From Candidatus Latescibacterota bacterium (lineage in GTDB: Bacteria > Latescibacterota > UBA2968 > UBA8231): a DNA stretch of 64,000 bases. The notes under the pieces were generated by a model. The model saw only the letters and a program-made list of their open reading frames with translations. It had not been told where the DNA came from and did not search any database. Positions 1 through 64,000 of the stretch are shown here, piece by piece. The position numbers were made by a program, and so were the translations under genes. The stretch lies in NCBI GenBank assembly GCA_007136405.1, contig SLHA01000087.1, positions 1 to 64,000 of the forward strand, read 5' to 3'. Every line of letters starts with the position of its first letter. Within the stretch, counting starts at the first letter, position 1.

Positions 1-388
1 AAGAAACACGGGCGTATCAGCGCTACGCTGACGCAGTTGCAACTGCACGCGGCCGTGGTGATCCAGGCGTAGGTGACGGCGGCTGTGTGTATGCGGCCGC
101 GGTGATCCAGGCGTAGACGCCCGTGCCCTGACCCGCGTCAGTGCCGTGCCTGCGTTCCCCAGCATGCAGATACTCCGGCAGCGTGTCAGGCAGCGTCCGG
201 GCGGCGCGCCGCCGGAGATGGCGCCACGCTGCCCGGACTATTCGGTTGCCGGCCATGGGCGACCGGCAACACCGGCCGATGCTGGATGATGGCGATACGC
301 CGCCTGGACGATGGCCAGATGGTGGTGCGTTCGACCGGTGCCTCTGCCGGTCCGGGTAAACCTGGTAACGGCTGGCGACGATCCAGTA
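1..388. other. Left-edge stretch without a supported gene
   Basis: The ORF-track entries here are short, overlapping and low in complexity, and none resembles a known family. The only structure I see is a 24-bp direct repeat (49-72 and 93-116). The stretch lies downstream of the propeller gene that ends at 389. Confidence 0.6.
49..116. repeat. Two-copy 24-bp direct repeat, period 44 bp
   Basis: Copies at 49-72 and 93-116 share the core GGTGATCCAGGCGTAG and differ at one base (GCGGCCGT versus GCGGCCGC). No coding role is apparent. It lies 3' of the AOR/propeller operon. Confidence 0.7.
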
Positions 389-1483
389 TCACTGCCGGGA
401 AGCGATCCGCGGAAAATAGATCCACAGATGGCCCAGCGAATCGTTTTCGCCGAAGACGATCTCTCCGTCGCGGCCGACCACGGCGGCGGCGTATTGATAC
501 CCGTAACGACGTCTTTCGAACACCGCGGCCGCCGCTCCCAGCGGCCGGACACCACCGGCTTCCAGCGTGAAGAAACGGGCGATGCCGTCGCCGCAGAACC
601 CGAACAGGCGCCCGTCGAACGTGACCGCCATGCAGGTTACCGGTGCTACCGGCGTCCGGCCCAGGCCATCGCTGAAGCCTGCTGATGGGCTGTACGAGAA
701 CAACTGGCCATCGGCGTCCGCCGTGTACAGCGTACCGGTCGCAGGATCACGAGCCCAGCCCAGATCCACCTCCCAGTTACCGCCGGACGGCAGCTTCACC
801 GCCGCACGCTCCAGCTTACCGCCGGATTCCAGCCGCCACAGCGTCGCTCCTTCGTCCCGGCCCAGGAAACCGCCGTCCGCATCCAGGCCCACCTGGCCTC
901 TTGCCGCGACCGCACCGATCTCCTGCACGCTGCCTTCGGCCAGATCCACGCTGAATACGTGACCGCTGCTGACCCCTGCGGCGCAAGCGCGTTTGGCGTC
1001 AGCGGTCATATGGACGATCGGCTCTCCCCCGCCGACACTACCCAGCTCATCGAAGGGAGTGCGACTGAACCCCCACTCCTGAATCAGATCGAAAGGCAGG
1101 GGCTGCAGCTTGCGCCCCACCAGACGGCCGCCGTCGGGTCCGTTGACCCCAGCCACGAACCGCTGTCTCCCGCAGACCATGCCCGCACACCCGGTGGCCC
1201 CGTCGACCGTTCCCAGATCCAGGACCGCCCCGGTTACGCCGTGGAACATGCCCACGAACAGATGGCTGGCGTATCCGCTGGTGCCGCCGTACACCGCGCC
1301 CTCCGGGGTGGCGTCGAGCGCCGTGATGTAACTCTCGTCGGCACGAATCGGCTCGCTCATCCCCGGAAAGCAGGTGGGGAATGCCAGCAGTGTGCCCTCC
1401 TTCACGAAGGTTCCGTGGACGATCTCTTCACGCAGTTCCCGGGTGCCGGGGCTGCGCAGATCGTACTTCTGTCGCTTTGCCAT
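389..1483 (-). CDS. Predicted beta-propeller protein of unknown function (364 aa)
   Basis: Last gene of a three-gene set with an AOR-family oxidoreductase. The protein is built of short repeating strands with Gly-Asp-Gly turns and aromatic ends (for example GRLFGFCGDG and GTLYTADADG), as in YncE or SMP-30 type propellers. I see no signal peptide or membrane segment, so it is probably cytoplasmic. A strong ribosome site (TAGGAGG) precedes the ATG, and the gene starts 9 bp after the upstream propeller gene ends, which suggests co-translation. I do not recognise a specific family. It might be a sugar lactonase-like hydrolase or a partner of the tungsten enzyme, but that rests only on position. 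Confidence 0.72.
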   Translation of the reverse strand: MAKRQKYDLRSPGTRELREEIVHGTFVKEGTLLAFPTCFPGMSEPIRADESYITALDATPEGAVYGGTSGYASHLFVGMFHGVTGAVLDLGTVDGATGCAGMVCGRQRFVAGVNGPDGGRLVGRKLQPLPFDLIQEWGFSRTPFDELGSVGGGEPIVHMTADAKRACAAGVSSGHVFSVDLAEGSVQEIGAVAARGQVGLDADGGFLGRDEGATLWRLESGGKLERAAVKLPSGGNWEVDLGWARDPATGTLYTADADGQLFSYSPSAGFSDGLGRTPVAPVTCMAVTFDGRLFGFCGDGIARFFTLEAGGVRPLGAAAAVFERRRYGYQYAAAVVGRDGEIVFGENDSLGHLWIYFPRIASRQ

Positions 1484-1492
1484 GATAGCCTC

Positions 1493-2734
1493 CTAGCCCC
1501 AGATCCGGATGGGCAGATGAGCGTCTTTTCGCTTGCGTTCCGCGGGCATCCAGACTTTGAAGATCCCGACAGGTTTCGGGCCCACATGCGCGAAGTACAG
1601 ATCGCCAGCCGCATCGACCGCGCCGCGGGACACGTACTGAGCGAATTCGTCCGGCCGTTCGAGCACGGCTACTTCCTCCCGTTCGAGCGTGTCCGGATCC
1701 AGCCGCCAGATGACGCCCTCGCGTTCCTTGTGTTCCGGACCGAGAGGATTGTACTCGGGATCGCGCCAGCGAGCGGCGCCATAATACAGCTTGCCGTCCC
1801 CGGCAAAGACCAGCCCGCCGCAGTGATCCAGGAACATGCTGTGCGGCAGCGTGGGGTCCCGCTTCTGGGTAGCCGGTCCCAAATCCTCCACCCGTCCCCA
1901 TTCGCCTTCTTCCGGATAGATGCGCATGAGCCACGGCGGCGAGATCCAGGTGCTGGCATACACGCAGGAGCGATCCGGAGCGGCGGCCACATCGTAGAAG
2001 ACCGAATGCCAGCCATTGTGGACCTGAGGATCATGCGGCAGCCGGTAGGGCGACCATTCCAGTCGCCCATGGGCCGGATCGTAACGCACCAGGTGGCCGT
2101 AGTCGCTGGTGGTCCAGACGCGATGCCGGCTGTCCAGGAACAGGGTTTGGGCGTTGATGGAGCCAATGCGTCCCAGATCCCTGCGTTGGCGCGTTTCCAG
2201 ATCGTAGATGATAAAATGGTCGCGCGGATACGACAGCGCGTACAGCAAGCCTCGCTCTTCGTCGAGCAGCAGACAGCGGCAGCCCTCTCTGGGAATGAGC
2301 GTGTCCCACCATGCCACCTGGTCCGTCTTCGTGTCGAAGGCCAGCAGCGCCGCCCCCCGAAAGCAGCGCTCTTCGTCATGCCAGAAGCGCCAGGGCGAAT
2401 AAGCGGGCAGATCGATGGGAGGACCGGAGAGGTGCGTGGCCATGTACATGATGCCGTCGTGCATGGAGGGAGCGAAGCTGTAGTGGATCTTGCACTGGGT
2501 GGCCCGGCCCGAATCCCGCGGATCATCCACCATTTCGTCCAGGTCGAAGAGATAGTCCAGCTTGTCCTCAGGCGCGTTGTAGCGAACCAGTTTGACGATA
2601 CCACCCGGTTCGCCCTCGGCGCACGAGGCCGCGTAGATGCGTCCGTCCGGACCCACCGAAAGCGACCAGCACGAGTCCGCTTCCGGATGCTCGGTGAACT
2701 GGTACCACGTCGTCTTGTACCGTTCCATGGTCAT
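1493..2734 (-). CDS. Predicted beta-propeller protein of unknown function (413 aa)
   Basis: Middle gene between the AOR-family oxidoreductase and a second propeller protein. It has several repeats of the form 'hydrophobic strand-D/N-G-R-hydrophobic', such as GPDGRIYAAS, DSRHRVWTTSD and AGDGKLYYGAA, typical of six- or seven-bladed propellers. No export signal is visible. An AGGA ribosome site lies 8 bp before the ATG, and an in-frame ATG two codons later is an alternative start. The protein is rich in Trp, Tyr and His, which might indicate a ligand pocket. Its reaction is unknown; the operon context suggests handling of an aldehyde, sugar acid or lactone connected with the AOR enzyme, but this is inference. 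Confidence 0.72.
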   Translation of the reverse strand: MTMERYKTTWYQFTEHPEADSCWSLSVGPDGRIYAASCAEGEPGGIVKLVRYNAPEDKLDYLFDLDEMVDDPRDSGRATQCKIHYSFAPSMHDGIMYMATHLSGPPIDLPAYSPWRFWHDEERCFRGAALLAFDTKTDQVAWWDTLIPREGCRCLLLDEERGLLYALSYPRDHFIIYDLETRQRRDLGRIGSINAQTLFLDSRHRVWTTSDYGHLVRYDPAHGRLEWSPYRLPHDPQVHNGWHSVFYDVAAAPDRSCVYASTWISPPWLMRIYPEEGEWGRVEDLGPATQKRDPTLPHSMFLDHCGGLVFAGDGKLYYGAARWRDPEYNPLGPEHKEREGVIWRLDPDTLEREEVAVLERPDEFAQYVSRGAVDAAGDLYFAHVGPKPVGIFKVWMPAERKRKDAHLPIRIWG

Positions 2735-2752
2735 TGCCGTCCTTGATGGGGT

Positions 2753-4645
2753 TCAACCCACGTCAGCCAACTCGGCCTGAAACCAGTCCAGATCGAGTTC
2801 AGCCAGCTTGGCAGGCGTCGGGGCGCCGGTCTGCTTATCCCAGCCTGCCATCTCATAATACAGTTCCAGCATGCGAGCGAAATCGGCGCGATCCAGGGCC
2901 GTTCCCTGCAACGCGCCGTTTTCCAGCGGCTCGAACAGACGATCCGGTAACGTGTCGTCGGCCATGGTGAAGCCCTCGCGCACGTTGAAAGCGCGTTTCA
3001 TGTTGTTGGCCCGTTCGGAAACCTTGATCAATTCGAACAGACTCACCGGCCAGCCGGTCACCGCGCGCACCGCGTCCGTCAGCTTGTCCACCGTCAGCAC
3101 ATTGATCGGCTCGCCGACAAAATCGCACATACCGATGGTGTCGTACAATCCCCACACCAGTTGCGCGTAATAGTAGACCTTGACCTTCTTCGGACCGGTA
3201 TCCAGCATCTCGACCGGTTCGATCAGGCCCAGTGCGGACAGGGCACTGGTGCCGTGCGCATCCAGCGATTGGAAGAAGGGGTCGTGCGGCGCTTCCATAT
3301 GATCCGCCCCCGTAGCCGACGTGGCGTATGCCAGCGCCAGGCTGCGTTTACCGCGGGGCTCGTGCATGGGCAGTTCCTGCCCTTTCACGTGCAGCGCGAA
3401 CGACTCCGCTCCCTGACCCAGCTTTGCGGCGGCGACTTTGACTCCATCTGCCAGCAGATCGCCGATGCCTTCCCGCCGGGCGATCAGGTCGATGAGCCGC
3501 AAAGCGCCCTCCTGACTGCCATATGGTAAGTCGAAACCCAGATCATCACGGCTGAGGATGCCCTTCTCGTAGCACTCCATGGCGAAGCCGATCACCACGC
3601 CCGTGCTGATCGAATCCAACACGTACTGATTGCATTTCAAGTTGGCCCCGGCGAGCTGTTTGAGATCCCCGACGCCCAGCAGCGAACCATGAGCGGCGAT
3701 GGTCTCGTACTCCGGTCCGCCGTGCTCGGCACGGACGCCGTACTCGGGAACCTCTACTTCCCTTTTACAGGCCACCGCGCATCCGTGGCAGGTACCGCGG
3801 TTCACCAGGATGGTGTCACGCAAGGCTTCCCCACTGATCGCTGCGGCCTGTTCGAAGCTGCCGTCGCGAAAATTGCGGGTGGGCAGCATGCCCCCCGCAT
3901 CCAGGCTGCGCACGATACCGGCCGTGCCCAGCAGGTGGCGCGGATCCGCATCCCGGTCGTAGGCCGCGCGAAACCAGCGCAATACCGCCTTGAAACCATC
4001 AGGATCGGCCGGCTCCACTGCTTTGCGTCCACGGCAGACGATGGCCTTGAGCTTCTTGGCGCCCATCACCGCCCCGAGCCCGGCCCGGCCGTTGAAGTGT
4101 TTCTGCTGGTTGACGATGGCGGCGTAGCGGACACCGTTTTCCCCGGCTATACCGGTCTGCAGCACGCGTATGCGCTGGTCACCGAGTTCCTCCTCCAGTC
4201 CATGCTGGACGCTGTCGGCCAACTGTCCCCAGTAGGCTGTGGCATCGCGCAACTCGGCTTCCCCGTCGTGAACGTACAGGTACACCGGTGACGAGGCCGT
4301 CCCCTGGATGATGATACCGTCGAAACCGGCCATCTTGAGCTCAGGGCCCCAGAAGCCGCCGGCCTCCGCTTCACCGTATCCGCCGGTCAGCGGCGATTTC
4401 GCCACAGCCGAGAACCGGTTGACGCCTGACAGGGGCAGACCGTTGAGCGGGCTGGTCATGAAGATCAGCCTGTTGTCCGGACCCAGCGGGTCCGCTCCTC
4501 GGGGCACCTCCTTCAGCAGGTAATAGGCCCCCAGGCCGCCGCCGCCCAGATAGCGCCGGTACAGCGCCTCGTCAGGTGCTTCCACGCCAGTCGTGCCACG
4601 CGTCAGATCGACGCGCAGAATCCTGCCGTTGTATCCGTTTGGCAT
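2753..4645 (-). CDS. aor: Aldehyde:ferredoxin oxidoreductase family (tungsten) enzyme
   Basis: The family oxidises aldehydes to carboxylic acids with ferredoxin as acceptor, using a tungsten-bispyranopterin centre and one [4Fe-4S] cluster. At 630 aa it has typical AOR length. The N-terminus carries the family pattern (GGGGLGAYYLL, SGVNRFSAVAKSPLTG), and the pterin-binding stretch GLGAVMGAKKLKAI lies near residue 190. The cluster ligands appear as CHGCAVAC near residues 283-290 with a fourth Cys in MCDF near residue 505. The start has a strong AAGGAGGAGG site. It is the first gene of an operon with two propeller proteins (18 and 9 bp gaps). A KDPG-type aldolase is divergent nearby, so a sugar-derived aldehyde substrate is possible. 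The subfamily cannot be fixed by eye. Confidence 0.93.
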   Translation of the reverse strand: MPNGYNGRILRVDLTRGTTGVEAPDEALYRRYLGGGGLGAYYLLKEVPRGADPLGPDNRLIFMTSPLNGLPLSGVNRFSAVAKSPLTGGYGEAEAGGFWGPELKMAGFDGIIIQGTASSPVYLYVHDGEAELRDATAYWGQLADSVQHGLEEELGDQRIRVLQTGIAGENGVRYAAIVNQQKHFNGRAGLGAVMGAKKLKAIVCRGRKAVEPADPDGFKAVLRWFRAAYDRDADPRHLLGTAGIVRSLDAGGMLPTRNFRDGSFEQAAAISGEALRDTILVNRGTCHGCAVACKREVEVPEYGVRAEHGGPEYETIAAHGSLLGVGDLKQLAGANLKCNQYVLDSISTGVVIGFAMECYEKGILSRDDLGFDLPYGSQEGALRLIDLIARREGIGDLLADGVKVAAAKLGQGAESFALHVKGQELPMHEPRGKRSLALAYATSATGADHMEAPHDPFFQSLDAHGTSALSALGLIEPVEMLDTGPKKVKVYYYAQLVWGLYDTIGMCDFVGEPINVLTVDKLTDAVRAVTGWPVSLFELIKVSERANNMKRAFNVREGFTMADDTLPDRLFEPLENGALQGTALDRADFARMLELYYEMAGWDKQTGAPTPAKLAELDLDWFQAELADVG

Positions 4646-4896
4646 GCCCTCCTCCTTACCTCCGTGCTGCCCGGAAAATGTGGCTCCGTCTATACCGCCG
4701 CCGGGCCGCGGCGCGTGCCTGCGGAGCTATTGCGTCGATCTAGCTATGAATCTGCTACATCCACCGGCGCACGCAACAGCGCCGCTTGACACTCCGGCGC
4801 CGAGCGACGTTTCTTCATAGCATCACATCCCCCGTCGACCCGCCGCGTGGCTGCAGCGCCGGTCCCGGCATCCCCGTCTTGCAGGAGGAGATCGTC

Positions 4897-5586
4897 ATGG
4901 CCCAATATGACAGGATGGCCGTGCTCAACGCCATCTACGACATCGGCATCATCCCCGTTTTCTACCACAAGGATCCGGAAACCACCATCAATATCGTCGA
5001 GGCCTGCGCCAAGGGTGGCGCACGTGTCTGCGAATTCACCAACCGCGGCGACCTGGCCTACCACGTGTTCACCGACACCGTCAAGCATGTCGTGAGTTCG
5101 GGCAGCGACGTGATCATGGGAGTGGGCTCCGTGGTCGACGCCCCGACGGCGGCGCTGTACATCGCCAACGGCGCCAATTTCGTCGTCGGTCCCTTGCTGA
5201 ATCCGGAGATCGCTCGCGTCTGCAACCGCCGCAAGATCCCCTACTCGCCGGGATGCGGCAGCGTGAGCGAAATCGCCCAGGCCGAGGAGCTGGGCGTTGA
5301 AATCGTCAAGGTCTTTCCCGGAAGCGAGGTGGGCGGCCCCAAATTCGTCAAAGCCGTGCTGGGCCCCTGTCCGTGGACGCGCATCATGCCCACCGGCGGT
5401 GTGGATGCCACCAGGGAAAGCCTGGAGGGCTGGTTCAAGGCCGGCGTGGCCGCGGTGGGTGCCGGCTCCAACCTGGTGACCAAGGAACTGGTAGCCGCCG
5501 GGGACTGGGATGGGATCACGGCCAAAGTGCAGCAGTGCATCGGCTGGATCAAGGAGATACGCGCGGAGATGGCGACGGAGAAGTAG
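4897..5586 (+). CDS. eda: KDPG/KDPGal aldolase-type protein
   Basis: This class I aldolase family cleaves 2-keto-3-deoxy-6-phosphogluconate (or close relatives) into pyruvate and glyceraldehyde 3-phosphate. The catalytic positions are visible: Glu46 in CEFTNRG and Schiff-base Lys138 in IVKVFPG, matching Glu45/Lys133 of the E. coli enzyme. The phosphate-binding turns GCGSVSEI and MPTGGVD also fit. The ORF track begins upstream at 4786, but the ATG at 4897 has a GGAGGAG site at good spacing and gives 229 aa, near the usual size. It stands alone on the + strand, divergent from the AOR operon. The exact sugar acid is not determinable. Confidence 0.88.
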   Translation: MAQYDRMAVLNAIYDIGIIPVFYHKDPETTINIVEACAKGGARVCEFTNRGDLAYHVFTDTVKHVVSSGSDVIMGVGSVVDAPTAALYIANGANFVVGPLLNPEIARVCNRRKIPYSPGCGSVSEIAQAEELGVEIVKVFPGSEVGGPKFVKAVLGPCPWTRIMPTGGVDATRESLEGWFKAGVAAVGAGSNLVTKELVAAGDWDGITAKVQQCIGWIKEIRAEMATEK

Positions 5587-5593
5587 CCACGCC

Positions 5594-5637
5594 AGCGGAC
5601 GCCCGGAGGCCGGATAATGGGCCGCCAGGCGTCCGCT
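5594..5637. terminator. Hairpin between convergent genes, possible bidirectional terminator
   Basis: AGCGGACGCC (5594-5603) pairs perfectly with GGCGTCCGCT (5628-5637), and the loop holds further GGCC/GGCC pairing. It starts 7 bp after the aldolase stop and lies between that gene and the convergent methyltransferase gene. No clear T-run follows on either side, so its activity as an intrinsic terminator is uncertain. Confidence 0.55.
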
Positions 5638-5750
5638 ATCCGGCGTTATGCCGCTGCGGTATCGGTTCACCGGTAGGTCTGCGGGCAGCTGCGTCAGGGC
5701 AAAGGGCCGTGAATCAGGCCGGCACCCTTGCCCATACGGTTCAAACGGCG

Positions 5751-6332
5751 TTACCCGCCAGTGTTCGCGCTACCGTTCCTGCATTCCATGACATGAATGA
5801 CCTCCGGTGGCACATTCCACCATACCAGCTCACGGCCATGGTATTGGAAGGAACTGTTTTTCAATTCACGGGAACACCACAGGCCTATCTGCACGTAGCG
5901 CCCCCCAGGCTCCAACGCCGCCGCCGCAGCGTCCAGCATTTGCCCGGCATCCTCCCCGCGTATAGGGATGGTGGAGATGATGTGGGAGGCCTTGGGCAAG
6001 CCCCGTTGCCGCAGATATTCGGGGGTTTTGCTGGCGTCTTCGGCGACAACTTCCAACTGTGGCCCACTGAGTTTTCTCTTCAACTCACGGGCGTATTGTG
6101 GATGGTTCTCAAAAGAGAGCAGATATCCATCCGGCGGTATCACCTGCAGCAGCCTTCTGGTCAAAACTCCCAATCCTGCTCCCCACTCAACCACGACTCC
6201 ACCGTTCATGGCTCCGGCATGGTACAGAATACGGTCAGTCATATGACGGGTACTCTGCGACACCGAACGTACAGTGGCTGGCCGCACGAAGAACCCGCTC
6301 AGGAAGATCAAGCGTTCACGCAGAGAGTTCAC
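5751..6332 (-). CDS. Class I SAM-dependent methyltransferase (phospholipid N-methyltransferase or KsgA-like fold)
   Basis: A 193-aa Rossmann methyltransferase. Motif I is VVEWGAGLGVLTRRLL near residues 45-60, followed by the acidic motif II (LLSFENHPQ). IISTIPI sits where the catalytic/motif IV loop is expected. The N-terminal 'R..FLSGFFVRPATVRSVSQSTR' pattern and size resemble bacterial PmtA-type phosphatidylethanolamine N-methyltransferases, which share this architecture with rRNA adenine dimethylases. It stands alone, convergent to the aldolase. The substrate is not certain from sequence; membrane lipid is the first guess. Confidence 0.75.
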   Translation of the reverse strand: MNSLRERLIFLSGFFVRPATVRSVSQSTRHMTDRILYHAGAMNGGVVVEWGAGLGVLTRRLLQVIPPDGYLLSFENHPQYARELKRKLSGPQLEVVAEDASKTPEYLRQRGLPKASHIISTIPIRGEDAGQMLDAAAAALEPGGRYVQIGLWCSRELKNSSFQYHGRELVWWNVPPEVIHVMECRNGSANTGG

Positions 6333-6778
6333 CCTGTTCCAGCTCCTTGTTCTAGGCGCACCGAGCTGTCGGACACCATAGATCCGCCAGCATCAGGACA
6401 ATTTGGTCAATTTGTGAAACCTGGTCGAGTATATCGCGGCGCGTCTGTGGCCTGGTGGCCTGTCCGACAAATACGTTTGATTCGAGCGCCGATGCACTCC
6501 GGGTCCATGTGTTATCCTGCGATGCGGTTGGACACCGCAGCAGACTGCCGCATTTGCGGGCGCACGGTAATATTGTCCACCCGTATGCCGGAAAATCAGT
6601 TCAGGCCGTACTCTGAGGATGGCACTGCTCACCCGTTTTGTCAACTGTCCCAACGGACTAAAGCACTCTTCGAACGCCCCCGGAGACAAACCAGACTGTG
6701 TTGTCATCGCCTCGATGCATTGGCGCCTGAAAAAACCCGAGTGTGAGTCTGCCGGCTCCCCTTTGTCCGCGGGCTCTT
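6333..6778. other. Intergenic stretch, no supported gene
   Basis: Several overlapping short ORFs are listed in the track (for example 6393-6707 and 6619-7068), but none has a family pattern or a convincing ribosome site. It contains a heptamer repeat (CAATTTGGTCAATTTG, 6399-6414) and presumably the promoter of the methyltransferase gene. Confidence 0.5.
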
Positions 6779-8077
6779 TCAGGCCAGCATCCTGCGGATC
6801 GTGTCGACGACGTGTTCTACCTGCGCTGCATCATTGTAAACATGAGTCGAAAAACGCAGCGCATTGTGATCGACTGGATTGGCTTCAGCGGCAGGCACGA
6901 AGGCATAAGTGGACTGCGCCGTCTTCACGGTTATTCTGTGATCCTGGTACAACCGGCTGGCCAGATCGGCGGCGCTGGCCTTTTGCGGGTCCACCGCCAG
7001 CGTGCACATTCCGGACGCCATCTCCGGCGGCTCGGGTGATATGCAGGTCATCCCCGGTATCAGGCTGAGCTGTTCACGCAGACCCCAACTGAGCCGGCGA
7101 CAGTGCTGTTCGATCCGGTCGCGACCGATGGCATTGTGAAAATCCATGGCCACGCCGTGAGCCAGAATGGTGGGCACATTGCGCGTACCACCGGAAGCGG
7201 AGTAGACCCGGTACCCGCTGTGCAGCGACAACGGCCGGATACGGTCCTGGGCCTCCTTGCGGATATACAGCAGGCCGGATCCCTTGGGGGCGAGCATCCA
7301 CTTGTGGCTACTGCTGCAGTACATGTCGACGTCCAGTTTCTTGACGTCCACGTTCAGCATGCCCGGCCCCTGCGCCCCGTCACAAACCAGCATGATGCCG
7401 CGCGGGCGCGTGATGCGAGCCACCTGGGCCATGGGGAAGATCATGCCGGTGATGGTGCATACGTGGCTGAAGCTGCACACCCGCGTGCGCGGCGTGAGGT
7501 GTCGCTCCACCAGTTCCACGATCTGCCCGGGACTCTGGACCGGATCCGTGATCTCGATGTACCGGACCCGGATGCCGCGGTGCCGGGCCAGGTACTGCCA
7601 GCAGACCATGCCGCCGCCGTGCTCGTGGTCCGAGGTGAGCACCTCGTCACCGGGCTCCAGATGCAATCCTTCCGCCGTCATGTTCATGGCTTCGGTGGTA
7701 TTCCGCGTGATGGCCACCTCGTCGGTCTCGGCGCCGAGAAATTCGGCTGCCCGGGCGCGCACCGCCTCCATCCCGTCTCCGATCCCCCCCCAGACATTGT
7801 TCAACGGATCGCCTTCCAGCTGGCGGGCATAGTTGCACAGGGCATCGACGACCAGTCCCGGCGCCGCGCCGATACTGCCTGTATTCATGTGGATCAGGCC
7901 TGGATTCAGAGCGAATTCCGCGCTCATTCGACGCCGGAACTCAGCTCCTTCCTCATGCCCGGCAAGGTCGGACCGGAGATTCTCCAGTCTGGAAGCCAGC
8001 GCCTGGCCGGCTCCGGGCATGACCGGCAGCGCCATCATTCCGGCCGCTATTCCCTTTACAAAAACCCTGCGTTGCAT
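6779..8077 (-). CDS. Class V aminotransferase (isopenicillin-N-epimerase-like) with Tat signal
   Basis: A PLP enzyme of the cysteine desulfurase/isopenicillin N epimerase family. The track starts at 8155, but the ATG at 8077 has AGGAG at ideal spacing and exposes a signal peptide: MQRRVFVKGIAAGMMALP followed by PGAGQALA, which resembles Tat-type 'twin-arginine' leaders, with RR-V-F-V in place of the full consensus. The PLP lysine lies in SSSHKWMLAPKGSG, with upstream DGAQGPG holding the ring-binding Asp. The mature enzyme would be exported already folded with PLP. The reaction (epimerase, lyase or desulfurase) cannot be told. It is divergent from a two-component system across a repeat-rich intergenic region. 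Confidence 0.85.
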   Translation of the reverse strand: MQRRVFVKGIAAGMMALPVMPGAGQALASRLENLRSDLAGHEEGAEFRRRMSAEFALNPGLIHMNTGSIGAAPGLVVDALCNYARQLEGDPLNNVWGGIGDGMEAVRARAAEFLGAETDEVAITRNTTEAMNMTAEGLHLEPGDEVLTSDHEHGGGMVCWQYLARHRGIRVRYIEITDPVQSPGQIVELVERHLTPRTRVCSFSHVCTITGMIFPMAQVARITRPRGIMLVCDGAQGPGMLNVDVKKLDVDMYCSSSHKWMLAPKGSGLLYIRKEAQDRIRPLSLHSGYRVYSASGGTRNVPTILAHGVAMDFHNAIGRDRIEQHCRRLSWGLREQLSLIPGMTCISPEPPEMASGMCTLAVDPQKASAADLASRLYQDHRITVKTAQSTYAFVPAAEANPVDHNALRFSTHVYNDAAQVEHVVDTIRRMLA

Positions 8078-8229
8078 ATCCCGATCTCCTGCATCGTCAA
8101 TGAGGATACTTCTCAAGAAACGCGGACCCGCGCCTCCGGTCAATGCGGAACCCAAGGTACCTGCTCCGTTCCTGCCAGAGCGCAGTGTATGGTCCGTCGA
8201 TCGGCAGACCGGCGTTGAAGATACGGAGC

Positions 8230-8305
8230 GCCGGCAGGCCGTGCATCAAACGCGGATTCATGCCGGCAGGCCGTGCATTAAACGCTCATTCGTGCCGGCA
8301 GGCCG
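8230..8305. repeat. 32-bp tandem repeat, about 2.4 copies
   Basis: Units begin at 8230, 8262 and 8294 with GCCGGCAGGCCG. The first two continue as TGCATCAAACGC and TGCATTAAACGC. The copies are contiguous with no spacers, so this is a tandem repeat and not a CRISPR array. Confidence 0.8.
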
Positions 8306-8321
8306 ACCGTCGCGCCACGCA

Positions 8322-8403
8322 GGACCGCACCGGACACCACGACGCCGCAGGGTCAGCGCTAGGCGGGACCGCACCGGACACCACGACGCCGCAGGGTCAG
8401 CGC
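8322..8403. repeat. Two identical 38-bp copies at 44-bp period
   Basis: 8322-8359 and 8366-8403 are identical, beginning GGACCGCACCGGACACC and ending GCAGGGTCAGCGC, separated by 6 bp. They lie 130-210 bp upstream of the response-regulator start and could be duplicated binding sites or recent slippage products. Confidence 0.85.
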
Positions 8404-8532
8404 CACACCGGTCTCCCAGACGCTGTTGACGTGCCGTTACACATTGCTACAGAATCACCATGGTCACCTCGTCCGGACGTGACGATATTCGGTGCATCGG
8501 TCGATGACACCTTTGAAGGAGGAACAGCCACG

Positions 8533-9249
8533 ATGGCCGCCGACGCCGCCGAGGCCCACCGCATCATTCTGGTCGAAGACGACACCGGGCTGGCGGAGTT
8601 GATCGCCGAACGCCTGCGCACCGAAGGCTACCATGTACTCACGGAAGTGGACGGCCGCCGCGCCTGCGAGTTGATCCGTAAGGAACAGCCGGACCTCGTG
8701 GTGCTGGACATCATGCTCCCTGGAATGGACGGCTTCCAGGTATGCCGGGAAGTCCAGCCGCATTACTCGGGCCCTATTCTGATTCTGACAGCCCGCGATG
8801 ACGACCTGGATGAAATCCTGGGCCTGGAGCTGGGAGCTGACGACTACGTTACCAAGCCCGTCAAGCCGCGGGTGTTGCTGGCGCGTATTCGCGCCTTGCT
8901 GCGGCGCTCCAACCCACCACCGATGGACGCGGGAGCACCCGTTCGGATCACCCTGGGCCAAGTGCGCATAGACGCCAGCCGGCGCGAGGTTACACTGGGT
9001 TCCAACCTGGTCAACCTGACCACCGTTGAGTTCGATCTCTTCTGGTACCTGGCCACCCGCGCCGGCCAGGTGGTCAGCCGCCAGGAGCTTTACCAGGCCA
9101 TCTATCACTACGACTACGACGGTCTGGACCGCAGCATCGACGTGTATGTCTCACGGCTGCGGCAGAAACTGGGTGATGACTCGTCGTCGCCGCAGCTCAT
9201 CAAGACCGTCCGCGGTGTCGGTTACCTGCTGGCCGGTGACAAGGCATGA
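8533..9249 (+). CDS. OmpR/RstA-type response regulator
   Basis: A two-domain DNA-binding regulator of 238 aa. The receiver spans roughly residues 10-123, with acidic pocket EDD (15-17), phospho-acceptor Asp59 in LVVLDIMLPGMDG and Lys108 in VTKPVKP. The winged helix covers about 138-235 and ends in the family signature TVRGVGYLL. The track begins at 8143; I chose the ATG at 8533, which has AAGGAGGAA at good spacing. Its stop overlaps the start of the sensor kinase gene (ATGA), so the two form a coupled pair resembling RstA-RstB. The tandem repeats just upstream may hold its operators. Confidence 0.93.
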   Translation: MAADAAEAHRIILVEDDTGLAELIAERLRTEGYHVLTEVDGRRACELIRKEQPDLVVLDIMLPGMDGFQVCREVQPHYSGPILILTARDDDLDEILGLELGADDYVTKPVKPRVLLARIRALLRRSNPPPMDAGAPVRITLGQVRIDASRREVTLGSNLVNLTTVEFDLFWYLATRAGQVVSRQELYQAIYHYDYDGLDRSIDVYVSRLRQKLGDDSSSPQLIKTVRGVGYLLAGDKA

Positions 9250-10955
9250 GACGGCAATTTCTCCGGGTCTACATCGGCATTGCCCTGGTGTTGATCGCCG
9301 CGGCGCTGGTGACGCTTTTTCTGGTGGACCGGGAGGTCCGGCGCGTGGTTGATGACCGCCTGGAGGAAACGATGATTCCCTGGGTACGGCGCATCCGGCA
9401 ACGGCTGGCGCGCGCCGGCACCGATCCCCAGGCGGAAAAGGCCGCCCTGCTCGAACTGGACGCCACGTTACCCTTCCCGGTGGAGCTGGTCGAGGCAGTG
9501 CACGTTTCGTTGCCGGCAGTGGCACAGGACAAACTTGACGCCGGGCGCCCCGCGCTGGTAGCACAGGACACATTAAGGGTGTTGTATGCCCCCTTCCAGG
9601 ATGGACGGCTTATCAAGCTGGGCCCTCTGGATACCGATGCCGATCCCTACGCCGGATTCTGGCGCGGCCCGGTTCCCGAGGCTGCCCCCGCCTGGGTACC
9701 GCGCTTCCGTGATATCATCCGGACAGCACGCCAGGACACTCTGAGCTGCCGGCAGTTGCTGGAACGGCTGGAGAGCACGGTACCCTATGAGGCTGCCATC
9801 GTGCAACACGGCAGCCTGGCCCTGACCGATGCCGCCAACCGTCGACTGGACGCCGGTTTTCCTCACATGGAATCCCACCAGGATGGCCTGTTGCTGTACC
9901 TGTCCTGCGGACCGGACAGCCTGCTCGCCGTGGGGCCCATGGAACGCCGTCCGGAGGGCCGTTGGGGCCGTCGCGAGAGCAGCGCCCCGGGCGGAGTACG
10001 CCGGCCGCCTCCGCACCAGACGCTGCCGCTGCTGCACCGTCCCCCGGTGCAGGGAACCTACCTGTTGATCGGTGTCCTGCTCGGTCTTCTGGTGGTGATC
10101 GGTGCTGCCGTGTACTGGCTGCTTCGTCCTTTCGAGAAGCGAATCTATGCGCTGGCCGACATAGCCCAGGATCTGGGTCAGGGACAGCTGGACCGCCGGG
10201 CCCTGACCGCAGGTACGGATGCGATCGCCGTTCTTGCGGTCCGGTTCAACGAGATGGCGGAGCGTCTCTCGGGCCTGATCCAGAGCCAGCAGGATATGCT
10301 ACGCGCCGTGTCGCATGAACTGCGAACCCCCATGGCGCGGCTGTTCTTCCTGCTCGACGACGCCCAGAGCAATCCGGACGCGGCGCGAAAAGATGCCGTC
10401 CTGCGGCGGATAGAAACGTCGCTGCACGAACTGAACAGCCTGGTCGAAGAGTTGCTGACGTTCGTTCGCCTGGAAGGTCAGGCGGGTGATCAGGAGCGCA
10501 CCCGGGTGGAATTGAACACGTTGTTCGCAGATGTCGCCGCCATCGTGAGCGACCTGCGGCCCGGGATCAGTACACAGACGGATGGCGGAGGCCACCAGCT
10601 GGAGGCTGTTCCACGCCTGCTCCGACGGGCTGTGCTCAACCTGGCCACCAATGCCGTGCGTCACGCCCGAAGCTCGGTCCGGATCACCGCCGAACACCGT
10701 GAGGGCCGTGTTCTGATCCACGTGGACGACGACGGTCCGGGCGTGCCGGTAGAGGCCCGGCAGCGCATCTTCGAACCCTTCTTCCGGCTGGACACCAGTC
10801 GCTCGGCAGACGGTGGCGGCACGGGACTGGGGCTGGCCATCGTGCAGCGCGTGGTACGGCTGCACGGGGGTTCCGTCAGCGTGCGGGACAACCCCTGCGG
10901 CGGTGCCCGCTTGACGATGCAGCTGCCGCCGGTACCCCCAACGCCTGGCGGGTGA
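9246..10955 (+). CDS. RstB-like membrane sensor histidine kinase
   Basis: A 569-aa kinase translated from an ATG overlapping the regulator stop by 4 bp. One N-terminal membrane helix (about 8-27) and a second near 272-293 flank a periplasmic sensing domain of about 240 residues. A HAMP linker follows, then HisKA with the phospho-histidine in AVSHELRTPMARL near residue 357. The HATPase lobe shows NLATNAVRHA (N box), DDGPGVP (G1) and GTGLGLAIV (G2). It should phosphorylate the OmpR-type regulator encoded just before it. The stimulus is unknown, and the periplasmic region shows no recognisable ligand-binding family. Confidence 0.93.
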   Translation: MRRQFLRVYIGIALVLIAAALVTLFLVDREVRRVVDDRLEETMIPWVRRIRQRLARAGTDPQAEKAALLELDATLPFPVELVEAVHVSLPAVAQDKLDAGRPALVAQDTLRVLYAPFQDGRLIKLGPLDTDADPYAGFWRGPVPEAAPAWVPRFRDIIRTARQDTLSCRQLLERLESTVPYEAAIVQHGSLALTDAANRRLDAGFPHMESHQDGLLLYLSCGPDSLLAVGPMERRPEGRWGRRESSAPGGVRRPPPHQTLPLLHRPPVQGTYLLIGVLLGLLVVIGAAVYWLLRPFEKRIYALADIAQDLGQGQLDRRALTAGTDAIAVLAVRFNEMAERLSGLIQSQQDMLRAVSHELRTPMARLFFLLDDAQSNPDAARKDAVLRRIETSLHELNSLVEELLTFVRLEGQAGDQERTRVELNTLFADVAAIVSDLRPGISTQTDGGGHQLEAVPRLLRRAVLNLATNAVRHARSSVRITAEHREGRVLIHVDDDGPGVPVEARQRIFEPFFRLDTSRSADGGGTGLGLAIVQRVVRLHGGSVSVRDNPCGGARLTMQLPPVPPTPGG

Positions 10956-11281
10956 ATGCTGCTGCACGAAAACATGCGTATACATCCTCACAGAAACGGT
11001 GATTGTCCGTCTGATCCCGTTTCCTTCCTGGAGCCAGCCAGCATACCAGGCTTCGAGCCACAGCACTGCGACCCGCCGCAACGGGTAATCCCGAATGACA
11101 GCAGCCATTCTCCAACAGACGGTGCTGGTGGTTCGACGGCGTGGCAACGGCATTGTGCGCCAGGCGCCCCATTCCAGCCTGATCCACCTGGTTGCCGGTA
11201 TGGCGGAGTCTGACTAGACTCTGGTCCGGTGTACCGGAAGGACGTGTATACACCTGCCGCCAACCTGCCTCGAGGACCGTG
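10956..11281 (+). promoter_or_regulatory. Leader/control region upstream of aceE
   Basis: No gene is supported. Two inverted repeats lie close to the aceE start: GAGTCT-GACT-AGACTC (11206-11221) and the perfect palindrome GTGTATACAC (11244-11253), 28 bp before the ATG. Either could be a regulator site. I do not recognise a PdhR-type box. Confidence 0.4.
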
Positions 11282-13966
11282 ATGAACGACATGCAGACCG
11301 ACACTGCACATGATCCTGACATTCGCTCCCTGGAAACCCGGGAATGGCTGGAATCGCTGGAATATGTCCATGCAACCTCCGGCCCGGAGCGCGTTCGCGA
11401 ACTGCTGGAACAGTTACAGAACCACGCCCGGCAGCAGGGTGTGAGCCTGCCGTTCACCCACAACACACCTTACGTCAACACCATCCCGGCAGACCGTCAG
11501 CCGCCGTATCCCGGCAGTCAGGATCTCGAGCGCCGCCTCCGTAACATCATGCGGTGGAATGCCATGATTCTGGTAGTGCGGGCCAATCAACAGGACCCGA
11601 CCATCGGCGGCCATATTGCCACATATGCTTCGGCGACTACGTTGTACGAGGTGGCTCTCAATCATTTCATCCGCGGCCGCACGCCCGGCTTTGAAGGAGA
11701 CCATGTCTTCTTCCAGCCTCATTCTTCGCCGGGCATCTACGCTCGCGCCTTCCTGGAAGGCCGCCTGAGCGAGGAACAGCTGAACAACTTTCGCCGCGAA
11801 CTGCAACCGGGCGGCGGCCTGCCGTCGTATCCCCACCCCCGGCTCATGCCGGATTTCTGGCAGTTTCCCTCCGCCTCCATGGGACTGAGCGCGGTGATGG
11901 CCATCTACCAGGCGCGGTTCAACCGGTATCTGGAGGATCGTGGCCTCAAACCTCCATCCGATGCTCGTGTCTGGGCCTTCATCGGCGACGGCGAAACCGA
12001 CGAACCCGAGTGCCTGGGAGCCATCTCGCTGGCCGCCCGGGAGAAGCTGGACAACTTGCTCTTCGTCATCAACTGCAATTTGCAGCGTCTGGACGGTCCG
12101 GTACGGGGCAATGGCAAGATCATTCAGGAACTGGAGACCGTGTTCAGCGGCGCCGGCTGGAACGTGATCAAGGTCATCTGGGGAAGCGACTGGGACCCGC
12201 TGCTGACCCAGGACCACCAGGGTCTGCTGGCGCGTCGCATGGGGGAACTGGTCGACGGTCAATACCAGAAATACAGCGTCTCGGACGGCCGGTACCAACG
12301 CCAGCACTTCTTCGGAGTGGATCCCCGGCTCATGGAGATGTCGCGGCAGCTCACGGACGAGCAGATTCGGACCATTCGCCGTGGCGGGCATGATCCGGAT
12401 AAAGTGTACGCCGCCTTCGATGCGGCGGTGAAATACCGCGGCGCTCCATCGGTGGTGCTCGCCAAGACCATCAAGGGGTACGGCATGGGGGAAGTAGGCG
12501 AAGGGCGCATGACCGCGCACACGCAGAAACAACTCGACATCGGTGCGCTCAAGCAAATTCGCAGCCGTTTCGGCATTCCTCTGTCCGACGCCCAGGTAGA
12601 GACTCTGTCCTTTTACCGGCCGCCGGAGGACAGCCCTGAGCTGCGCTATCTGTGCGAACGCCGCGAAGCGCTGGGCGGTTTCGTACCGCGGCGCATCACC
12701 TCCTCCGTCCAATGGCGCAGTCCCGAACCGGAAGCGTTCACCGAGTTCCTCCGCTCGTCCTCCAACCGGCAGGCATCGACCACCATGGTCTTCGTGCGCA
12801 TCCTGGCCAAGCTGCTCGGTGACCGGAATCTGGGGCGACATGTGGTACCCATCGTACCGGACGAAGCCCGTACGTTCGGGATGGAGGCCCTCTTCCGGCA
12901 ATACGGCATCTATTCTCATATCGGACAACTGTATGAACCCGTGGACAGCGAGAGTCTGACCTACTACCGGGAGGCGCGCGACGGCCAGCTCATCGAGGAA
13001 GGTATCACCGAAGCCGGTGCGCTCTCTTCTTTCATCGCTGCCGGTACCGCCTACGCCACCCATGGCGTGCCCACGCTGCCGTTCTTCGTCTTCTACTCCA
13101 TGTTCGGCTTCCAGCGCGTCGGCGATCTCATCTACGCGGCCGGAGACCAGCGCGCTCGCGGATTCCTGATCGGCGCCACCGCAGGCCGCACCACCCTCAA
13201 CGGCGAAGGACTACAGCATCAGGATGGCCACAGCCATCTCACCGCTTACACCTGCCCGCATGTCGTCGCCTATGACCCGGCCTATGGGTACGAGCTGGCC
13301 GTCATCGTGCGCGAGGGTATCCGCCGCATGTATGGTCTGGACGAGGATCTGGTGTACTACCTGACCGTCCACAACGAGACCTATACCATGCTCAGCATGC
13401 CCGACGATGCCGAGGAGGGCATTCTGCGCGGACTCTACCGGCTTCGACCGGGTAGCTGCCGGCAGCCACTCGGCCAGGCGCATCTGCTGGCCAGCGGCAG
13501 CATCGTGCCTCAGGCCCTGCGGGCACAGGAGATGCTGGAGCATGACTTTCGGATCGCCGCGGATGTGTGGAGCGTGACCAGTTTCCGCCAGCTCCATCAG
13601 GATGGCTTGAAGGCGGAGCGGCACAACTGGCTCCACCCGGACGCCGACCCGGTCCAACCCTGGATCCGTCAGTGCCTGGGGAACGAGCAGGGCGCCTTCG
13701 TGGTGGCTTCGGACTATCTGAAAGCCCTTCCGGACAGCATAGCCCGCTGGTTTCCGCGACCGCCCGTGTCTCTCGGCACCGATGGCTTCGGGCGCAGTGA
13801 CAGCCGGCCCGCGCTCCGCCGTTTTTTCGAGATCGATGCGGAGTGCATCGCCTTTGCGGCTTTGGCCGACCTGGTCCGGCAAGGCCAGCTGAGCCCAGCT
13901 GTTGCCAAGCGCGCACGCCAGCGCCTGGGCCTCGATCCGCGCAAAGAGGACCCGCTGGCCATTTGA
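11282..13966 (+). CDS. aceE: Pyruvate dehydrogenase E1 component, homodimeric type
   Basis: Thiamine diphosphate enzyme that decarboxylates pyruvate and reductively acetylates the lipoyl group of E2. At 894 aa it matches AceE of E. coli (887 aa). The N-terminus (FTHNTPYVNTIPADRQPPYPG), the ThDP motif GDGETDE ... NCN (around residues 240-270) and HNETYTML fit the family. The track start at 11192 is upstream; the ATG at 11282 follows GAGGACC. There is no aceF or lpd next to it: downstream is a sensor kinase and upstream a two-component pair. It coexists with PFOR at 53.7-57.3 kb, so pyruvate can be oxidised by two systems if E2/E3 exist elsewhere. Confidence 0.95.
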   Translation: MNDMQTDTAHDPDIRSLETREWLESLEYVHATSGPERVRELLEQLQNHARQQGVSLPFTHNTPYVNTIPADRQPPYPGSQDLERRLRNIMRWNAMILVVRANQQDPTIGGHIATYASATTLYEVALNHFIRGRTPGFEGDHVFFQPHSSPGIYARAFLEGRLSEEQLNNFRRELQPGGGLPSYPHPRLMPDFWQFPSASMGLSAVMAIYQARFNRYLEDRGLKPPSDARVWAFIGDGETDEPECLGAISLAAREKLDNLLFVINCNLQRLDGPVRGNGKIIQELETVFSGAGWNVIKVIWGSDWDPLLTQDHQGLLARRMGELVDGQYQKYSVSDGRYQRQHFFGVDPRLMEMSRQLTDEQIRTIRRGGHDPDKVYAAFDAAVKYRGAPSVVLAKTIKGYGMGEVGEGRMTAHTQKQLDIGALKQIRSRFGIPLSDAQVETLSFYRPPEDSPELRYLCERREALGGFVPRRITSSVQWRSPEPEAFTEFLRSSSNRQASTTMVFVRILAKLLGDRNLGRHVVPIVPDEARTFGMEALFRQYGIYSHIGQLYEPVDSESLTYYREARDGQLIEEGITEAGALSSFIAAGTAYATHGVPTLPFFVFYSMFGFQRVGDLIYAAGDQRARGFLIGATAGRTTLNGEGLQHQDGHSHLTAYTCPHVVAYDPAYGYELAVIVREGIRRMYGLDEDLVYYLTVHNETYTMLSMPDDAEEGILRGLYRLRPGSCRQPLGQAHLLASGSIVPQALRAQEMLEHDFRIAADVWSVTSFRQLHQDGLKAERHNWLHPDADPVQPWIRQCLGNEQGAFVVASDYLKALPDSIARWFPRPPVSLGTDGFGRSDSRPALRRFFEIDAECIAFAALADLVRQGQLSPAVAKRARQRLGLDPRKEDPLAI

Positions 13967-14256
13967 ATACCGTTCGCATGATGTCATACTGGACCAGCGG
14001 TATAACTGGACCGGCAGTGGTCTGCTTCGTCGCCGGCGTCCAGCCGGAGCCATGACGGCATCATGGGTAACCATATACGGACATGGAACGCCGCTGGTGC
14101 GGTGTCCCCCAAAACCGATCGGCCAGATGGACGACGTTCTCAGCGGCAACGAGCCCGGCTGGCGCTTTCGGACGATCGCCAGGTCTTGTTACCGCCGGCT
14201 ACCGGGCCGATATTTGCACCGGGTTCCGGATATTCCCGCTCTTCCCCGTCCTGACC

Positions 14257-15939
14257 ATGCCTGACCGGCACAGAACCAAAGCGCAGCTGATCCAGGAGCT
14301 GGAGACTCAACGCCGGGAAGTACGACGCCTGCACAAAGAGCTGGCCCGGCCGCGACAACAGGATGACACCGTCGCAGCCGCACCGGCAGACCCTGTTTCC
14401 CAGGCCAGCGCCGTGCGTTACCGTTCGGTCGTCGATCATATCGTCGACGGCGTCATCACCATCGACAGCCAGGGCGTCATCGAATCGATCAACCCGGCGG
14501 CCGAACAGATGTTCGGCTACCGAGAAGGTGAATGTCGGGGGCAGAATGTGGGCATGCTGATTCCCGCGGCCTGCCGCAACGGGAAGGAAGACTACTTCCA
14601 GCGATACCGGAGTCAGGGCACGCAGTCTATCAGCAGGGTCGGACAGGAAGTCGAGGGACGACGGAAGGACGGCTCGGTATTTCCGCTCGAACTATCGGTC
14701 AGCCAGTTCGAACTCGGCTCGCGCCGCATGTTCACGGGCATCATACGGGACATCACCCGGCGCAAGGAGCTGGAAACCCAGTTGCTTCAGGCTCAGAAGA
14801 TGGAATCCATCGGTCAGCTGGCCGGAGGCGTCGCCCATGACTTCAATAACCAGCTAGGTATCATCCTGTTCGACGTGGATCTGCTGCTGGCCGGCACACA
14901 GGAGCATACCGAGCTGCGCGAGGACCTGCTCAAGATCCGCAAGGTGGTACTTCGCAGCGCTAACCTGGCCCGCCAGCTGCTGCTGTTCAGCCGGCGTCAG
15001 CAGCTGGAGCCACGGCCGACCGACCTGAATCACCACGTCCGCGAGCTACGCAAAATGCTGGGCCGCTTGCTGGGCCGCCCGATCGAGATTCAGCTGGATC
15101 TAACCGATGCGCTATGGCGGGTCAATGCGGATCCAAGCACCCTGGACCAGGTCATATTGAATCTGGCCATCAACAGCCGCGATGCCATGCCGGACGGCGG
15201 CCTGCTGCGGTTTGAGACCAGCAACGTGGTGATGGACGAGAGGGATGGCGCCCGGCACGCTCAGGCCCGGCCGGGCCGGTATGCCTGCCTTCGAGTGATC
15301 GACAACGGAGTGGGTATGGGGGAAGACGTGCGTCTGCGCGTCTTCGAGCCCTTCTTTACCACCAAGGCAGAGGGCAGAGGTACGGGCCTGGGCCTGTCCG
15401 TGGTATATGGAATCGTGCAGGCCCACGATGGTTGGATCCAGGTGACCAGTACGCCGGACCAGGGCAGCTGCTTCACGGTCTTTCTGCCGGCACTGCAGGA
15501 GGGCGTTGCCGGCGCTGCTCAGCCGGACAACCCGGCGCCCGGGCAACATCGATCCGGCCAAGGCGAACACATTCTGCTGCTGGAAGACGAGGCCGAGTTG
15601 CGCGAACGGGCCCGGATTGCCCTGCGCGAGCATCACTATGCGGTCAGTGCCTGTGGGTCGATCGCCGACGCACGCGCCGCTCTGGAACAATCCGGCCATG
15701 CCTATGATCTGATCATCAGCGATGTTTTTCTTCCCGACGGACGTGGCACCGAGCTGATCTTCCAGCTCCATGACCGGCAACCTGAACTACCGGCTTTGCT
15801 GACCACCGGATACGTGGATGATCACCCGGACTGGGACAGGGTCAGAAAGCAGCGCATCGCCGTCCTGCAGAAACCGTTTTCGCTGGACGCGTTGCTGGAG
15901 CGGGTGCGCCAAGCGCTGGAGACAGGCGGCATCGGCTGA
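14257..15939 (+). CDS. PAS hybrid sensor histidine kinase with C-terminal receiver
   Basis: 560 aa from the ATG at 14257; the track's longer form from 14083 adds Arg/Trp-rich sequence without family character. The order is a short coiled-coil (about 5-30), PAS (about 45-165, with INPAAEQMFGY and GIIRDITRRK), HisKA with GGVAHDFNN near residue 190, HATPase (NLAINSRDAMPDGG, DNGVGM, GTGLGLSVVYGIV) and a receiver from about residue 438 (LLLEDEAEL, LIISDVFLPDGRG). No membrane helices are evident, so it is probably a soluble redox or ligand sensor. No DNA-binding regulator is adjacent. It lies between aceE and the convergent thioredoxin-like gene. Confidence 0.92.
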   Translation: MPDRHRTKAQLIQELETQRREVRRLHKELARPRQQDDTVAAAPADPVSQASAVRYRSVVDHIVDGVITIDSQGVIESINPAAEQMFGYREGECRGQNVGMLIPAACRNGKEDYFQRYRSQGTQSISRVGQEVEGRRKDGSVFPLELSVSQFELGSRRMFTGIIRDITRRKELETQLLQAQKMESIGQLAGGVAHDFNNQLGIILFDVDLLLAGTQEHTELREDLLKIRKVVLRSANLARQLLLFSRRQQLEPRPTDLNHHVRELRKMLGRLLGRPIEIQLDLTDALWRVNADPSTLDQVILNLAINSRDAMPDGGLLRFETSNVVMDERDGARHAQARPGRYACLRVIDNGVGMGEDVRLRVFEPFFTTKAEGRGTGLGLSVVYGIVQAHDGWIQVTSTPDQGSCFTVFLPALQEGVAGAAQPDNPAPGQHRSGQGEHILLLEDEAELRERARIALREHHYAVSACGSIADARAALEQSGHAYDLIISDVFLPDGRGTELIFQLHDRQPELPALLTTGYVDDHPDWDRVRKQRIAVLQKPFSLDALLERVRQALETGGIG

Positions 15940-15982
15940 AGGCGGCGCCGGGCACCCGGTCAGATCCGGCATTAGCGCGCGT

Positions 15983-16342
15983 TCATGATGCCGAGTGGCC
16001 GCTGCCGGAAGCGCGTTTTCCATGGGCCAGAAGCCAGTCAATGGCCCCCTGCAGCTTCTCGCGCGACGCAAACCCGACGAACTGGTCGACCAACTGGCCG
16101 TCCTCCACCAGAGCCAGGGTAGGCACGGCGTGGACATGGTACCGCGCGGCCAGCACGGGGTATTCCTCCACATTGATCCTCTGCGTTCGCAGCTTGCCCC
16201 GGTATTCTTCCGCCAGTTCCTCCGCCAGTAGAGCCAGGGCCTGCGGCGCATCGCACCACGGAGCCCAGAATTCGACCAGCACGACACCTGAGCCGACAAG
16301 CGCCAGCTGTTGTTCGTCCGAGCCCGTGTCGGTCATCTCCAT
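15983..16342 (-). CDS. Thioredoxin-fold protein lacking the second active-site cysteine
   Basis: The protein has the thioredoxin core: VLVEFWAPWC, then INVEEYPVLAARYHVHAVPTL with the cis-proline, then the C-terminal helix. The active site reads WCDAP instead of WCGPC, so only Cys30 remains. A normal dithiol redox cycle is therefore not possible; a monothiol role, mixed-disulfide chaperoning or a scaffold role is more likely. I chose the ATG at 16342 because GAGAGAG lies just upstream; earlier in-frame starts (16360, 16390) would add up to 16 residues. Length is 119 aa. No thioredoxin reductase is adjacent. Confidence 0.85.
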   Translation of the reverse strand: MEMTDTGSDEQQLALVGSGVVLVEFWAPWCDAPQALALLAEELAEEYRGKLRTQRINVEEYPVLAARYHVHAVPTLALVEDGQLVDQFVGFASREKLQGAIDWLLAHGKRASGSGHSAS

Positions 16343-16711
16343 GATACTCTCTCTCTGCATCCGAACAGGCTTGAGCATAGGGTTCAACACTATGTCGTCT
16401 CAATCAATTTCCGTGCCATTCCTTCCAGGCGTTTTCCAGCCCGTGCCTGAAGCCATCCGGTCACGACAGGCACGCGTGGAGTGCGCCGGCAATCATCGAA
16501 AATCACGCGATTCGGACTGGAAACCGGCCGGGAAGTCACCGGGATGGGATGCGAACAGGGTATCGCGGCCGGATCTGCCCGTGCAGTCCACAGACTGCAC
16601 AGATGAGCAAAACCCGCCGTTGCCATACCGGCGAGCTGCAAAGGTGTGGGACACGGCTGTCCGCATCGCCGTCAGAGCTGAGGCTTTAGTGTCACGCTAG
16701 GGCGCGCCCGG
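16343..16711. other. Intergenic stretch, no supported gene
   Basis: Lies between the start of the thioredoxin-like gene and the end of hypE, both on the minus strand. It should hold the thioredoxin-like gene's promoter and the end of the Hox operon. The 10-bp palindrome GGGCGCGCCC (16700-16709) sits just past the hypE stop, but no T-run follows. Confidence 0.5.
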
Positions 16712-17767
16712 TCAGCAGATCCGGGGCAGTTGCTCCCCGCTCAGACGATCGACCACGCGTTGGCCGCCGATCGCACTCCGCAGGATCACCCGGCCCCGCT
16801 CACCGGAGCCCACAGTACCGATACGTTCAGCGGCGTGGCTGACCGGATGGTGGCGGAGCACGGACAGGGCCAGGTCCACGTCGGACTGGGGCACAAAAGC
16901 GACGAAACACCCCTCGTTAGCCACGTACAGCGGATCCAGACCAAGTATCTCACAGGCTCCGCGCACCTCATCCACCACCGCAATGCGGCATTCCTCCACG
17001 ATCATCTCCTTGGCGGACTGAACGGCAAGCTCCACCAAGGCGCTGGCCAGACCGCCCCGGGTGAGATCCCGCAGGCAATGCACCGTCACTCCGCTGCGCA
17101 CCAGATCCAGCACCGGCGCGGCCACCGATGCGCAGTCGCTCTCGATCGTGGTCTCGAACGCCAGCGACTCGCGCTGCGCCATGATGGTCAGTCCATGGCG
17201 CCCGACATCGCCGCTGATGAGGATCGCGTCTCCGGACCCGATCTGTTCCGGGCCGACCTGGACGTCATCCTCGACCCGGCCGATCCCCGCGGTGTTGATG
17301 AACAATTTGTCGCCTTTGCCCCGATCCACCACCTTGGTATCACCGGTTACCAGCTGTACCTGGGCCTGACGGGCGGCCATCTGCATCGAACCGGCGACGC
17401 GCTGCAGAGTAGCCATTTCCAGCCCTTCCTCGATGATGAAACCGGCGCTCAGGTACAACGGCCGGGCACCGCACATGGCCAGGTCGTTCACCGTACCGTT
17501 CACCGCCAGAGTGCCGATGTCGCCGCCCGGGAAGAAGAGCGGATCCACCACGTAGGAGTCGGTGGTGAAAGCCAGACGCGTGCCATCCACCTGGAAAACA
17601 GCGCCGTCATGCTGCTGCGCGAGCAAGGGATTGGAAAACGCCGGCATGAACAGGCGCTCGATCAGCTGGCTCATCAGCTTGCCGCCGCCGCCATGGGCCA
17701 TCAGGACGTGCGGATACTCCGTCAGGGGCAGAGGGCAGGCCGCGGGATTCTGATCGTTGGATGTCAC
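16712..17767 (-). CDS. hypE: Hydrogenase maturation protein HypE
   Basis: HypE dehydrates the thiocarboxamide made by HypF on its own C-terminal cysteine, giving the cyanide ligand of NiFe-hydrogenase iron. The protein ends in PRIC, the invariant acceptor tail. The ATP-binding AIR-synthase-like N-terminus is visible ([32 protein letters not shown]). I place the start at a GTG overlapping the hypD stop (GTGA), giving 351 aa; the track's longer form reads through the hypD end. It is the last gene of the Hox operon and directly follows hypD. Confidence 0.96.
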
Positions 17768-18870
17768 GCTCGCTTCTCCGTTCCGGCCGCACCTCGGTAC
17801 CGGAAGTAGGCCGCACAGGCACCCTCGGAAGAAACCATGGTGGCTCCAAGAGGATGTTCGGGCGTGCACCGGGTACCAAACGCCGGACATTGGGGTGGTT
17901 TACGCAGCCCCTGCAGGATGAGGCCGCTGATGCAGGTGGGGTCTTCTGCCGCCGTGATGTCCTGGATGGAGAATCGCAGGTTGGCATCGAAATGTTCATA
18001 TTCAGGACGCAGGTTCAACCCGCTGCGCCGAATCTCGCCCACTCCCCTCCAGGTCCGCGGCACTACCTGGAATACGGACTGCATGATCTGACGCGCCTGC
18101 GGATTACCTTCACGCCGCACCGTGCGCACGTACTGGTTCTCTACGCGGGCCTGCCCCTGTTCCAGCTGGCGGATGCACATATACAAGCCTTGCAGTATAT
18201 CCAGCGGTTCGAAGCCGGTGACCACGATGGGCACCGCATAACGGGCGGCCAAATGCTCGTAATCCTCATATCCCATCACCATGCATACGTGTCCCGCGGC
18301 CAGCATGCCCTGTACCTGGCAACCGGAGGCGGACAGGATAGCCTCAGCGGCCGGCGGCACCAGCACATGCGAGACCAGGAGCGTGAAGTTGTCCAGGTCT
18401 TCCCGGGCCGCCTGGTAGACTGCCATGGCATTGGCTGGCGCCGTGGTTTCGAACCCCACGGCAAAGAAAACCACCTGGCGTCCGGGATGCCGCCTGGCCA
18501 GTTCCAGCGCGTCCATGGGCGAATAGACGATCCGCACGTCACCGCCGGCGGCCTTGACCGACAGCAGGTCACCCTGGCTGCCTGGTACGCGCAGCATATC
18601 CCCGAAGGAACAGAATATGACCTCCGGACGGGCGGCCAGAGCCAGGGCTTTGTCGATCAATTCCACGGGCGTCACGCACACCGGGCAACCGGGCCCATGC
18701 ACCAGCTCGACGCCCGGAGGCAGCATCTGATCCAGGCCATAACGCACGATGGCATGGGTCTGGCCGCCGCAGATCTCCATGATCACCCAAGGCCGTGTGG
18801 TGACGCGCCGCAGCGCTGACACATAGCGTTCAGCCTGTGCGGCGTCACGGTACTCGTCCACATATTTCAC
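17764..18870 (-). CDS. hypD: Hydrogenase maturation protein HypD
   Basis: HypD holds a [4Fe-4S] cluster and, with HypC, is the scaffold on which the Fe(CN)2CO unit is assembled. Conserved segments are present: [26 protein letters not shown], and the C-terminal cysteine-rich region ([15 protein letters not shown] ... [10 protein letters not shown]). At 368 aa it has normal length. The ATG overlaps the hypC stop by 4 bp and the stop overlaps the hypE GTG by 4 bp, so hypC, hypD and hypE are translationally coupled. Confidence 0.97.
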
Positions 18871-19124
18871 CCGCTCGCCTCCGTCGAAGGCGGTTCGCCA
18901 TCTTGTTCGGCGAGGAACTGGAAGACCAGAGCGGCATCTTCCTTGTCGACCACGCTCAAGGCGAAACCCACGTGCACCGTGACGAAGTCACCCGGACGGG
19001 CTTCCGGAACGTAGGCCAGGTTGACCTCCTTGACCACGCCAGCGAAGCTCACTCTGCCGCGGCGCATCATGGGATCGTCGTCTGCGATGATTTCCATCAG
19101 TTCACCCGGAACGGCCAGACACAT
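18867..19124 (-). CDS. hypC: Hydrogenase maturation chaperone HypC/HupF family
   Basis: A small chaperone (85 aa) that carries the iron unit with HypD and delivers it to the hydrogenase large subunit. The mature N-terminus begins MCLAVPGE, whose Cys2 is the essential ligand. This fixes the start at 19124, preceded by GAGGAG; the track's longer version would bury that cysteine. The family motif ([22 protein letters not shown]) follows. It lies 71 bp after the hypF stop and overlaps hypD. Confidence 0.97.
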
Positions 19125-19195
19125 AGTGCTGCTCCTCGCTGAAATGCCCTCCATGGCAGCGTTCAGTCGATGCCTGAAACGCTCTGTGGGCGAAT

Positions 19196-21508
19196 TTACG
19201 CAGGATCCGCTTGCGGCCAAGGGAGACGGGCCCGCGCCGCGACGACCTGCCCCAGGCTGATGCCGCCATCATTGGGCGGAATCCGCTGATGCCAATACGG
19301 CCGGAAACCCTCTTCCTGCAGGCGATCGATGGCGCGTTCAATCAGATACTTGTTCTGCATGCACCCGCCCGTCAACACGACCCGTTCCAGGCCGGTGCGC
19401 TGAGCAACCAGTACGATGCCCTCGACAAGGGCATGGTGGAAACGGGCCGCCACGCGGCCCACCGCGATCCCGGCGGCAAGGTCGGCCAGCAACTGTCGCA
19501 CCAGTTCCCGCCAGTCCAGCACCCATGGACCGCCGGCGGGCTCTTCCGTCAGCGTCACGCCATACGCCGACGAGTCCGGTTGCACGACGTACTCGAGCGC
19601 CATCGCGGCCTGTCCTTCATGGCGCAGGCGTTGCCGCAGACCGCACAGCGACGCCACGGCATCGAACAGCCGGCCGACGCTGGAGGTCCGCGGCGCATTG
19701 AGCTGCCGTCGGAGCATCCGGCCGATCACCCGCAGTTCCTGTGCCGTGCACGCCTGAACCGGTGGCAGATGGTGCTGGTGCAGCGCAGCCTCTCCGTCCA
19801 GTTCGTACAGCAGTCCCAAAGCACACCGCCGCGGCTCGCGTACCGCCGCCTCTCCGCCCGGAAGGCAGAACGTGCGCATATGGGCCAACCGCTGGTAGTG
19901 CGGCGCCGAGGCCCGCATGAACTCTCCGCCCCAGATCGTCCCGTCCGGACCGTATCCCGTTCCGTCCCAGGACACCCCCAGGACCTCGCCATCCAGCTCG
20001 TTGTCAGCCATACAGGCCAGTACATGCGCATGGTGATGCTGCACGCGCAGGTGTGGACACGCGGGTCCGGCCAGCTCTTCGGCGGCATGCGTGGAGGCGT
20101 AGTCAGGATGCAGATCGGAAACCACTGCCGCAGCGGTGGCACCATAGAGCTTCTGCAGATCGGCAAGCGACCTTCGCAACGCCGCTTGCGCCTGAGGGGT
20201 CTCCAGATCGCCGACATGCTGGCCGACGAAGATACGGCGCCCCACCGACAGCGCCGCGGTGTTCTTCAGATGCGCGCCCAGCGCGGCAACGGACGGTCCT
20301 GCCAGTCCTGAGACCACGGGCAACGGCGCATATCCCCTGGCGCGGCGAAGGACCAGTTCCCTTCCGGCTATCACCCGGACGATGGAGTCGTCCACATGGC
20401 GGCAGATGGGACGGTCGTGTACCAGGAACAGATCCGCGATGCCGCCCAGACGTTCCAGGGCTTCGCGCTCGCCGGTGCAGATGGGCTCGTCGACGCGGTT
20501 ACCACTGGTGGCCACGACCGCGGCACGGAGGTCGTGCATGAGCAGATGGTGCAGAGGGGTATACGGCAGCATGACCCCCAGATGCGGGTTGCCCGGAGCC
20601 ACGGCGGGGGCCGGTCCCGCGGCACCCTGCTGCCGTTCCAGCAGTACGATCGGCGCTTCCGGCGCACACAGCAGGCGTTCCTCCAGCACGGACACCCGGC
20701 ACACGGCCCGTACCGCGGGCAGATCCGGGTACATCAGGGCGAAGGGTTTTTCTTCCCGGTGTTTGGCGACGCGCAGGCGTTGCACGGCGGCCTGATTGGA
20801 GGCATCGACCAGCAGCTGGAATCCACCCAGTCCCTTGAGTGCCACCACCGCCCCGGCGGACAACGCGGCTTCAGCCCGGCACAACGCCTCGTCTCCGGCG
20901 GCCAGGACGGTTCCATCCGCGTCCCACAAACCCAGACCAGGCCCGCACCGTGGACAGGCCGTGGGCTGGGCGTGGAAGCGACGGTCTGCGGGATCCTCGT
21001 ATTCGCGGCGGCAGACCGGGCACAGTTCGAAGGCAGCCATGCTCGTATTGTCCCGGTCATACGGTAGACGCTGGATGATGCTGAAGCGGGGTCCGCAGTG
21101 CGTGCAGTTGATGAACGGGTAACGGTAGCGGCGATCGCCAGGATCCAGCAGTTCGTCAAGGCACGCTGCGCAGGTACCGATATCCGGCAGGACCAGCGCT
21201 TCGGCAGCGCCGTGGGAGTTACTCGGTCGAATCCTGAAGTCCGCGTAGCCGCGGGGATCCAGATACACCGGCTCCAGGCTGTGGATGGCCGCCCGGGGTG
21301 GTTTGTCCGTGTCCAGGCGCAGGAGAAAGGCCGCCACGGCATCGGCCTCTCCTTCCACCTCGACCGTGACTCCCGTCGTCGAATTCATCACCCATCCAGA
21401 CAGGTGCAGCTCCTGCGCCAGGCCATACACGAAGGGCCGAAATCCCACCCCCTGCACCAAGCCCTGGATGATGGCGCGCATGCGTCGGACGGACGTGCCT
21501 GGCGTCAT
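19196..21508 (-). CDS. hypF: Carbamoyltransferase HypF
   Basis: HypF uses carbamoyl phosphate and ATP to carbamoylate the C-terminal cysteine of HypE, the first step in making the cyanide ligands. The 770-aa domain order is as expected: acylphosphatase-like (IIQGLVQGVGFRPFVYGLA), paired zinc-finger-like motifs (CAACLDE..., CTHCGPRF, CPVCRREY, CPRCGPG), the YrdC-like nucleotide domain (ALKGLGGFQLLVDA, KHREEKPFALM) and the carbamoyltransferase domain with VQHHHAHVLAC and VVLTGGCMQNKYL. It sits between the operon-encoded kinase and hypC. No hypA or hypB gene is present in the window. Confidence 0.97.
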   Translation of the reverse strand: MTPGTSVRRMRAIIQGLVQGVGFRPFVYGLAQELHLSGWVMNSTTGVTVEVEGEADAVAAFLLRLDTDKPPRAAIHSLEPVYLDPRGYADFRIRPSNSHGAAEALVLPDIGTCAACLDELLDPGDRRYRYPFINCTHCGPRFSIIQRLPYDRDNTSMAAFELCPVCRREYEDPADRRFHAQPTACPRCGPGLGLWDADGTVLAAGDEALCRAEAALSAGAVVALKGLGGFQLLVDASNQAAVQRLRVAKHREEKPFALMYPDLPAVRAVCRVSVLEERLLCAPEAPIVLLERQQGAAGPAPAVAPGNPHLGVMLPYTPLHHLLMHDLRAAVVATSGNRVDEPICTGEREALERLGGIADLFLVHDRPICRHVDDSIVRVIAGRELVLRRARGYAPLPVVSGLAGPSVAALGAHLKNTAALSVGRRIFVGQHVGDLETPQAQAALRRSLADLQKLYGATAAAVVSDLHPDYASTHAAEELAGPACPHLRVQHHHAHVLACMADNELDGEVLGVSWDGTGYGPDGTIWGGEFMRASAPHYQRLAHMRTFCLPGGEAAVREPRRCALGLLYELDGEAALHQHHLPPVQACTAQELRVIGRMLRRQLNAPRTSSVGRLFDAVASLCGLRQRLRHEGQAAMALEYVVQPDSSAYGVTLTEEPAGGPWVLDWRELVRQLLADLAAGIAVGRVAARFHHALVEGIVLVAQRTGLERVVLTGGCMQNKYLIERAIDRLQEEGFRPYWHQRIPPNDGGISLGQVVAARARLPWPQADPA

Positions 21509-21545
21509 GGTTCTCCCCGTTCGCCCGGGTGCAGGCGGTAGCCGC

Positions 21546-23441
21546 TCAGGAAGCGGCTGGCAACCGGACGGTAAAGCGGCTCCCCTGTCCGGGCTCGCTC
21601 TCCAGGGTCAGCTCTCCACTCCATCGCTGCACCAGGCGGGCGACGATGGACAGACCCATGCCGGTGCCCATCTCGCCCGTAGCCTTGGCTGCGTCCGTGC
21701 GGTAGAAACCCTGGAATACTCGCTCCTGGTCTTCCGGCTTGATGCCGATGCCCGAATCCTCTACCACTGTCACCACCTCCCGCGACCCGGACTCAACCCG
21801 CAGGATCACATGACCGCCGGGTGGAGTGTACTTGACCCCGTTGTCCAGCAGGTTGGCGTAGATACGCTCGATATCGTCCGCCTGAGCCATAACCGCTGCT
21901 TCCGGCGGTATTTCCACCCGCAACTCGACGCCTTTACCGGCGGCCCGGTCCGCAGCCGAGCTCAAGACGTCTGTCAGGCTTTCTTTCAGCCGCACCGGTT
22001 CGGCGTTTGTACCCGCCAACGGGCGCTGGGCCGCAGCCAGATCCAGCAGATCGCGAATCATGTCCAGCAACTCGTCGACTCGCTTTCTGCTGCGCTGCAC
22101 CAGGTCGGTCTGCTTGTCGTTCAACTCGCCCGCGTATCGCAGTGCATCGAGCATGCTCGTCATAGCCGCCAGGGGCGCTCTGAGCTGATGGTGCGTCACC
22201 CGGGCGAACCAGGCGCGCTCCTCGCTCAACGACTGTACCTCGGAGTATGCCTGGGCATTCTGAATGGCCACCGCGCCCAAGTTGGCCAGGTTGCGCAGGA
22301 AGCTGACCTCTTCCCGGCTGAATTCGCGTTCGTGATCCGCGTAGATCCGAATGCAACCGATGGCGCGCCCCTGGGACTGCAACGGTGCGCACAGGATGCC
22401 CCGGATACCCTCCCGGCGGGCTTCCGCGGCGTACTGTAGACGCGGATCCGTAGTGGCGTCACGCACCTGCACCGTCTGACCGCTCAGAGCCTCCGCGTCC
22501 ACACCGCTGCGCGCCACCTCCACCAGTCCCTTTTGCAGATACGTCTCGCTGAGTCCGTACGCCGCACCGATGCGCAGGTACTTGCCATCCTGTTCCAGCA
22601 GCCGGATGGAACAGGCTTTCATACCCATCAACTGAGCCCCGTACCGGGCGATGGTGCCCAGGATCTGTTCGACATCCAGCGTCGCGTTGACCACCTGGCC
22701 CAGCTCGTACAGCGCCTCCATCTCGGCATAGGCCTGTTCCAGCGCCTGTTGAGAAGCGAACAGCGACTCTTCCTTGCGACGCAGGGGTACCGTGATGGAG
22801 GTCGTCAGAAAGGCGGTCACCCCCCAGAAGACGGATAGCACCAGCCAGCGGAGCAGGTTGGCGGCGGAACCAACCGCAGGACCGACGAACACGACGCCGC
22901 TGCCGACAGGCTGCCACCAACCCGAGTGTTCCAGCACCGACAGCGCTCCGAGAAGAAGTACCGCCACAGCAGTCTGGACATAGCACGCGAACCGTGACAG
23001 GAGAATGGCAGCGATGATCAGGTGGAAGGTGAACGCCAGCGTGACCGGACTGTGCACTCCTCCGGTGAAATGGAGCAGCGCGATCAGAGCCATCCAGTCC
23101 AGGCCGATCTGCGCGTAGATCAGCCCCCGGTAGGCTCGGCTCCCGGGCTCTTGCACGGCCACGCGCTGGCTCAACGCCAGAAAAACCGCGTTGTACAGAG
23201 CTACCCACAGCCCAATAGCATACAGGGGGAGGGGCGCCAGGTCGACGACGAAAAACGTCGCCATACCCCACGCCCCGGCGAATATACCGGCAACAGCCAG
23301 CCAGCGGAGCCGGATGAACCACGTCAGCCGTTCCCGCAACTCCCGCTCGAGGGGAATGAGGGGTGGCCATGTACAGCTAGATCCCCGGTGCTCCACAGGC
23401 AGATGCCCCCGGGGCGGCTGCACCGGCGCGCCGCCGCCCAC
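21546..23441 (-). CDS. Membrane GAF-domain sensor histidine kinase inside the hydrogenase operon
   Basis: 631 aa. Five or six hydrophobic helices span about residues 42-220, followed by a GAF-like domain (about 240-400, with VNATLDVEQILGTIARYGAQLMG), HisKA with VTHHQLRAPLAAM near 425, and HATPase (NLLDNGVKYTPPGG, DSGIGI, GMGLSIVARLV). It starts 8 bp after the receiver gene and ends 37 bp before hypF, so it is co-transcribed with the Hox hydrogenase. The likely partner is that receiver. The N-terminal helices could sense membrane redox state or energisation; H2 sensing is a possibility only by context. The exact start among N-terminal candidates is uncertain. Confidence 0.92.
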   Translation of the reverse strand: MGGGAPVQPPRGHLPVEHRGSSCTWPPLIPLERELRERLTWFIRLRWLAVAGIFAGAWGMATFFVVDLAPLPLYAIGLWVALYNAVFLALSQRVAVQEPGSRAYRGLIYAQIGLDWMALIALLHFTGGVHSPVTLAFTFHLIIAAILLSRFACYVQTAVAVLLLGALSVLEHSGWWQPVGSGVVFVGPAVGSAANLLRWLVLSVFWGVTAFLTTSITVPLRRKEESLFASQQALEQAYAEMEALYELGQVVNATLDVEQILGTIARYGAQLMGMKACSIRLLEQDGKYLRIGAAYGLSETYLQKGLVEVARSGVDAEALSGQTVQVRDATTDPRLQYAAEARREGIRGILCAPLQSQGRAIGCIRIYADHEREFSREEVSFLRNLANLGAVAIQNAQAYSEVQSLSEERAWFARVTHHQLRAPLAAMTSMLDALRYAGELNDKQTDLVQRSRKRVDELLDMIRDLLDLAAAQRPLAGTNAEPVRLKESLTDVLSSAADRAAGKGVELRVEIPPEAAVMAQADDIERIYANLLDNGVKYTPPGGHVILRVESGSREVVTVVEDSGIGIKPEDQERVFQGFYRTDAAKATGEMGTGMGLSIVARLVQRWSGELTLESEPGQGSRFTVRLPAAS

Positions 23442-23449
23442 TGAATGGA

Positions 23450-23824
23450 TTACTTGAGTTTGGACTGCAGCAGGGACAGCAGCACATCGCTGTCCAGTGG
23501 TTTCTGCAGCACCCCGGACAGACCGAGCGATCGGGTATCGATCATGCGGCTCAGGTTGTCACCGGTGGAACTCAACATGAAAATCGGCGCGGTGTTGCCC
23601 ATGGCTTTGAGCTCGGTCACCAGCCCCGTTCCGGAGTCGATCTCCTCCATCATCAGGTCTACGATCAACGCGTCCGGGGAGGTCTCCACGTACCGGCGCT
23701 TGCCTTCCTCGGCGCTGCCGGCGGTCTTGACCACATAGTCGCTGGCCTCCAGCACCACCTTGAGGTACTCGAGGATGTCTGGATCGTCATCCACACACAG
23801 GATCACGTACTTTCCGTCTTGCAT
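23450..23824 (-). CDS. Single-domain response regulator in the Hox operon
   Basis: A 124-aa stand-alone receiver: acidic pocket CVDDDPD, phospho-acceptor in LIVDLMMEEIDSG, and the switch Lys in VLQKPLDSDVL. It has no output domain, so it acts by protein contact or in a phosphorelay, probably with the kinase encoded directly downstream. The start overlaps the end of the protease gene by 22 bp, consistent with coupling. The phosphorylation-site signature VDLMMxxxDSG is shared with the receiver next to hydA (36058-36450), which points to a dedicated hydrogenase-linked receiver family. Confidence 0.92.
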   Translation of the reverse strand: MQDGKYVILCVDDDPDILEYLKVVLEASDYVVKTAGSAEEGKRRYVETSPDALIVDLMMEEIDSGTGLVTELKAMGNTAPIFMLSSTGDNLSRMIDTRSLGLSGVLQKPLDSDVLLSLLQSKLK

Positions 23825-24330
23825 TCTTTCTCTCCGTGCGATGCCACAGCGTGCAAACCGGCGGCAGCCTGGGCGAAACAGCGCTTCTCCAGCACCGGCA
23901 GCATGAACTGCAGCGCAGCCGTCAGATTGTCCCTCGCTCGCGGCGACAGTTGTTCTCCGAAATCATCGAACTCGTAGCCCCGTATGGCCAAGGCGTACGC
24001 CTCGACGACAGCACCGAAACATCCCCTGGCCAGAGCCAGCAGGCCATCCGGTTCCAGGCTGTGCGTACTGAACGTGGTGCGCGGACCCGGTAAAACCGGA
24101 CGAAAGGTGAAAGGCGCGCTCCCCCGCAACGTGGCATCCACGAATATCGCGTAGCGGTGCCGGGCCATGTCCGCGGCCAGCTCGACGTTCAACTGGTAGT
24201 CTACTTCCAACGTCACGCCGGGCAACTCCACGAACTGGATGTGTTCTGCAAAGGCGACACCCAGGCCGTCGTCCAGACGGCCCGGATTGCCGTAACAGAT
24301 CAGCAGCACATCGTTTGGGGCCGAAATCAT
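23803..24330 (-). CDS. hoxW: NiFe-hydrogenase maturation protease (HoxW/HyaD family)
   Basis: This endopeptidase removes the C-terminal tail of the large subunit after nickel insertion. Visible family residues: GNPGRLDDGLG (first metal ligand region), VDYQLNVELA (second) and STHSLEP with the His ligand. 175 aa is typical. The ATG overlaps the hoxH stop by 4 bp. Its substrate is the HoxH encoded directly upstream, which carries the tail beyond DPCLSCATH that this enzyme would cleave. Confidence 0.93.
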   Translation of the reverse strand: MISAPNDVLLICYGNPGRLDDGLGVAFAEHIQFVELPGVTLEVDYQLNVELAADMARHRYAIFVDATLRGSAPFTFRPVLPGPRTTFSTHSLEPDGLLALARGCFGAVVEAYALAIRGYEFDDFGEQLSPRARDNLTAALQFMLPVLEKRCFAQAAAGLHAVASHGEKECKTEST

Positions 24331-25772
24331 CCCCGCGTCTTCCGATCTATCAATTGGCCGTCAGCGCCGACCATTTCCACGACCAGGGGCATCTGTCCCA
24401 TGGCATGAGTGGCACAGGAAAGACAGGGATCATACGCCCGGATCGCCACCTCCACGTGGTTCAGCATGCCCTCGGTGATCTCCGGTTTCCCACTGATGTG
24501 GTCCGCCGCGACCTTCTGCACCGCCCGGTTCATGGGCTCGTTGTTGCTTGTGGTGGAGACGATGAGGTTGGCCATCACCACCTGATCGTCCTCGTTGATA
24601 CGGTAATGATGGAACAAGGTGCCGCGGGGAGCCTCGATGATGCCCACCGCCTCGTCTCTCCGGTCTCCCTTGACCACCAGATCCTCGCCCTGCAGATCCG
24701 GGTCATGCAGGAGTTCCTGCATCTTCTCGCATGAGTGCAGCAATTCGATCATGCGAGCCCAGTGATAGGCCATGGTCACGTTGCACGGTTTACCGTCCGT
24801 AACCCCGGCGAATTCCTTGCGTTCGGCCTCCGCCAGCGGGGTGTCGAAGTAATCCGCGTTGTTGACCCGCGCCAGCGGCCCGACGCGGTACCACCCCGTC
24901 TCCGGTCCGAGCGACTTGATAAACGGGAACTTCATGTATGACCAGTCCCGCACCTCTTCCGCCAGATACTCAGTGTAAGCCTGATTGTCCACATGGTCGA
25001 AGATGATGTTTCCCTGCGCGTCCTGGGCCCGCAACCCCCCGTCGTAAATGTCGTAAGCCCCGTCCTGGCGAACCAGCGACAGATGGTTGGAGTCGAACGA
25101 GCCGAATCCGGCCAGGGTGTCCAGGTTTGCCAGGGTGTAATCCTTGGCCACTTTGACCGCTCCCTGGCTCCATTCCAGCATCTGGTCCATCTCCGCGAGC
25201 AGCGTGTCGCGCTCCTCGATGGTCAGATTCTTGTTGATGCCGCCGGGAATGGCGCCGGTGCCATGGATCTTCTTGCCGGCCGTGGCCTTGATCACTTCCT
25301 GTCCGTAACGCCGCATCATCACCCCCTGCACGGCCAGATCCGGGAACTTGGCCGCCACGCCGACGACGTTGCGCACGGCCACGTCGGCATCGAAGCCAAA
25401 GAGCAGGTCCGGCGACGAGAGATGGAAGAAGTGCAGGGCGTGGGACTGGAAAAACTGCCCGTGATGCATCAGCAGTCGCATTTTCAGGGCGGTCGGCGTC
25501 AGATTCTCTCCGCCTACCAGACGATCCACCGTCTTGGCCGCGGCCAGATGGTGGCTTACCGGACAGATACCACACAGGCGTTGCACCAGTACGGGCAGCT
25601 CCCAGTAGGGGCGCCCCTGAATGAACCGTTCGAAACCGCGGAACTCGACGATGTGCAGGCGCGCTTGCTTGACCCTGGACTCATCGTCGAGCAGGAGCGT
25701 GACCTTGCCGTGGCCTTCGACCCGGGTCACCGGTTCGATGACGATCTTCCTGCTTTCGGTTGTAGCTGTCAA
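24327..25772 (-). CDS. hoxH: NiFe hydrogenase large subunit, group 3d HoxH type
   Basis: Catalytic subunit that holds the NiFe(CN)2CO centre. The L1 motif is RLCGICPVSHH near residue 60 and the L2 motif DPCLSCATHAMG near residue 450, supplying the four Cys ligands. A 25-residue C-terminal extension follows the L2 His and should be cut by the adjacent protease. IEPVTRVEGHGKV at the N-terminus is the usual family opening. At 481 aa it fits bidirectional NAD-linked Hox enzymes. With HoxY, HoxU and HoxF it would form a soluble NAD(P)-linked hydrogenase. It lies 18 bp after hoxY. Confidence 0.96.
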   Translation of the reverse strand: MTATTESRKIVIEPVTRVEGHGKVTLLLDDESRVKQARLHIVEFRGFERFIQGRPYWELPVLVQRLCGICPVSHHLAAAKTVDRLVGGENLTPTALKMRLLMHHGQFFQSHALHFFHLSSPDLLFGFDADVAVRNVVGVAAKFPDLAVQGVMMRRYGQEVIKATAGKKIHGTGAIPGGINKNLTIEERDTLLAEMDQMLEWSQGAVKVAKDYTLANLDTLAGFGSFDSNHLSLVRQDGAYDIYDGGLRAQDAQGNIIFDHVDNQAYTEYLAEEVRDWSYMKFPFIKSLGPETGWYRVGPLARVNNADYFDTPLAEAERKEFAGVTDGKPCNVTMAYHWARMIELLHSCEKMQELLHDPDLQGEDLVVKGDRRDEAVGIIEAPRGTLFHHYRINEDDQVVMANLIVSTTSNNEPMNRAVQKVAADHISGKPEITEGMLNHVEVAIRAYDPCLSCATHAMGQMPLVVEMVGADGQLIDRKTRG

Positions 25773-25790
25773 AGCCGTCCTCCTGTCGGA

Positions 25791-26336
25791 TCAGTCGTAC
25801 TTGATGAGTTCATAGGGCAGTTCCAGCGGCTTGCCGTTCAAGAGCGCCACCAGCGCCTCCCAGATGGCGTCGGCCGGCGGCGGGCATCCCGGCAGGTGAT
25901 AGTCCATCTTCACTACCTCGTGGCACGGATACACCTTGTTCAACAACAACGGGATATCCTCGCTGTCCGGCACCTTGCCGGTGGCATTGAAGACCGTGGG
26001 CCCATTCAGGTAGGCTTCGTCCAGGCATTCCTTGAGGGAGATGGTGTTGCGCAGCGCGGGAATGCCTCCCATGGTGGCGCAGTCCCCCACGGACACCAGG
26101 ACGTCACAATTCTGCCGGAATTCCTGCAATACCACCACATTTTCCTCGTTGGCACACCCGCCCTCGACCAGCCCCACGGCGCACCGCTGGCTGATGTGCT
26201 TGATGTCGTTGATGGGGGAACGGTCGAAGTCGATCAGCTCGAAGAGTTTGAGGATCCTGTCATCGATGTCCAGGATGGACATGTGGCAGCCGAAGCAGCC
26301 AGCCAGGGATGTTGTCGCGATTATAGGTTTACCCAT
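25791..26336 (-). CDS. hoxY: NiFe hydrogenase small subunit HoxY
   Basis: Small subunit with the proximal [4Fe-4S] cluster between HoxH and the diaphorase. The cluster ligands fit CFGCHMSILD, GDCATMGG and PGCPPPADAIW. I use the ATG at 26336, which has AGAGGAAACGG upstream and gives MGKPIIATTSLAGCFGC; the track's earlier start overlaps hoxU. Length 181 aa is standard for the truncated group 3d small subunit, which lacks the medial and distal clusters. It begins 16 bp after the hoxU stop. Confidence 0.95.
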   Translation of the reverse strand: MGKPIIATTSLAGCFGCHMSILDIDDRILKLFELIDFDRSPINDIKHISQRCAVGLVEGGCANEENVVVLQEFRQNCDVLVSVGDCATMGGIPALRNTISLKECLDEAYLNGPTVFNATGKVPDSEDIPLLLNKVYPCHEVVKMDYHLPGCPPPADAIWEALVALLNGKPLELPYELIKYD

Positions 26337-26352
26337 TTCCGTTTCCTCTGTC

Positions 26353-27063
26353 TCACTTGGCTGCGGTGGTCTCGATGTCGGAACCGATCGGGACATGGTC
26401 GTAAGCCCGTCTGCCCACGGGAATGCGGAAGCCCTCGCGCTTGCGCAGGATGGCGCCCACGGGACACACGTCCACAGCCTTGTCCATCACGTCCAGGTTG
26501 GTTCCCGCCAGGTTGGCTTCCGAATTGAAGGCAATCCGTTTTTCCGGGCCACGGCCGACGAACTGGAAGACATTTTTGCCGTCCACATCGCGCGAAGCCC
26601 GCACGCAGCGGCCGCACAGCACACACCGGTTGCGATCGATGAATACGTCCGGGTGCGTGGCGTCCAGATCCCGATGCGGAAACAGATAGGGATAGCGTGG
26701 TGCGGTGATACCGAAGCGGTAAGCCAGAGCCTGCAGTTCGCAGTTGCCGCTCTTCTCGCAGAACATGCAGTAATGGTTGCCTTCCACGAACAGCATCTCG
26801 ATGATTTGCCGGCGTATCTCAGTCACCTTATCGGTGCCGCTTTCGACCACGGCGCCTGCTGCCACCGGCTGCGTGCAGGCCGACTGTGGCCGGCCGTCGA
26901 CCAGCACGGTACATACCCGGCAGCTGCCGTACGGTTGCAGATCCGGATGGGCACAGAGCCGCGGAATGTACATGTGGGCAGCTTCCGCCGCTTCCAGAAT
27001 GGTCTGCCCGGCGTCCGCCTCGATATCCTTGCCGTCGATCGTGAAAGTAATCTTGTCACCCAT
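26353..27063 (-). CDS. hoxU: Diaphorase iron-sulfur subunit HoxU (NuoG N-terminal homologue)
   Basis: An electron-transfer subunit linking HoxF to HoxY. It has a [2Fe-2S] plant-type domain (GSCRVCTVLV with Cys in PRLCAHP), the His/Cys-ligated [4Fe-4S] motif NHYCMFCEKSGNC, and a ferredoxin-like segment NRCVLCGRCVRA with a further Cys in DVCPVGAI. 236 aa matches HoxU. It starts 9 bp after hoxF ends. Confidence 0.95.
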   Translation of the reverse strand: MGDKITFTIDGKDIEADAGQTILEAAEAAHMYIPRLCAHPDLQPYGSCRVCTVLVDGRPQSACTQPVAAGAVVESGTDKVTEIRRQIIEMLFVEGNHYCMFCEKSGNCELQALAYRFGITAPRYPYLFPHRDLDATHPDVFIDRNRCVLCGRCVRASRDVDGKNVFQFVGRGPEKRIAFNSEANLAGTNLDVMDKAVDVCPVGAILRKREGFRIPVGRRAYDHVPIGSDIETTAAK

Positions 27064-27072
27064 GGTATTCCC

Positions 27073-28893
27073 CTATGCCTTGCTGAAATGGACCGAGGAC
27101 CGGCCGGTTATCGCTTCCGCTTCGGACATGGCGGACCGCACGTCGAAGGTCGACAGCAAGCCGTCGTCCTCCGCCTTCAACTTCGCCTCGTACAGCGGTC
27201 GGAATCTCTCCAGGGTTGTCAGGATGGGATTGGGAGATGTCTGTCCCAGGCCGCAGCGGCTGGCCAGCTTGACGGTCTCTCCCAGCTCCTGCAGGTACTG
27301 CAGATCCGCAGCGGTGCCCAATCCCTGGCGGACTGCGTTGAGACGCTTGCGCAACAGCACATTGCCGACGCGGCAGGGGGTACAGTAGCCGCAGCTCTCC
27401 TCGATGAAGAAGGCCATGAACTGGTCCACCACGTGGAGCAGGTCCCGGTCAGCACCGAAGATCATGATGGAGCCGCCCGTGGAGATGTCGTCGAAGCAGA
27501 TGCTACGGTCGAAATCCTCCGGCCCGACCATCTGGCCGCTGGGTCCCCCGATCTGCATGGCCGCAGTATCCACCGCTCCCGCCATACGCTGAACTTCCCG
27601 CAGGGAGATGCCGAACGGAACTTCGTATACACCCGGCCCCCGGCAATCCCCCGAAATGCTCAGCAGCTTGGTGCCGCTGCTGCCTTCCGAACCGATCTGC
27701 GCGAACCAGCCCGGCCCCTTCTCCAGGATGCGCGCCACACAACAGAAGGTCTCCACGTTGTTGACCGTGGTGGGTTTGCCCATGTAACCCTTCTCCGCCG
27801 GAAAAGGCGGCCGGTTCTTGGGATCGCCGCGCTCGCCCTCGCATGAGCTGAGCAGAGATGTCTCCTCCCCGCAGATGTAGGCACCGGCGCCCATCTGGAT
27901 CCGGATGTCGAAATCGAACCCCTGCTTGCCGCAGATGGACTTACCCAGGAGCCCCTGGCGGCGTCGCTCTTCCAGAGCGTGTTCCAGGTAGGCCCGCAGG
28001 TAGGCGTATTCGGCGCGCAGGTAGATGATCCCCGTGTTGGCACCGACAGCGTATCCGCCGATGGTCATGCCTTCGATCATCAGGTCGGTCGCTTCGGTCA
28101 GGATGACCCGGTCCTTGAAGGTCCCCGGTTCTCCCTCGTCCGCGTTGCAGACGACGTATCGATCCGTGCCCGCTGCGCGCCGGGTGAAGTTCCACTTCAT
28201 GCCGGTGGGAAAACCGGCACCGCCGCGCCCGCGCAGACGCGCCGTGTTGACATCCCGTATGACCTCTGCGGGACTCATGGCCAGCGCCTTGTTCAGGGCT
28301 TCTCCCGGCGTCATGTCCGCCAGAATGACCTGGTCACGGCGCCGGATGTGGTTGTGTACCATGGATTGGATCAGTTCATGGGCGTTGTTGCCGTCGCCGT
28401 ATTCCCGCACCAGTCGGTCAGGGTCCATGTACTCCAGCAGCGATCGGGCCACCTCACGGGCCTTGTCGCCGTTCAGTTCTGTCACCACCACATCGTTCAC
28501 CAGCGCTGCCGGCGCCTGGTCGCTCATACCGATGCAAGGGGTGTGCTCCAGGGTGATGCGGCCGTCCGCCGTGGTCTGTCCAACCCGTATACCCAGTTCC
28601 TCCTCGAACACCTGCCTCACCCGCTCTGCGCCTGCCATCTGGTCGATGATGTCGTCACACAGGCGGATGATCACCTTGCCTTTGGGGCGACTGGACAGGA
28701 AGGCATAAAAAGAGACCACGCTTTCCACTTCCACGCGGTGGCTTCCCGTTTCCGCCGCTATGACGTCCATCATCGCTGACGGGACGTAGCCGAATTCTTT
28801 CTGCACCGCCAGCACGATGTCCATCATGCGCGTACGATCACCACCGTGATCCTGGCAGATCCTCCTGACGGTTCCTGCTCGATTCTCGGTCAT
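27073..28893 (-). CDS. hoxF: Diaphorase subunit HoxF with fused NuoE-like domain
   Basis: NAD(H)- and FMN-binding subunit of the Hox hydrogenase; first gene of the operon (606 aa). The NuoE-like domain (about 1-155) comes first, then the NuoF domain with RGRGGAGFPTGMKW (FMN/NAD loop), NADEGEPGTFKDR, GAGAYICGEETSLL, and the [4Fe-4S] ligands SCGYCTPC plus CGLGQ. In the NuoE-like part two of the four usual [2Fe-2S] ligands appear lost: CDDIIDQMAG where C-x4-C is expected and CIGMSDQAP where C-x3-C is expected. That cluster is probably absent or altered. A Rex-type promoter lies about 155-200 bp upstream. Confidence 0.95.
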   Translation of the reverse strand: MTENRAGTVRRICQDHGGDRTRMMDIVLAVQKEFGYVPSAMMDVIAAETGSHRVEVESVVSFYAFLSSRPKGKVIIRLCDDIIDQMAGAERVRQVFEEELGIRVGQTTADGRITLEHTPCIGMSDQAPAALVNDVVVTELNGDKAREVARSLLEYMDPDRLVREYGDGNNAHELIQSMVHNHIRRRDQVILADMTPGEALNKALAMSPAEVIRDVNTARLRGRGGAGFPTGMKWNFTRRAAGTDRYVVCNADEGEPGTFKDRVILTEATDLMIEGMTIGGYAVGANTGIIYLRAEYAYLRAYLEHALEERRRQGLLGKSICGKQGFDFDIRIQMGAGAYICGEETSLLSSCEGERGDPKNRPPFPAEKGYMGKPTTVNNVETFCCVARILEKGPGWFAQIGSEGSSGTKLLSISGDCRGPGVYEVPFGISLREVQRMAGAVDTAAMQIGGPSGQMVGPEDFDRSICFDDISTGGSIMIFGADRDLLHVVDQFMAFFIEESCGYCTPCRVGNVLLRKRLNAVRQGLGTAADLQYLQELGETVKLASRCGLGQTSPNPILTTLERFRPLYEAKLKAEDDGLLSTFDVRSAMSEAEAITGRSSVHFSKA

Positions 28894-29047
28894 GTCAACC
28901 TCGTCTTCTCCGGACGCGGTGAGTAGAAAAAACGAACTGGCGTTGCACTGCTACACAATGAAAGAGCGCAACACTGCGGAAGCAAAAAAAGCTCCACATC
29001 GATGCTCAGTTGTGGTGGCCGGACCGCGATTCCGCCGGACCGGGTTA

Positions 29048-29092
29048 ACGTTATGAGTTTCACAATCTCGGAAATCATCTGCATCCCGGCAA
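29048..29092 (-). promoter_or_regulatory. Hox operon promoter with Rex-like operator
   Basis: On the minus strand a -35-like TTGCCG (29092-29087) is followed 17 bp later by GAGATT, and then by TTGTGA-AACTCA-TAACGT (29065-29048). The operator starts 27 bp from the -35 start, exactly as in the three rightward promoters of this window, and overlaps the presumed -10/start site. The second half of the double site seen elsewhere is degenerate here. Rex is expected to block this promoter when NADH is low. Confidence 0.6.
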
Positions 29093-29345
29093 GGGGCGCG
29101 TCGACTGACAGCAACCCGGAGACGCCGCTGGCGACAGCCGCGCGCCAGTTTCTGCCTGCGATAACCGCGGCCAGGGGCCACAGCCTGTGCTGCCGGGAAA
29201 TACCACCGCCGCTTTTCTCTCAGGAGCAGTCTGGCCTACGGCCGGGAGAGCTTCCTACAACCATCCTACTCCGAAGTGAACCCATCAACGGCGCACTTAA
29301 GCGACGTTTCTTCCAGGTGCGGGCCGGCCACAGGCCGGGGGTTGC

Positions 29346-29407
29346 TTGACAGGCGAACAGACGGTGCTTAGCTTGTTAATCCTGTAACGTTGTGATTTTT
29401 TTCACAG
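29346..29407 (+). promoter_or_regulatory. Rightward promoter with double Rex-like operator, no gene directly downstream
   Basis: TTGACA (29346-29351), 17 bp, then TAGCTT as a weak -10. Two overlapping 18-bp sites follow: TTGTTA-ATCCTG-TAACGT (29373-29390) and TTGTGA-TTTTTT-TCACAG (29390-29407). The next gene, rex, starts 440 bp away and has its own similar promoter. The transcript could be a long leader of rex or a separate RNA. Confidence 0.6.
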
Positions 29408-29764
29408 ATACATAATAATACCATATACAGGCACCAAATACAGACGCCAACCCGAAAAGCAGGTCACCGCCTGCCCTGGCCGGCAGGCCGCATACGCCCA
29501 AACACGCCGGCCGACACGCCAGACAAAGAACCGCCATAATCCGCCCATGCATGCCTTGACATCCCAGACCGGACGCAGCCGACAGCTCGGACGCAGTCGC
29601 ACGCAGGCTCGACACCGGCCCACCACCCGATACGACCCGCCCCAGGACCCGGGTCAAGCATGATACATCCAACAAGAAGACGGGCTACACAAGAAACTTC
29701 CCGAGCACCATAGCCAGGAAACCCTCTGAGCATCCCAGCCAGCAACTCCCTGACCGAAACCCCC

Positions 29765-29826
29765 TTGACTGATGCCGTCATCCCCCATAGTTTGTTATGC
29801 AATTCACAACGTTACTGCTTTCACAA
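29765..29826 (+). promoter_or_regulatory. rex-hyd promoter with double Rex-like operator
   Basis: TTGACT (29765-29770) and a weak -10 (TAGTTT, 29788) are followed by two overlapping 18-bp sites: TTGTTA-TGCAAT-TCACAA (29792-29809) and ACGTTA-CTGCTT-TCACAA (29809-29826). The centre reads the same as the 29373 element in reverse complement. It lies 23 bp before the rex GTG, so Rex probably represses itself and the hydCBA-nfn genes behind it. Confidence 0.7.
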
Positions 29827-29848
29827 ATCCCTCACGGGAGATTGTAGG

Positions 29849-30499
29849 GTGAGTCGCAGACAGGCGGTTTCTCCTAAATGCATCTCGCGCCTGAGTCTCT
29901 ATGGGCGGTTGCTGTCCACGGGCGTCGGCAGTACCAGCGGACGGGTCTATTCCCATGAACTCGCGCGCCTGGCCGGAGTTTCTGCCGCACAGGTCCGGCG
30001 GGATATCATGGGTCTGGGATGCTCCGGAACGCCCAATACGGGATACGATGTTCAGGCTCTGGGGTCGATCATCACGGAATACATCCATACACCGGAGGGC
30101 CAGCGGGTCGCCCTGGTCGGAGTCGGCAACCTCGGCAAGGCCATACTCACGTATTTCAGCCATGGCAGTAAGACCCGCCTGCGGCTGGTGGCCGCGTTCG
30201 ACACCGCCCGGGACAAAACCGGCCGCGTGCTGCACGGATGCCGATGTCACCCCATGGAGGAAATGAGCGACGTAATCCGCCGCGAAAACATCACGGTGGG
30301 CATCATCACCGTGCCGGCGGATGTCGCCCAACAGACCGCGGATGCGCTCATCAATGCCGGGGTAACCGGCATCCTGAACTGCGCGCCCGTGGCGCTCCAG
30401 GTTCCCGCCCGGGTATATGTGGAGAATCTGGACATCACCATCAAGCTGGAAACCGTCGCATTCTTTGCGCGTAGTGGCAGACCTCAGGCGGACGGTTGA
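29849..30499 (+). CDS. rex: Redox-sensing transcriptional repressor Rex
   Basis: Rex binds its operators when NADH is low and leaves DNA when NADH binds. The 216-aa protein has an N-terminal winged helix (LYGRLLSTG, SHELARLAGVSAAQVRRDI) and a Rossmann domain beginning VALVGVGNLGKAIL, followed by the family's PADVAQQTADALINAGVTGILN region. The track start at 29765 lies inside the promoter; I place the start at the GTG at 29849, preceded by GGGAG. It begins the rightward operon with hydC, hydB and hydA, and Rex-type palindromes sit before it and before three other promoters in the window. Confidence 0.95.
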   Translation: MSRRQAVSPKCISRLSLYGRLLSTGVGSTSGRVYSHELARLAGVSAAQVRRDIMGLGCSGTPNTGYDVQALGSIITEYIHTPEGQRVALVGVGNLGKAILTYFSHGSKTRLRLVAAFDTARDKTGRVLHGCRCHPMEEMSDVIRRENITVGIITVPADVAQQTADALINAGVTGILNCAPVALQVPARVYVENLDITIKLETVAFFARSGRPQADG

Positions 30500-30535
30500 T
30501 CCCGCACCCGCCACCTATCCTGTGGAGTGAGCGCC

Positions 30536-31027
30536 ATGGCACAAGTGACCAGTGAGAAGTACGAGGCCATCCTGGATCGGCATCAGGAGGCCGGACGCGA
30601 CCACCTCATCCCCCTGCTGCAGGAGTTGCAGGACATGGAGGGGTACGTGTCCCGGGAAGCGGTTCTTGCCATCGGTCAGCACCTGAAGTTGCCGGCAAGC
30701 AAGATCTACGGAGTAGCTACGTTCTACAACCAGTTCCGGTTCCAGCCCCAGGGGAAATACCATTTCATGGTATGCCGCGGCACGGCCTGCCATGTCAAGG
30801 GCTCTGACAAGGTGCTGGACATGCTGGTCAAGCAGCTGGGGATCGGACCCGGGGAAACCACACGCGACAGGCTGTTCAGCCTTCAGGTGGTCGCCTGCAT
30901 GGGTGCCTGCGGCCTGTCTCCGGTGGTCAACCTCAATGGTGAATTCTACGCCAAGGCAACCCCTGCCAAAGTCGCCAGCATCATCCATGAATGTCGGGAG
31001 AAGGAGTCGGTCCATGCAGCCGGGTGA
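30536..31027 (+). CDS. hydC: FeFe-hydrogenase HydC subunit (NuoE-like)
   Basis: A thioredoxin-fold [2Fe-2S] subunit of NAD-linked FeFe hydrogenases. Both ligand pairs are intact: CRGTAC and CMGAC, unlike the NuoE-like part of HoxF in this window. 163 aa. I use the ATG at 30536; a GTG three codons earlier is possible. It lies 36 bp after rex, and its end overlaps the start of the next gene by 14 bp. Its partner is the HydB-type fusion encoded downstream. Confidence 0.94.
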   Translation: MAQVTSEKYEAILDRHQEAGRDHLIPLLQELQDMEGYVSREAVLAIGQHLKLPASKIYGVATFYNQFRFQPQGKYHFMVCRGTACHVKGSDKVLDMLVKQLGIGPGETTRDRLFSLQVVACMGACGLSPVVNLNGEFYAKATPAKVASIIHECREKESVHAAG

Positions 31028-34000
31028 AAGGCAGAAAACGGGAAACGGCAGATCCAACCGGTGCTGGGATGTGCCCCAGGCACCGGATCTGGCCCTTCTG
31101 AAAATGCTCCGGACGGGCAGTCTGGCCGTGGCTACCAGCGAAGACGAGCAGACTCTGAATGAGCGCATCGCCGTCCTGCGGCGCCAGCAACTGGCGCAAC
31201 CGGTCGTCTATATCGGTGCCGGGACCTGCGGTCTGGGCGCGGGTGCGGCCAAAGTGATCGAGAGCGTCCACGCCTATCTGCGGGACCAGCAGGTAGAGGC
31301 GGAAGTAGTCGAAGTGGGCTGTGTGGGTCTGTGTTCCGAAGAACCCATACTGGACATTCAATTGCCGGGACGGCAACGCGTGTCCTTCGGCAACCTTACC
31401 GCCGAGGCGGTACCCGGCCTGCTCTCGCAGGTGCTGTCCGGCGTCATCCCGCCGGATCTGTTGCTGGGTCAGTTCCGGGACGAAAATCTGGTACCCTGGG
31501 AGGACGTTGCTTATCTGGACGAGCACCCCTTCATGGCGCCGCAGAAGCGCTGGGTCCTGGCCAACTGCGGTATCGTCGATCCGGCCAGCGCCGACGAATA
31601 CATCGCCCGGGGAGGCTTTGGTGCCATGGCCACGGCACTCTCCCAGTATACTCCGGACGAAGTCTGTGACATCGTCGAGAAAAGCGGCCTGCGCGGCCGC
31701 GGTGGCGCCGGGTTCTCCACCGGTACCAAGTGGCGTTTCGCGCGCCAGTCCGCCGCGGACCAGCGGTATCTGATCTGTAATGCCGACGAAGGCGATCCCG
31801 GGGCATTCATGGACCGGGCTGTGGCCGAAAGCGACCCGTACCGCCTCCTGGAAGGCATGGTAATCGCCGCCTATGCTATCGGCGCCACCAAGGCGTACAT
31901 CTACATCCGCGCGGAATACCCGCTGGCCATCAAGCGGCTCACGGATGCCATCGCCTGGGCTGAAAAGTGCGGCTTGCTGGGCGACAACATACTCGGCAGC
32001 GGCTTCAACCTGGACATCATCATCAAGATGGGTGCCGGTGCCTTCGTCTGCGGCGAGGAAACCGCCCTCATTCACTCCATAGAAGGTAAACGCGGCATGC
32101 CACGGCCGCGGCCACCATATCCCACCACCTCGGGCCTGTTCGGCAAACCTACCGTCATCAACAATGTCGAAACGCTGGCCAACATCGCCGCCCTGATGAC
32201 CATGGGCTGGGAACAGTTCAGTGCCATGGGAACGGCGAAGAGCAAAGGCACCAAGGTGTTCGCTCTGTCCGGCATGGTCAATCGCACCGGCCTGGTGGAA
32301 GTGCCGATGGGCACGGAGATCCGCCGCATCGTCTTCGAGATCGGTGGAGGCATTCCCAACAACAAACGATGCAAGGCGGTTCAAATCGGCGGTCCTTCCG
32401 GCGGTTGTATTCCGGAGGCGCACATGGAGCTGCGGTGCGACTACGAGGAACTCAGGGATTTCGGTGCCATCATGGGCTCAGGGGGGTTCGTCGTACTGGA
32501 CGAGACCACCTGCATGGTGGATCTGGCCAAGTATTTCATGGAGTTCATCCAGAGCGAAAGCTGCGGCAAGTGCATCCCCTGCCGTGAGGGCACGCGACGC
32601 ATGCTGGAGATCCTGCAGGCCATCACCCGATCGCGCCATCAGGAAGAAGGCATCGACGCGCTGATCCGTTTTCAGGGCGTGCTACAGCTTAGAGGCCTGG
32701 CCGATGTCATCCGTTCCACCTCGCTATGCGGTCTGGGCCAGACCGCGCCCAATCCGGTGCTCAGTACACTGCGCTGGTTCGCGGACGAATACGAAGCGCA
32801 TATCCAGGAAAGGCGCTGCCCATCGGGCACCTGCCGGGATCTGGCGGGAGCCCCCTGCCAGACCACCTGTCCGGTGGAAACCGAGGTGTGGCGCTACGTG
32901 GCTCATATCGGCCGCGGCGAGTATGAGGAAGCATATCGCGTCATTCGCCAGGCCAATCCCCTGCCATCGGTCTGTGCCCGCGTCTGCGACCATCCCTGCG
33001 AACAACTGTGCCGCGCCGGCAGCACCGGCGGCGAGCCTATCGCGGTTCGCAACCTCAAGCGCTTCGTCGTGGACAACGTGGATCCATCGGTATACAAGAC
33101 CATGGTCAAACCAGCGGCTCCAGATGCCCCACGGATTGCCGTGATCGGCTCCGGACCGGCCGGCCTGGCGGCAGCGCATTACCTTTCTGCGGATGGATAC
33201 CGCGTAACGCTCTTCGAGCGCGAGCAGATCCTCGGCGGCATGCTCACCAGTGCCATTCCGGAATACCGCCTCCCCCGGGAGGTCCTTGACCGGGAAATCG
33301 AGGCCCTGCTCAACGAGAACACCGAAGTCAAGCTCGGGACCGAGCTGGGCAGGGACTTCACCGTGAATTCCCTGCTGGCTGACGGGTACCGGGCCGTATA
33401 CGTAGCGCTCGGTTCACACCAGAGCCGCAAACTCGACGTTCCCGGCGAGGATGACATGGACGGCGTGTATCCCGGCATCGATTTCCTCAAGCGGTTCAAT
33501 CTCCACGGCGAACAGCTGGCCAAAGGGCGGGTCGGAATCGTCGGTGGCGGCAACTCGGCCATGGATGCGGCCCGCGTAGCGTTGCGTCAGGAAGGCGTGG
33601 ATTCGGTGACCGTGTACTATCGCCGTACCCGCAACGAGATGCCTGCATTCGAGGAAGAGGTAGAGGCTTGCCTGGAGGAAGGCATCGACATCCGGCCCCT
33701 GGTGGCTCCGGTACGGGTACTGTCCAGGGACGGCCGCCTTACCGGTCTGGAAATCATCCACAACCGTCTGGGCGAGCAGGACGAGAGCGGCCGGCGGCGG
33801 CCGGTGCCTGTCCCGGGAACGGAGGAGCAGATTCCTCTGGACACGCTTATCGTGGCTATCGGAGAGCAGCCGGAAGTAACCGTCCTGGATGGCTTGAACC
33901 TGTCCAGAAACGGCACGCTGTCCATCAACCAGGAGTCCTTCATCACCAACCGCGCCGGCGTCTTTGGCGGTGGTGATGTGGTAACCGGCTCCAACACGGT

Positions 34001-34292
34001 CATAGACGCCCTTGCCGCCGGCAAGAAGGCCGCCGTCATGATCGAACGCTACCTGACCGGCAGGCAGATGCGGGTGTTGCCCCGAACCGCACTTCCCAGC
34101 GTATACATCGAACCGGTGGCGTCCGGAGAGGACGGTGGGGAGATCGAGGCCCGCGTGGCGCCGCCCTGCCTGGCCCGCGACCAGCGGTGCACCAGTTTCG
34201 CCGAAGTCGAGCTGAGTATGAGCGAAGAGGACGCTGTCCGCGAGGCCAGAAGGTGCCTGCGGTGTGACTTGCATTTCACCCAGCCCAACTGA
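31014..34292 (+). CDS. hydB: HydB (NuoF-like) fused to an NfnB/GltD-like FAD oxidoreductase
   Basis: 1092 aa, far longer than usual HydB (about 600). Order: thioredoxin-like [2Fe-2S] domain (GAGTCGLGAGAAKV, GCVGLCSEEP; about 45-150), NuoF-like FMN/NAD domain (LRGRGGAGFSTGTKW, GAGAFVCGEETALI, SCGKCIPC, CGLGQ; about 190-590), a GltD-type iron-sulfur helical domain (CRDLAGAPCQTTCP, CARVCDHPCEQLC; about 600-690), then two Rossmann folds (VIGSGPAGLAAAHYL near 710, GIVGGGNSAMDAARVAL near 840) ending in ARRCLRCDLHF. The usual C-terminal 2[4Fe-4S] ferredoxin domain of HydB is replaced by this flavoprotein. The enzyme may couple ferredoxin, NADH, NADPH and H2. The start has GGGAGAAGGAG; the track's longer form overlaps hydC. 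Confidence 0.93.
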   Translation: MQPGERQKTGNGRSNRCWDVPQAPDLALLKMLRTGSLAVATSEDEQTLNERIAVLRRQQLAQPVVYIGAGTCGLGAGAAKVIESVHAYLRDQQVEAEVVEVGCVGLCSEEPILDIQLPGRQRVSFGNLTAEAVPGLLSQVLSGVIPPDLLLGQFRDENLVPWEDVAYLDEHPFMAPQKRWVLANCGIVDPASADEYIARGGFGAMATALSQYTPDEVCDIVEKSGLRGRGGAGFSTGTKWRFARQSAADQRYLICNADEGDPGAFMDRAVAESDPYRLLEGMVIAAYAIGATKAYIYIRAEYPLAIKRLTDAIAWAEKCGLLGDNILGSGFNLDIIIKMGAGAFVCGEETALIHSIEGKRGMPRPRPPYPTTSGLFGKPTVINNVETLANIAALMTMGWEQFSAMGTAKSKGTKVFALSGMVNRTGLVEVPMGTEIRRIVFEIGGGIPNNKRCKAVQIGGPSGGCIPEAHMELRCDYEELRDFGAIMGSGGFVVLDETTCMVDLAKYFMEFIQSESCGKCIPCREGTRRMLEILQAITRSRHQEEGIDALIRFQGVLQLRGLADVIRSTSLCGLGQTAPNPVLSTLRWFADEYEAHIQERRCPSGTCRDLAGAPCQTTCPVETEVWRYVAHIGRGEYEEAYRVIRQANPLPSVCARVCDHPCEQLCRAGSTGGEPIAVRNLKRFVVDNVDPSVYKTMVKPAAPDAPRIAVIGSGPAGLAAAHYLSADGYRVTLFEREQILGGMLTSAIPEYRLPREVLDREIEALLNENTEVKLGTELGRDFTVNSLLADGYRAVYVALGSHQSRKLDVPGEDDMDGVYPGIDFLKRFNLHGEQLAKGRVGIVGGGNSAMDAARVALRQEGVDSVTVYYRRTRNEMPAFEEEVEACLEEGIDIRPLVAPVRVLSRDGRLTGLEIIHNRLGEQDESGRRRPVPVPGTEEQIPLDTLIVAIGEQPEVTVLDGLNLSRNGTLSINQESFITNRAGVFGGGDVVTGSNTVIDALAAGKKAAVMIERYLTGRQMRVLPRTALPSVYIEPVASGEDGGEIEARVAPPCLARDQRCTSFAEVELSMSEEDAVREARRCLRCDLHFTQPN

Positions 34293-34324
34293 CCTTGGGG
34301 GCTGCATACAGTCGAGGATTAGAG

Positions 34325-36046
34325 ATGGTCAATATAGAAGTAAACAAACGCAAAGTGGAGGCCAAAGAAGGTGAGACTCTTCTCACCGCTCTGCGGCGCG
34401 AGGGCATTCACGTGCCCACGCTGTGTCATGTCGATGGCCTTACTCCCACCGGTGCGTGCCGGCTTTGCGCCGTGGAGGTGGAGGGAGCGCCGGCCCTGGT
34501 TCCCTCTTGTTCGTTTCCGGTGAGCGAGGGGATGAAGATCCAGACCCATTCCGCCCGCGCCCTGGAAGCTCGTCGCACCATAGTGCAACTGCTCCTGTCG
34601 AATCATCCGGACGACTGCCTGTATTGCATCCGCAATGGTGGCTGCGATCTGCAGCAACTGGCGCAGGAGCTGGGCGTCAGGCAGCGTCTGTTCAGCGGCA
34701 AACGCAGTGTGGGCAAGCTGGATGTGTCCAGCCCCTCCATCGTACGCGATCCGGACAAATGCATTCTGTGCGGCAAGTGCGTGCGGGTCTGCGAGGAAGT
34801 ACAGGGCGTGGCGGCCATCGACTTCGCCCGCCGCGGCAGCCAGGCCACGGTGGCCACCGCCTTCGACACCGGTCTCAATCTGTCCAGCTGCATCAACTGC
34901 GGCCAGTGCATCATCGCCTGCCCCACGGGCGCCCTGGCCGAACAGTCACACATCGACCGGGTGATGCGCGCTATCCGCGATCCGGAGAAAACCGTGGTGG
35001 TCCAGCATGCGCCTGCGGTATCGGTCACCATAGCCGAGGAGTTCGGCTTGAAGCGGGGCATCGACGCGAACGGGAGCATGGTCACCGCACTGCGGCGCCT
35101 GGGCTTCGACCGGGTCTTCGATACTTCGTTCACCGCCGATCTCACCATCATGGAGGAAGCCTCAGAGCTGGTGCAGCGTATTCAGACCGGCGGTGTGCTG
35201 CCCATGCTGACCAGTTGCTCCCCCGGCTGGATCAAGTTCGTCGAGCAGTTTTATCCGGATTTCGTTCCCAACCTGTCTACCTGCAAAAGCCCGCAGCAGA
35301 TGCTGGGCGCGCTGGCCAAGTCCTACTGGGCCGAACAGGAAGGCGTGGATCCGGCCAACGTATTCTCCGTCTCGATCATGCCCTGCGTGGCCAAGAAGTT
35401 CGAGATGGGCCGTCCGGAACACGGTCACGACGGCCAGGCCGACATCGACGCGGTATTGACTACGCGCGAGCTGGCCCGCATGATCAAGACTGCAGGGCTC
35501 AGCCTGGAAGACCTGCCGGCCGGCAAGGCCGATTCACCCCTGGGCGAACGCACTACGGCAGGCAAGATATTCGGTGCCACCGGCGGTGTCATGGAGGCAG
35601 CGGTACGTACCGCGCACTACCTGATCACCGGAGAAGACCTGCCGGATCTCAAAATCCAGCCCCTCCGGGGAACACAAGGCATCAAGGAGGCGGCAGTGGA
35701 GATCGCCGGTATTCGTGTCGGCGTAGCCGTGGCCAGCGGCCTGGGTAATGCGCGCCAGCTCATCGAACAGATCAGGAATGGCCGGCAGGATCTGCACTTT
35801 ATCGAGATCATGACCTGTCCCGGCGGATGTGTCGCCGGAGGCGGCCAGCCTCTGAACACAGACCAGGACATGGTCAAAGCTCGTTTGCAGGCCTTGTACT
35901 CCATCGATCGGGACGAGACGGTGCGCACCAGCCACGCCAACACCGAGGTCGCCAGGCTGTACGAGGTCTTCCTGGGCGAACCGCTGAGCCACAAGAGTCA
36001 CGAACTGCTGCATACGCACTACACCAAGCGCGAAGTCCTCATCTGA
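34325..36046 (+). CDS. hydA: FeFe-hydrogenase catalytic subunit HydA (trimeric, A3-like)
   Basis: 573 aa. N-terminal plant-type [2Fe-2S] (LCHVDG..TGACRLC), His/Cys [4Fe-4S] (HPDDCLYCIRNGGC), two [4Fe-4S] ferredoxin motifs (CILCGKCVRVC, CINCGQCIIACP), then the H-cluster domain with L1 TSCSPGW, L2 MPCVAKKFE and L3 EIMTCPGGCVAGGGQP. L1 has Ser at the second Cys position of TSCCPxW, a variant I recall as common in trimeric bifurcating enzymes. The extra C-terminal [2Fe-2S] domain of longer HydA proteins is absent. The ATG at 34325 follows GAGGATTAGAG; the track's TTG start is less likely. The HydEFG maturases are not in the window. Confidence 0.95.
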   Translation: MVNIEVNKRKVEAKEGETLLTALRREGIHVPTLCHVDGLTPTGACRLCAVEVEGAPALVPSCSFPVSEGMKIQTHSARALEARRTIVQLLLSNHPDDCLYCIRNGGCDLQQLAQELGVRQRLFSGKRSVGKLDVSSPSIVRDPDKCILCGKCVRVCEEVQGVAAIDFARRGSQATVATAFDTGLNLSSCINCGQCIIACPTGALAEQSHIDRVMRAIRDPEKTVVVQHAPAVSVTIAEEFGLKRGIDANGSMVTALRRLGFDRVFDTSFTADLTIMEEASELVQRIQTGGVLPMLTSCSPGWIKFVEQFYPDFVPNLSTCKSPQQMLGALAKSYWAEQEGVDPANVFSVSIMPCVAKKFEMGRPEHGHDGQADIDAVLTTRELARMIKTAGLSLEDLPAGKADSPLGERTTAGKIFGATGGVMEAAVRTAHYLITGEDLPDLKIQPLRGTQGIKEAAVEIAGIRVGVAVASGLGNARQLIEQIRNGRQDLHFIEIMTCPGGCVAGGGQPLNTDQDMVKARLQALYSIDRDETVRTSHANTEVARLYEVFLGEPLSHKSHELLHTHYTKREVLI

Positions 36047-36057
36047 CAGGTATGAAT

Positions 36058-36450
36058 ATGAGCGACGACAAGAAGATCCTTATCGTAGACGACGACGCGG
36101 ACCAGCGCGAGATCCTGGCCATCGAACTCCAGAGTGCCGGTTACCAGGTGCTTACGGCCGAGGGCGAATCCGCGGCCGAAGACTTGCTGATGTCCACCCG
36201 GCCGGACCTGGCGGTGGTTGATCTGATGATGGACAACATGGACTCGGGTTTCGTCCTTTCGCATCGCATCAAGCAACTATACCCGGAAACCCCGGTCATC
36301 ATCCTTACCAGCGTGGCGGCGGAAACCCGGCTGGAATTCAACATCGATCCGGACGACAAACAGTCATGGATCAAGGCGGACGCCTGGATCGACAAACCGG
36401 TTCGTGCCGAACAGTTGTGCGGCGAGATAGAGCGGCTCCTCAACGCCTGA
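36058..36450 (+). CDS. Single-domain response regulator downstream of hydA
   Basis: A 130-aa stand-alone receiver: VDDDADQ, phospho-acceptor in AVVDLMMDNMDSG, Lys in WIDKPVRAEQL. Two ATGs lie close together; 36058 fits the AGG site better than 36052. There is no output domain. It begins 11 bp after the hydA stop and so belongs to the hydrogenase operon. The VDLMMxxMDSG signature matches the receiver in the Hox operon. The sensory hydrogenase-kinase at 39 kb or the receiver-kinase at 41 kb are candidate partners. Confidence 0.9.
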   Translation: MSDDKKILIVDDDADQREILAIELQSAGYQVLTAEGESAAEDLLMSTRPDLAVVDLMMDNMDSGFVLSHRIKQLYPETPVIILTSVAAETRLEFNIDPDDKQSWIKADAWIDKPVRAEQLCGEIERLLNA

Positions 36451-36553
36451 GACCCGCTCCCGCCATCGCCTTCCAGCCGCGGCTACGACGGTCTGCCTGA
36501 ACCCGAGCAAACCGGCCGGCCGCCGTAGCCTGCGCCGCTCTACGGAGAAAGAC

Positions 36554-37417
36554 GTGTACGAAATCCTGCACAAGGAACGCCTGAACCCGACCTGCCACCT
36601 GATGGTCGTGGCCGCGCCGGGAGTGGCACGCAAAGCCCGGGCCGGACAGTTCGTCATCGTGCGCACGGACGAGTACGGTGAACGCATTCCGCTGACCATC
36701 GCCGACTTCGACCGCGATAAGGGCACCATCACCATCATCCTTCAGGAAGTGGGCAAATCCACCATGGAGATGGGTACCCTGCGTGTCGGAGACGGATTGG
36801 CCACCTTTGCCGGTCCGTTGGGCCATCCCACCGAAGTTCAGCAGTACGGAACCGTGGCCTGCGTGGGCGGCGGCGTGGGCATCGCTCCGCTGTTTCCCAT
36901 CACTCGAGCCCTGAAGGAGGCCGGCAACGAAGTCGTTTCCATCATCGGCGCCCGCTCCAGTGATCTGCTCTTCTGGGAAGAGCGCATGGAGTCGGTGAGT
37001 AACCGCCTGATCGTATGCACGGATGACGGCAGTCGCGGCAGGCAGGGAGTGGTGACCGAGCCGCTCACCGAGCTCCTCGAGGAGCGGCCGGGTCAGATAG
37101 CTCGCGTCTGGGCTATCGGACCGGCGATCATGATGAAATTCGCATCTCTGGCCACCCGCCCTTACAAGGTGCCGACGATCGTCAGCCTGAACACCATCAT
37201 GGTCGACGGCACCGGCATGTGCGGTGGCTGCCGGTGCCTGCTGGAAGACGGCGCCCGGTTCGTCTGCGTCGACGGCCCGGAATTCGACGGCCACAAGGTG
37301 GATTGGGACAACCTGCTTTCGCGCCAGCAGTTCTACCGGGAGGAAGAGCAGCAGGCCGTGGAGCGCTGGCAGCACCGCTGCCAGCTCGACGAAGCCGTGG
37401 CCAGGGGAGGGAGCTAA
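36554..37417 (+). CDS. nfnA: NfnA / SudB-type ferredoxin-NADP+ reductase subunit
   Basis: Small subunit of the electron-bifurcating NADH-dependent ferredoxin:NADP+ oxidoreductase. It has an FNR-like FAD/NAD module (GQFVIVRTDEYGERIPLTIAD, CVGGGVGIAPLFPI) and a C-terminal [2Fe-2S] site (MCGGCRC with a further Cys in FVCVDGPEFDG). 287 aa. It starts with GTG behind GGAGAAAG. nfnB begins directly after its stop with no gap, so both are translated together. Present alongside the HydB-NfnB fusion upstream, it gives the cell two NfnB-type flavoproteins in one operon. Confidence 0.93.
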   Translation: MYEILHKERLNPTCHLMVVAAPGVARKARAGQFVIVRTDEYGERIPLTIADFDRDKGTITIILQEVGKSTMEMGTLRVGDGLATFAGPLGHPTEVQQYGTVACVGGGVGIAPLFPITRALKEAGNEVVSIIGARSSDLLFWEERMESVSNRLIVCTDDGSRGRQGVVTEPLTELLEERPGQIARVWAIGPAIMMKFASLATRPYKVPTIVSLNTIMVDGTGMCGGCRCLLEDGARFVCVDGPEFDGHKVDWDNLLSRQQFYREEEQQAVERWQHRCQLDEAVARGGS

Positions 37418-38872
37418 GTGGCTGAACTCACGAACAAGGAACGGATGCGCATACCGCGGCAGGACATGCCGGTCCAGGATGCCGCCGCGCGTCGCGCCAA
37501 CTTCGACGAGGTGGCCCTGGGGCTGGAAACCGAAGCAGCCCGGCTGGAAGCTGAGCGGTGCCTGCAGTGCTCCAGGCCGCGGTGCGTCGAGGGATGTCCG
37601 GTGGATGTGGACATTCCCGGTTTCATCGAGGCTGTGCGCACCGGGAACCTGTCCGAGGCAGTGCGCATCATGAAAACCCGGAACAGCCTTCCGGCCATCT
37701 GCGGCCGCGTCTGCCCCCAGGAGACACAATGCGAACAGTTGTGCATCCTGGGCAAAAAGGGTGAACCCGTGGCCATCGGCCGGCTGGAACGGATCGTAGG
37801 AGACTGGGAACTGCGCGAGCGCACGCAGGCGCTGGAAAAAGCCCCATCCACCGGCAAGCGCGTCGCCGTCGTCGGTTCGGGGCCGGCGGGTCTCGTGTGC
37901 GCGGTGGATGTAGCTCGCCAGGGCCATGACGTCACCCTGCTGGAATCGCTGCACCTGCCGGGAGGGGTGTTGACCTACGGCATACCGGAGTTTCGGCTCC
38001 CCAAGAGCGTGGTCATGGGGGAGATCAACCATGCCATCGAGAACCTCGGGATCAGGCTGTGCGTCGACCATGTCATCGGGCGCATCGCCACGCTGGCTGA
38101 ACTGCTGGACGAATACGACGCGGTCTTTCTTGGCACCGGCGCCGGCTTGCCCTCGTTCATGGATATTCCGGGTGTCAACCTCAACGGCGTCATGTCGGCC
38201 AACGAGTTCCTCAGTCGCGTCAACCTGATGCGCGGATATGACTTCCCTCAGTACGACACCCCGGTCAAGATCGGCGAACGGGTGGTCGTCATCGGCGCCG
38301 GCAACGTGGCCATGGATGCAGCCCGTTGCAGCATTCGTCTGCAGGAACTGCACGGAAACGGCCGGGGAGAGGTGCATATCGTGTACCGCCGGTCGCGGGA
38401 GGAGGTACCAGCCCGTGCCGAAGAGGTGGATCATGCGGAGGAAGAAGGAGTCATTTTCGACTTCCTGACCAATCCCGTCGAAATCATGGGCGATGAGGCC
38501 GGCAAGGTCACCGGGATGCGATGCATCCGCATGCAGTTGGGTGAGCCGGACGACTCCGGGCGACGCCGGCCGGTACCCGTCGAAGGATCGGAATTCGACC
38601 TGCCGGTTGACACCGTCATCTTCGCTCTGGGCACAAGCCCCAATCCTCTGGTCTTCGTGGAGGCGGAGTCGTTGTCGCGCAGCAGATGGGGCACGGTGAT
38701 CGCCGACGAGGAGACGGGACGAACCACCACAGCACGGGTCTGGGCCGGCGGTGATGTTGTCACCGGAGCGGCAACGGTCGTCAGCGCCATGGGAGCCGGG
38801 CGGCGTGCCGCCGCCGACATCCACGCTTTCCTGGCCGGCGAACTGGAGCCATGGAGCGACTCCGAGACCTGA
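37418..38872 (+). CDS. nfnB: NfnB / GltD-type glutamate-synthase-like flavoprotein subunit
   Basis: Large subunit of Nfn, carrying the bifurcating FAD and two [4Fe-4S] clusters. Iron-sulfur motifs: CLQCSRPRCVEGCP and CGRVCPQETQCEQLC; FAD fold VVGSGPAGLVCAVDV; NADP fold VVIGAGNVAMDAAR. 484 aa is typical for NfnB. It starts with GTG immediately after the nfnA stop. GltD of glutamate synthase is related, but the NfnA partner favours Nfn. It is the last gene before a 179-bp gap. Confidence 0.93.
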   Translation: MAELTNKERMRIPRQDMPVQDAAARRANFDEVALGLETEAARLEAERCLQCSRPRCVEGCPVDVDIPGFIEAVRTGNLSEAVRIMKTRNSLPAICGRVCPQETQCEQLCILGKKGEPVAIGRLERIVGDWELRERTQALEKAPSTGKRVAVVGSGPAGLVCAVDVARQGHDVTLLESLHLPGGVLTYGIPEFRLPKSVVMGEINHAIENLGIRLCVDHVIGRIATLAELLDEYDAVFLGTGAGLPSFMDIPGVNLNGVMSANEFLSRVNLMRGYDFPQYDTPVKIGERVVVIGAGNVAMDAARCSIRLQELHGNGRGEVHIVYRRSREEVPARAEEVDHAEEEGVIFDFLTNPVEIMGDEAGKVTGMRCIRMQLGEPDDSGRRRPVPVEGSEFDLPVDTVIFALGTSPNPLVFVEAESLSRSRWGTVIADEETGRTTTARVWAGGDVVTGAATVVSAMGAGRRAAADIHAFLAGELEPWSDSET

Positions 38873-38888
38873 GACCGGATGCGGACTG

Positions 38889-38927
38889 TTGACATCACCC
38901 GCATGCGGTGTATCCCGCCGCATGCGG
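38889..38927 (+). promoter_or_regulatory. Promoter of the sensory hydrogenase-kinase with two identical palindromes
   Basis: TTGACA (38889-38894), 16 bp, TATCCC as a weak -10. The perfect palindrome CCGCATGCGG occurs twice, at 38899-38908 inside the spacer and at 38918-38927 near the start site, 19 bp apart. The arrangement looks like a two-site operator controlling the 39052 gene; the copies could also pair as a hairpin ending the nfn transcript. Confidence 0.5.
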
Positions 38928-39051
38928 CAACCGTCACCTGGGTTGGTGGGTGCCGGGTTCGAATGTGGCCGGTTTGGTGCGGCAGTCTGCTCCTTCGTCG
39001 TGATCGAAAGGAGACCGCTAGCGTGCACATTCTTCCTGCGACCGTTGCCCT

Positions 39052-41049
39052 ATGAAAGGCTCCGCGACACTCGCTCTGATCAACACCGTGCGCGACCGCT
39101 GTAAGACGTGTTACCAGTGTGTGCGCGAGTGTCCGGCCAGAGCCATTCGCATCGTCGAAGGGCAGGCCGATGTCATCCCTGAGCGTTGCATCGGTTGCGG
39201 CAATTGCGTAAGGGTGTGCAACCAGCACGCCAAGATCGCCGTCAGCGCTGCGGATGAAGTCATGGCGCTGCTCCGGTCTCCGCACCGGACAGCTGCGATC
39301 GTGGCACCCAGCTTTCCCGCGGAGTTCGCCGAAATCGACGCCTCCGTCCTGGTCGGCATGCTGCGCTCCCTGGGCTTCGACATGGTCTGCGAGGTGGGCT
39401 ATGGCGCCGACCTGGTGGCGCTGGAGTACCGACGGCTACTGGATCGCAACGACGGCAGACGCTACATTGCCACCACCTGCCCCGCCATCGTCTGTTTCGT
39501 AGAGAAATACTATCCGGATCTGGTGCCGGCCCTGGCTCCCGTGATCTCACCTATGGTCGCCGCGGCGCGGGCGCTGCGCCAGGACCACGGTGACGCTCTG
39601 CACACCGTGTTCATCGGTCCATGCCTGGCCAAACGGCGCGAGGCTCTGAGCGAGGAACTACAGGGGGAAGTCACCCAGGCCATCACCTTTGCCGAGTTGC
39701 GCACCCTGTTCGACCTGGCCAGCCTGACACCGGTCCAGATCGTTCCCAGCGATTTCGATCCGCCACAGGCTCACATGGGCGCCGTGTTCGCCGTGAAGCG
39801 AGGTCTGCTCAAGACGGCCGCCATCGACGAGGATCTGATCACTAACGATGTGATCAGTGCCGGCGGCACCTATCAGTTCGAAGAGGCCATACGGGAATTC
39901 GCCGCGGAGGGCATGACGCCTCGCCTGTTGGAGGTGCTGTGCTGTAACGGCTGCATCATGGGAGCCGGCATGACCACCGAGGCCAGCATGCTGACGCGAC
40001 GCATCCGTGTGGCGCAGTTCGTCAAACAGCGCCTTCGCGACCTGGACTGCAGCCAGTGGAAGGACAGCATAGACCGCTTCTCGGCTCTGGACATGTCGCG
40101 CCGTTTCCTGGCACAGGACCAGCGCATGCCCATGCCATCCAGAGGGCAACTGGCGGAAATTCTGCAACGCATGGGTAAAACCAAACCCGAGGACGAGCTC
40201 AACTGCGGCGCCTGCGGCTACGCCACCTGCGACGAGCACGCCACGGCAGTGTATATGGGGCTGGCGGAAAACGAGATGTGCCTGCCGTACGCCATCGAGC
40301 AACTGCACACGACAGTTGACGAACTTAACTTATCCAACCAGGAGCTGGCCAGCGCCCAGGAGGCGCTCGTTCAAGCGGAAAAGCTGGCCAGCATGGGCCA
40401 ACTCGCTGCGGGTATCGCCCACGAGATCAACAACCCGTTGGGAGTTGTCCTGATGTACGCACACCTGTTGCTGGAGGATGCTGCCGACAACGAGCTGCGC
40501 GAGGATCTGCGCATGATCGCCGAGGAGGCGGATCGGTGCAAGAGCATCGTCTCCGGTCTGCTTGATTTCGCCCGGCAGAATCGCGTCATTCGCACGCCCG
40601 TGGACGTCAACGATCTGGTCGTCAAAACGCTCCGGGCCCTGCCTCCACCGGACGGGATCGAAGTCAGGACCGAATGCCACCTGGAAGATCCCATCGCCGA
40701 ACTGGACAAGGACCAGTTCATACAGGTCCTCAGCAACCTGATCACCAACGCCTACACGGCCATGCCCGAAGGAGGCACGGTTACCGCCAGCCTGGAAGGG
40801 GATTCCGACTCCATATCGTTGCGTCTCAGCGACACCGGAGTCGGGGTACCGGCGGAGAACCTGGAGAAAATATTCCACCCCTTCTTCACCACCAAACAGA
40901 TCGGCAAAGGCACGGGCCTGGGCCTTGCCGTCACGTACGGGATCGTCAAGATGCACCGGGGTACTATTCACTGCGAATCCAATGCTGACCCCGCCGCCGG
41001 GCCCACCGGCACCACGTTCACCGTGACCATGCCGCGCCAGGGCGAATAG
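39052..41049 (+). CDS. hydS: Sensory FeFe-hydrogenase-like protein fused to a histidine kinase
   Basis: 665 aa. It begins with a 2[4Fe-4S] ferredoxin ([23 protein letters not shown]), then an FeFe-hydrogenase H-domain with altered motifs: L1 [10 protein letters not shown]2 [10 protein letters not shown]3 [12 protein letters not shown]. All four expected cluster Cys are kept, but the proton-relay Cys position of L1 is Thr, as expected of a slow, sensing enzyme. An extra iron-sulfur motif (CGACGYATC ... MCLP, about 384-410) links to a coiled coil and a kinase core: [11 protein letters not shown] near 455, [32 protein letters not shown]. The likely role is to sense H2 or redox state and phosphorylate a receiver. 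The usual PAS domain of HydS proteins is not evident. Confidence 0.9.
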
Positions 41050-41192
41050 GGCGGTCACGGACTGGCTGTTCGCTCGAGCTCCGGTGGACCGACCAGACGG
41101 TGCGGCTCTGGATGCCGGCAACCTGTCCGCTTGTCGCCCCGTGACGGTCTGTCAGAAATCCCGTTGGGGGTAACGCGAAGAGAAACCAAGCC

Positions 41193-42356
41193 ATGACGGA
41201 AACGCTCAATGTGCTCGTCTGCGATGATGAGCCGGGGATGCTCAAAGGTACCGAGAGGGCGCTGAGACGGCACCAGATCGAGCTAGTCGACTTGCAGACG
41301 ACCGTTGCCTTCAACGTCGTAATGGCGGATTCCGGCGAAAAGGCGCTGGAGCGAATCCAGGCGGAACGGCCGGACATACTCCTGCTCGACTACAAGCTGC
41401 CGGGTATCTCCGGACTCGAAGTGCAGGAACAGCTGGCGCAGCAGGGACTGGATATACTGACCGTGATGATCTCGGCGTACAGCTCCCTGCAGACCGTCAT
41501 CACAGCCACCAAGCGCGGCGCCTTCGACTTCGTGGTCAAACCGTTCACTCCGGACGAGTTGCGCACCACGGTCCAACGTGCAGCGCACCATCTCCTGCTT
41601 CACCGCCAGGCGTTACGGCTGGCGGAAGAACGCAAACAGATCCGTTTCGAGTTCATTCGTGTCCTGGGACACGAGCTCAAGGCGCCGCTGGCCGCGGTAG
41701 AGGGGTACATGCGGCTGTTGGAGAAACAGGCCCTGGGAGACCAGATCAGCCAGTACGGGCATATCGTCGAACGCAGCCTGATCCGTCTGGACGGCATGCG
41801 CAAGCTGATCTATGACCTGCTGGATCTGACCCGCATCGAGTCGGGCAAGAAGCAGCGGGATCTGGTGTCGGTCGATGTATGTGAAGCGGTGCGGATGGCT
41901 GTGGAGACAGCGTTGCCAGAGGCGCAGGAACGGCAGATCAGCATCCATGCCGACATTCCTGACGAGTTGACCATGCATGCGGACCGGGGTGAACTGGAGA
42001 TCATCCTCAACAATCTGCTGTCCAATGCCGTCAAGTACAACAAGGACGAGGGATCGGTTACCATCACGGTAGCAAACCAGGGCGATCAGGTCCGGATCGA
42101 CGTCGCCGACACCGGCATCGGCATGAGCCCGGAGGAATCGGCCAGACTGTTCAACGAGTTCGTCCGCATCAAAAACGAGAAGACCGCGTCCATACTGGGC
42201 AGCGGTCTGGGTCTGTCCATCGTCAAAAAACTGGTGGCGCTGTACGGGGGAACGATCTCCGTAGCCAGCGAGAAAGACGTCGGCACGACCTTCACCGTGG
42301 TATTGCACAAGGAGCCGCACGCGCAGGAGGCAACCGTACAGGCAGCCGGCGCCTGA
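41193..42356 (+). CDS. Receiver-histidine kinase hybrid
   Basis: 387 aa: an N-terminal receiver (CDDEPG, phospho-acceptor in LLLDYKLPGISG, Lys in VVKPFTPDEL; about 1-135), then HisKA (VLGHELKAPLAAVEGY) and HATPase (NNLLSNAVKYNKDEG, DTGIGMSPEE, GSGLGLSIVKKLV). It has no DNA-binding output and no membrane helix. It follows the hydrogenase-like kinase by 143 bp on the same strand, so it is a natural candidate to receive phosphate from it and pass the signal on. The final transcription factor is not evident in the neighbourhood. Confidence 0.9.
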   Translation: MTETLNVLVCDDEPGMLKGTERALRRHQIELVDLQTTVAFNVVMADSGEKALERIQAERPDILLLDYKLPGISGLEVQEQLAQQGLDILTVMISAYSSLQTVITATKRGAFDFVVKPFTPDELRTTVQRAAHHLLLHRQALRLAEERKQIRFEFIRVLGHELKAPLAAVEGYMRLLEKQALGDQISQYGHIVERSLIRLDGMRKLIYDLLDLTRIESGKKQRDLVSVDVCEAVRMAVETALPEAQERQISIHADIPDELTMHADRGELEIILNNLLSNAVKYNKDEGSVTITVANQGDQVRIDVADTGIGMSPEESARLFNEFVRIKNEKTASILGSGLGLSIVKKLVALYGGTISVASEKDVGTTFTVVLHKEPHAQEATVQAAGA

Positions 42357-42397
42357 ACGCATTACCTGCCGGTGCTTAATGTTTTCTGGCCAGCAGC

Positions 42398-42429
42398 CCG
42401 GCCGCCGGCGCCCTGACACCGGCGGCCGG
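42398..42429 (+). terminator. GC-rich hairpin after the receiver-kinase gene
   Basis: CCGGCCGCCGG (42398-42408) pairs perfectly with CCGGCGGCCGG (42419-42429) across a 10-nt loop, 42 bp past the stop. Only a weak T-rich stretch (ATTGTGTTTCC) follows, so it is a probable terminator or mRNA end. Confidence 0.55.
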
Positions 42430-42519
42430 TACCGGTCACATTGTGTTTCCTGCCTGGCGCTCATTCAGTCGAATGCATACTCCCGATCCGTATACAGCCC
42501 GTACGTGCCCGTCCCATAG

Positions 42520-44046
42520 ATGAACAACATCGACTACGCCGTTTTCTTCGCCTACATCCTGTCGATCCTGACTCTAGGGTTCTATCATGCCAGGCGTAGC
42601 CAGGGGTTCCTTGAATTCTTCCTGGCCGGCCGGTCGATGCACTGGTTTCCCATCGGCATCTCCATCATGGTAACGGCGTTCAGCGCCATCAACTACACGG
42701 CTTTCTCCGGCGAAGTCTTCGCCAACGGCTCCTACGTACTGCTATCCCTGCCTGTTTTCGTCCTGGTGGCATGGCCCGTGACCCGCGTGATCATGCCCCT
42801 GTACCACAGCATGAATGTCAGCAGCGCCTACGAATACCTGGAGAGACGTTTCGACGTACGCGTCCGGCGCGTGGCCAGCGGTCTGTTCATCCTCTGGCGT
42901 CTGCTCTGGATGGCCACGCTGATCTACGTGCCCTGTACCGTCATGGCCCTGATCACCGGCATCGACACCAGCATTCTCATCCTGCTCGCCGGAGCGATCG
43001 CCACCGTATATACCCTGGCAGGCGGCATGCGAGCGGTCATGTGGACCGATGTCATCCAGTTTTTCGTCCTCTGCGGCGGTGTGATTCTCAGCATCGGCAT
43101 CGGCTCCTGGCGGCACCCAGACGGCCTGACCGGCATGCTGCAATCCGGCATCGATGCCGGTCTTGGGCGCCCCTTTCATCCGTTCGATGCGCGCATGTTC
43201 GCGCTGGATCCCACCATTCGCATCACCCTGTGGAGTAGCTGGATAGGCACCTTTGTCGCCTTTCTGGCCCGGTACGGGGCGGATCAGGTGGTCGTGCAGC
43301 GGTATTTCACCGCCCGCTCCCTGCACCATGCCCGGCGTGGCTTCCAGGTAAACTACATCAGCGCCATCTTCGCCCTGTTGTTGTTGGGATTGATGGGTTT
43401 CGCCATCCATAGCCACGCCGTGACCGCCATGCCGACGGCACACGGTGGCGCCCCGCCAGTATTTTTTTTCAGCCAGTTCGTCCGCTCCCTGCCTGTTGGT
43501 GCAACCGGACTGATCGTCGCCGGCCTCTTCGCTGCCACCATGTCGAGCATCGACTCCGGCATCAATTCATGCACCGCCGCACTGATCTCGGATTTCTACC
43601 GGCAGCGCCAGAACCCGGAAAAGGGGCCCGGCGAACTCTTCCTGAGCCGCGCCGGAGTGGTGCTCTTCGGCAGCCTGGCTACATTTCTCAGTCTTCATGT
43701 AGGACGGTTGGGCAGCATCTTCGAGATCGCCAACCGCATCATCAATGCCATGGGGAGTCCGCTGCTGGCTCTTTTTCTGCTGGGGCTTTTCTCGCGTCGC
43801 GTCAATCGCCTCGGTGCCGCCGCGGGCGGTCTGCTTGCCACTATCGCCAGCGCCTGGATCTGCTTCACCGTGGACCCGCTGGCCCTGCACTATTACGCCG
43901 TGGCCAACTTGCTGGTCTCGCTTGCGTTGATCTATGGTTGCAGTCTGATCGAAAACGCGTTCTATGCTCCCCCGTCACCGGCCCAACTGGGCTGGACATG
44001 GTATGGACGCGCCTGGAGCGAAGCCCCACCCGACAGGAGTGCGTAA
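42520..44046 (+). CDS. Sodium:solute symporter (SSS family)
   Basis: A 508-aa membrane protein with about 13 hydrophobic helices. The family patterns are GRSMHWFPIGISIMVTAFSA in helices 1-2, YEYLERRFDVRVRR, and GLIVAGLFAATMSSIDSGINS in the core. Members take up sugars, vitamins, amino acids or anions with Na+. The substrate cannot be told from sequence. It lies 170 bp upstream of a TonB-dependent receptor; the two could act in series, but the receptor has its own Rex-type promoter, so co-transcription is not required. Confidence 0.9.
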   Translation: MNNIDYAVFFAYILSILTLGFYHARRSQGFLEFFLAGRSMHWFPIGISIMVTAFSAINYTAFSGEVFANGSYVLLSLPVFVLVAWPVTRVIMPLYHSMNVSSAYEYLERRFDVRVRRVASGLFILWRLLWMATLIYVPCTVMALITGIDTSILILLAGAIATVYTLAGGMRAVMWTDVIQFFVLCGGVILSIGIGSWRHPDGLTGMLQSGIDAGLGRPFHPFDARMFALDPTIRITLWSSWIGTFVAFLARYGADQVVVQRYFTARSLHHARRGFQVNYISAIFALLLLGLMGFAIHSHAVTAMPTAHGGAPPVFFFSQFVRSLPVGATGLIVAGLFAATMSSIDSGINSCTAALISDFYRQRQNPEKGPGELFLSRAGVVLFGSLATFLSLHVGRLGSIFEIANRIINAMGSPLLALFLLGLFSRRVNRLGAAAGGLLATIASAWICFTVDPLALHYYAVANLLVSLALIYGCSLIENAFYAPPSPAQLGWTWYGRAWSEAPPDRSA

Positions 44047-44136
44047 GAGTCGAAGCCACCCCCTGCAGGACCGCGCGAGATCCGAACCGTCAGGGCCCGA
44101 CGCCGATACGTACGTTGTCGAAGCCACCCAGTGCTC

Positions 44137-44197
44137 TTGACCGTTTCTGCTCCAAATCTATATTGTTATATATGTAACATTGTTATTTTTTTCACAA
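44137..44197 (+). promoter_or_regulatory. TonB-receptor promoter with double Rex-like operator
   Basis: TTGACC (44137-44142), 16 bp, TATATT (44159-44164). Overlapping the -10 are two 18-bp sites: TTGTTA-TATATG-TAACAT (44163-44180) and TTGTTA-TTTTTT-TCACAA (44180-44197). Design and spacing match the elements at 29373 and 29792. The site ends 19 bp before the receptor ATG, so Rex repression is likely. Confidence 0.65.
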
Positions 44198-44216
44198 ACA
44201 AAGGGGCATACCGGCA

Positions 44217-46562
44217 ATGAACCTGCGTCACTCGTTCCTCGTGCTGTACCTTGGCTTGTTGATTCCGGTCCAGGCGGCCGCGAACACGCTGCACGGCCTG
44301 GTAGTCGATGCCAGCGACAATCGCCCCCTGGCCGGAGCTCGCATCACCCTGGCGGGTACCAATCTCAGCACCACAGCCAACGCCGACGGCACGTTCTACT
44401 TCGCCTCAGTGCAACCCGACAGCCTCGTATTGACCATCACGCATGTAGGCTACGAAACACGCACTATCACCCTGTCGCTCTCCACCCTGGGAGACCGGGC
44501 CGTCCAGGTAGAGATGACCCCGGACCTCCGTCCGGTCGCCGGAGTCATCGTCACCGCGCGCAGTCGCCACGCCGCACCGGGCGATCTGGGCGGCTCTGCG
44601 GCTATACTATCCGGACCCGCGCTGATGGACGGGCAGCCCCTGTCCATTGCCCATTCAGCGAGCATCGTGCCAGGCGTCTCGCTGGGACAGGACATGCCGT
44701 GGAGTGCGCGGCCTCACGTGCGCGGTCTGAGCCGAGACCATGTGGCTTTCCTGGTGAACGGCAATCGTGTATCCACAACGACCGAACTCGCCGCCCAGTA
44801 CGGCACGGTACCACCCGCTGACGTCGAAAGGCTGGAGATCCTGAAAGGTCCCGTGTCGGTACTGTATGGCACCGGATCCACCGGCGGTGTGGTCAACGTT
44901 ATACCGCACAGCGGTAGATTCGCCCCCACCCCGCGCTGGTCCGGCGCCACGAACACCGGTTATGAATCCGGATCCGGCGGGCTCAGCGGCTACGCCCGGA
45001 TCGGCCTGGGGATGCCGAGGCTGTATCTCATGCTATCCCAGTCGTATCGCGACTATGGCCCGTATGTCGACGGCCGTGGAGACACCGTTCCCAACAGCCA
45101 ATTCCGGGACTATCAGACTCACCTCAACGCGGGGTACCAGGTGAGTGCGACACAGACGGTCGACGTGCGGTACCAGTGGTTCGAGGCACGGGATGTAGGC
45201 ATACCCGGTGCCGGCGGCATCTTCCCGGTCACCGCGAAGGTCTCCTATCCGCGCACACGGCGTCAATTGGCGGAAGCCACCTGGACATGGCGACCTGTCC
45301 ATCCGGTCTTGCAGCAGTCGGAGATTCGACTGTTCCGGCAGAGTGTCGACCGGCGCGTCGAAGTCGAACCCAACATCGTCAGCTATCTGCCGGCCACGGA
45401 TACGGCCCCGCTGCGGCGCGTTCGTCCTCAGCTGATCCAACCCGGCGCCGACCATGACACCCGCGGTTTCCGCTGGAACCACATGCTTGCCTTGGGAGAC
45501 CATGACCTGGTCGTGGGCCTGGAAGGCTGGGAGAAGGAACTGCAGTCTCTCCGGCGCCGCATCAACGATATCGACATCCTGGCGCCGGACAGCTCGCTGG
45601 TGACCACCAACCGGGTCATACTCGAAGATCGCAGTCTGCCCAACAGCACCTATCGTCCGCTAGGCGGCTACATCGAGCACGAGTTCACCCCCACGCCTCG
45701 ACTGACGCTCAACAGCGGTCTGCGACTGGACGTCATCCAGATCGACAGCGAGACCACGTACATCAGCTATACCCCCCCCAGTGATCGGGTTTTGTGGCAC
45801 GCAGAGACCGATCGGGACTACTCCTTCAGCGCCCAGTTCCGCGCCACCCATCGCCTCAGGTCGCACTGGAAAGCGCATCTCAACCTGGCACGCTCGTTCC
45901 GTTCGCCAGGCCTGGAAGAACGCTTTCTGTACGTTGATCTTGGGAGCCTGGTACGCATCGGTGATCCGGCGCTGGACAGCGAAAACGGGTATTTCGTGGA
46001 GGGTGGCCTGAGTGCGCGCACCAGCCACCTGGTGTGGAACGGCCAGGCCTATGTCAACCGCATCCGTAATATGGTGATCGAAACCCCGGCGGAATTCGAA
46101 GGACGCCCGGCTCGACGCAAGACCAATGCCGGCAACGCCCTGCTGCTGGGAGGCGAAACCGACCTTGCCGTAGTTCCGCACCGCGATGTGCTGCTGACCG
46201 CTACCGCCGCGTACGTGCGGGGCACGGACACCCTGGAAGACGATCCACTACCTGCTATTCCCCCCTTCAACGCACGGCTCGCCGTTCGTTACGGTCAGCG
46301 CGCATGGTACGAAGCCGCCTGGAACTGGAAAAGCGCCCAGAACCGGGTGGCTCCCGGAGAGCAGAAAACTCCTGGCTACAGGACGCTGTCCCTCACGGCC
46401 GGCCGCTCCGGTCTGCGGCTGGGTCCCGTTCAGCATCGGTTCACGTTGAGCGTGGAGAATCTTCTCGACCAAACGTATAGCGACCACCTCGCCACCTCCC
46501 GCGGATTCGAGCTCAATGCACCGGGCCGCTATTTTTCCATGTCATGGTCCACCGAGTTCTAG
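44217..46562 (+). CDS. TonB-dependent outer-membrane receptor with carboxypeptidase-regulatory-like N-domain
   Basis: 781 aa: signal peptide (MNLRHSFLVLYLGLLIPVQAAAN), a CarboxypepD_reg-like domain (about 27-105; GLVVDASDNRPLAGARITLAG), plug (about 125-235; SIVPGVSLGQD, RGLSRDHVAFLVNG, VERLEILKGPVSVLYGTGS) and a 22-strand-type barrel ending in Phe (FSMSWSTEF). It should import a siderophore, metal complex, vitamin or sugar polymer with TonB-ExbBD energy. The ligand is unknown. No TonB or periplasmic binding protein gene is adjacent. The Rex-like operator at its promoter ties uptake to NADH status, perhaps iron or nickel for hydrogenases. Confidence 0.93.
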   Translation: MNLRHSFLVLYLGLLIPVQAAANTLHGLVVDASDNRPLAGARITLAGTNLSTTANADGTFYFASVQPDSLVLTITHVGYETRTITLSLSTLGDRAVQVEMTPDLRPVAGVIVTARSRHAAPGDLGGSAAILSGPALMDGQPLSIAHSASIVPGVSLGQDMPWSARPHVRGLSRDHVAFLVNGNRVSTTTELAAQYGTVPPADVERLEILKGPVSVLYGTGSTGGVVNVIPHSGRFAPTPRWSGATNTGYESGSGGLSGYARIGLGMPRLYLMLSQSYRDYGPYVDGRGDTVPNSQFRDYQTHLNAGYQVSATQTVDVRYQWFEARDVGIPGAGGIFPVTAKVSYPRTRRQLAEATWTWRPVHPVLQQSEIRLFRQSVDRRVEVEPNIVSYLPATDTAPLRRVRPQLIQPGADHDTRGFRWNHMLALGDHDLVVGLEGWEKELQSLRRRINDIDILAPDSSLVTTNRVILEDRSLPNSTYRPLGGYIEHEFTPTPRLTLNSGLRLDVIQIDSETTYISYTPPSDRVLWHAETDRDYSFSAQFRATHRLRSHWKAHLNLARSFRSPGLEERFLYVDLGSLVRIGDPALDSENGYFVEGGLSARTSHLVWNGQAYVNRIRNMVIETPAEFEGRPARRKTNAGNALLLGGETDLAVVPHRDVLLTATAAYVRGTDTLEDDPLPAIPPFNARLAVRYGQRAWYEAAWNWKSAQNRVAPGEQKTPGYRTLSLTAGRSGLRLGPVQHRFTLSVENLLDQTYSDHLATSRGFELNAPGRYFSMSWSTEF

Positions 46563-46926
46563 CCCAGCCATCAGCGCGGACCAGCCACGCACCCCCGGCC
46601 CGTTGCCGGTCCACACCTCGGGCAACGCGGCGGCTTCGTTGGTAAGGAGGTACGAACACAAGCTGCTTTAATTCGGCAGGCACGAGGCCCAGCCGGTACC
46701 TTGCGCTACCTTGCGCTACATATAGACAGCCCCTTGGCGCGACGCGGCCGAGAGGCTGGAACATGATCGACGACTCGCCGGTATCGGACATTACATAGAA
46801 GCAGCCCCGCGGCCCTTGCGGCCACGAGGCTGTGTCCTGTCCTCTGGTGCTGCATCCTCCTGGTGCTGCGCCATCGGGGTTCTCTTGCGGTGTCTGCTCC
46901 TCCCCCATGCGGCGCCGTCCCGTTTT
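46563..46926. other. Convergent intergenic region with repeated hairpins
   Basis: No gene is supported between the TonB receptor (+) and rnfB (-). It holds a CCTTGCGCTA tandem duplication (about 46699-46719), two related hairpin units listed separately, and a CTGGTGCTGC direct repeat (about 46840-46870). It probably contains terminators for both flanking transcripts. Confidence 0.6.
46718..46832. repeat. Duplicated hairpin element (two units of about 40 bp)
   Basis: Unit 1 (46718-46758) and unit 2 (46793-46832) both begin ACATA, contain CAGCCCC, and close with GAGGCTG or AGGCTG, so each folds through CAGCC/GGCTG with inner GC pairing (GGCC/GGCC in unit 2). They lie 34 bp apart. They could be a dispersed REP-like element; only these two copies were noticed. 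Confidence 0.5.
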
Positions 46927-47835
46927 CTAGCCGCGCCATTCGGTGTCGTCCACCGTAGTCTTGAAATCCGCCTCGATCCGGTCCGGCAGGTCCTGATCCG
47001 CTACGGCAGCCAGATCCTTCTCCGAGGGTTTGCCTACCAGAACGAGACTCTCCCGTGGACATTTGTCCAGCGCCGCACTGAAGTCCGCCGTTTCCGGCTG
47101 GTACTGGTCATAATCTATGCCGGCCAGGCCGTCCTCGATCTGGATGAGGTCATTGACCCTGGCACAGGCATTGCAGCCGATGCACCCCACCTTGCATACC
47201 GCGGTGACATCCTTGCCCGTGTCCTTGTTGGAACAGGAGACCACCATCATCTGTTCGGCCTTGAATGGGACCATGCTGATGATGTTACGCGGACAGATCC
47301 GGGCGCAGGCACCGCACCCCGTGCAGGCATCGTAGTCGATCAGTGCCACGCCGTCGATCACATGGATGGCGTCGTAGCTGCAGGCCCGAACACAGTCTCC
47401 CATACCGAGGCAGCCGTATATGCAACCTTGTATGCCAGTGACCAGATTGGCCGCCGAGCAGGTAGGCTCACCCCGATATTCGTGTTGTTGCAGACGGTCC
47501 GTCGTGGTGGCCCCACAGTGGACGACGGCGCGATAGGGCCAGGCTTCCTCCACCTCCACGCCGAGGAGTTCGCCCAGTTGCGCTGCGACACTGCCACCGC
47601 CTACGGTACACTTGGTCACCGATTCAGCTTCCAGCACCACTGCCTCTGCATACTCACGGCATCCCACATACCCGCATCCGCCGCAGTTGGCCCCGGGCAG
47701 AATATCTTCCGCTTTCTCGACCCGCGGATCCACCTCTACGTGAAAAGCCTTGTTGGCCCACCCCAGCACATAGCTCATGCCTACAGCCAGTACAGCCATG
47801 ACACCGCCGGCCAGGAACACTTCTCCCGATAGCAT
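46927..47835 (-). CDS. rnfB: Rnf complex subunit RnfB (ferredoxin-type)
   Basis: Electron entry subunit of the Rnf complex, which passes electrons from ferredoxin to NAD+ and pumps Na+ or H+. A single N-terminal helix (about 5-27) is followed by the [4Fe-4S] motif GANCGGCGYVGC and several ferredoxin motifs (CLGMGDCVRACSY, CTGCGACARICP, CKVGCIGCNACARV). 302 aa. The ATG at 47835 has AAAGGAGG; the track's long form runs back through rnfA. Last gene of the rnf set. Confidence 0.95.
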   Translation of the reverse strand: MLSGEVFLAGGVMAVLAVGMSYVLGWANKAFHVEVDPRVEKAEDILPGANCGGCGYVGCREYAEAVVLEAESVTKCTVGGGSVAAQLGELLGVEVEEAWPYRAVVHCGATTTDRLQQHEYRGEPTCSAANLVTGIQGCIYGCLGMGDCVRACSYDAIHVIDGVALIDYDACTGCGACARICPRNIISMVPFKAEQMMVVSCSNKDTGKDVTAVCKVGCIGCNACARVNDLIQIEDGLAGIDYDQYQPETADFSAALDKCPRESLVLVGKPSEKDLAAVADQDLPDRIEADFKTTVDDTEWRG

Positions 47836-47846
47836 GACGTCCTCCT

Positions 47847-48539
47847 TTATCCCGTCAACAACCCTGACAGACTCTGGTCCATGCCGGTGAAGCCCATGAA
47901 TGCCATAGCCAGTATTCCCGCCACGATGAGCGTGATGCCGGCTCCCCGCAGCGCTTTGGGCACATCGCACAGATCCAGTTCCTCGCGCATGCCCGCCATG
48001 AGCACGATGGCGAGGGTGAATCCGATTCCGCCGAATATGGCCAGCGTCAAGGCGCGGCCCAGATCCCACATCTGTGCCGGTGGTACCCCGGAAACGTGTT
48101 TCATGATCTCCAGGCAAGCGAAGAGAATGGCACAGTTTGTGGTAATCAAGGGCAGGAATATACCAAACGACTTGTACAATGGAGGGTGAAACTTGCGTAC
48201 GTACATCTCCACGAACTGCACCGACGAGGCGATGACGAAGATATAGACCAGGTAGTTCAGTATGCTCAGATCGACCACGGTATCGGAACCGGGATTGACC
48301 AGGCTCCAGATCCAGTTGGACAGCGGTGCCCCGGGTCTGAGGATGAAGGTGGTGAACACCCAGCTCAGAAAGGCAGCGATGGATATCACAAAGGTCACGG
48401 CGCAGCCCATGCCGAAGGCCATGTCCACACGCCGGGACACACCGAGAAACGGGCAGATCCCGACGAAGTAGTAGAGCACGAAGTTGTTTATCAGCGCGGC
48501 TCCGAGCGCGATGAGAATCAGCGAACCGAGATATTCCAT
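47847..48539 (-). CDS. rnfA: Rnf complex membrane subunit RnfA
   Basis: 230-aa integral membrane protein with six predicted helices, homologous to RnfE and to NqrE. Typical segments are [18 protein letters not shown] and [15 protein letters not shown], whose conserved Cys residues in helices 1 and 4 hold the membrane-embedded iron centre. It lies 11 bp before rnfB and 6 bp after rnfE. Confidence 0.95.
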
Positions 48540-48545
48540 GCCGTC

Positions 48546-49193
48546 CTATCTCCGTGAGGGCTGGCGCCGATCGACGTACCAGTTGACCAGTCCCATCAGC
48601 AGCCCCAGCGTGATGAAGGCTCCGGGCGGCAGAACCATGATGACCCATTCAGGCCAGGCTGCAGGCAGGACACGCATACCGAACCAGGTTCCCGATCCCA
48701 GGATCTCGCGCACGCTGGCGATACTGGCCAGCGCCAGGCCGAATCCGATGGACTGTCCCACGGCATCCGCCAAGGCGACCCGCACCGACTGCTTGGAGGC
48801 ACACACTTCGCAGCGGCTGATGATGAGACAGTTAACGATGATCAGCGGCACATACGGCCCCAGTTGCTTGCTCATCTGGTACATGTAGGCCGCCAGGAAC
48901 CGGTCCACGATGGTGACAAAGGTGGCGATGGTGAGCGTGAATACGAGTATGCGCAGATGCGGTTTGAGCAACCCGCGTATGAGACTGACGATGACGTTGG
49001 CACACACGAGCACGAACAGCACTCCGCCGGTCATGGTCATAGCGGGCTGCATCCCGCCGGTAACGGCCAGCGTGGGACACATGCCCAGGAGCTGGCGGTA
49101 AATCGGATTCTCCGGCAGGATGCCGTTGATGAACCGTTCGCCGGCGGTCGGGCCGCTGTCGACAGGCCCGGCGGCGGTTGCCGCTTCCGTCAT
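48546..49193 (-). CDS. rnfE: Rnf complex membrane subunit RnfE
   Basis: Paralogue of RnfA, 215 aa from the ATG at 49193 (the track's start is 10 codons earlier, overlapping rnfG). The family segments NPIYRQLLGMCPTLAVTGG and PLIIVNCLIISRCE carry the conserved Cys positions. Six membrane helices. Its ribosome site GGAGTG overlaps the end of rnfG. Confidence 0.94.
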   Translation of the reverse strand: MTEAATAAGPVDSGPTAGERFINGILPENPIYRQLLGMCPTLAVTGGMQPAMTMTGGVLFVLVCANVIVSLIRGLLKPHLRILVFTLTIATFVTIVDRFLAAYMYQMSKQLGPYVPLIIVNCLIISRCEVCASKQSVRVALADAVGQSIGFGLALASIASVREILGSGTWFGMRVLPAAWPEWVIMVLPPGAFITLGLLMGLVNWYVDRRQPSRR

Positions 49194-49200
49194 GGCCCGT

Positions 49201-49776
49201 TCACTCCTTGTCGAGCGCGGCAACCAGGTCTCCGCGCATTCTTTTCAGGGTTTGATTGATGATCCGGCATACGGCTTCCGACGATATGGTGGCTCCTGTG
49301 ATGGCATCGATTTCGTTGGCAGCCCTGGCACCGGTCTTGACGACGACCAGCTCTTTCTCGGCCGGTGAGCCGGCAAACTGGGACAGAAATCCTTCCTCTG
49401 TGATCCTGTTACCCAGCCCGGGAGTTTCTTTCTGCTCGAGAACGTACACACCAGTTATCTCCCGAACCCGGGCGTCCACACCCACCAGCAACTCGATGCG
49501 ATCGGCAAAGCCCTGGCCACCGCCGGATATCACCCAGCCCAACTGGCCTGCCGGATTTTCGGCGCGGAAAACCCGCTCCCCGTCGATCTCATCCTGCGTG
49601 CTTGCTTCTCTGGTGGCCCCTGGGACGAGTTTCGGTATCTGGTCTACGGTCTCGTCCAATCTGTTCTGAGCGATGCGTCCACTCAGAGTCGACTCTACCG
49701 CGGCCAGCATTCCCCCGAAGCACAGCCCCAGAAGAATCACCAGCCAGGCCTGGGCCAAATAGTTGTTGCGCATCAT
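49201..49776 (-). CDS. rnfG: Rnf complex FMN subunit RnfG
   Basis: 191 aa with one N-terminal membrane anchor (about 9-27) and a periplasmic FMN domain. The covalent flavin-attachment motif is AITGATISSEAV near residue 160, where the second Thr/Ser would be modified by ApbE. No apbE is in the window. It begins 10 bp after rnfD. Confidence 0.94.
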   Translation of the reverse strand: MMRNNYLAQAWLVILLGLCFGGMLAAVESTLSGRIAQNRLDETVDQIPKLVPGATREASTQDEIDGERVFRAENPAGQLGWVISGGGQGFADRIELLVGVDARVREITGVYVLEQKETPGLGNRITEEGFLSQFAGSPAEKELVVVKTGARAANEIDAITGATISSEAVCRIINQTLKRMRGDLVAALDKE

Positions 49777-49786
49777 ATCCCTCCGC

Positions 49787-50797
49787 TCAAACCTGGACAG
49801 GAGCCGGTCCGCCGACAGGACGCGGGATGGTCCAGCGGTTGATCAACGGCGTCGTCGCGTTCATGAGCAGGACGGCGAACATCACGCCTTCCGGGTAACC
49901 GCTGAACAGCCGCATGAGCATGACGAACAGGCCGATTCCAACACCGAAGATCCACTTGCCGGTGGGCGTCAACGGGCTGCTGACAGGATCCGTGGCGATG
50001 AAGAAGGCACCGAACAACAGCGCACCCGCCAGGATGTGGTGCAGCATGCTCAACACACCGTCACCGAGCAGCTGGGCGATCAGTGCAACGACAGCCGTCG
50101 ACAGAATGGTACCGGCCGCGATCTCCCAGGAAGCCGTCCGGCGCAGGCACAGGAAGATCCCCCCGGCGAGACAGGCCAATGCACTGGTTTCACCCAGAGA
50201 CCCGTTGACGTTGCCCAAGAACAGCGACCACAGCGACGCGCTCTCTCCATCCTGCACAGCCCGGGTCAATGGCGTGGCCGCCGTGACCGCGTCCAGCGCG
50301 CTCGTGTCACTCTGGTACGCGGTGGCTCCGAGGGCTACGGGAAAACAGACCAGCACGAAGGCCCTTCCGACCATGGCCGGGTTGAACAGATTCTGTCCCA
50401 GTCCGCCAAAGACGATCTTGCCCAGGCCTATGGCCACCGTTCCAGCAATCAGCCCCACGTACCAGGGAGCGCTCCATGGCAAGGACAGAGCCAGGATCAC
50501 CCCCGTGACTACGGCGGACAGGTCGTTCAGATTGGCGTGCCGTCCACGCCACCGGGTGAACAGCGCTTCAGCAACCACACAGGTCACCACGCAGATCGCC
50601 AGCTGCTTGACGGCGTAGAGGCGGAAAACCACCAGCGCGGCGACGATGAGCGGCACCAGCGCGATCAGCACGTCCAGCATCATCCAGCGAGTGGTACAGG
50701 CGCCACTGGTGCTGGCCAGATGCGGCGACGGCGCCACATTGATATGCGCCTCCGGACTGGCCTGCGCCTCGGCTTCTCTGGGTGTATCCTCTGCCAT
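49787..50797 (-). CDS. rnfD: Rnf complex membrane subunit RnfD
   Basis: 336 aa with about nine helices. Visible family parts are GKIVFGGLGQNLFNPAMVGRAF, the flavin-attachment region ALDAVTAATPLT, and the C-terminal GYPEGVMFAVLLMNATTPLINR. RnfD holds a covalent FMN and probably forms part of the ion path. It is separated from rnfC by 129 bp without a supported gene. Confidence 0.95.
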   Translation of the reverse strand: MAEDTPREAEAQASPEAHINVAPSPHLASTSGACTTRWMMLDVLIALVPLIVAALVVFRLYAVKQLAICVVTCVVAEALFTRWRGRHANLNDLSAVVTGVILALSLPWSAPWYVGLIAGTVAIGLGKIVFGGLGQNLFNPAMVGRAFVLVCFPVALGATAYQSDTSALDAVTAATPLTRAVQDGESASLWSLFLGNVNGSLGETSALACLAGGIFLCLRRTASWEIAAGTILSTAVVALIAQLLGDGVLSMLHHILAGALLFGAFFIATDPVSSPLTPTGKWIFGVGIGLFVMLMRLFSGYPEGVMFAVLLMNATTPLINRWTIPRPVGGPAPVQV

Positions 50798-50926
50798 AAA
50801 GCTATGCTCTTTCCGTGGAGATTCTGCTTGACATCACGGCCTGTAGGCGGTTGCCGCCACCTGGACGGTCGCGCGCCGGTGTGCCGGACACACAGGTTGC
50901 CCCCAACCCGGTGCGTGCCGATCTCC

Positions 50927-52282
50927 TCATGGACGAGGCAGCAGAGCCTTGCCCATGCGGACGAGTTGAACCAGCGGAATCTGCGCCGGACAGGCATAAG
51001 CACAGCAGCCGCATTCCATGCAGGCGGTAATATGATACTGCCGGGCCAAGTCCCAGTCGCGGTGCCTGGCGGCCAGGGCGATCTTGGTAGGTACCAGGTT
51101 CAGGGGACACACGTCCACGCAACGACCGCAGCGAACGCAGGGGGTTTCCTCCTGGTCGATCAGATCATCCTGCGTCAGCACCGTGATCCCGCTGGTACCC
51201 TTGGTGACGGGCGCATCCAATTCACCCAGGGAAAATCCCATCATGGGACCGCCCGACAGCACTCGGGCCGCGCTGGAGCGCAATCCGCCGCAATGATCGA
51301 TCAGTTCTTGGTACGATATACCGATGGGCGCCAGCAGGTTTTTGGGGTATTCGATGCCGGAGCCTGACACCGTGACGATCCGGTGCGTCAACGCCTTGCC
51401 GCGCAACACCGCCCGGGCAACGGCCGCACAGGTCCCCACATTGAGCACTACCACCCCTACATCCAGCGGCAGTCCTCCAGTGGGCACTTCACGGTCCAGG
51501 ACGGCCGGAATCAACTGTCGCTCACCGCCCATGGGATACCTGGTGGTTACTCCGGCAATCTCCACGCCGGTGCCCGCGACCGCTTGCTCCATGGCGCCGA
51601 TGGCCCGCGGTTTGTTGTCCTCGATGGCGATGACGATGCGCTCCGCACCGATGGCCCGTGCAGCCAGTAGCGCACCGGTGATTATCGGCGCCGGGGCCTC
51701 CATCATGAGCCGGTAGTCCGCCGTCAGATAGGGCTCACACTCCGAACCGTTGATCAGCAGGACATCGATGGGCTTGTCCTTGTTGGGGGTCAGCTTGACA
51801 TGGGTTGGGAAGGCCGCCCCGCCCATACCCACGATTCCGGCGCGACGCACGGCATCCACAATCTGATCAGCGGAGTGACCGTCCAGATCCGTCACCGGCC
51901 AGTCTCCCCCGAACATATCCTCGAACAGGTCCTGTCCTTCGAGCTGGTCGCCGTCGGACCGGACCGGAACGGCTGCGACATGCCTACCATTGGGCAGCGT
52001 GACCACGCCGGTGCGCGCCACCTTGCCGGCTATGGGCGTGTGCACCGGCGCCGAGACAAAGGCCTCCGCTTCCCCCAGGACCTCCCCCATGGAAACCGAT
52101 TGCCTGTTCTTGACCACCACCTCACAGGGGGCGCCGGTATGCTGATGCAGGGGTACGATCACGTCCCTGGGGGTGGGTGCAACCTCGATGGCGGCATCGG
52201 CGGCAAAGATCTTCCGGTCCTCGGGATGTATCCCCCGGGCAAACGATCCGGTACCGGGAAGATCCTTCAGTGTCGCTGCCAT
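50927..52282 (-). CDS. rnfC: Rnf complex NADH-side subunit RnfC
   Basis: Soluble subunit that binds FMN and NAD and carries two [4Fe-4S] clusters. 451 aa with MGGAAFPTHVKL and NGSECEPYLTADYRLM of the NuoF-like core, and the ferredoxin part CVRCGRCVDVCP and CMECGCCAYACP. The start overlaps the end of the small RseC-like gene by 16 bp. First structural gene of rnfCDGEAB. Confidence 0.95.
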   Translation of the reverse strand: MAATLKDLPGTGSFARGIHPEDRKIFAADAAIEVAPTPRDVIVPLHQHTGAPCEVVVKNRQSVSMGEVLGEAEAFVSAPVHTPIAGKVARTGVVTLPNGRHVAAVPVRSDGDQLEGQDLFEDMFGGDWPVTDLDGHSADQIVDAVRRAGIVGMGGAAFPTHVKLTPNKDKPIDVLLINGSECEPYLTADYRLMMEAPAPIITGALLAARAIGAERIVIAIEDNKPRAIGAMEQAVAGTGVEIAGVTTRYPMGGERQLIPAVLDREVPTGGLPLDVGVVVLNVGTCAAVARAVLRGKALTHRIVTVSGSGIEYPKNLLAPIGISYQELIDHCGGLRSSAARVLSGGPMMGFSLGELDAPVTKGTSGITVLTQDDLIDQEETPCVRCGRCVDVCPLNLVPTKIALAARHRDWDLARQYHITACMECGCCAYACPAQIPLVQLVRMGKALLPRP

Positions 52283-52581
52283 ACTGTCTCCTCATTCGCT
52301 CGACGCCTTCTGGCCACCAACGTGCTGAGCAGCATACCGGCGCCGAGTCCGGCGACCGCGCCGATAAACTGTTCTCCATGGCTTTCGCCCAGCACCGCAC
52401 CGATGCAGGCCAGGAATACGGGAACAAGAAAATGTCCCGCCGAAGCCAGCGCAAAAGACCGCCCGGAGAGTGGCCCGGTCGCATGCCCGGCATCCTGACC
52501 GCGGTCCGTCGTTGCACAGTGGCGGCATCCGCCCGAACACGCCGTGCGCCGAAGACGCTCATCACAGTCTGTTCCGTTCAT
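52267..52581 (-). CDS. Short RseC-like membrane protein ahead of rnfC
   Basis: 104 aa from the ATG at 52581. The N-terminus is cysteine-rich (CSGGCRHC), followed by two hydrophobic segments (FLVPVFLACIGAVLG and FIGAVAGLGAGMLLSTLVA) and a basic tail. The Cys cluster followed by two helices is the layout of RseC/MucC proteins, which accompany Rnf/Rsx complexes, but this one lacks the usual N-terminal beta domain (E. coli RseC is 159 aa). The ribosome site is weak, so the start is uncertain. Overlap with rnfC supports a linked function, perhaps redox control or assembly of Rnf. Confidence 0.65.
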   Translation of the reverse strand: MNGTDCDERLRRTACSGGCRHCATTDRGQDAGHATGPLSGRSFALASAGHFLVPVFLACIGAVLGESHGEQFIGAVAGLGAGMLLSTLVARRRRANEETVWQRH

Positions 52582-52601
52582 GTCATGGCTGGACTCGGTA
52601 A

Positions 52602-52639
52602 GGCAAGCGTGGACGCCAGGTCTGGCGTCCACGCTTGCC
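52602..52639. terminator. Perfect 18-bp inverted repeat between the DHOD-like gene and the rnf set
   Basis: GGCAAGCGTGGACGCCAG (52602-52619) and its exact reverse complement (52622-52639) are separated by 2 bp. It starts 6 bp past the stop of the upstream gene and 21 bp before the RseC-like start. No T-run follows, so it may slow transcription or protect an mRNA end instead of fully terminating. Confidence 0.7.
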
Positions 52640-52645
52640 CGCACG

Positions 52646-53647
52646 CTATGGCGCGTACTGTTGGAAGGTGTTCAGAGCCTTGATGTAGTTGGCCCGTTCC
52701 AGAGCCGCCGGATTGGGACAGTGTTCATGGCTCATGCTGCCGCGCAACTGTTCGAGAGACTGATAGTCCTGCTGTGTCACCCAGGTCTGCAGCCCGTCCA
52801 ACACCTCCTTGATATGCCCGATACCATGCTGCAGAAGGGCCGAACACATCATGGTGACGGTAGCGCCGGCCAGCAGCATTTTGACTACGTCAGCGCCCGA
52901 ATGGATGCCGCTGGTGGCAGCCATATCCGCCTCTATCTGGCCGTGCAGAATGGCGATCCAGCGCAGGGGCAGCCGCATGTCGTACGGCGTACTGAGCAGC
53001 ACGTTGGGTGTGACCTCGAGCGCGTCAAGATCGATGTCCGGTTGATAGAACCGGTTGAACAACACCAATCCGTCAGCACCGGCCCAGTCCAGTTGCCGAG
53101 CCACATGGGCCATGGAGCCGAAATACGGAGCGAGTTTCACCGCCACGGGTATGCTGATGTGTTTCTTGACCTCGGTCAGTATATTCAGATGGAGTTGTTC
53201 GACCTCCTGACCGCTGACACCGGCATCTGTGGGTATGTGGTAGATATTCAGTTCCAGCGCATCGGCACCCGCGGCCTCGATCTTGTGACTGTACTCTATC
53301 CAGCCCCCCATGGTGCTGCCGTTGAGGCTGGCGATAACCGGAATATCAACGGCTTTTTTCGCCTGCTGGATGTGTTCCAGGTATTTCTCCGGTCCGATGT
53401 TGTACTTTTCGTACTCGGGGAAGTAATCGAGCGCCTCGGCGAAACTGTTGGTACCGACATTCAGATAATGGTCCAGCTCCACGGATTCGTGGCGAATCTC
53501 CTCCTCGAACAGCGAAAAGAGGACCACGGCTGACGCTCCGGCATCCTCCATCTGCTTGATACTGGCCAGATCCCGCGCCAGCGGTGAAGCCGACACGACG
53601 AGCGGATTCTTCAGCTTCAGGCCCAGATACGTCGTCGACAGATCCAT
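52646..53647 (-). CDS. Dihydroorotate dehydrogenase-like flavoprotein next to PFOR
   Basis: 333-aa TIM-barrel FMN protein of the DHOD-like family. It opens MDLSTTYLGLKLKNPLVVSA; other landmarks are PVIASLNGST, ALELNIYH, VAVKLAPYF and a C-terminal phosphate-binding region (GIHSGADVVKMLLAGATVTM). Members of this subfamily often sit next to nifJ-type PFOR genes, as here (45 bp downstream). Whether it makes orotate or serves another ferredoxin- or NAD-linked reduction is unknown; no pyr genes are nearby. Confidence 0.88.
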   Translation of the reverse strand: MDLSTTYLGLKLKNPLVVSASPLARDLASIKQMEDAGASAVVLFSLFEEEIRHESVELDHYLNVGTNSFAEALDYFPEYEKYNIGPEKYLEHIQQAKKAVDIPVIASLNGSTMGGWIEYSHKIEAAGADALELNIYHIPTDAGVSGQEVEQLHLNILTEVKKHISIPVAVKLAPYFGSMAHVARQLDWAGADGLVLFNRFYQPDIDLDALEVTPNVLLSTPYDMRLPLRWIAILHGQIEADMAATSGIHSGADVVKMLLAGATVTMMCSALLQHGIGHIKEVLDGLQTWVTQQDYQSLEQLRGSMSHEHCPNPAALERANYIKALNTFQQYAP

Positions 53648-53692
53648 ATATGAGTTCTCCTTCTGGGTTGTGGCCTGTTGCGCTTAAGCCTG

Positions 53693-56600
53693 CTACTGGG
53701 CGGAATCACCGTTATAGGACATCTCGGCCAGGTGCTGATAGATGCTCCAGCGCAGCTTGATGTTGGCTTCCGCCTGTTGCAGCAATCGCGCCGCCACCTC
53801 CGGTTTGGCCTTGACAAGCATGTTGTAGCGGGTCTCCTTGTAAGCGTAGTCCTCGAAAGCGGCCTTCGGCGCCCGTGAATCCAGCTGCAGCGGGTTTTTG
53901 CCTTTCGCCGCCAGTTCGGGGTTGAACCGGAACAAGGGCCAGTACCCTGTATCCACCGCCATCTTCTGCTGCTCCAGACCCTGCTGCATGTTGATGCCGT
54001 GAGCGATGCAGTGGCTGTACGCGATGATCAGCGAAGGACCATCATAGCTTTCCGCCTCCAGCAGGGCACGCAAGGTCTGCGCATCATTGGCCCCCATGGC
54101 CACCTGCGCCACATAGACGTTGCCGTAGACCATCACCATCCGGGCAAGGTCCTTCTTGATCATGGGCTTGCCGCCAGCCGCGAACTTGGCCACCGCCCCC
54201 AGGGGCGTGGCTTTGGACATCTGGCCACCGGTGTTGGAGTACACTTCTGTGTCCATGACCAGCACGTTGACGTTGCGACCCGAGGCCAGAACGTGGTCCA
54301 GCCCGCCGTAACCGATGTCGTACGCCCAACCATCACCACCCATGATCCAGACACTCTTCTTCACCAGCGCGTCCGCCACGGTCCTGAGTTGCCGTACGGC
54401 GGGACCATCCAGACCGTCGAGCTTCTCCTTGAGGGCCGCGACCCGGTCCCGCTGGTTGAAGATCTCCGCCTCGTCCTTCTGGTTGCTGGTCAGAATGGCA
54501 TCCGCCAGCTCCGCGCCCACTTCATCCCGCAACTGGGTCAGCAGTTCACGGGCGTACTCGGTGTGCTTGTCCAGCGTCAACCGCATCCCCATGCCGAACT
54601 CGGCATTGTCCTCGAACAGCGAGTTCGACCATGTGGGCCCGCGGCCGTCCGCGTTGGTGGTCCATGGTGTGGTGGGTAGATTGCCGCCATAGATAGAGGA
54701 GCATCCCGTGGCATTGGCCACCAACATGCGGTCCCCGAACAACTGGCTGACGAGTTTCACATACGGAGTTTCACCACACCCGGCACACGCACCGGAAAAC
54801 TCGAACAGGGGCTCCAGGAACTGCGCTCCCTTGACCGTGTTGACCTTCAGTTCGCGCCGGTCCGGATTGGGTATCTGGTTGAGGAAGAACTCCCAATTCT
54901 CCCGCTCGGAGGCGCGCAGCGGCGGCTGCGGCGACAGGTTGATCGCCTTGAGCTTGGCCTCGGCCTTGTTCTTGGCGGGACAGGCCTGCACGCACAGACC
55001 ACAGCCGGTGCAGTCCTCCGGAGAAACCTGCATGGTGAAGACCGTACCTTCAGCGAATTCCCGGCCGCGCGCTTTGGTGGACTTGAACGTTGGCGGAGCA
55101 TTCTCCAACAGATCCGCATCGTACACCTTGGAGCGGATGACCGCGTGGGGGCACACCATGACACACTTGTTGCACTGGATGCAGGTATCCGGATCCCATA
55201 CGGGAATCTCCAGCGCAATGCTCCGCTTTTCCCACTTGGTGGTTCCGGTCGGGTAGGTTCCGTCCAGCGGCATGAGGCTCACGGGTATGTGGTCGGCAAC
55301 CAGATCGGCTGGACGCTCCAGCATCTTTGCCGTGACATTTTTGACGAAATCAGGCGCCTCGGCCGGCACCGCGGGCGGTCTCTCGACCGTGCTGGTGGCA
55401 GACTGGGGAACGGTTACTTCGATCATGTTGTCCACCGCCTGATCCACGGCAGCATAGTTGCGCTTGACGATTTCCTCGCCACGCTTGCCGTAGGTCTTGT
55501 AGATGGTCTCCTTGATCTTGCCGATGGCTTCATCTCTGGGCAGAATTCCCGAGATGGCGAAGAAGCACGTCTGCATCACCGTGTTGATGCGCTGGCCCAT
55601 ACCGGTCTCACGCGCCACCTTGTAGGCGTCCACGGCGTAGAATTTGATTTTCTTGCGAATGATCTCTTCCTGGATGTGCAGCGGCATGCTGTCCCACACT
55701 TCCTCGGCCGGGACATGGGTATTCAGCAGGAAGGTAGCTCCCTCCACTGCTTTCTCCAGCACGTTGATCCGCTCCAGGAACACAGCCTGGTGGCAGGCTA
55801 CGAAGTTCGCATGGTTGACCAGGTAGGTGGAATGTATGGGGCGCGGTCCGAAACGCAGGTGCGAGACCGTCATGGAGCCGGATTTGCGCGAGTCGTAGAC
55901 GAAATAACCCTGCGCGTAGTTGGGTGTCTCCTCGCCGATGATCTTGATGGAGTTCTTGTTGGCGCCCACCGTGCCGTCCGCGCCCAGACCGTAGAACACC
56001 GCGCGAGTGACATCGTCCTTCTCGATGTTGTAGTCCAGATCCCACTCCACGCTGGTGTGGGTGACGTCGTCCACGATGCCCACGGTAAAATGCTTTTTGG
56101 GCCGGTCCTTTCTCAGCTCGTCGAAGACGCCCTTCAGCATACCCGGATTCAGTTCCTTGGAACCCAGGCCGTAGCGGCCTCCCGTGATGTACTTGTCGGT
56201 GATGCCCTTGGTAGCCAGCGCCTCCACCACGTCCATGTACAACGGCTCGCCCGCGGCTCCCGGCTCCTTGGTCCTGTCCAGGACGGCGATCTGCTTGACC
56301 GTGTCCGGCAACGCGGCGACGAAGTGTTCGGCGGAGAACGGACGATACAACCTCACCTTGAGGACGCCGACCTTCTCACCGTCCTGGTTCAGGGCTTCCA
56401 CGGTCTCCTGGGCGGTTTCCGCCCCTGAAGCCATGATCACCACCACGCGGTCCGCATCCGGAGCACCGACGTAATCGAACAGACGGTACTGGCGCCCCGT
56501 CAGTTCGGCGAAACGGTCCATGGCTTTCTGGACGATGCCCGGGCACTTCTGATAGTGCGTATTGCCGGCCTCGCGACTCTGGAAGAAGACGTCCGGGTTC

Positions 56601-57259
56601 TGTGCGGTACCCCGCAGCACGGGCTTGTCCGGCGTCATGCGGTTGGCGCGGAAGCTCCACACCAGGTCATCATCGATCATGGCCCGCAGCGTGTCGTCAT
56701 CCAGTTCCTCGATCTTCTGGATCTCATGCGAGCTGCGAAAACCGTCGAAGAAATGCATGAACGGCACGCGCGACTCGAGTGTGGCCGCGTGGGCGATCAG
56801 CGCCAGATCATGGATCTCCTGGATGGAAGCCGAGGCCAGCATGGCGAAGCCGGTGGCGCGCGTGGTCATCACATCGCTGTGGTCGCCGAAAATGGACAAA
56901 GCGTGGGTTGCCAGCGCGCGCGCCGATACATGCATCACGAAGGGGGTCAACTCACCCGCAATCTTGTACATGTCCGGGATCATCAGGAGCAGCCCCTGAG
57001 ACGCAGTGAACGTGGTGGTCAGGGCGCCGGCCTGCTGGGCTCCGTGCAACGCCCCGGCAGCCCCGCCTTCGCTCTGCATCTCCACGACATGCGGCACCGT
57101 CCCCCAGATATTCTTGCGGCCTGCCGCCGACCAGGCGTCGGCGACCTCCCCCATATCGGACGAGGGCGTGATGGGGTAGATCGAAATCACTTCGCTCAGC
57201 CGGTGCGCGACCGAAGCCGCAGCCTCAGTGCCTTGAATGGTAGTTACCCGTTTGCTCAT
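53693..57259 (-). CDS. nifJ: Pyruvate:ferredoxin oxidoreductase, single-chain
   Basis: Converts pyruvate, CoA and oxidised ferredoxin to acetyl-CoA, CO2 and reduced ferredoxin. 1188 aa holding all domains: the pyrimidine-binding domain (SEVISIYPITPSSDMGE), the CoA/transketolase C-terminal-like domain, the gamma domain (FYGLGADGTVGANKNSIKII), the 2[4Fe-4S] domain (CIQCNKCVMVCPH, CTGCGLCVQACP) and the ThDP domain (CAGCGETPY, NATGCSSIYGG, GGDGWAYDIGYGG, TEVYSNTGGQ). AAGGTGAGGA precedes the ATG. First gene of a minus-strand run PFOR, DHOD-like, RseC-like and rnf. Confidence 0.97.
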   Translation of the reverse strand: MSKRVTTIQGTEAAASVAHRLSEVISIYPITPSSDMGEVADAWSAAGRKNIWGTVPHVVEMQSEGGAAGALHGAQQAGALTTTFTASQGLLLMIPDMYKIAGELTPFVMHVSARALATHALSIFGDHSDVMTTRATGFAMLASASIQEIHDLALIAHAATLESRVPFMHFFDGFRSSHEIQKIEELDDDTLRAMIDDDLVWSFRANRMTPDKPVLRGTAQNPDVFFQSREAGNTHYQKCPGIVQKAMDRFAELTGRQYRLFDYVGAPDADRVVVIMASGAETAQETVEALNQDGEKVGVLKVRLYRPFSAEHFVAALPDTVKQIAVLDRTKEPGAAGEPLYMDVVEALATKGITDKYITGGRYGLGSKELNPGMLKGVFDELRKDRPKKHFTVGIVDDVTHTSVEWDLDYNIEKDDVTRAVFYGLGADGTVGANKNSIKIIGEETPNYAQGYFVYDSRKSGSMTVSHLRFGPRPIHSTYLVNHANFVACHQAVFLERINVLEKAVEGATFLLNTHVPAEEVWDSMPLHIQEEIIRKKIKFYAVDAYKVARETGMGQRINTVMQTCFFAISGILPRDEAIGKIKETIYKTYGKRGEEIVKRNYAAVDQAVDNMIEVTVPQSATSTVERPPAVPAEAPDFVKNVTAKMLERPADLVADHIPVSLMPLDGTYPTGTTKWEKRSIALEIPVWDPDTCIQCNKCVMVCPHAVIRSKVYDADLLENAPPTFKSTKARGREFAEGTVFTMQVSPEDCTGCGLCVQACPAKNKAEAKLKAINLSPQPPLRASERENWEFFLNQIPNPDRRELKVNTVKGAQFLEPLFEFSGACAGCGETPYVKLVSQLFGDRMLVANATGCSSIYGGNLPTTPWTTNADGRGPTWSNSLFEDNAEFGMGMRLTLDKHTEYARELLTQLRDEVGAELADAILTSNQKDEAEIFNQRDRVAALKEKLDGLDGPAVRQLRTVADALVKKSVWIMGGDGWAYDIGYGGLDHVLASGRNVNVLVMDTEVYSNTGGQMSKATPLGAVAKFAAGGKPMIKKDLARMVMVYGNVYVAQVAMGANDAQTLRALLEAESYDGPSLIIAYSHCIAHGINMQQGLEQQKMAVDTGYWPLFRFNPELAAKGKNPLQLDSRAPKAAFEDYAYKETRYNMLVKAKPEVAARLLQQAEANIKLRWSIYQHLAEMSYNGDSAQ

Positions 57260-57902
57260 TCCTCACCTTTCTGCTATACACGACCAGGACGTGCTCGTGT
57301 TGTTGGTTAGAACTGGTGTTCGCATGGTCCCGACCCTGCTGGACTGCGCCGTGTTCACGGCCGCCGCCTGACGCCGGCGGCAAGCCGGCAGGCCGCCCGG
57401 ATGCGTGCGGGATGGTATCACGTGGATGTGATTTAATTTTTTTGCTACATGCCCGTGGACACGGCAATGGCGCGCCGCCTTGCGCGGCCCGAAGCACCGG
57501 ATGGACACCGGAGCGACGCATCCGTGCGAATCGAACCACGGCCACGCCCGCTACGGACCCATCTCCCCAACCCGCCGCGCAGTGGACTCCCCCGCAGAAC
57601 TCTCCGGCTAAGCAAACAGGATGCCACGATCGGCGCAAACCTGCCCATGCATGTATCCCCTGGCAGGCCGTGCGATTCGCTCCCCGGCACCTGAAACCGG
57701 CCGCGACGGCAACGTCACAGCTGGGCTGAACAGGTCCCAAACCGCCGCTCAACCGGATGGGGGGTGCGCAAGTCATGCCCATAGTCTATCTTAACAATCT
57801 CGGACATTTCTGGTTATCTGCAACACCGCGCCCGTTGCGAGGGCACATCGGTTTTCACGTCGCCATACCGGCACGGTTTGCCCTTCACCCGAACCGCTCC
57901 CC
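57260..57902. other. 643-bp divergent intergenic region between PFOR and hemN
   Basis: Track ORFs here (such as 57316-57729) are Pro/Arg-rich and overlap one another on both strands, and I do not accept them. The region must hold the PFOR and hemN promoters. The A+T-rich patch at 57427-57447 stands out from the surrounding GC-rich DNA. Confidence 0.55.
57417..57432. promoter_or_regulatory. Inverted repeat ATCAC-N6-GTGAT upstream of PFOR
   Basis: ATCAC (57417-57421) and GTGAT (57428-57432) form a 5-bp inverted repeat beside the T-rich patch, about 160 bp before the PFOR start. The half-site orientation is opposite to the TGTGA-N6-TCACA type. The bound regulator is unknown. Confidence 0.35.
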
Positions 57903-59282
57903 ATGCCAGACCTCACCATCAGCGCCGAGCTGCTGCGGCGTTACGATCGCCCCGGTCCCCGGTATACTTCGTATCCCACTGCGGTCGAGTTCCATACTGA
58001 CCATACCGCCGCGGACCATGCTGAGCGGCTGCAAGGCGTAGAGCCGGGTACGAGCCTGTCGCTGTACGTGCATATACCCTTCTGCGAACGCCGCTGTCTG
58101 TACTGCGCCTGCAACGTCGTCGCCACCCGGAAGCGGGAAGTGGTGGACCGGTACCTGAGCTACCTGGAGCGTGAGATGGAGTTGCTGGCCGCTTACCTTC
58201 CGGCGCCAGCAGCCACCGTGCAGCTCCATCTGGGCGGAGGCACCCCCACCTGCCTGTCGCCCGCCCAGCTGCACCAGGTGCACAGAATGGTTACCCGTCG
58301 TTTCCCGTTGCGCCCGGATGCGGAGGTTGCGGTCGAGGTGGATCCGCGGGTAACCACCAGAGAGCATGTGGACCGGCTGGCAGCGCTCGGGTTCAACCGT
58401 TTGAGCCTGGGCGTGCAGGACCTCACCCCGGAGGTCCAGGAGGCCATAGGCCGGCATCAGGACGAATCTGACACCCGTGAGTTGTTTCATTACTGCCGCA
58501 AACAGGGTTTCGGGTCCATCAATCTTGACTTGATATACGGCCTGCCAGGGCAGAATACGGTTACGTTCGCCCGCAACCTGGCCGCTGTCATCGATCTGCG
58601 TCCGGACCGGATCGCCTTGTATTCATATGCCCATGTTCCCTGGGTCAAGGCGCATCAGAAACGCATCGATACCAGCCTGCTGCCGCAGGGTATGGCCAAG
58701 CTGGAACTGTTCGCTCAGGGCATTCAGGCGTTCCGGGAAGCGGGTTACCGGCAGATCGGCATGGATCACTTCGCACTCCCGGAGGACGAGTTGAGCCGGG
58801 CTCTGGCCGAACGCCGCCTGCACCGCAACTTCATGGGGTACACCGTACACCGCACGCCGGCCATGGTTGGCGCCGGGATCACCGCCATCAGTGACGTATG
58901 TGGTGCCTATGCTCAGAACCGGAAGAAGCTGACCGCCTACTACCATGATCTGGATGCAGGCCTTCTGCCCGTGGAGAGGGGCATCGGCCTTTCCCGGGAT
59001 GACCTCATCCGCCGGCACGTGATCACCCAGCTGATGTGCAACGGCGTCCTGCACTGCGAAGACGTGGAGCATCGGTTCGGGATAGGTTTCAACCAGTATT
59101 TCGCCCGGGAACTGGCCGAGCTTCGTTCCGGCCCTTGTGCGGACGGGCTGCTCCAACTGGCTCCGGGCATCATTGAAGCCACACCCCTGGGCCATCTGTT
59201 CATCCGCAACATCGCCATGGTGTTCGACTGTTATCTGCGCCGGAAGGACACCGGGCAACCGGCATTCTCGCGGACCGTATGA
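57903..59282 (+). CDS. hemN: Oxygen-independent coproporphyrinogen III oxidase
   Basis: Radical SAM enzyme that decarboxylates two propionates of coproporphyrinogen III to make protoporphyrinogen IX without oxygen. The N-terminus (YDRPGPRYTSYPTAVEF) and cluster motif CERRCLYCAC (CxxxCxxC plus the extra Cys typical of true HemN) are present, with GGGTPT and LGVQDLTPEVQEAIGR following. 459 aa is close to E. coli HemN (457), and the C-terminal HemN domain is complete, so it is not the related HemW. A nearby partner for haem synthesis is not seen. Confidence 0.95.
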   Translation: MPDLTISAELLRRYDRPGPRYTSYPTAVEFHTDHTAADHAERLQGVEPGTSLSLYVHIPFCERRCLYCACNVVATRKREVVDRYLSYLEREMELLAAYLPAPAATVQLHLGGGTPTCLSPAQLHQVHRMVTRRFPLRPDAEVAVEVDPRVTTREHVDRLAALGFNRLSLGVQDLTPEVQEAIGRHQDESDTRELFHYCRKQGFGSINLDLIYGLPGQNTVTFARNLAAVIDLRPDRIALYSYAHVPWVKAHQKRIDTSLLPQGMAKLELFAQGIQAFREAGYRQIGMDHFALPEDELSRALAERRLHRNFMGYTVHRTPAMVGAGITAISDVCGAYAQNRKKLTAYYHDLDAGLLPVERGIGLSRDDLIRRHVITQLMCNGVLHCEDVEHRFGIGFNQYFARELAELRSGPCADGLLQLAPGIIEATPLGHLFIRNIAMVFDCYLRRKDTGQPAFSRTV

Positions 59283-59600
59283 CCGCGAGGTTCAATGTCA
59301 TCGGCTCCTCCCTTCCGGCGACCCGGCGCACCCGCCGGCCGTGACCGCAGTTCGGGGCACACACATCGCACCTTCAATGTGACCAAGGTGTCTCACAGGC
59401 AGGAGGGCAGGCGGCCGACAGCGTCCGGACACCGCGGCAGGCAGACGGACTGCCCCATCCTGGCAGCGGATGGAATGGCCAGGACATGGTACAGTTGTTG
59501 CTGGAAGATGCGACACTGGCGTTCCCGCCAGCATCTTCCACGTTCAATGGATCGCCCGCAGGACGCAGTGCTTCCCGTATGCCCAGGCAGAGGAGATATC
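59283..59600 (+). promoter_or_regulatory. Leader region with long hairpin before the DHDPS-family gene
   Basis: No gene is supported in this 318-bp stretch; the track's extension of the downstream frame is low in family character. TGGAAGATGC (59502-59511) pairs with GCATCTTCCA (59531-59540), and an inner CTGGCG-TTCC-CGCCAG stem fills the loop. It ends 60 bp before the start codon and is not followed by T's. Confidence 0.5.
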
Positions 59601-60503
59601 ATGCAGAGCACCGACTTCATCAAAGGCATCATCCCGGCTGTCGTCACGCCGATGACCGAAGACCAGGAACTGGACCAGAAAGGGCTGGAGACGCTGCTGG
59701 ATCATCTGATCGCTGCGGGAGTGGATGGCGTCTTTACCGTGGGCACCGCAGGCGAGTTCTGGGCCTTGACGGTGGAGGAGAAAAAACGCGTCTTCGAGTG
59801 GACGGTCGGCGCGGCCCGGGGGCGCGTTCCGGTATACGTGGGCACCTGCGCCAACACCACGCGCGAAGCGGTGCTGCTGGCGGAGCTGGCCCACCAGGCG
59901 GGTGTCGACTGCATCTCGGTGCTGACTCCCGTGTTCATCACCCCGGACAAAGAGCAGATGTACCAGCACTACAAGGCTATCGCCGCAGCTGTCCCGGACA
60001 TGCCCGTCCTGTTGTACGGCAACCCTGACCGCACCAACAATCCGCTGCCGGTAGATCTGGTGGTCCGGCTGGCGGAGACGGTGGACAACATAGCCGGAAT
60101 CAAGGACAGTTCGGGCGACCTCACCACCACGGCGGAATACATCCGCCAGACACCGGACGATTTCCGTGTCCTCATGGGCCGGGATACGCTGATTTTCGCC
60201 GCGCTGCAGCACGGCGCCACTGGTGCCATCGCCGCCAGCGCCAACATCGCGCCTGAGCTCAGCGTGGACATCTACCGCCATTTCACCGCCGGCAGACTGC
60301 AGGAGGCCCTGGCCGCGCAGTATGCTCTGGCGCCGCTGCGGCTGGCCTTCGGACTGGGCACGTTTCCTGCCATGTTGAAGACCGGCGCCGAGCTCATGGG
60401 CCTGCCAGCAGGTCCCCCGCGCACACCGGTGGCACCGCTCAACCCGGAAGAGCGGGAAAAACTCCGTCAGGTGCTCGTCCAGATGGGCAAGCTGTCCGGT
60501 TGA
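59601..60503 (+). CDS. DHDPS/N-acetylneuraminate lyase family aldolase
   Basis: A class I aldolase of the DapA superfamily, 300 aa from the ATG at 59601 with AGAGGAG. Family residues: GTAGEFWAL (substrate carboxylate loop), Tyr in LLYGNPDRTN, and Schiff-base Lys in IAGIKDSSGD. DapA normally has GTTGE and usually sits with lysine genes. Here the gene precedes sucCD and kor genes, so a catabolic keto-deoxy-sugar-acid or pyruvate-lyase role is as likely as dihydrodipicolinate synthesis. A KDPG-type aldolase elsewhere in the window fits the sugar-acid idea. Confidence 0.85.
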   Translation: MQSTDFIKGIIPAVVTPMTEDQELDQKGLETLLDHLIAAGVDGVFTVGTAGEFWALTVEEKKRVFEWTVGAARGRVPVYVGTCANTTREAVLLAELAHQAGVDCISVLTPVFITPDKEQMYQHYKAIAAAVPDMPVLLYGNPDRTNNPLPVDLVVRLAETVDNIAGIKDSSGDLTTTAEYIRQTPDDFRVLMGRDTLIFAALQHGATGAIAASANIAPELSVDIYRHFTAGRLQEALAAQYALAPLRLAFGLGTFPAMLKTGAELMGLPAGPPRTPVAPLNPEEREKLRQVLVQMGKLSG

Positions 60504-60530
60504 TGAGCGTCAGCCGGGGAGTTTGAGGCC

Positions 60531-61688
60531 ATGCGACTGCACGAATACGAAGCCAAGGAGCTGCTCGCGCGGTATGGCATCCGCATACCGCGCGGCACGG
60601 TGGCCGCCAATGCGGCAGATGCCGAAGCTGTGGCGGCGGATATGGCTGTTGCCGTGATGGTCAAAGCGCAGGTTCTCGCCGGCGGCCGCGGCAAGGCAGG
60701 CGGGATTCGCCGGGCGGGAAACGCGCGTTGCGCCGGGCAGCTGGCCGCCGGCATGCTGTCGGGCACGGTGCATGGTTTGCATCCTTCGGGTGTCCTGATC
60801 GAAGAACAACTGGACATCCATCGCGAACTGTACCTGGGCATAACCGTGGATACGGCCAGCGGTTGCCCGGTGATCATGCTGTCCGCCGCGGGCGGCGTGG
60901 ATATCGAATCCGTCGCCCGGGAGACCCCGGCAGCCATCGCCCGGCTGCCCGTGAACCCACTCGGCGCGCCCACCGCCCGACAGGCCGCCGTGCTGGCGCG
61001 GGACGCCGGTCTCGGGGACGCTGCCTGCCGTGAAGCCGCCCCCCTGGTGCTGCAGCTTTACCGCCTGTTCAGTGAAGAAGACGCGCTCATCGCGGAAATC
61101 AACCCGCTGGCGGAACTGGCGGACGGTTCCCTGGTGGCCGCTGATGCCGTCGTCGAGATCGATGCTGCCAGCTTGTTCCGGCATCCGGCCTGGGATGCGC
61201 TCACGCGCCTGCCCGGAAGGCGCGAACGGGCGGCCCAAGAGCGGGGCATGACCTTCGTGGACCTCGGTGGCGGTGAGATCGGACTGATCTGCAGCGGCGC
61301 CGGGCTGGGAATGGCCACGGTTGACCTGATTGCCGACCAGGCCGATGACTCCGGCAGGCCACGGGCGGCGAATTTCCTGGAAACCGGCGGCGGCATCACG
61401 CGCGAACTGATGGCCGAGGCCATGCGTCTGGTGCTCTCCCAGCCGGGCATACGCGGCCTGTTGATCAACGTGTACGGCGGCATCAACCCCATCCATGAAG
61501 GCGCTGCCGGGATTGCCGACGCCCTGGCCGACCATCCGGAAATCCCGGTGATAGCCAAAGCGCTGGGCAACCGCCAGGAAGAGACCTGGACCATTCTCCG
61601 GAACGCAGGCGTGGAGGTCGTCACGGACATGCGGACCGAAGCGGCAGTACAGGCCGTGTGCCGGCGCCTGGCGACACCGGAAACATGA
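60531..61688 (+). CDS. sucC: Succinate-CoA ligase (ADP/GDP-forming) beta subunit
   Basis: Forms succinate and ATP or GTP from succinyl-CoA with the alpha subunit. 385 aa with an ATP-grasp N-terminus (MRLHEYEAKELLARYGI, VKAQVLAGGRGKAGGI), EINPLAEL for Mg-nucleotide binding and the C-terminal GAGLGMATVDLI and NVYGGINPIHEGA. The alpha subunit starts 1 bp after its stop. With the following kor genes, 2-oxoglutarate can be taken to succinate with ferredoxin reduction and substrate-level phosphorylation, or reversed. Malate-CoA ligase is a related alternative. Confidence 0.94.
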   Translation: MRLHEYEAKELLARYGIRIPRGTVAANAADAEAVAADMAVAVMVKAQVLAGGRGKAGGIRRAGNARCAGQLAAGMLSGTVHGLHPSGVLIEEQLDIHRELYLGITVDTASGCPVIMLSAAGGVDIESVARETPAAIARLPVNPLGAPTARQAAVLARDAGLGDAACREAAPLVLQLYRLFSEEDALIAEINPLAELADGSLVAADAVVEIDAASLFRHPAWDALTRLPGRRERAAQERGMTFVDLGGGEIGLICSGAGLGMATVDLIADQADDSGRPRAANFLETGGGITRELMAEAMRLVLSQPGIRGLLINVYGGINPIHEGAAGIADALADHPEIPVIAKALGNRQEETWTILRNAGVEVVTDMRTEAAVQAVCRRLATPET

Positions 61689-61689
61689 C

Positions 61690-62556
61690 ATGGGCATACT
61701 GATCGACGCCGGGACAAGGGTGTGCATACAAGGGATAACCGGTCGCATCGGCAAGGTGCAGGCCCGGTACATGCGTGAGGCGGGGACCTGCATTGTAACC
61801 GGCGTCACCCCCGGTAAGGGCGGCCTTTCGGTCGATGGCGTTCCCGTGTTCGACACGGTCGGTGCCGCGCAGGAAGCGGAACCCGCCGACGCCTCTGTCC
61901 TCTTCGTTCCGCCGGCCGCCGCCGAAAACGCCGCGACAGAGGCCATCGAGGCCGGGGTCCGGCTGATCGTCCTGATCACCGAGGGTGTCCCGGTCCACAG
62001 CACCATGCGGCTGCGAGCCCGGGCCCGCGGCGCGGGGGCCCGGCTACTCGGACCGACCACACCGGGCATCATCGCTCCCGAACGCGCCAAACTCGGCATC
62101 ATGCCGGCCAGTCTGTTCAGACGCGGCCCTGTGGGAATCATTTCCCGCAGCGGCACGCTCAGTTACGAAATCGGCGGTCTGCTGACCGAAGCCGGCCTGG
62201 GACAGAGTACCGTGGTGGGCATGGGGGCGGATCCGGTAGTGGGAACGGACCTCGTGGAGTTGCTGGAGCTGTTCGCTGCGGATCCCGAGACCGGTGCCGT
62301 GGTGTTGATCGGCGAAGTGGGCGGCAACCAGGAGGAACGGGCCGCCGCCGCCATCGCATCCGGCTACGCCAGGCCCGTAGTCGCGTACATAGCCGGTCGT
62401 ACCGTACCGCCGGGCGTCCGCATGGGACATGCCGGTGCCATAGTGCAGGATGGTGCGGGGGACGCCGGACACAAGATCCGGGCCCTGGCCGATGCCGGCG
62501 TGCGAACGGCGCCGCGACCGGCGGATGTGGTCCGGCTGGTGCAGGAGTCTCTCTGA
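61690..62556 (+). CDS. sucD: Succinate-CoA ligase alpha subunit
   Basis: 288 aa. The CoA-binding fold opens with [18 protein letters not shown]. The phospho-histidine lies in [11 protein letters not shown] near residue 245, and [13 protein letters not shown] matches the family nucleotide-loop region. It follows sucC by 1 bp and precedes the ferredoxin gene by 17 bp, so the set is one operon. Confidence 0.95.
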
Positions 62557-62573
62557 CCCCCAAGCAGGTAAGG

Positions 62574-62822
62574 ATGAGAAAGAAAAAGACCCATATCGTC
62601 TCCATCGATGCGCGGCTCTGCAAGGGCACCGAGGGCTGCGGAATCTGTCTGTCGGTGTGCCCCGCCGACGTGCTCGCTCCGGCGCCGGAATTGTCTGACA
62701 AGGGCGTGCATCCCGCCCGGGTGATGCGTCCGGAGAACTGCACCGGGTGCGAGTTGTGCATGCTGTACTGCCCGGATCTGGCTGCGTCCGTGGAGCACCG
62801 GGAGGAGGATGGCCATGAGTGA
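62574..62822 (+). CDS. korD: Ferredoxin-like delta subunit of 2-oxoacid:ferredoxin oxidoreductase
   Basis: 82-aa 2[4Fe-4S] protein with CGICLSVCP and an extra Cys (LCKGTEGC), then CTGCELCMLYCP. This is the usual small subunit of KorDABC-type enzymes and carries electrons from the ThDP site to free ferredoxin. Its end overlaps the korA start. Confidence 0.92.
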   Translation: MRKKKTHIVSIDARLCKGTEGCGICLSVCPADVLAPAPELSDKGVHPARVMRPENCTGCELCMLYCPDLAASVEHREEDGHE

Positions 62823-63972
62823 ACAGGGCGCGGTGCGCACCGGACGTTACTTCATGCAGGGCAATGAAGCCTGTGCCGAAGGCGCCCTGGCGGCCGGCTG
62901 CCGGTTTTTCGCCGGCTATCCCATCACGCCGGCCACGGAGATCGCCGAACACATGGCCGGGCGCCTCCCCGGAGTGGGAGGCGTCTTCATCCAGATGGAA
63001 GACGAGATCAGTTCCATGGCCTCTGTCATCGGAGCCTCGTGGACCGGGGTGCTGTCCATGACCGCTACATCGGGGCCCGGAATCAGCCTGATGCAGGAGA
63101 ATCTCGGCTACGCCGTGGCCACGGAGACGCCCTGTGTCATCGTCGACGTGCAGCGCGGCGGTCCATCCACCGGCATTCCGGCCGTCCCTTTCCAGGGAGA
63201 CATGGTGCAGGTGCGGCGCGGATCGCATGGCGAATACGAGGCCGTGGCTTTCGCGCCCGCCTCGGCCCAGGAAATGTTCGACCTGACCATCCTGGCCTTC
63301 AACACGGCTGAACGCCTGCGGACGCCAGTGTTTCTCCTGGCGGACGCCGCCGTAGGTCATATGCGTGAAATAGTCGAGATTCCCGCTGCGGACAGCATCG
63401 AACGGCTTCGGCGCACACTGCCGGACGCCGAAGCCGACCCGTATGCCATCAAGGGCTTCCTGGATCCGGATGTCGCCCCCATGCCCGTATTCGGCCGCGG
63501 ACACAAGGCGCACGTCACCGGCTCCTGCCATGATGCCTACGGCATGCGCAACGTGGTGGACGCCCAGGCGCTGGACACCTTCGTGCGGGTGCTCGCGGCC
63601 AAGATTCGCCGGCGCACCCGCGAACTCGCTGTCATCGAGACAGGGAACACGGCGGACGCTCAGGTCATCCTCGTCGGCTACGGACTGGTTGGGCGAGCCG
63701 CGCAGGCCATATCGCTGCAGGCGCGTGCTGCCGGTCTACCGGTGGGCTGGATCCGGCCTGTCACCGTCTGGCCCTTTCCGGACCAGGAATTGCGTGAACA
63801 CTGCGCCGCGGCCCGGAACGTCGTCATCATGGAAAACAACCTCGGGCAGATGGCGCCGTATTTCCAGGCTTTGCTGAAGGATCAGCTGGTCTGGTCGCTG
63901 CCGCCGCAAATCCTGGGGACCCTGCACCATCCGGACTACATCATGAGCCATATCGAAGAGATGCTGAAATGA
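62815..63972 (+). CDS. korA: 2-oxoacid (probably 2-oxoglutarate):ferredoxin oxidoreductase alpha subunit
   Basis: Binds CoA and the ThDP pyrimidine ring together with KorB. The 385-aa protein carries CRFFAGYPITPATEIAE, ATSGPGISLMQENLGYA and QRGGPSTGIP, as in VorB/KorA-type alpha chains. I use the ATG at 62815, which has GGGAGGAGG at correct spacing; the ATG at 62809 is too close to it. It overlaps korD at the start and korB (ATGA) at the end. The sucCD genes in front favour 2-oxoglutarate/succinyl-CoA as the reactant pair, though branched 2-oxoacids cannot be excluded. Confidence 0.92.
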   Translation: MSEQGAVRTGRYFMQGNEACAEGALAAGCRFFAGYPITPATEIAEHMAGRLPGVGGVFIQMEDEISSMASVIGASWTGVLSMTATSGPGISLMQENLGYAVATETPCVIVDVQRGGPSTGIPAVPFQGDMVQVRRGSHGEYEAVAFAPASAQEMFDLTILAFNTAERLRTPVFLLADAAVGHMREIVEIPAADSIERLRRTLPDAEADPYAIKGFLDPDVAPMPVFGRGHKAHVTGSCHDAYGMRNVVDAQALDTFVRVLAAKIRRRTRELAVIETGNTADAQVILVGYGLVGRAAQAISLQARAAGLPVGWIRPVTVWPFPDQELREHCAAARNVVIMENNLGQMAPYFQALLKDQLVWSLPPQILGTLHHPDYIMSHIEEMLK

Positions 63973-64000
63973 ACCAGATTCACCATCCCATGGCCCGGTA
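63969..64000 (+). CDS. korB: Start of 2-oxoacid:ferredoxin oxidoreductase beta subunit (cut by window edge)
   Basis: Only the first ten codons (MNQIHHPMAR) are in the window. The ATG overlaps the korA stop as ATGA, the usual arrangement for the ThDP-binding beta subunit, so the identity is inferred from position. Confidence 0.6.
   Translation, partial: MNQIHHPMAR

Follow-up and report, generated by a model that had tools for sequence, protein, structure and literature searches.

The window analysed here, a stretch of 64,000 nucleotides from the 4.29-Mb, 87% complete assembly of an uncultured Latescibacterota bacterium, appears to carry two tandem Rex-repressed promoters, P1 and P2, ahead of rex and the [FeFe]-hydrogenase genes that follow it (rex-hyd), with the distal one, P1, producing an untranslated, Rho-sensitive leader of about 0.47 kb. 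We hold this reading tentatively, at a probability of about 0.42. According to the proposed mechanism, a high level of NADH would take Rex off the operators of both promoters; P2 would then yield an mRNA with a short leader, and P1, which takes its -35 box from the end of a dispersed repeat peculiar to this genome, an RNA with the long one. Rho could load on the P1 leader because it is C-rich, G-poor and weakly structured, and much of the transcription from P1 would stop before rex unless Rho were outrun or blocked. In that case P1 would serve as a second promoter, one of low output or conditional use. The operators, the promoter layout, the repeat-derived -35 box, the absence of a coding signal and the rut-like composition can be read directly from the DNA.

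The gene rex opens a rex-[FeFe] hydrogenase cluster on the plus strand, and is followed rightward by genes for a HoxE/NuoE-like protein, a NuoF-type flavoprotein and a group A6 [FeFe] hydrogenase (NF040763, above cut-off). Leftward, on the minus strand and divergent from rex, lies a hoxEF-hoxU-hoxY-hoxH-like operon with HoxEF-, HoxU-, small- and large-subunit [NiFe] hydrogenase genes. The promoters and operators of the window, with rex itself, are as follows.

29346-29374, plus strand: promoter P1, TTGACA (29346-29351), 17-bp spacer, TAGCTT (29369-29374)
29373-29407, plus strand: double Rex operator of P1, two abutting palindrome-like sites, TTGTTAATCCTGTAACG (29373-29389) and TTGTGATTTTTTTCACAG (29390-29407)
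29765-29826, plus strand: promoter P2 of rex, TTGACT (29765-29770), TAGTTT (29788-29793), double Rex operator (29792-29809 and 29810-29826)
29849-30499, plus strand: rex, GTG start, redox-sensing repressor (NCBIfam NF003995, 188 bits against a cut-off of 126)
29049-29065, minus strand: Rex-type operator CGTTATGAGTTTCACAA (letters of the plus strand), belonging to a candidate promoter that reads leftward into the divergent [NiFe] hydrogenase operon
44137-44197, plus strand: third promoter of the P1/P2 type, TTGACC, 17 bp, TATATT, double operator (exact site at 44180)

The sequence gives good support for a Rex-type promoter in front of an untranslated stretch. The -35 box of P1 is perfect and stands at 17-bp spacing; its -10 box, TAGCTT, is weak (3/6 against TATAAT). 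Intact, near-palindromic operators lie over and just after the -10 box, including an 18-bp inverted repeat close to the published Rex consensus TTGTGAANNNNTTCACAA, and a gene for the Rex protein itself adjoins P1 and P2. This bears out the initial annotation, which had described a strong -35 box with a full double operator at 29346 and a next gene 440 bp away with a Rex promoter of its own; that gene, rex, starts about 440 bp beyond the P1 operator. From these features we infer that Rex binds at P1 and that transcription starts there, with NADH-sensitive repression as the prediction. The motif TTGTGAN6TCACA occurs once in the entire 4.29-Mb assembly, and TTGTKAN5TTCACA occurs three times without mismatch, at 29390 (P1), 29792 (P2) and 44180. 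Since such exact operators are few and all fall within the window, P1 is likely part of a Rex regulon that is small and very local.

Two further members of this regulon can be proposed. At the divergent hox operon, the operator at 29049 shares with P2 (29810) the only two exact occurrences of CGTTAN4TTTCACAA in the genome, its motif being expected 0.02 times in the window at one mismatch or fewer; the candidate leftward promoter consists of TTGCCG (29092-29087), 17 bp and GAGATT (29069-29064), hexamers that were picked by eye and then aligned. The promoter at 44137-44197 sits 20 bp before a gene for a TonB-dependent receptor (44217-46562), a candidate, and unusual, Rex target. The closest named relatives of the window's Rex are from Candidatus Latescibacterota, at 58% identity, and a second, more distant Rex-like match is present in the genome on contig C107.

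Searching contigs with a Rex alignment returned 39 loci, and with the window's Rex sequence alone none. When P1, P2 and the promoter at 44137 were aligned with rex promoters from several phyla, a single common layout emerged, in which sigma-70 hexamers are combined with a pair of Rex operators, abutting or nearly so, located at the -10 box and beyond it; some relatives (L018, L019) have one operator at that place. P1 is thus no lone palindrome but one instance of a promoter type that recurs. Upstream of rex at eight loci (L133, L136, L139, L143, L145, L150, L152 and L161), several of which are titled Hydrogenedentota, a second palindrome, ATACTTACCGGTAAGTAT or ATACCTACCGGTAGGTAT, stands beside the Rex operators and is possibly the operator of another regulator. 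The initial annotation had named conservation of the interval in close relatives as a check, and at the level of the family the comparison gives it no support: G017, the sole same-family genome with this rex, has a single P2-type rex promoter and neither P1 nor the long A/C-rich leader, so that no conservation backs a function for either. This absence and the weak -10 box of P1 count against our preferred reading.

The origin of the -35 box of P1 is a point that the initial annotation did not contain. A DNA search with the interval gave about 20 further sites in the genome that match 29301-29352, and these belong to a dispersed repeat of 75 bp with two hairpins, whose end, GGGGGGTTGCTTGACA / TTGCTTGACA, holds a consensus -35 box. 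The two units nearest P1 are listed below.

29283-29351, plus strand: repeat copy at P1 (nhmmer 54.6 bits), its last six bases, TTGACA, being the -35 box of P1
29189-29251, plus strand: older, degenerate upstream unit (nhmmer 30 bits, E 5e-7)

About 38 copies are present in this genome, mostly intergenic and some as tandem units (further examples are C26:32551-32615, C105:15028-15104 and C8:485-555, the last ahead of a tRNA-like sequence), and the other 24 genomes of the family contain none, save two short weak matches in unrelated sequence. The TTGACA end faces a co-directional gene in 19 of the 24 copies with a defined downstream neighbour, and a TA...T hexamer follows it at 16-18 bp in 5 of the 20 copies with an intact end, P1 included (mean of 0.8 in shuffles, with 0/500 reaching 5). 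The -35 box of P1 is the 3' end of this dispersed repeat. The genome also encodes three transposases of the Y1 type, a family that includes the REP-associated transposases (G000 C157:2067-2414, C100:12952-13299 and C44:30962-31291); it is possible that they could mobilise short repeats.

Between P1 and P2 lies the following stretch.

29407-29764, plus strand: untranslated stretch, rich in A+C and poor in T and G, for the most part rut-like, the predicted P1 leader

The base skew noted initially proved exceptional on a genomic scale. The best 300-bp window of the stretch is 68% A+C and less than 9% T, which ranks first among 54,457 such windows on both strands of 1.38 Mb of the 4.29-Mb genome, a sample in which repeat-bearing contigs are over-represented, and first among 206 intergenic segments as delimited by a home-made codon-usage gene caller in place of a standard gene finder. 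The small repeats that had been reported come down to one 17-mer pair at 18-bp spacing (29565-29599) and little besides, so the skew does not stem from simple repeats. The stretch is gene-free, as had been claimed, with no codon periodicity and no hit to Pfam among the open frames that were searched, and coding was ruled out on either strand. A known RNA family was likewise ruled out, since a search of the interval against Rfam 15 returned nothing at the gathering cut-off and nothing at E<10, and so was a repeat, phage or plasmid origin, the A/C-rich interval having no similar DNA in its own genome, phages or plasmids. Among 39 other genomes a single 30-bp match was found, in G004 (90%, E 9e-4), which has dissimilar flanks and is taken as chance. 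The notion that leaders are A/C-rich throughout this genome was rejected because the sense 200 nt before 240 gene starts average only 0.505 A+C (sd 0.045). Elsewhere in the genome, other strongly strand-skewed noncoding stretches occur on contigs C36, C44 and C132 (L117:16749-17088, L125:13944-14743 and L073:6912-7421), and are partly made of short tandem repeats.

The P1 leader has the composition of a Rho-utilisation (rut) site; published rules ask that such a site be unstructured, free of ribosomes and no shorter than 70-80 nt, that C outnumber G in it and that its C residues recur at regular intervals (PMC6407284). The rut rule of RhoTermPredict, which asks for 78 nt with a C/G ratio above a threshold and a C every 11-13 nt (PMC6407284), was run on 29381-29848 in 391 windows, and on 732 intergenic segments of equal length for comparison. 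With C/G>1 it held in 294 of the 391 windows; with C/G>1.5 it held in 286, a count that none of the 732 segments equals, and the antisense strand had no such window. The excess of C over G is continuous, with C/G at 1.84 over 358 nt, in the top 0.24% of intergenic windows. This match to the rut rule is a second new point, and suggests that Rho may act on the leader, which would form untranslated RNA ahead of the first gene if P1 is transcribed as predicted. The rule is a compositional one, and Rho leaves the depletion of T beside that of G unexplained. Rho itself is encoded in the genome (671 bits), and no match to Hfq was found in the 87%-complete assembly. Because the rut rule is satisfied, Rho is encoded and Hfq was not found, a tandem promoter with a long, Rho-prone leader is the best reading. 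The initial annotation had left the choice between a redox-controlled small RNA and a long leader of rex-hyd; the leader is favoured by its rut-like composition, by the failure to find Hfq, by a scan that found no intrinsic terminator between P1 and rex, and by sense-strand RNA that folds no better than shuffles (z -0.8), and only the promoter speaks for a discrete small RNA.

The most serious rival, possible although we consider it rather unlikely, is that P1 is or was a real promoter and the stretch behind it a neutral or decaying spacer without function, left behind by the loss or displacement of a gene or of an earlier rex promoter region and drifting since, with an accidental skew. The absence of P1 from G017 fits such a history, as do the lack of any match to the interval in its own genome, phages and plasmids, the lone 30-bp match in the 39 other genomes, and the existence in this genome of a few other skewed noncoding stretches, some of them visibly repetitive. 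Against it, no other stretch in 1.38 Mb is as strongly skewed, the skew is not built of simple repeats, and the operators of P1 have stayed intact and near-palindromic.

It seems improbable that P1 is the promoter of a separate small RNA under redox control whose end lies before P2. A promoter with operators, no open reading frame and more than 400 bp to the next gene would suit it; the terminator and the defined structure that such an RNA should have were, however, not found, and neither were an Rfam family, Hfq or a counterpart in relatives. Still less probable is a functional RNA on the minus strand, G/U-rich and structured, read leftward from the P2 region and possibly serving as the leader of the hox operon, of which the A/C-rich plus strand would be the mere complement. 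The minus strand of 29381-29764 does fold better than dinucleotide shuffles (z -3.97, and -2.1 to -3.9 with other cuts). However, z values of -2.7 to -2.9 also occur in 2 of 32 segments drawn at random from the genome, 150-nt minus-strand windows inside the interval give -1.7 at best, and a scan found no leftward promoter. Least credible is that P1 goes unused as a promoter and its operator is an accessory Rex site aiding repression of P2 or hox through looping: the weak -10 box and the clustering of three Rex sites (29049, 29373-29407 and 29792-29826) in 0.8 kb would allow it, but the perfect -35 box at 17-bp spacing and a layout equal to that of P2 and of the promoter at 44137 speak against it.

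The tandem-promoter reading can be carried one step further, to two stacked gates on rex-hyd in which Rex acts at both promoters and a conditional Rho attenuator acts on P1 transcripts only. We regard this extension as a long shot. If it were true, hydrogenase output would be set by NADH and by whatever relieves Rho, and the Rho layer would date from the donation of an upstream -35 box by a dispersed repeat. Each of the elements is of a known kind; their combination is unusual and comes from one genome.

Three known systems bear comparison with this locus. First, Rex-autoregulated promoters of rex and hydrogenase genes are known, for instance in Caldicellulosiruptor bescii, where the operator consensus is TTGTGAANNNNTTCACAA (PMC6391272), and known targets of Rex include rex itself and [FeFe] and [NiFe] hydrogenase genes, with operators at the core promoter (PMC6391272). 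The window's operator fits this consensus; unlike these promoters, the window has a further Rex promoter some 0.42 kb upstream of the first, set off by an untranslated A/C-rich leader and with a -35 box derived from a dispersed repeat. The locus speaks for a small Rex regulon in an uncultured lineage of the FCB group, in which [NiFe] and [FeFe] hydrogenase operons and a TonB receptor would be linked. Second, the P1 leader resembles Rho-dependent leader attenuators in being long, untranslated and little structured, with C above G and regularly spaced (PMC6407284). It differs in being depleted of T as well, beyond what the rut rule covers, and the likeness is one of composition; a Rex promoter followed by a Rho-prone leader would make a concrete and testable example. 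Finally, the Correia repeat enclosed elements of Neisseria carry within them a 'Black promoter' made of a -35 and a partial -10 box (PMC2649163). The repeat at P1 is unrelated to them in sequence, being 75 bp long with two hairpins, contributing a -35 hexamer alone from one of its ends and confined to this genome; no inverted repeats were identified at its termini. Like them, it is a short, dispersed, intergenic repeat able to contribute some of the sigma-70 promoter of a gene next to it, and at P1 this genome-specific element furnishes a regulated promoter with its -35 half.
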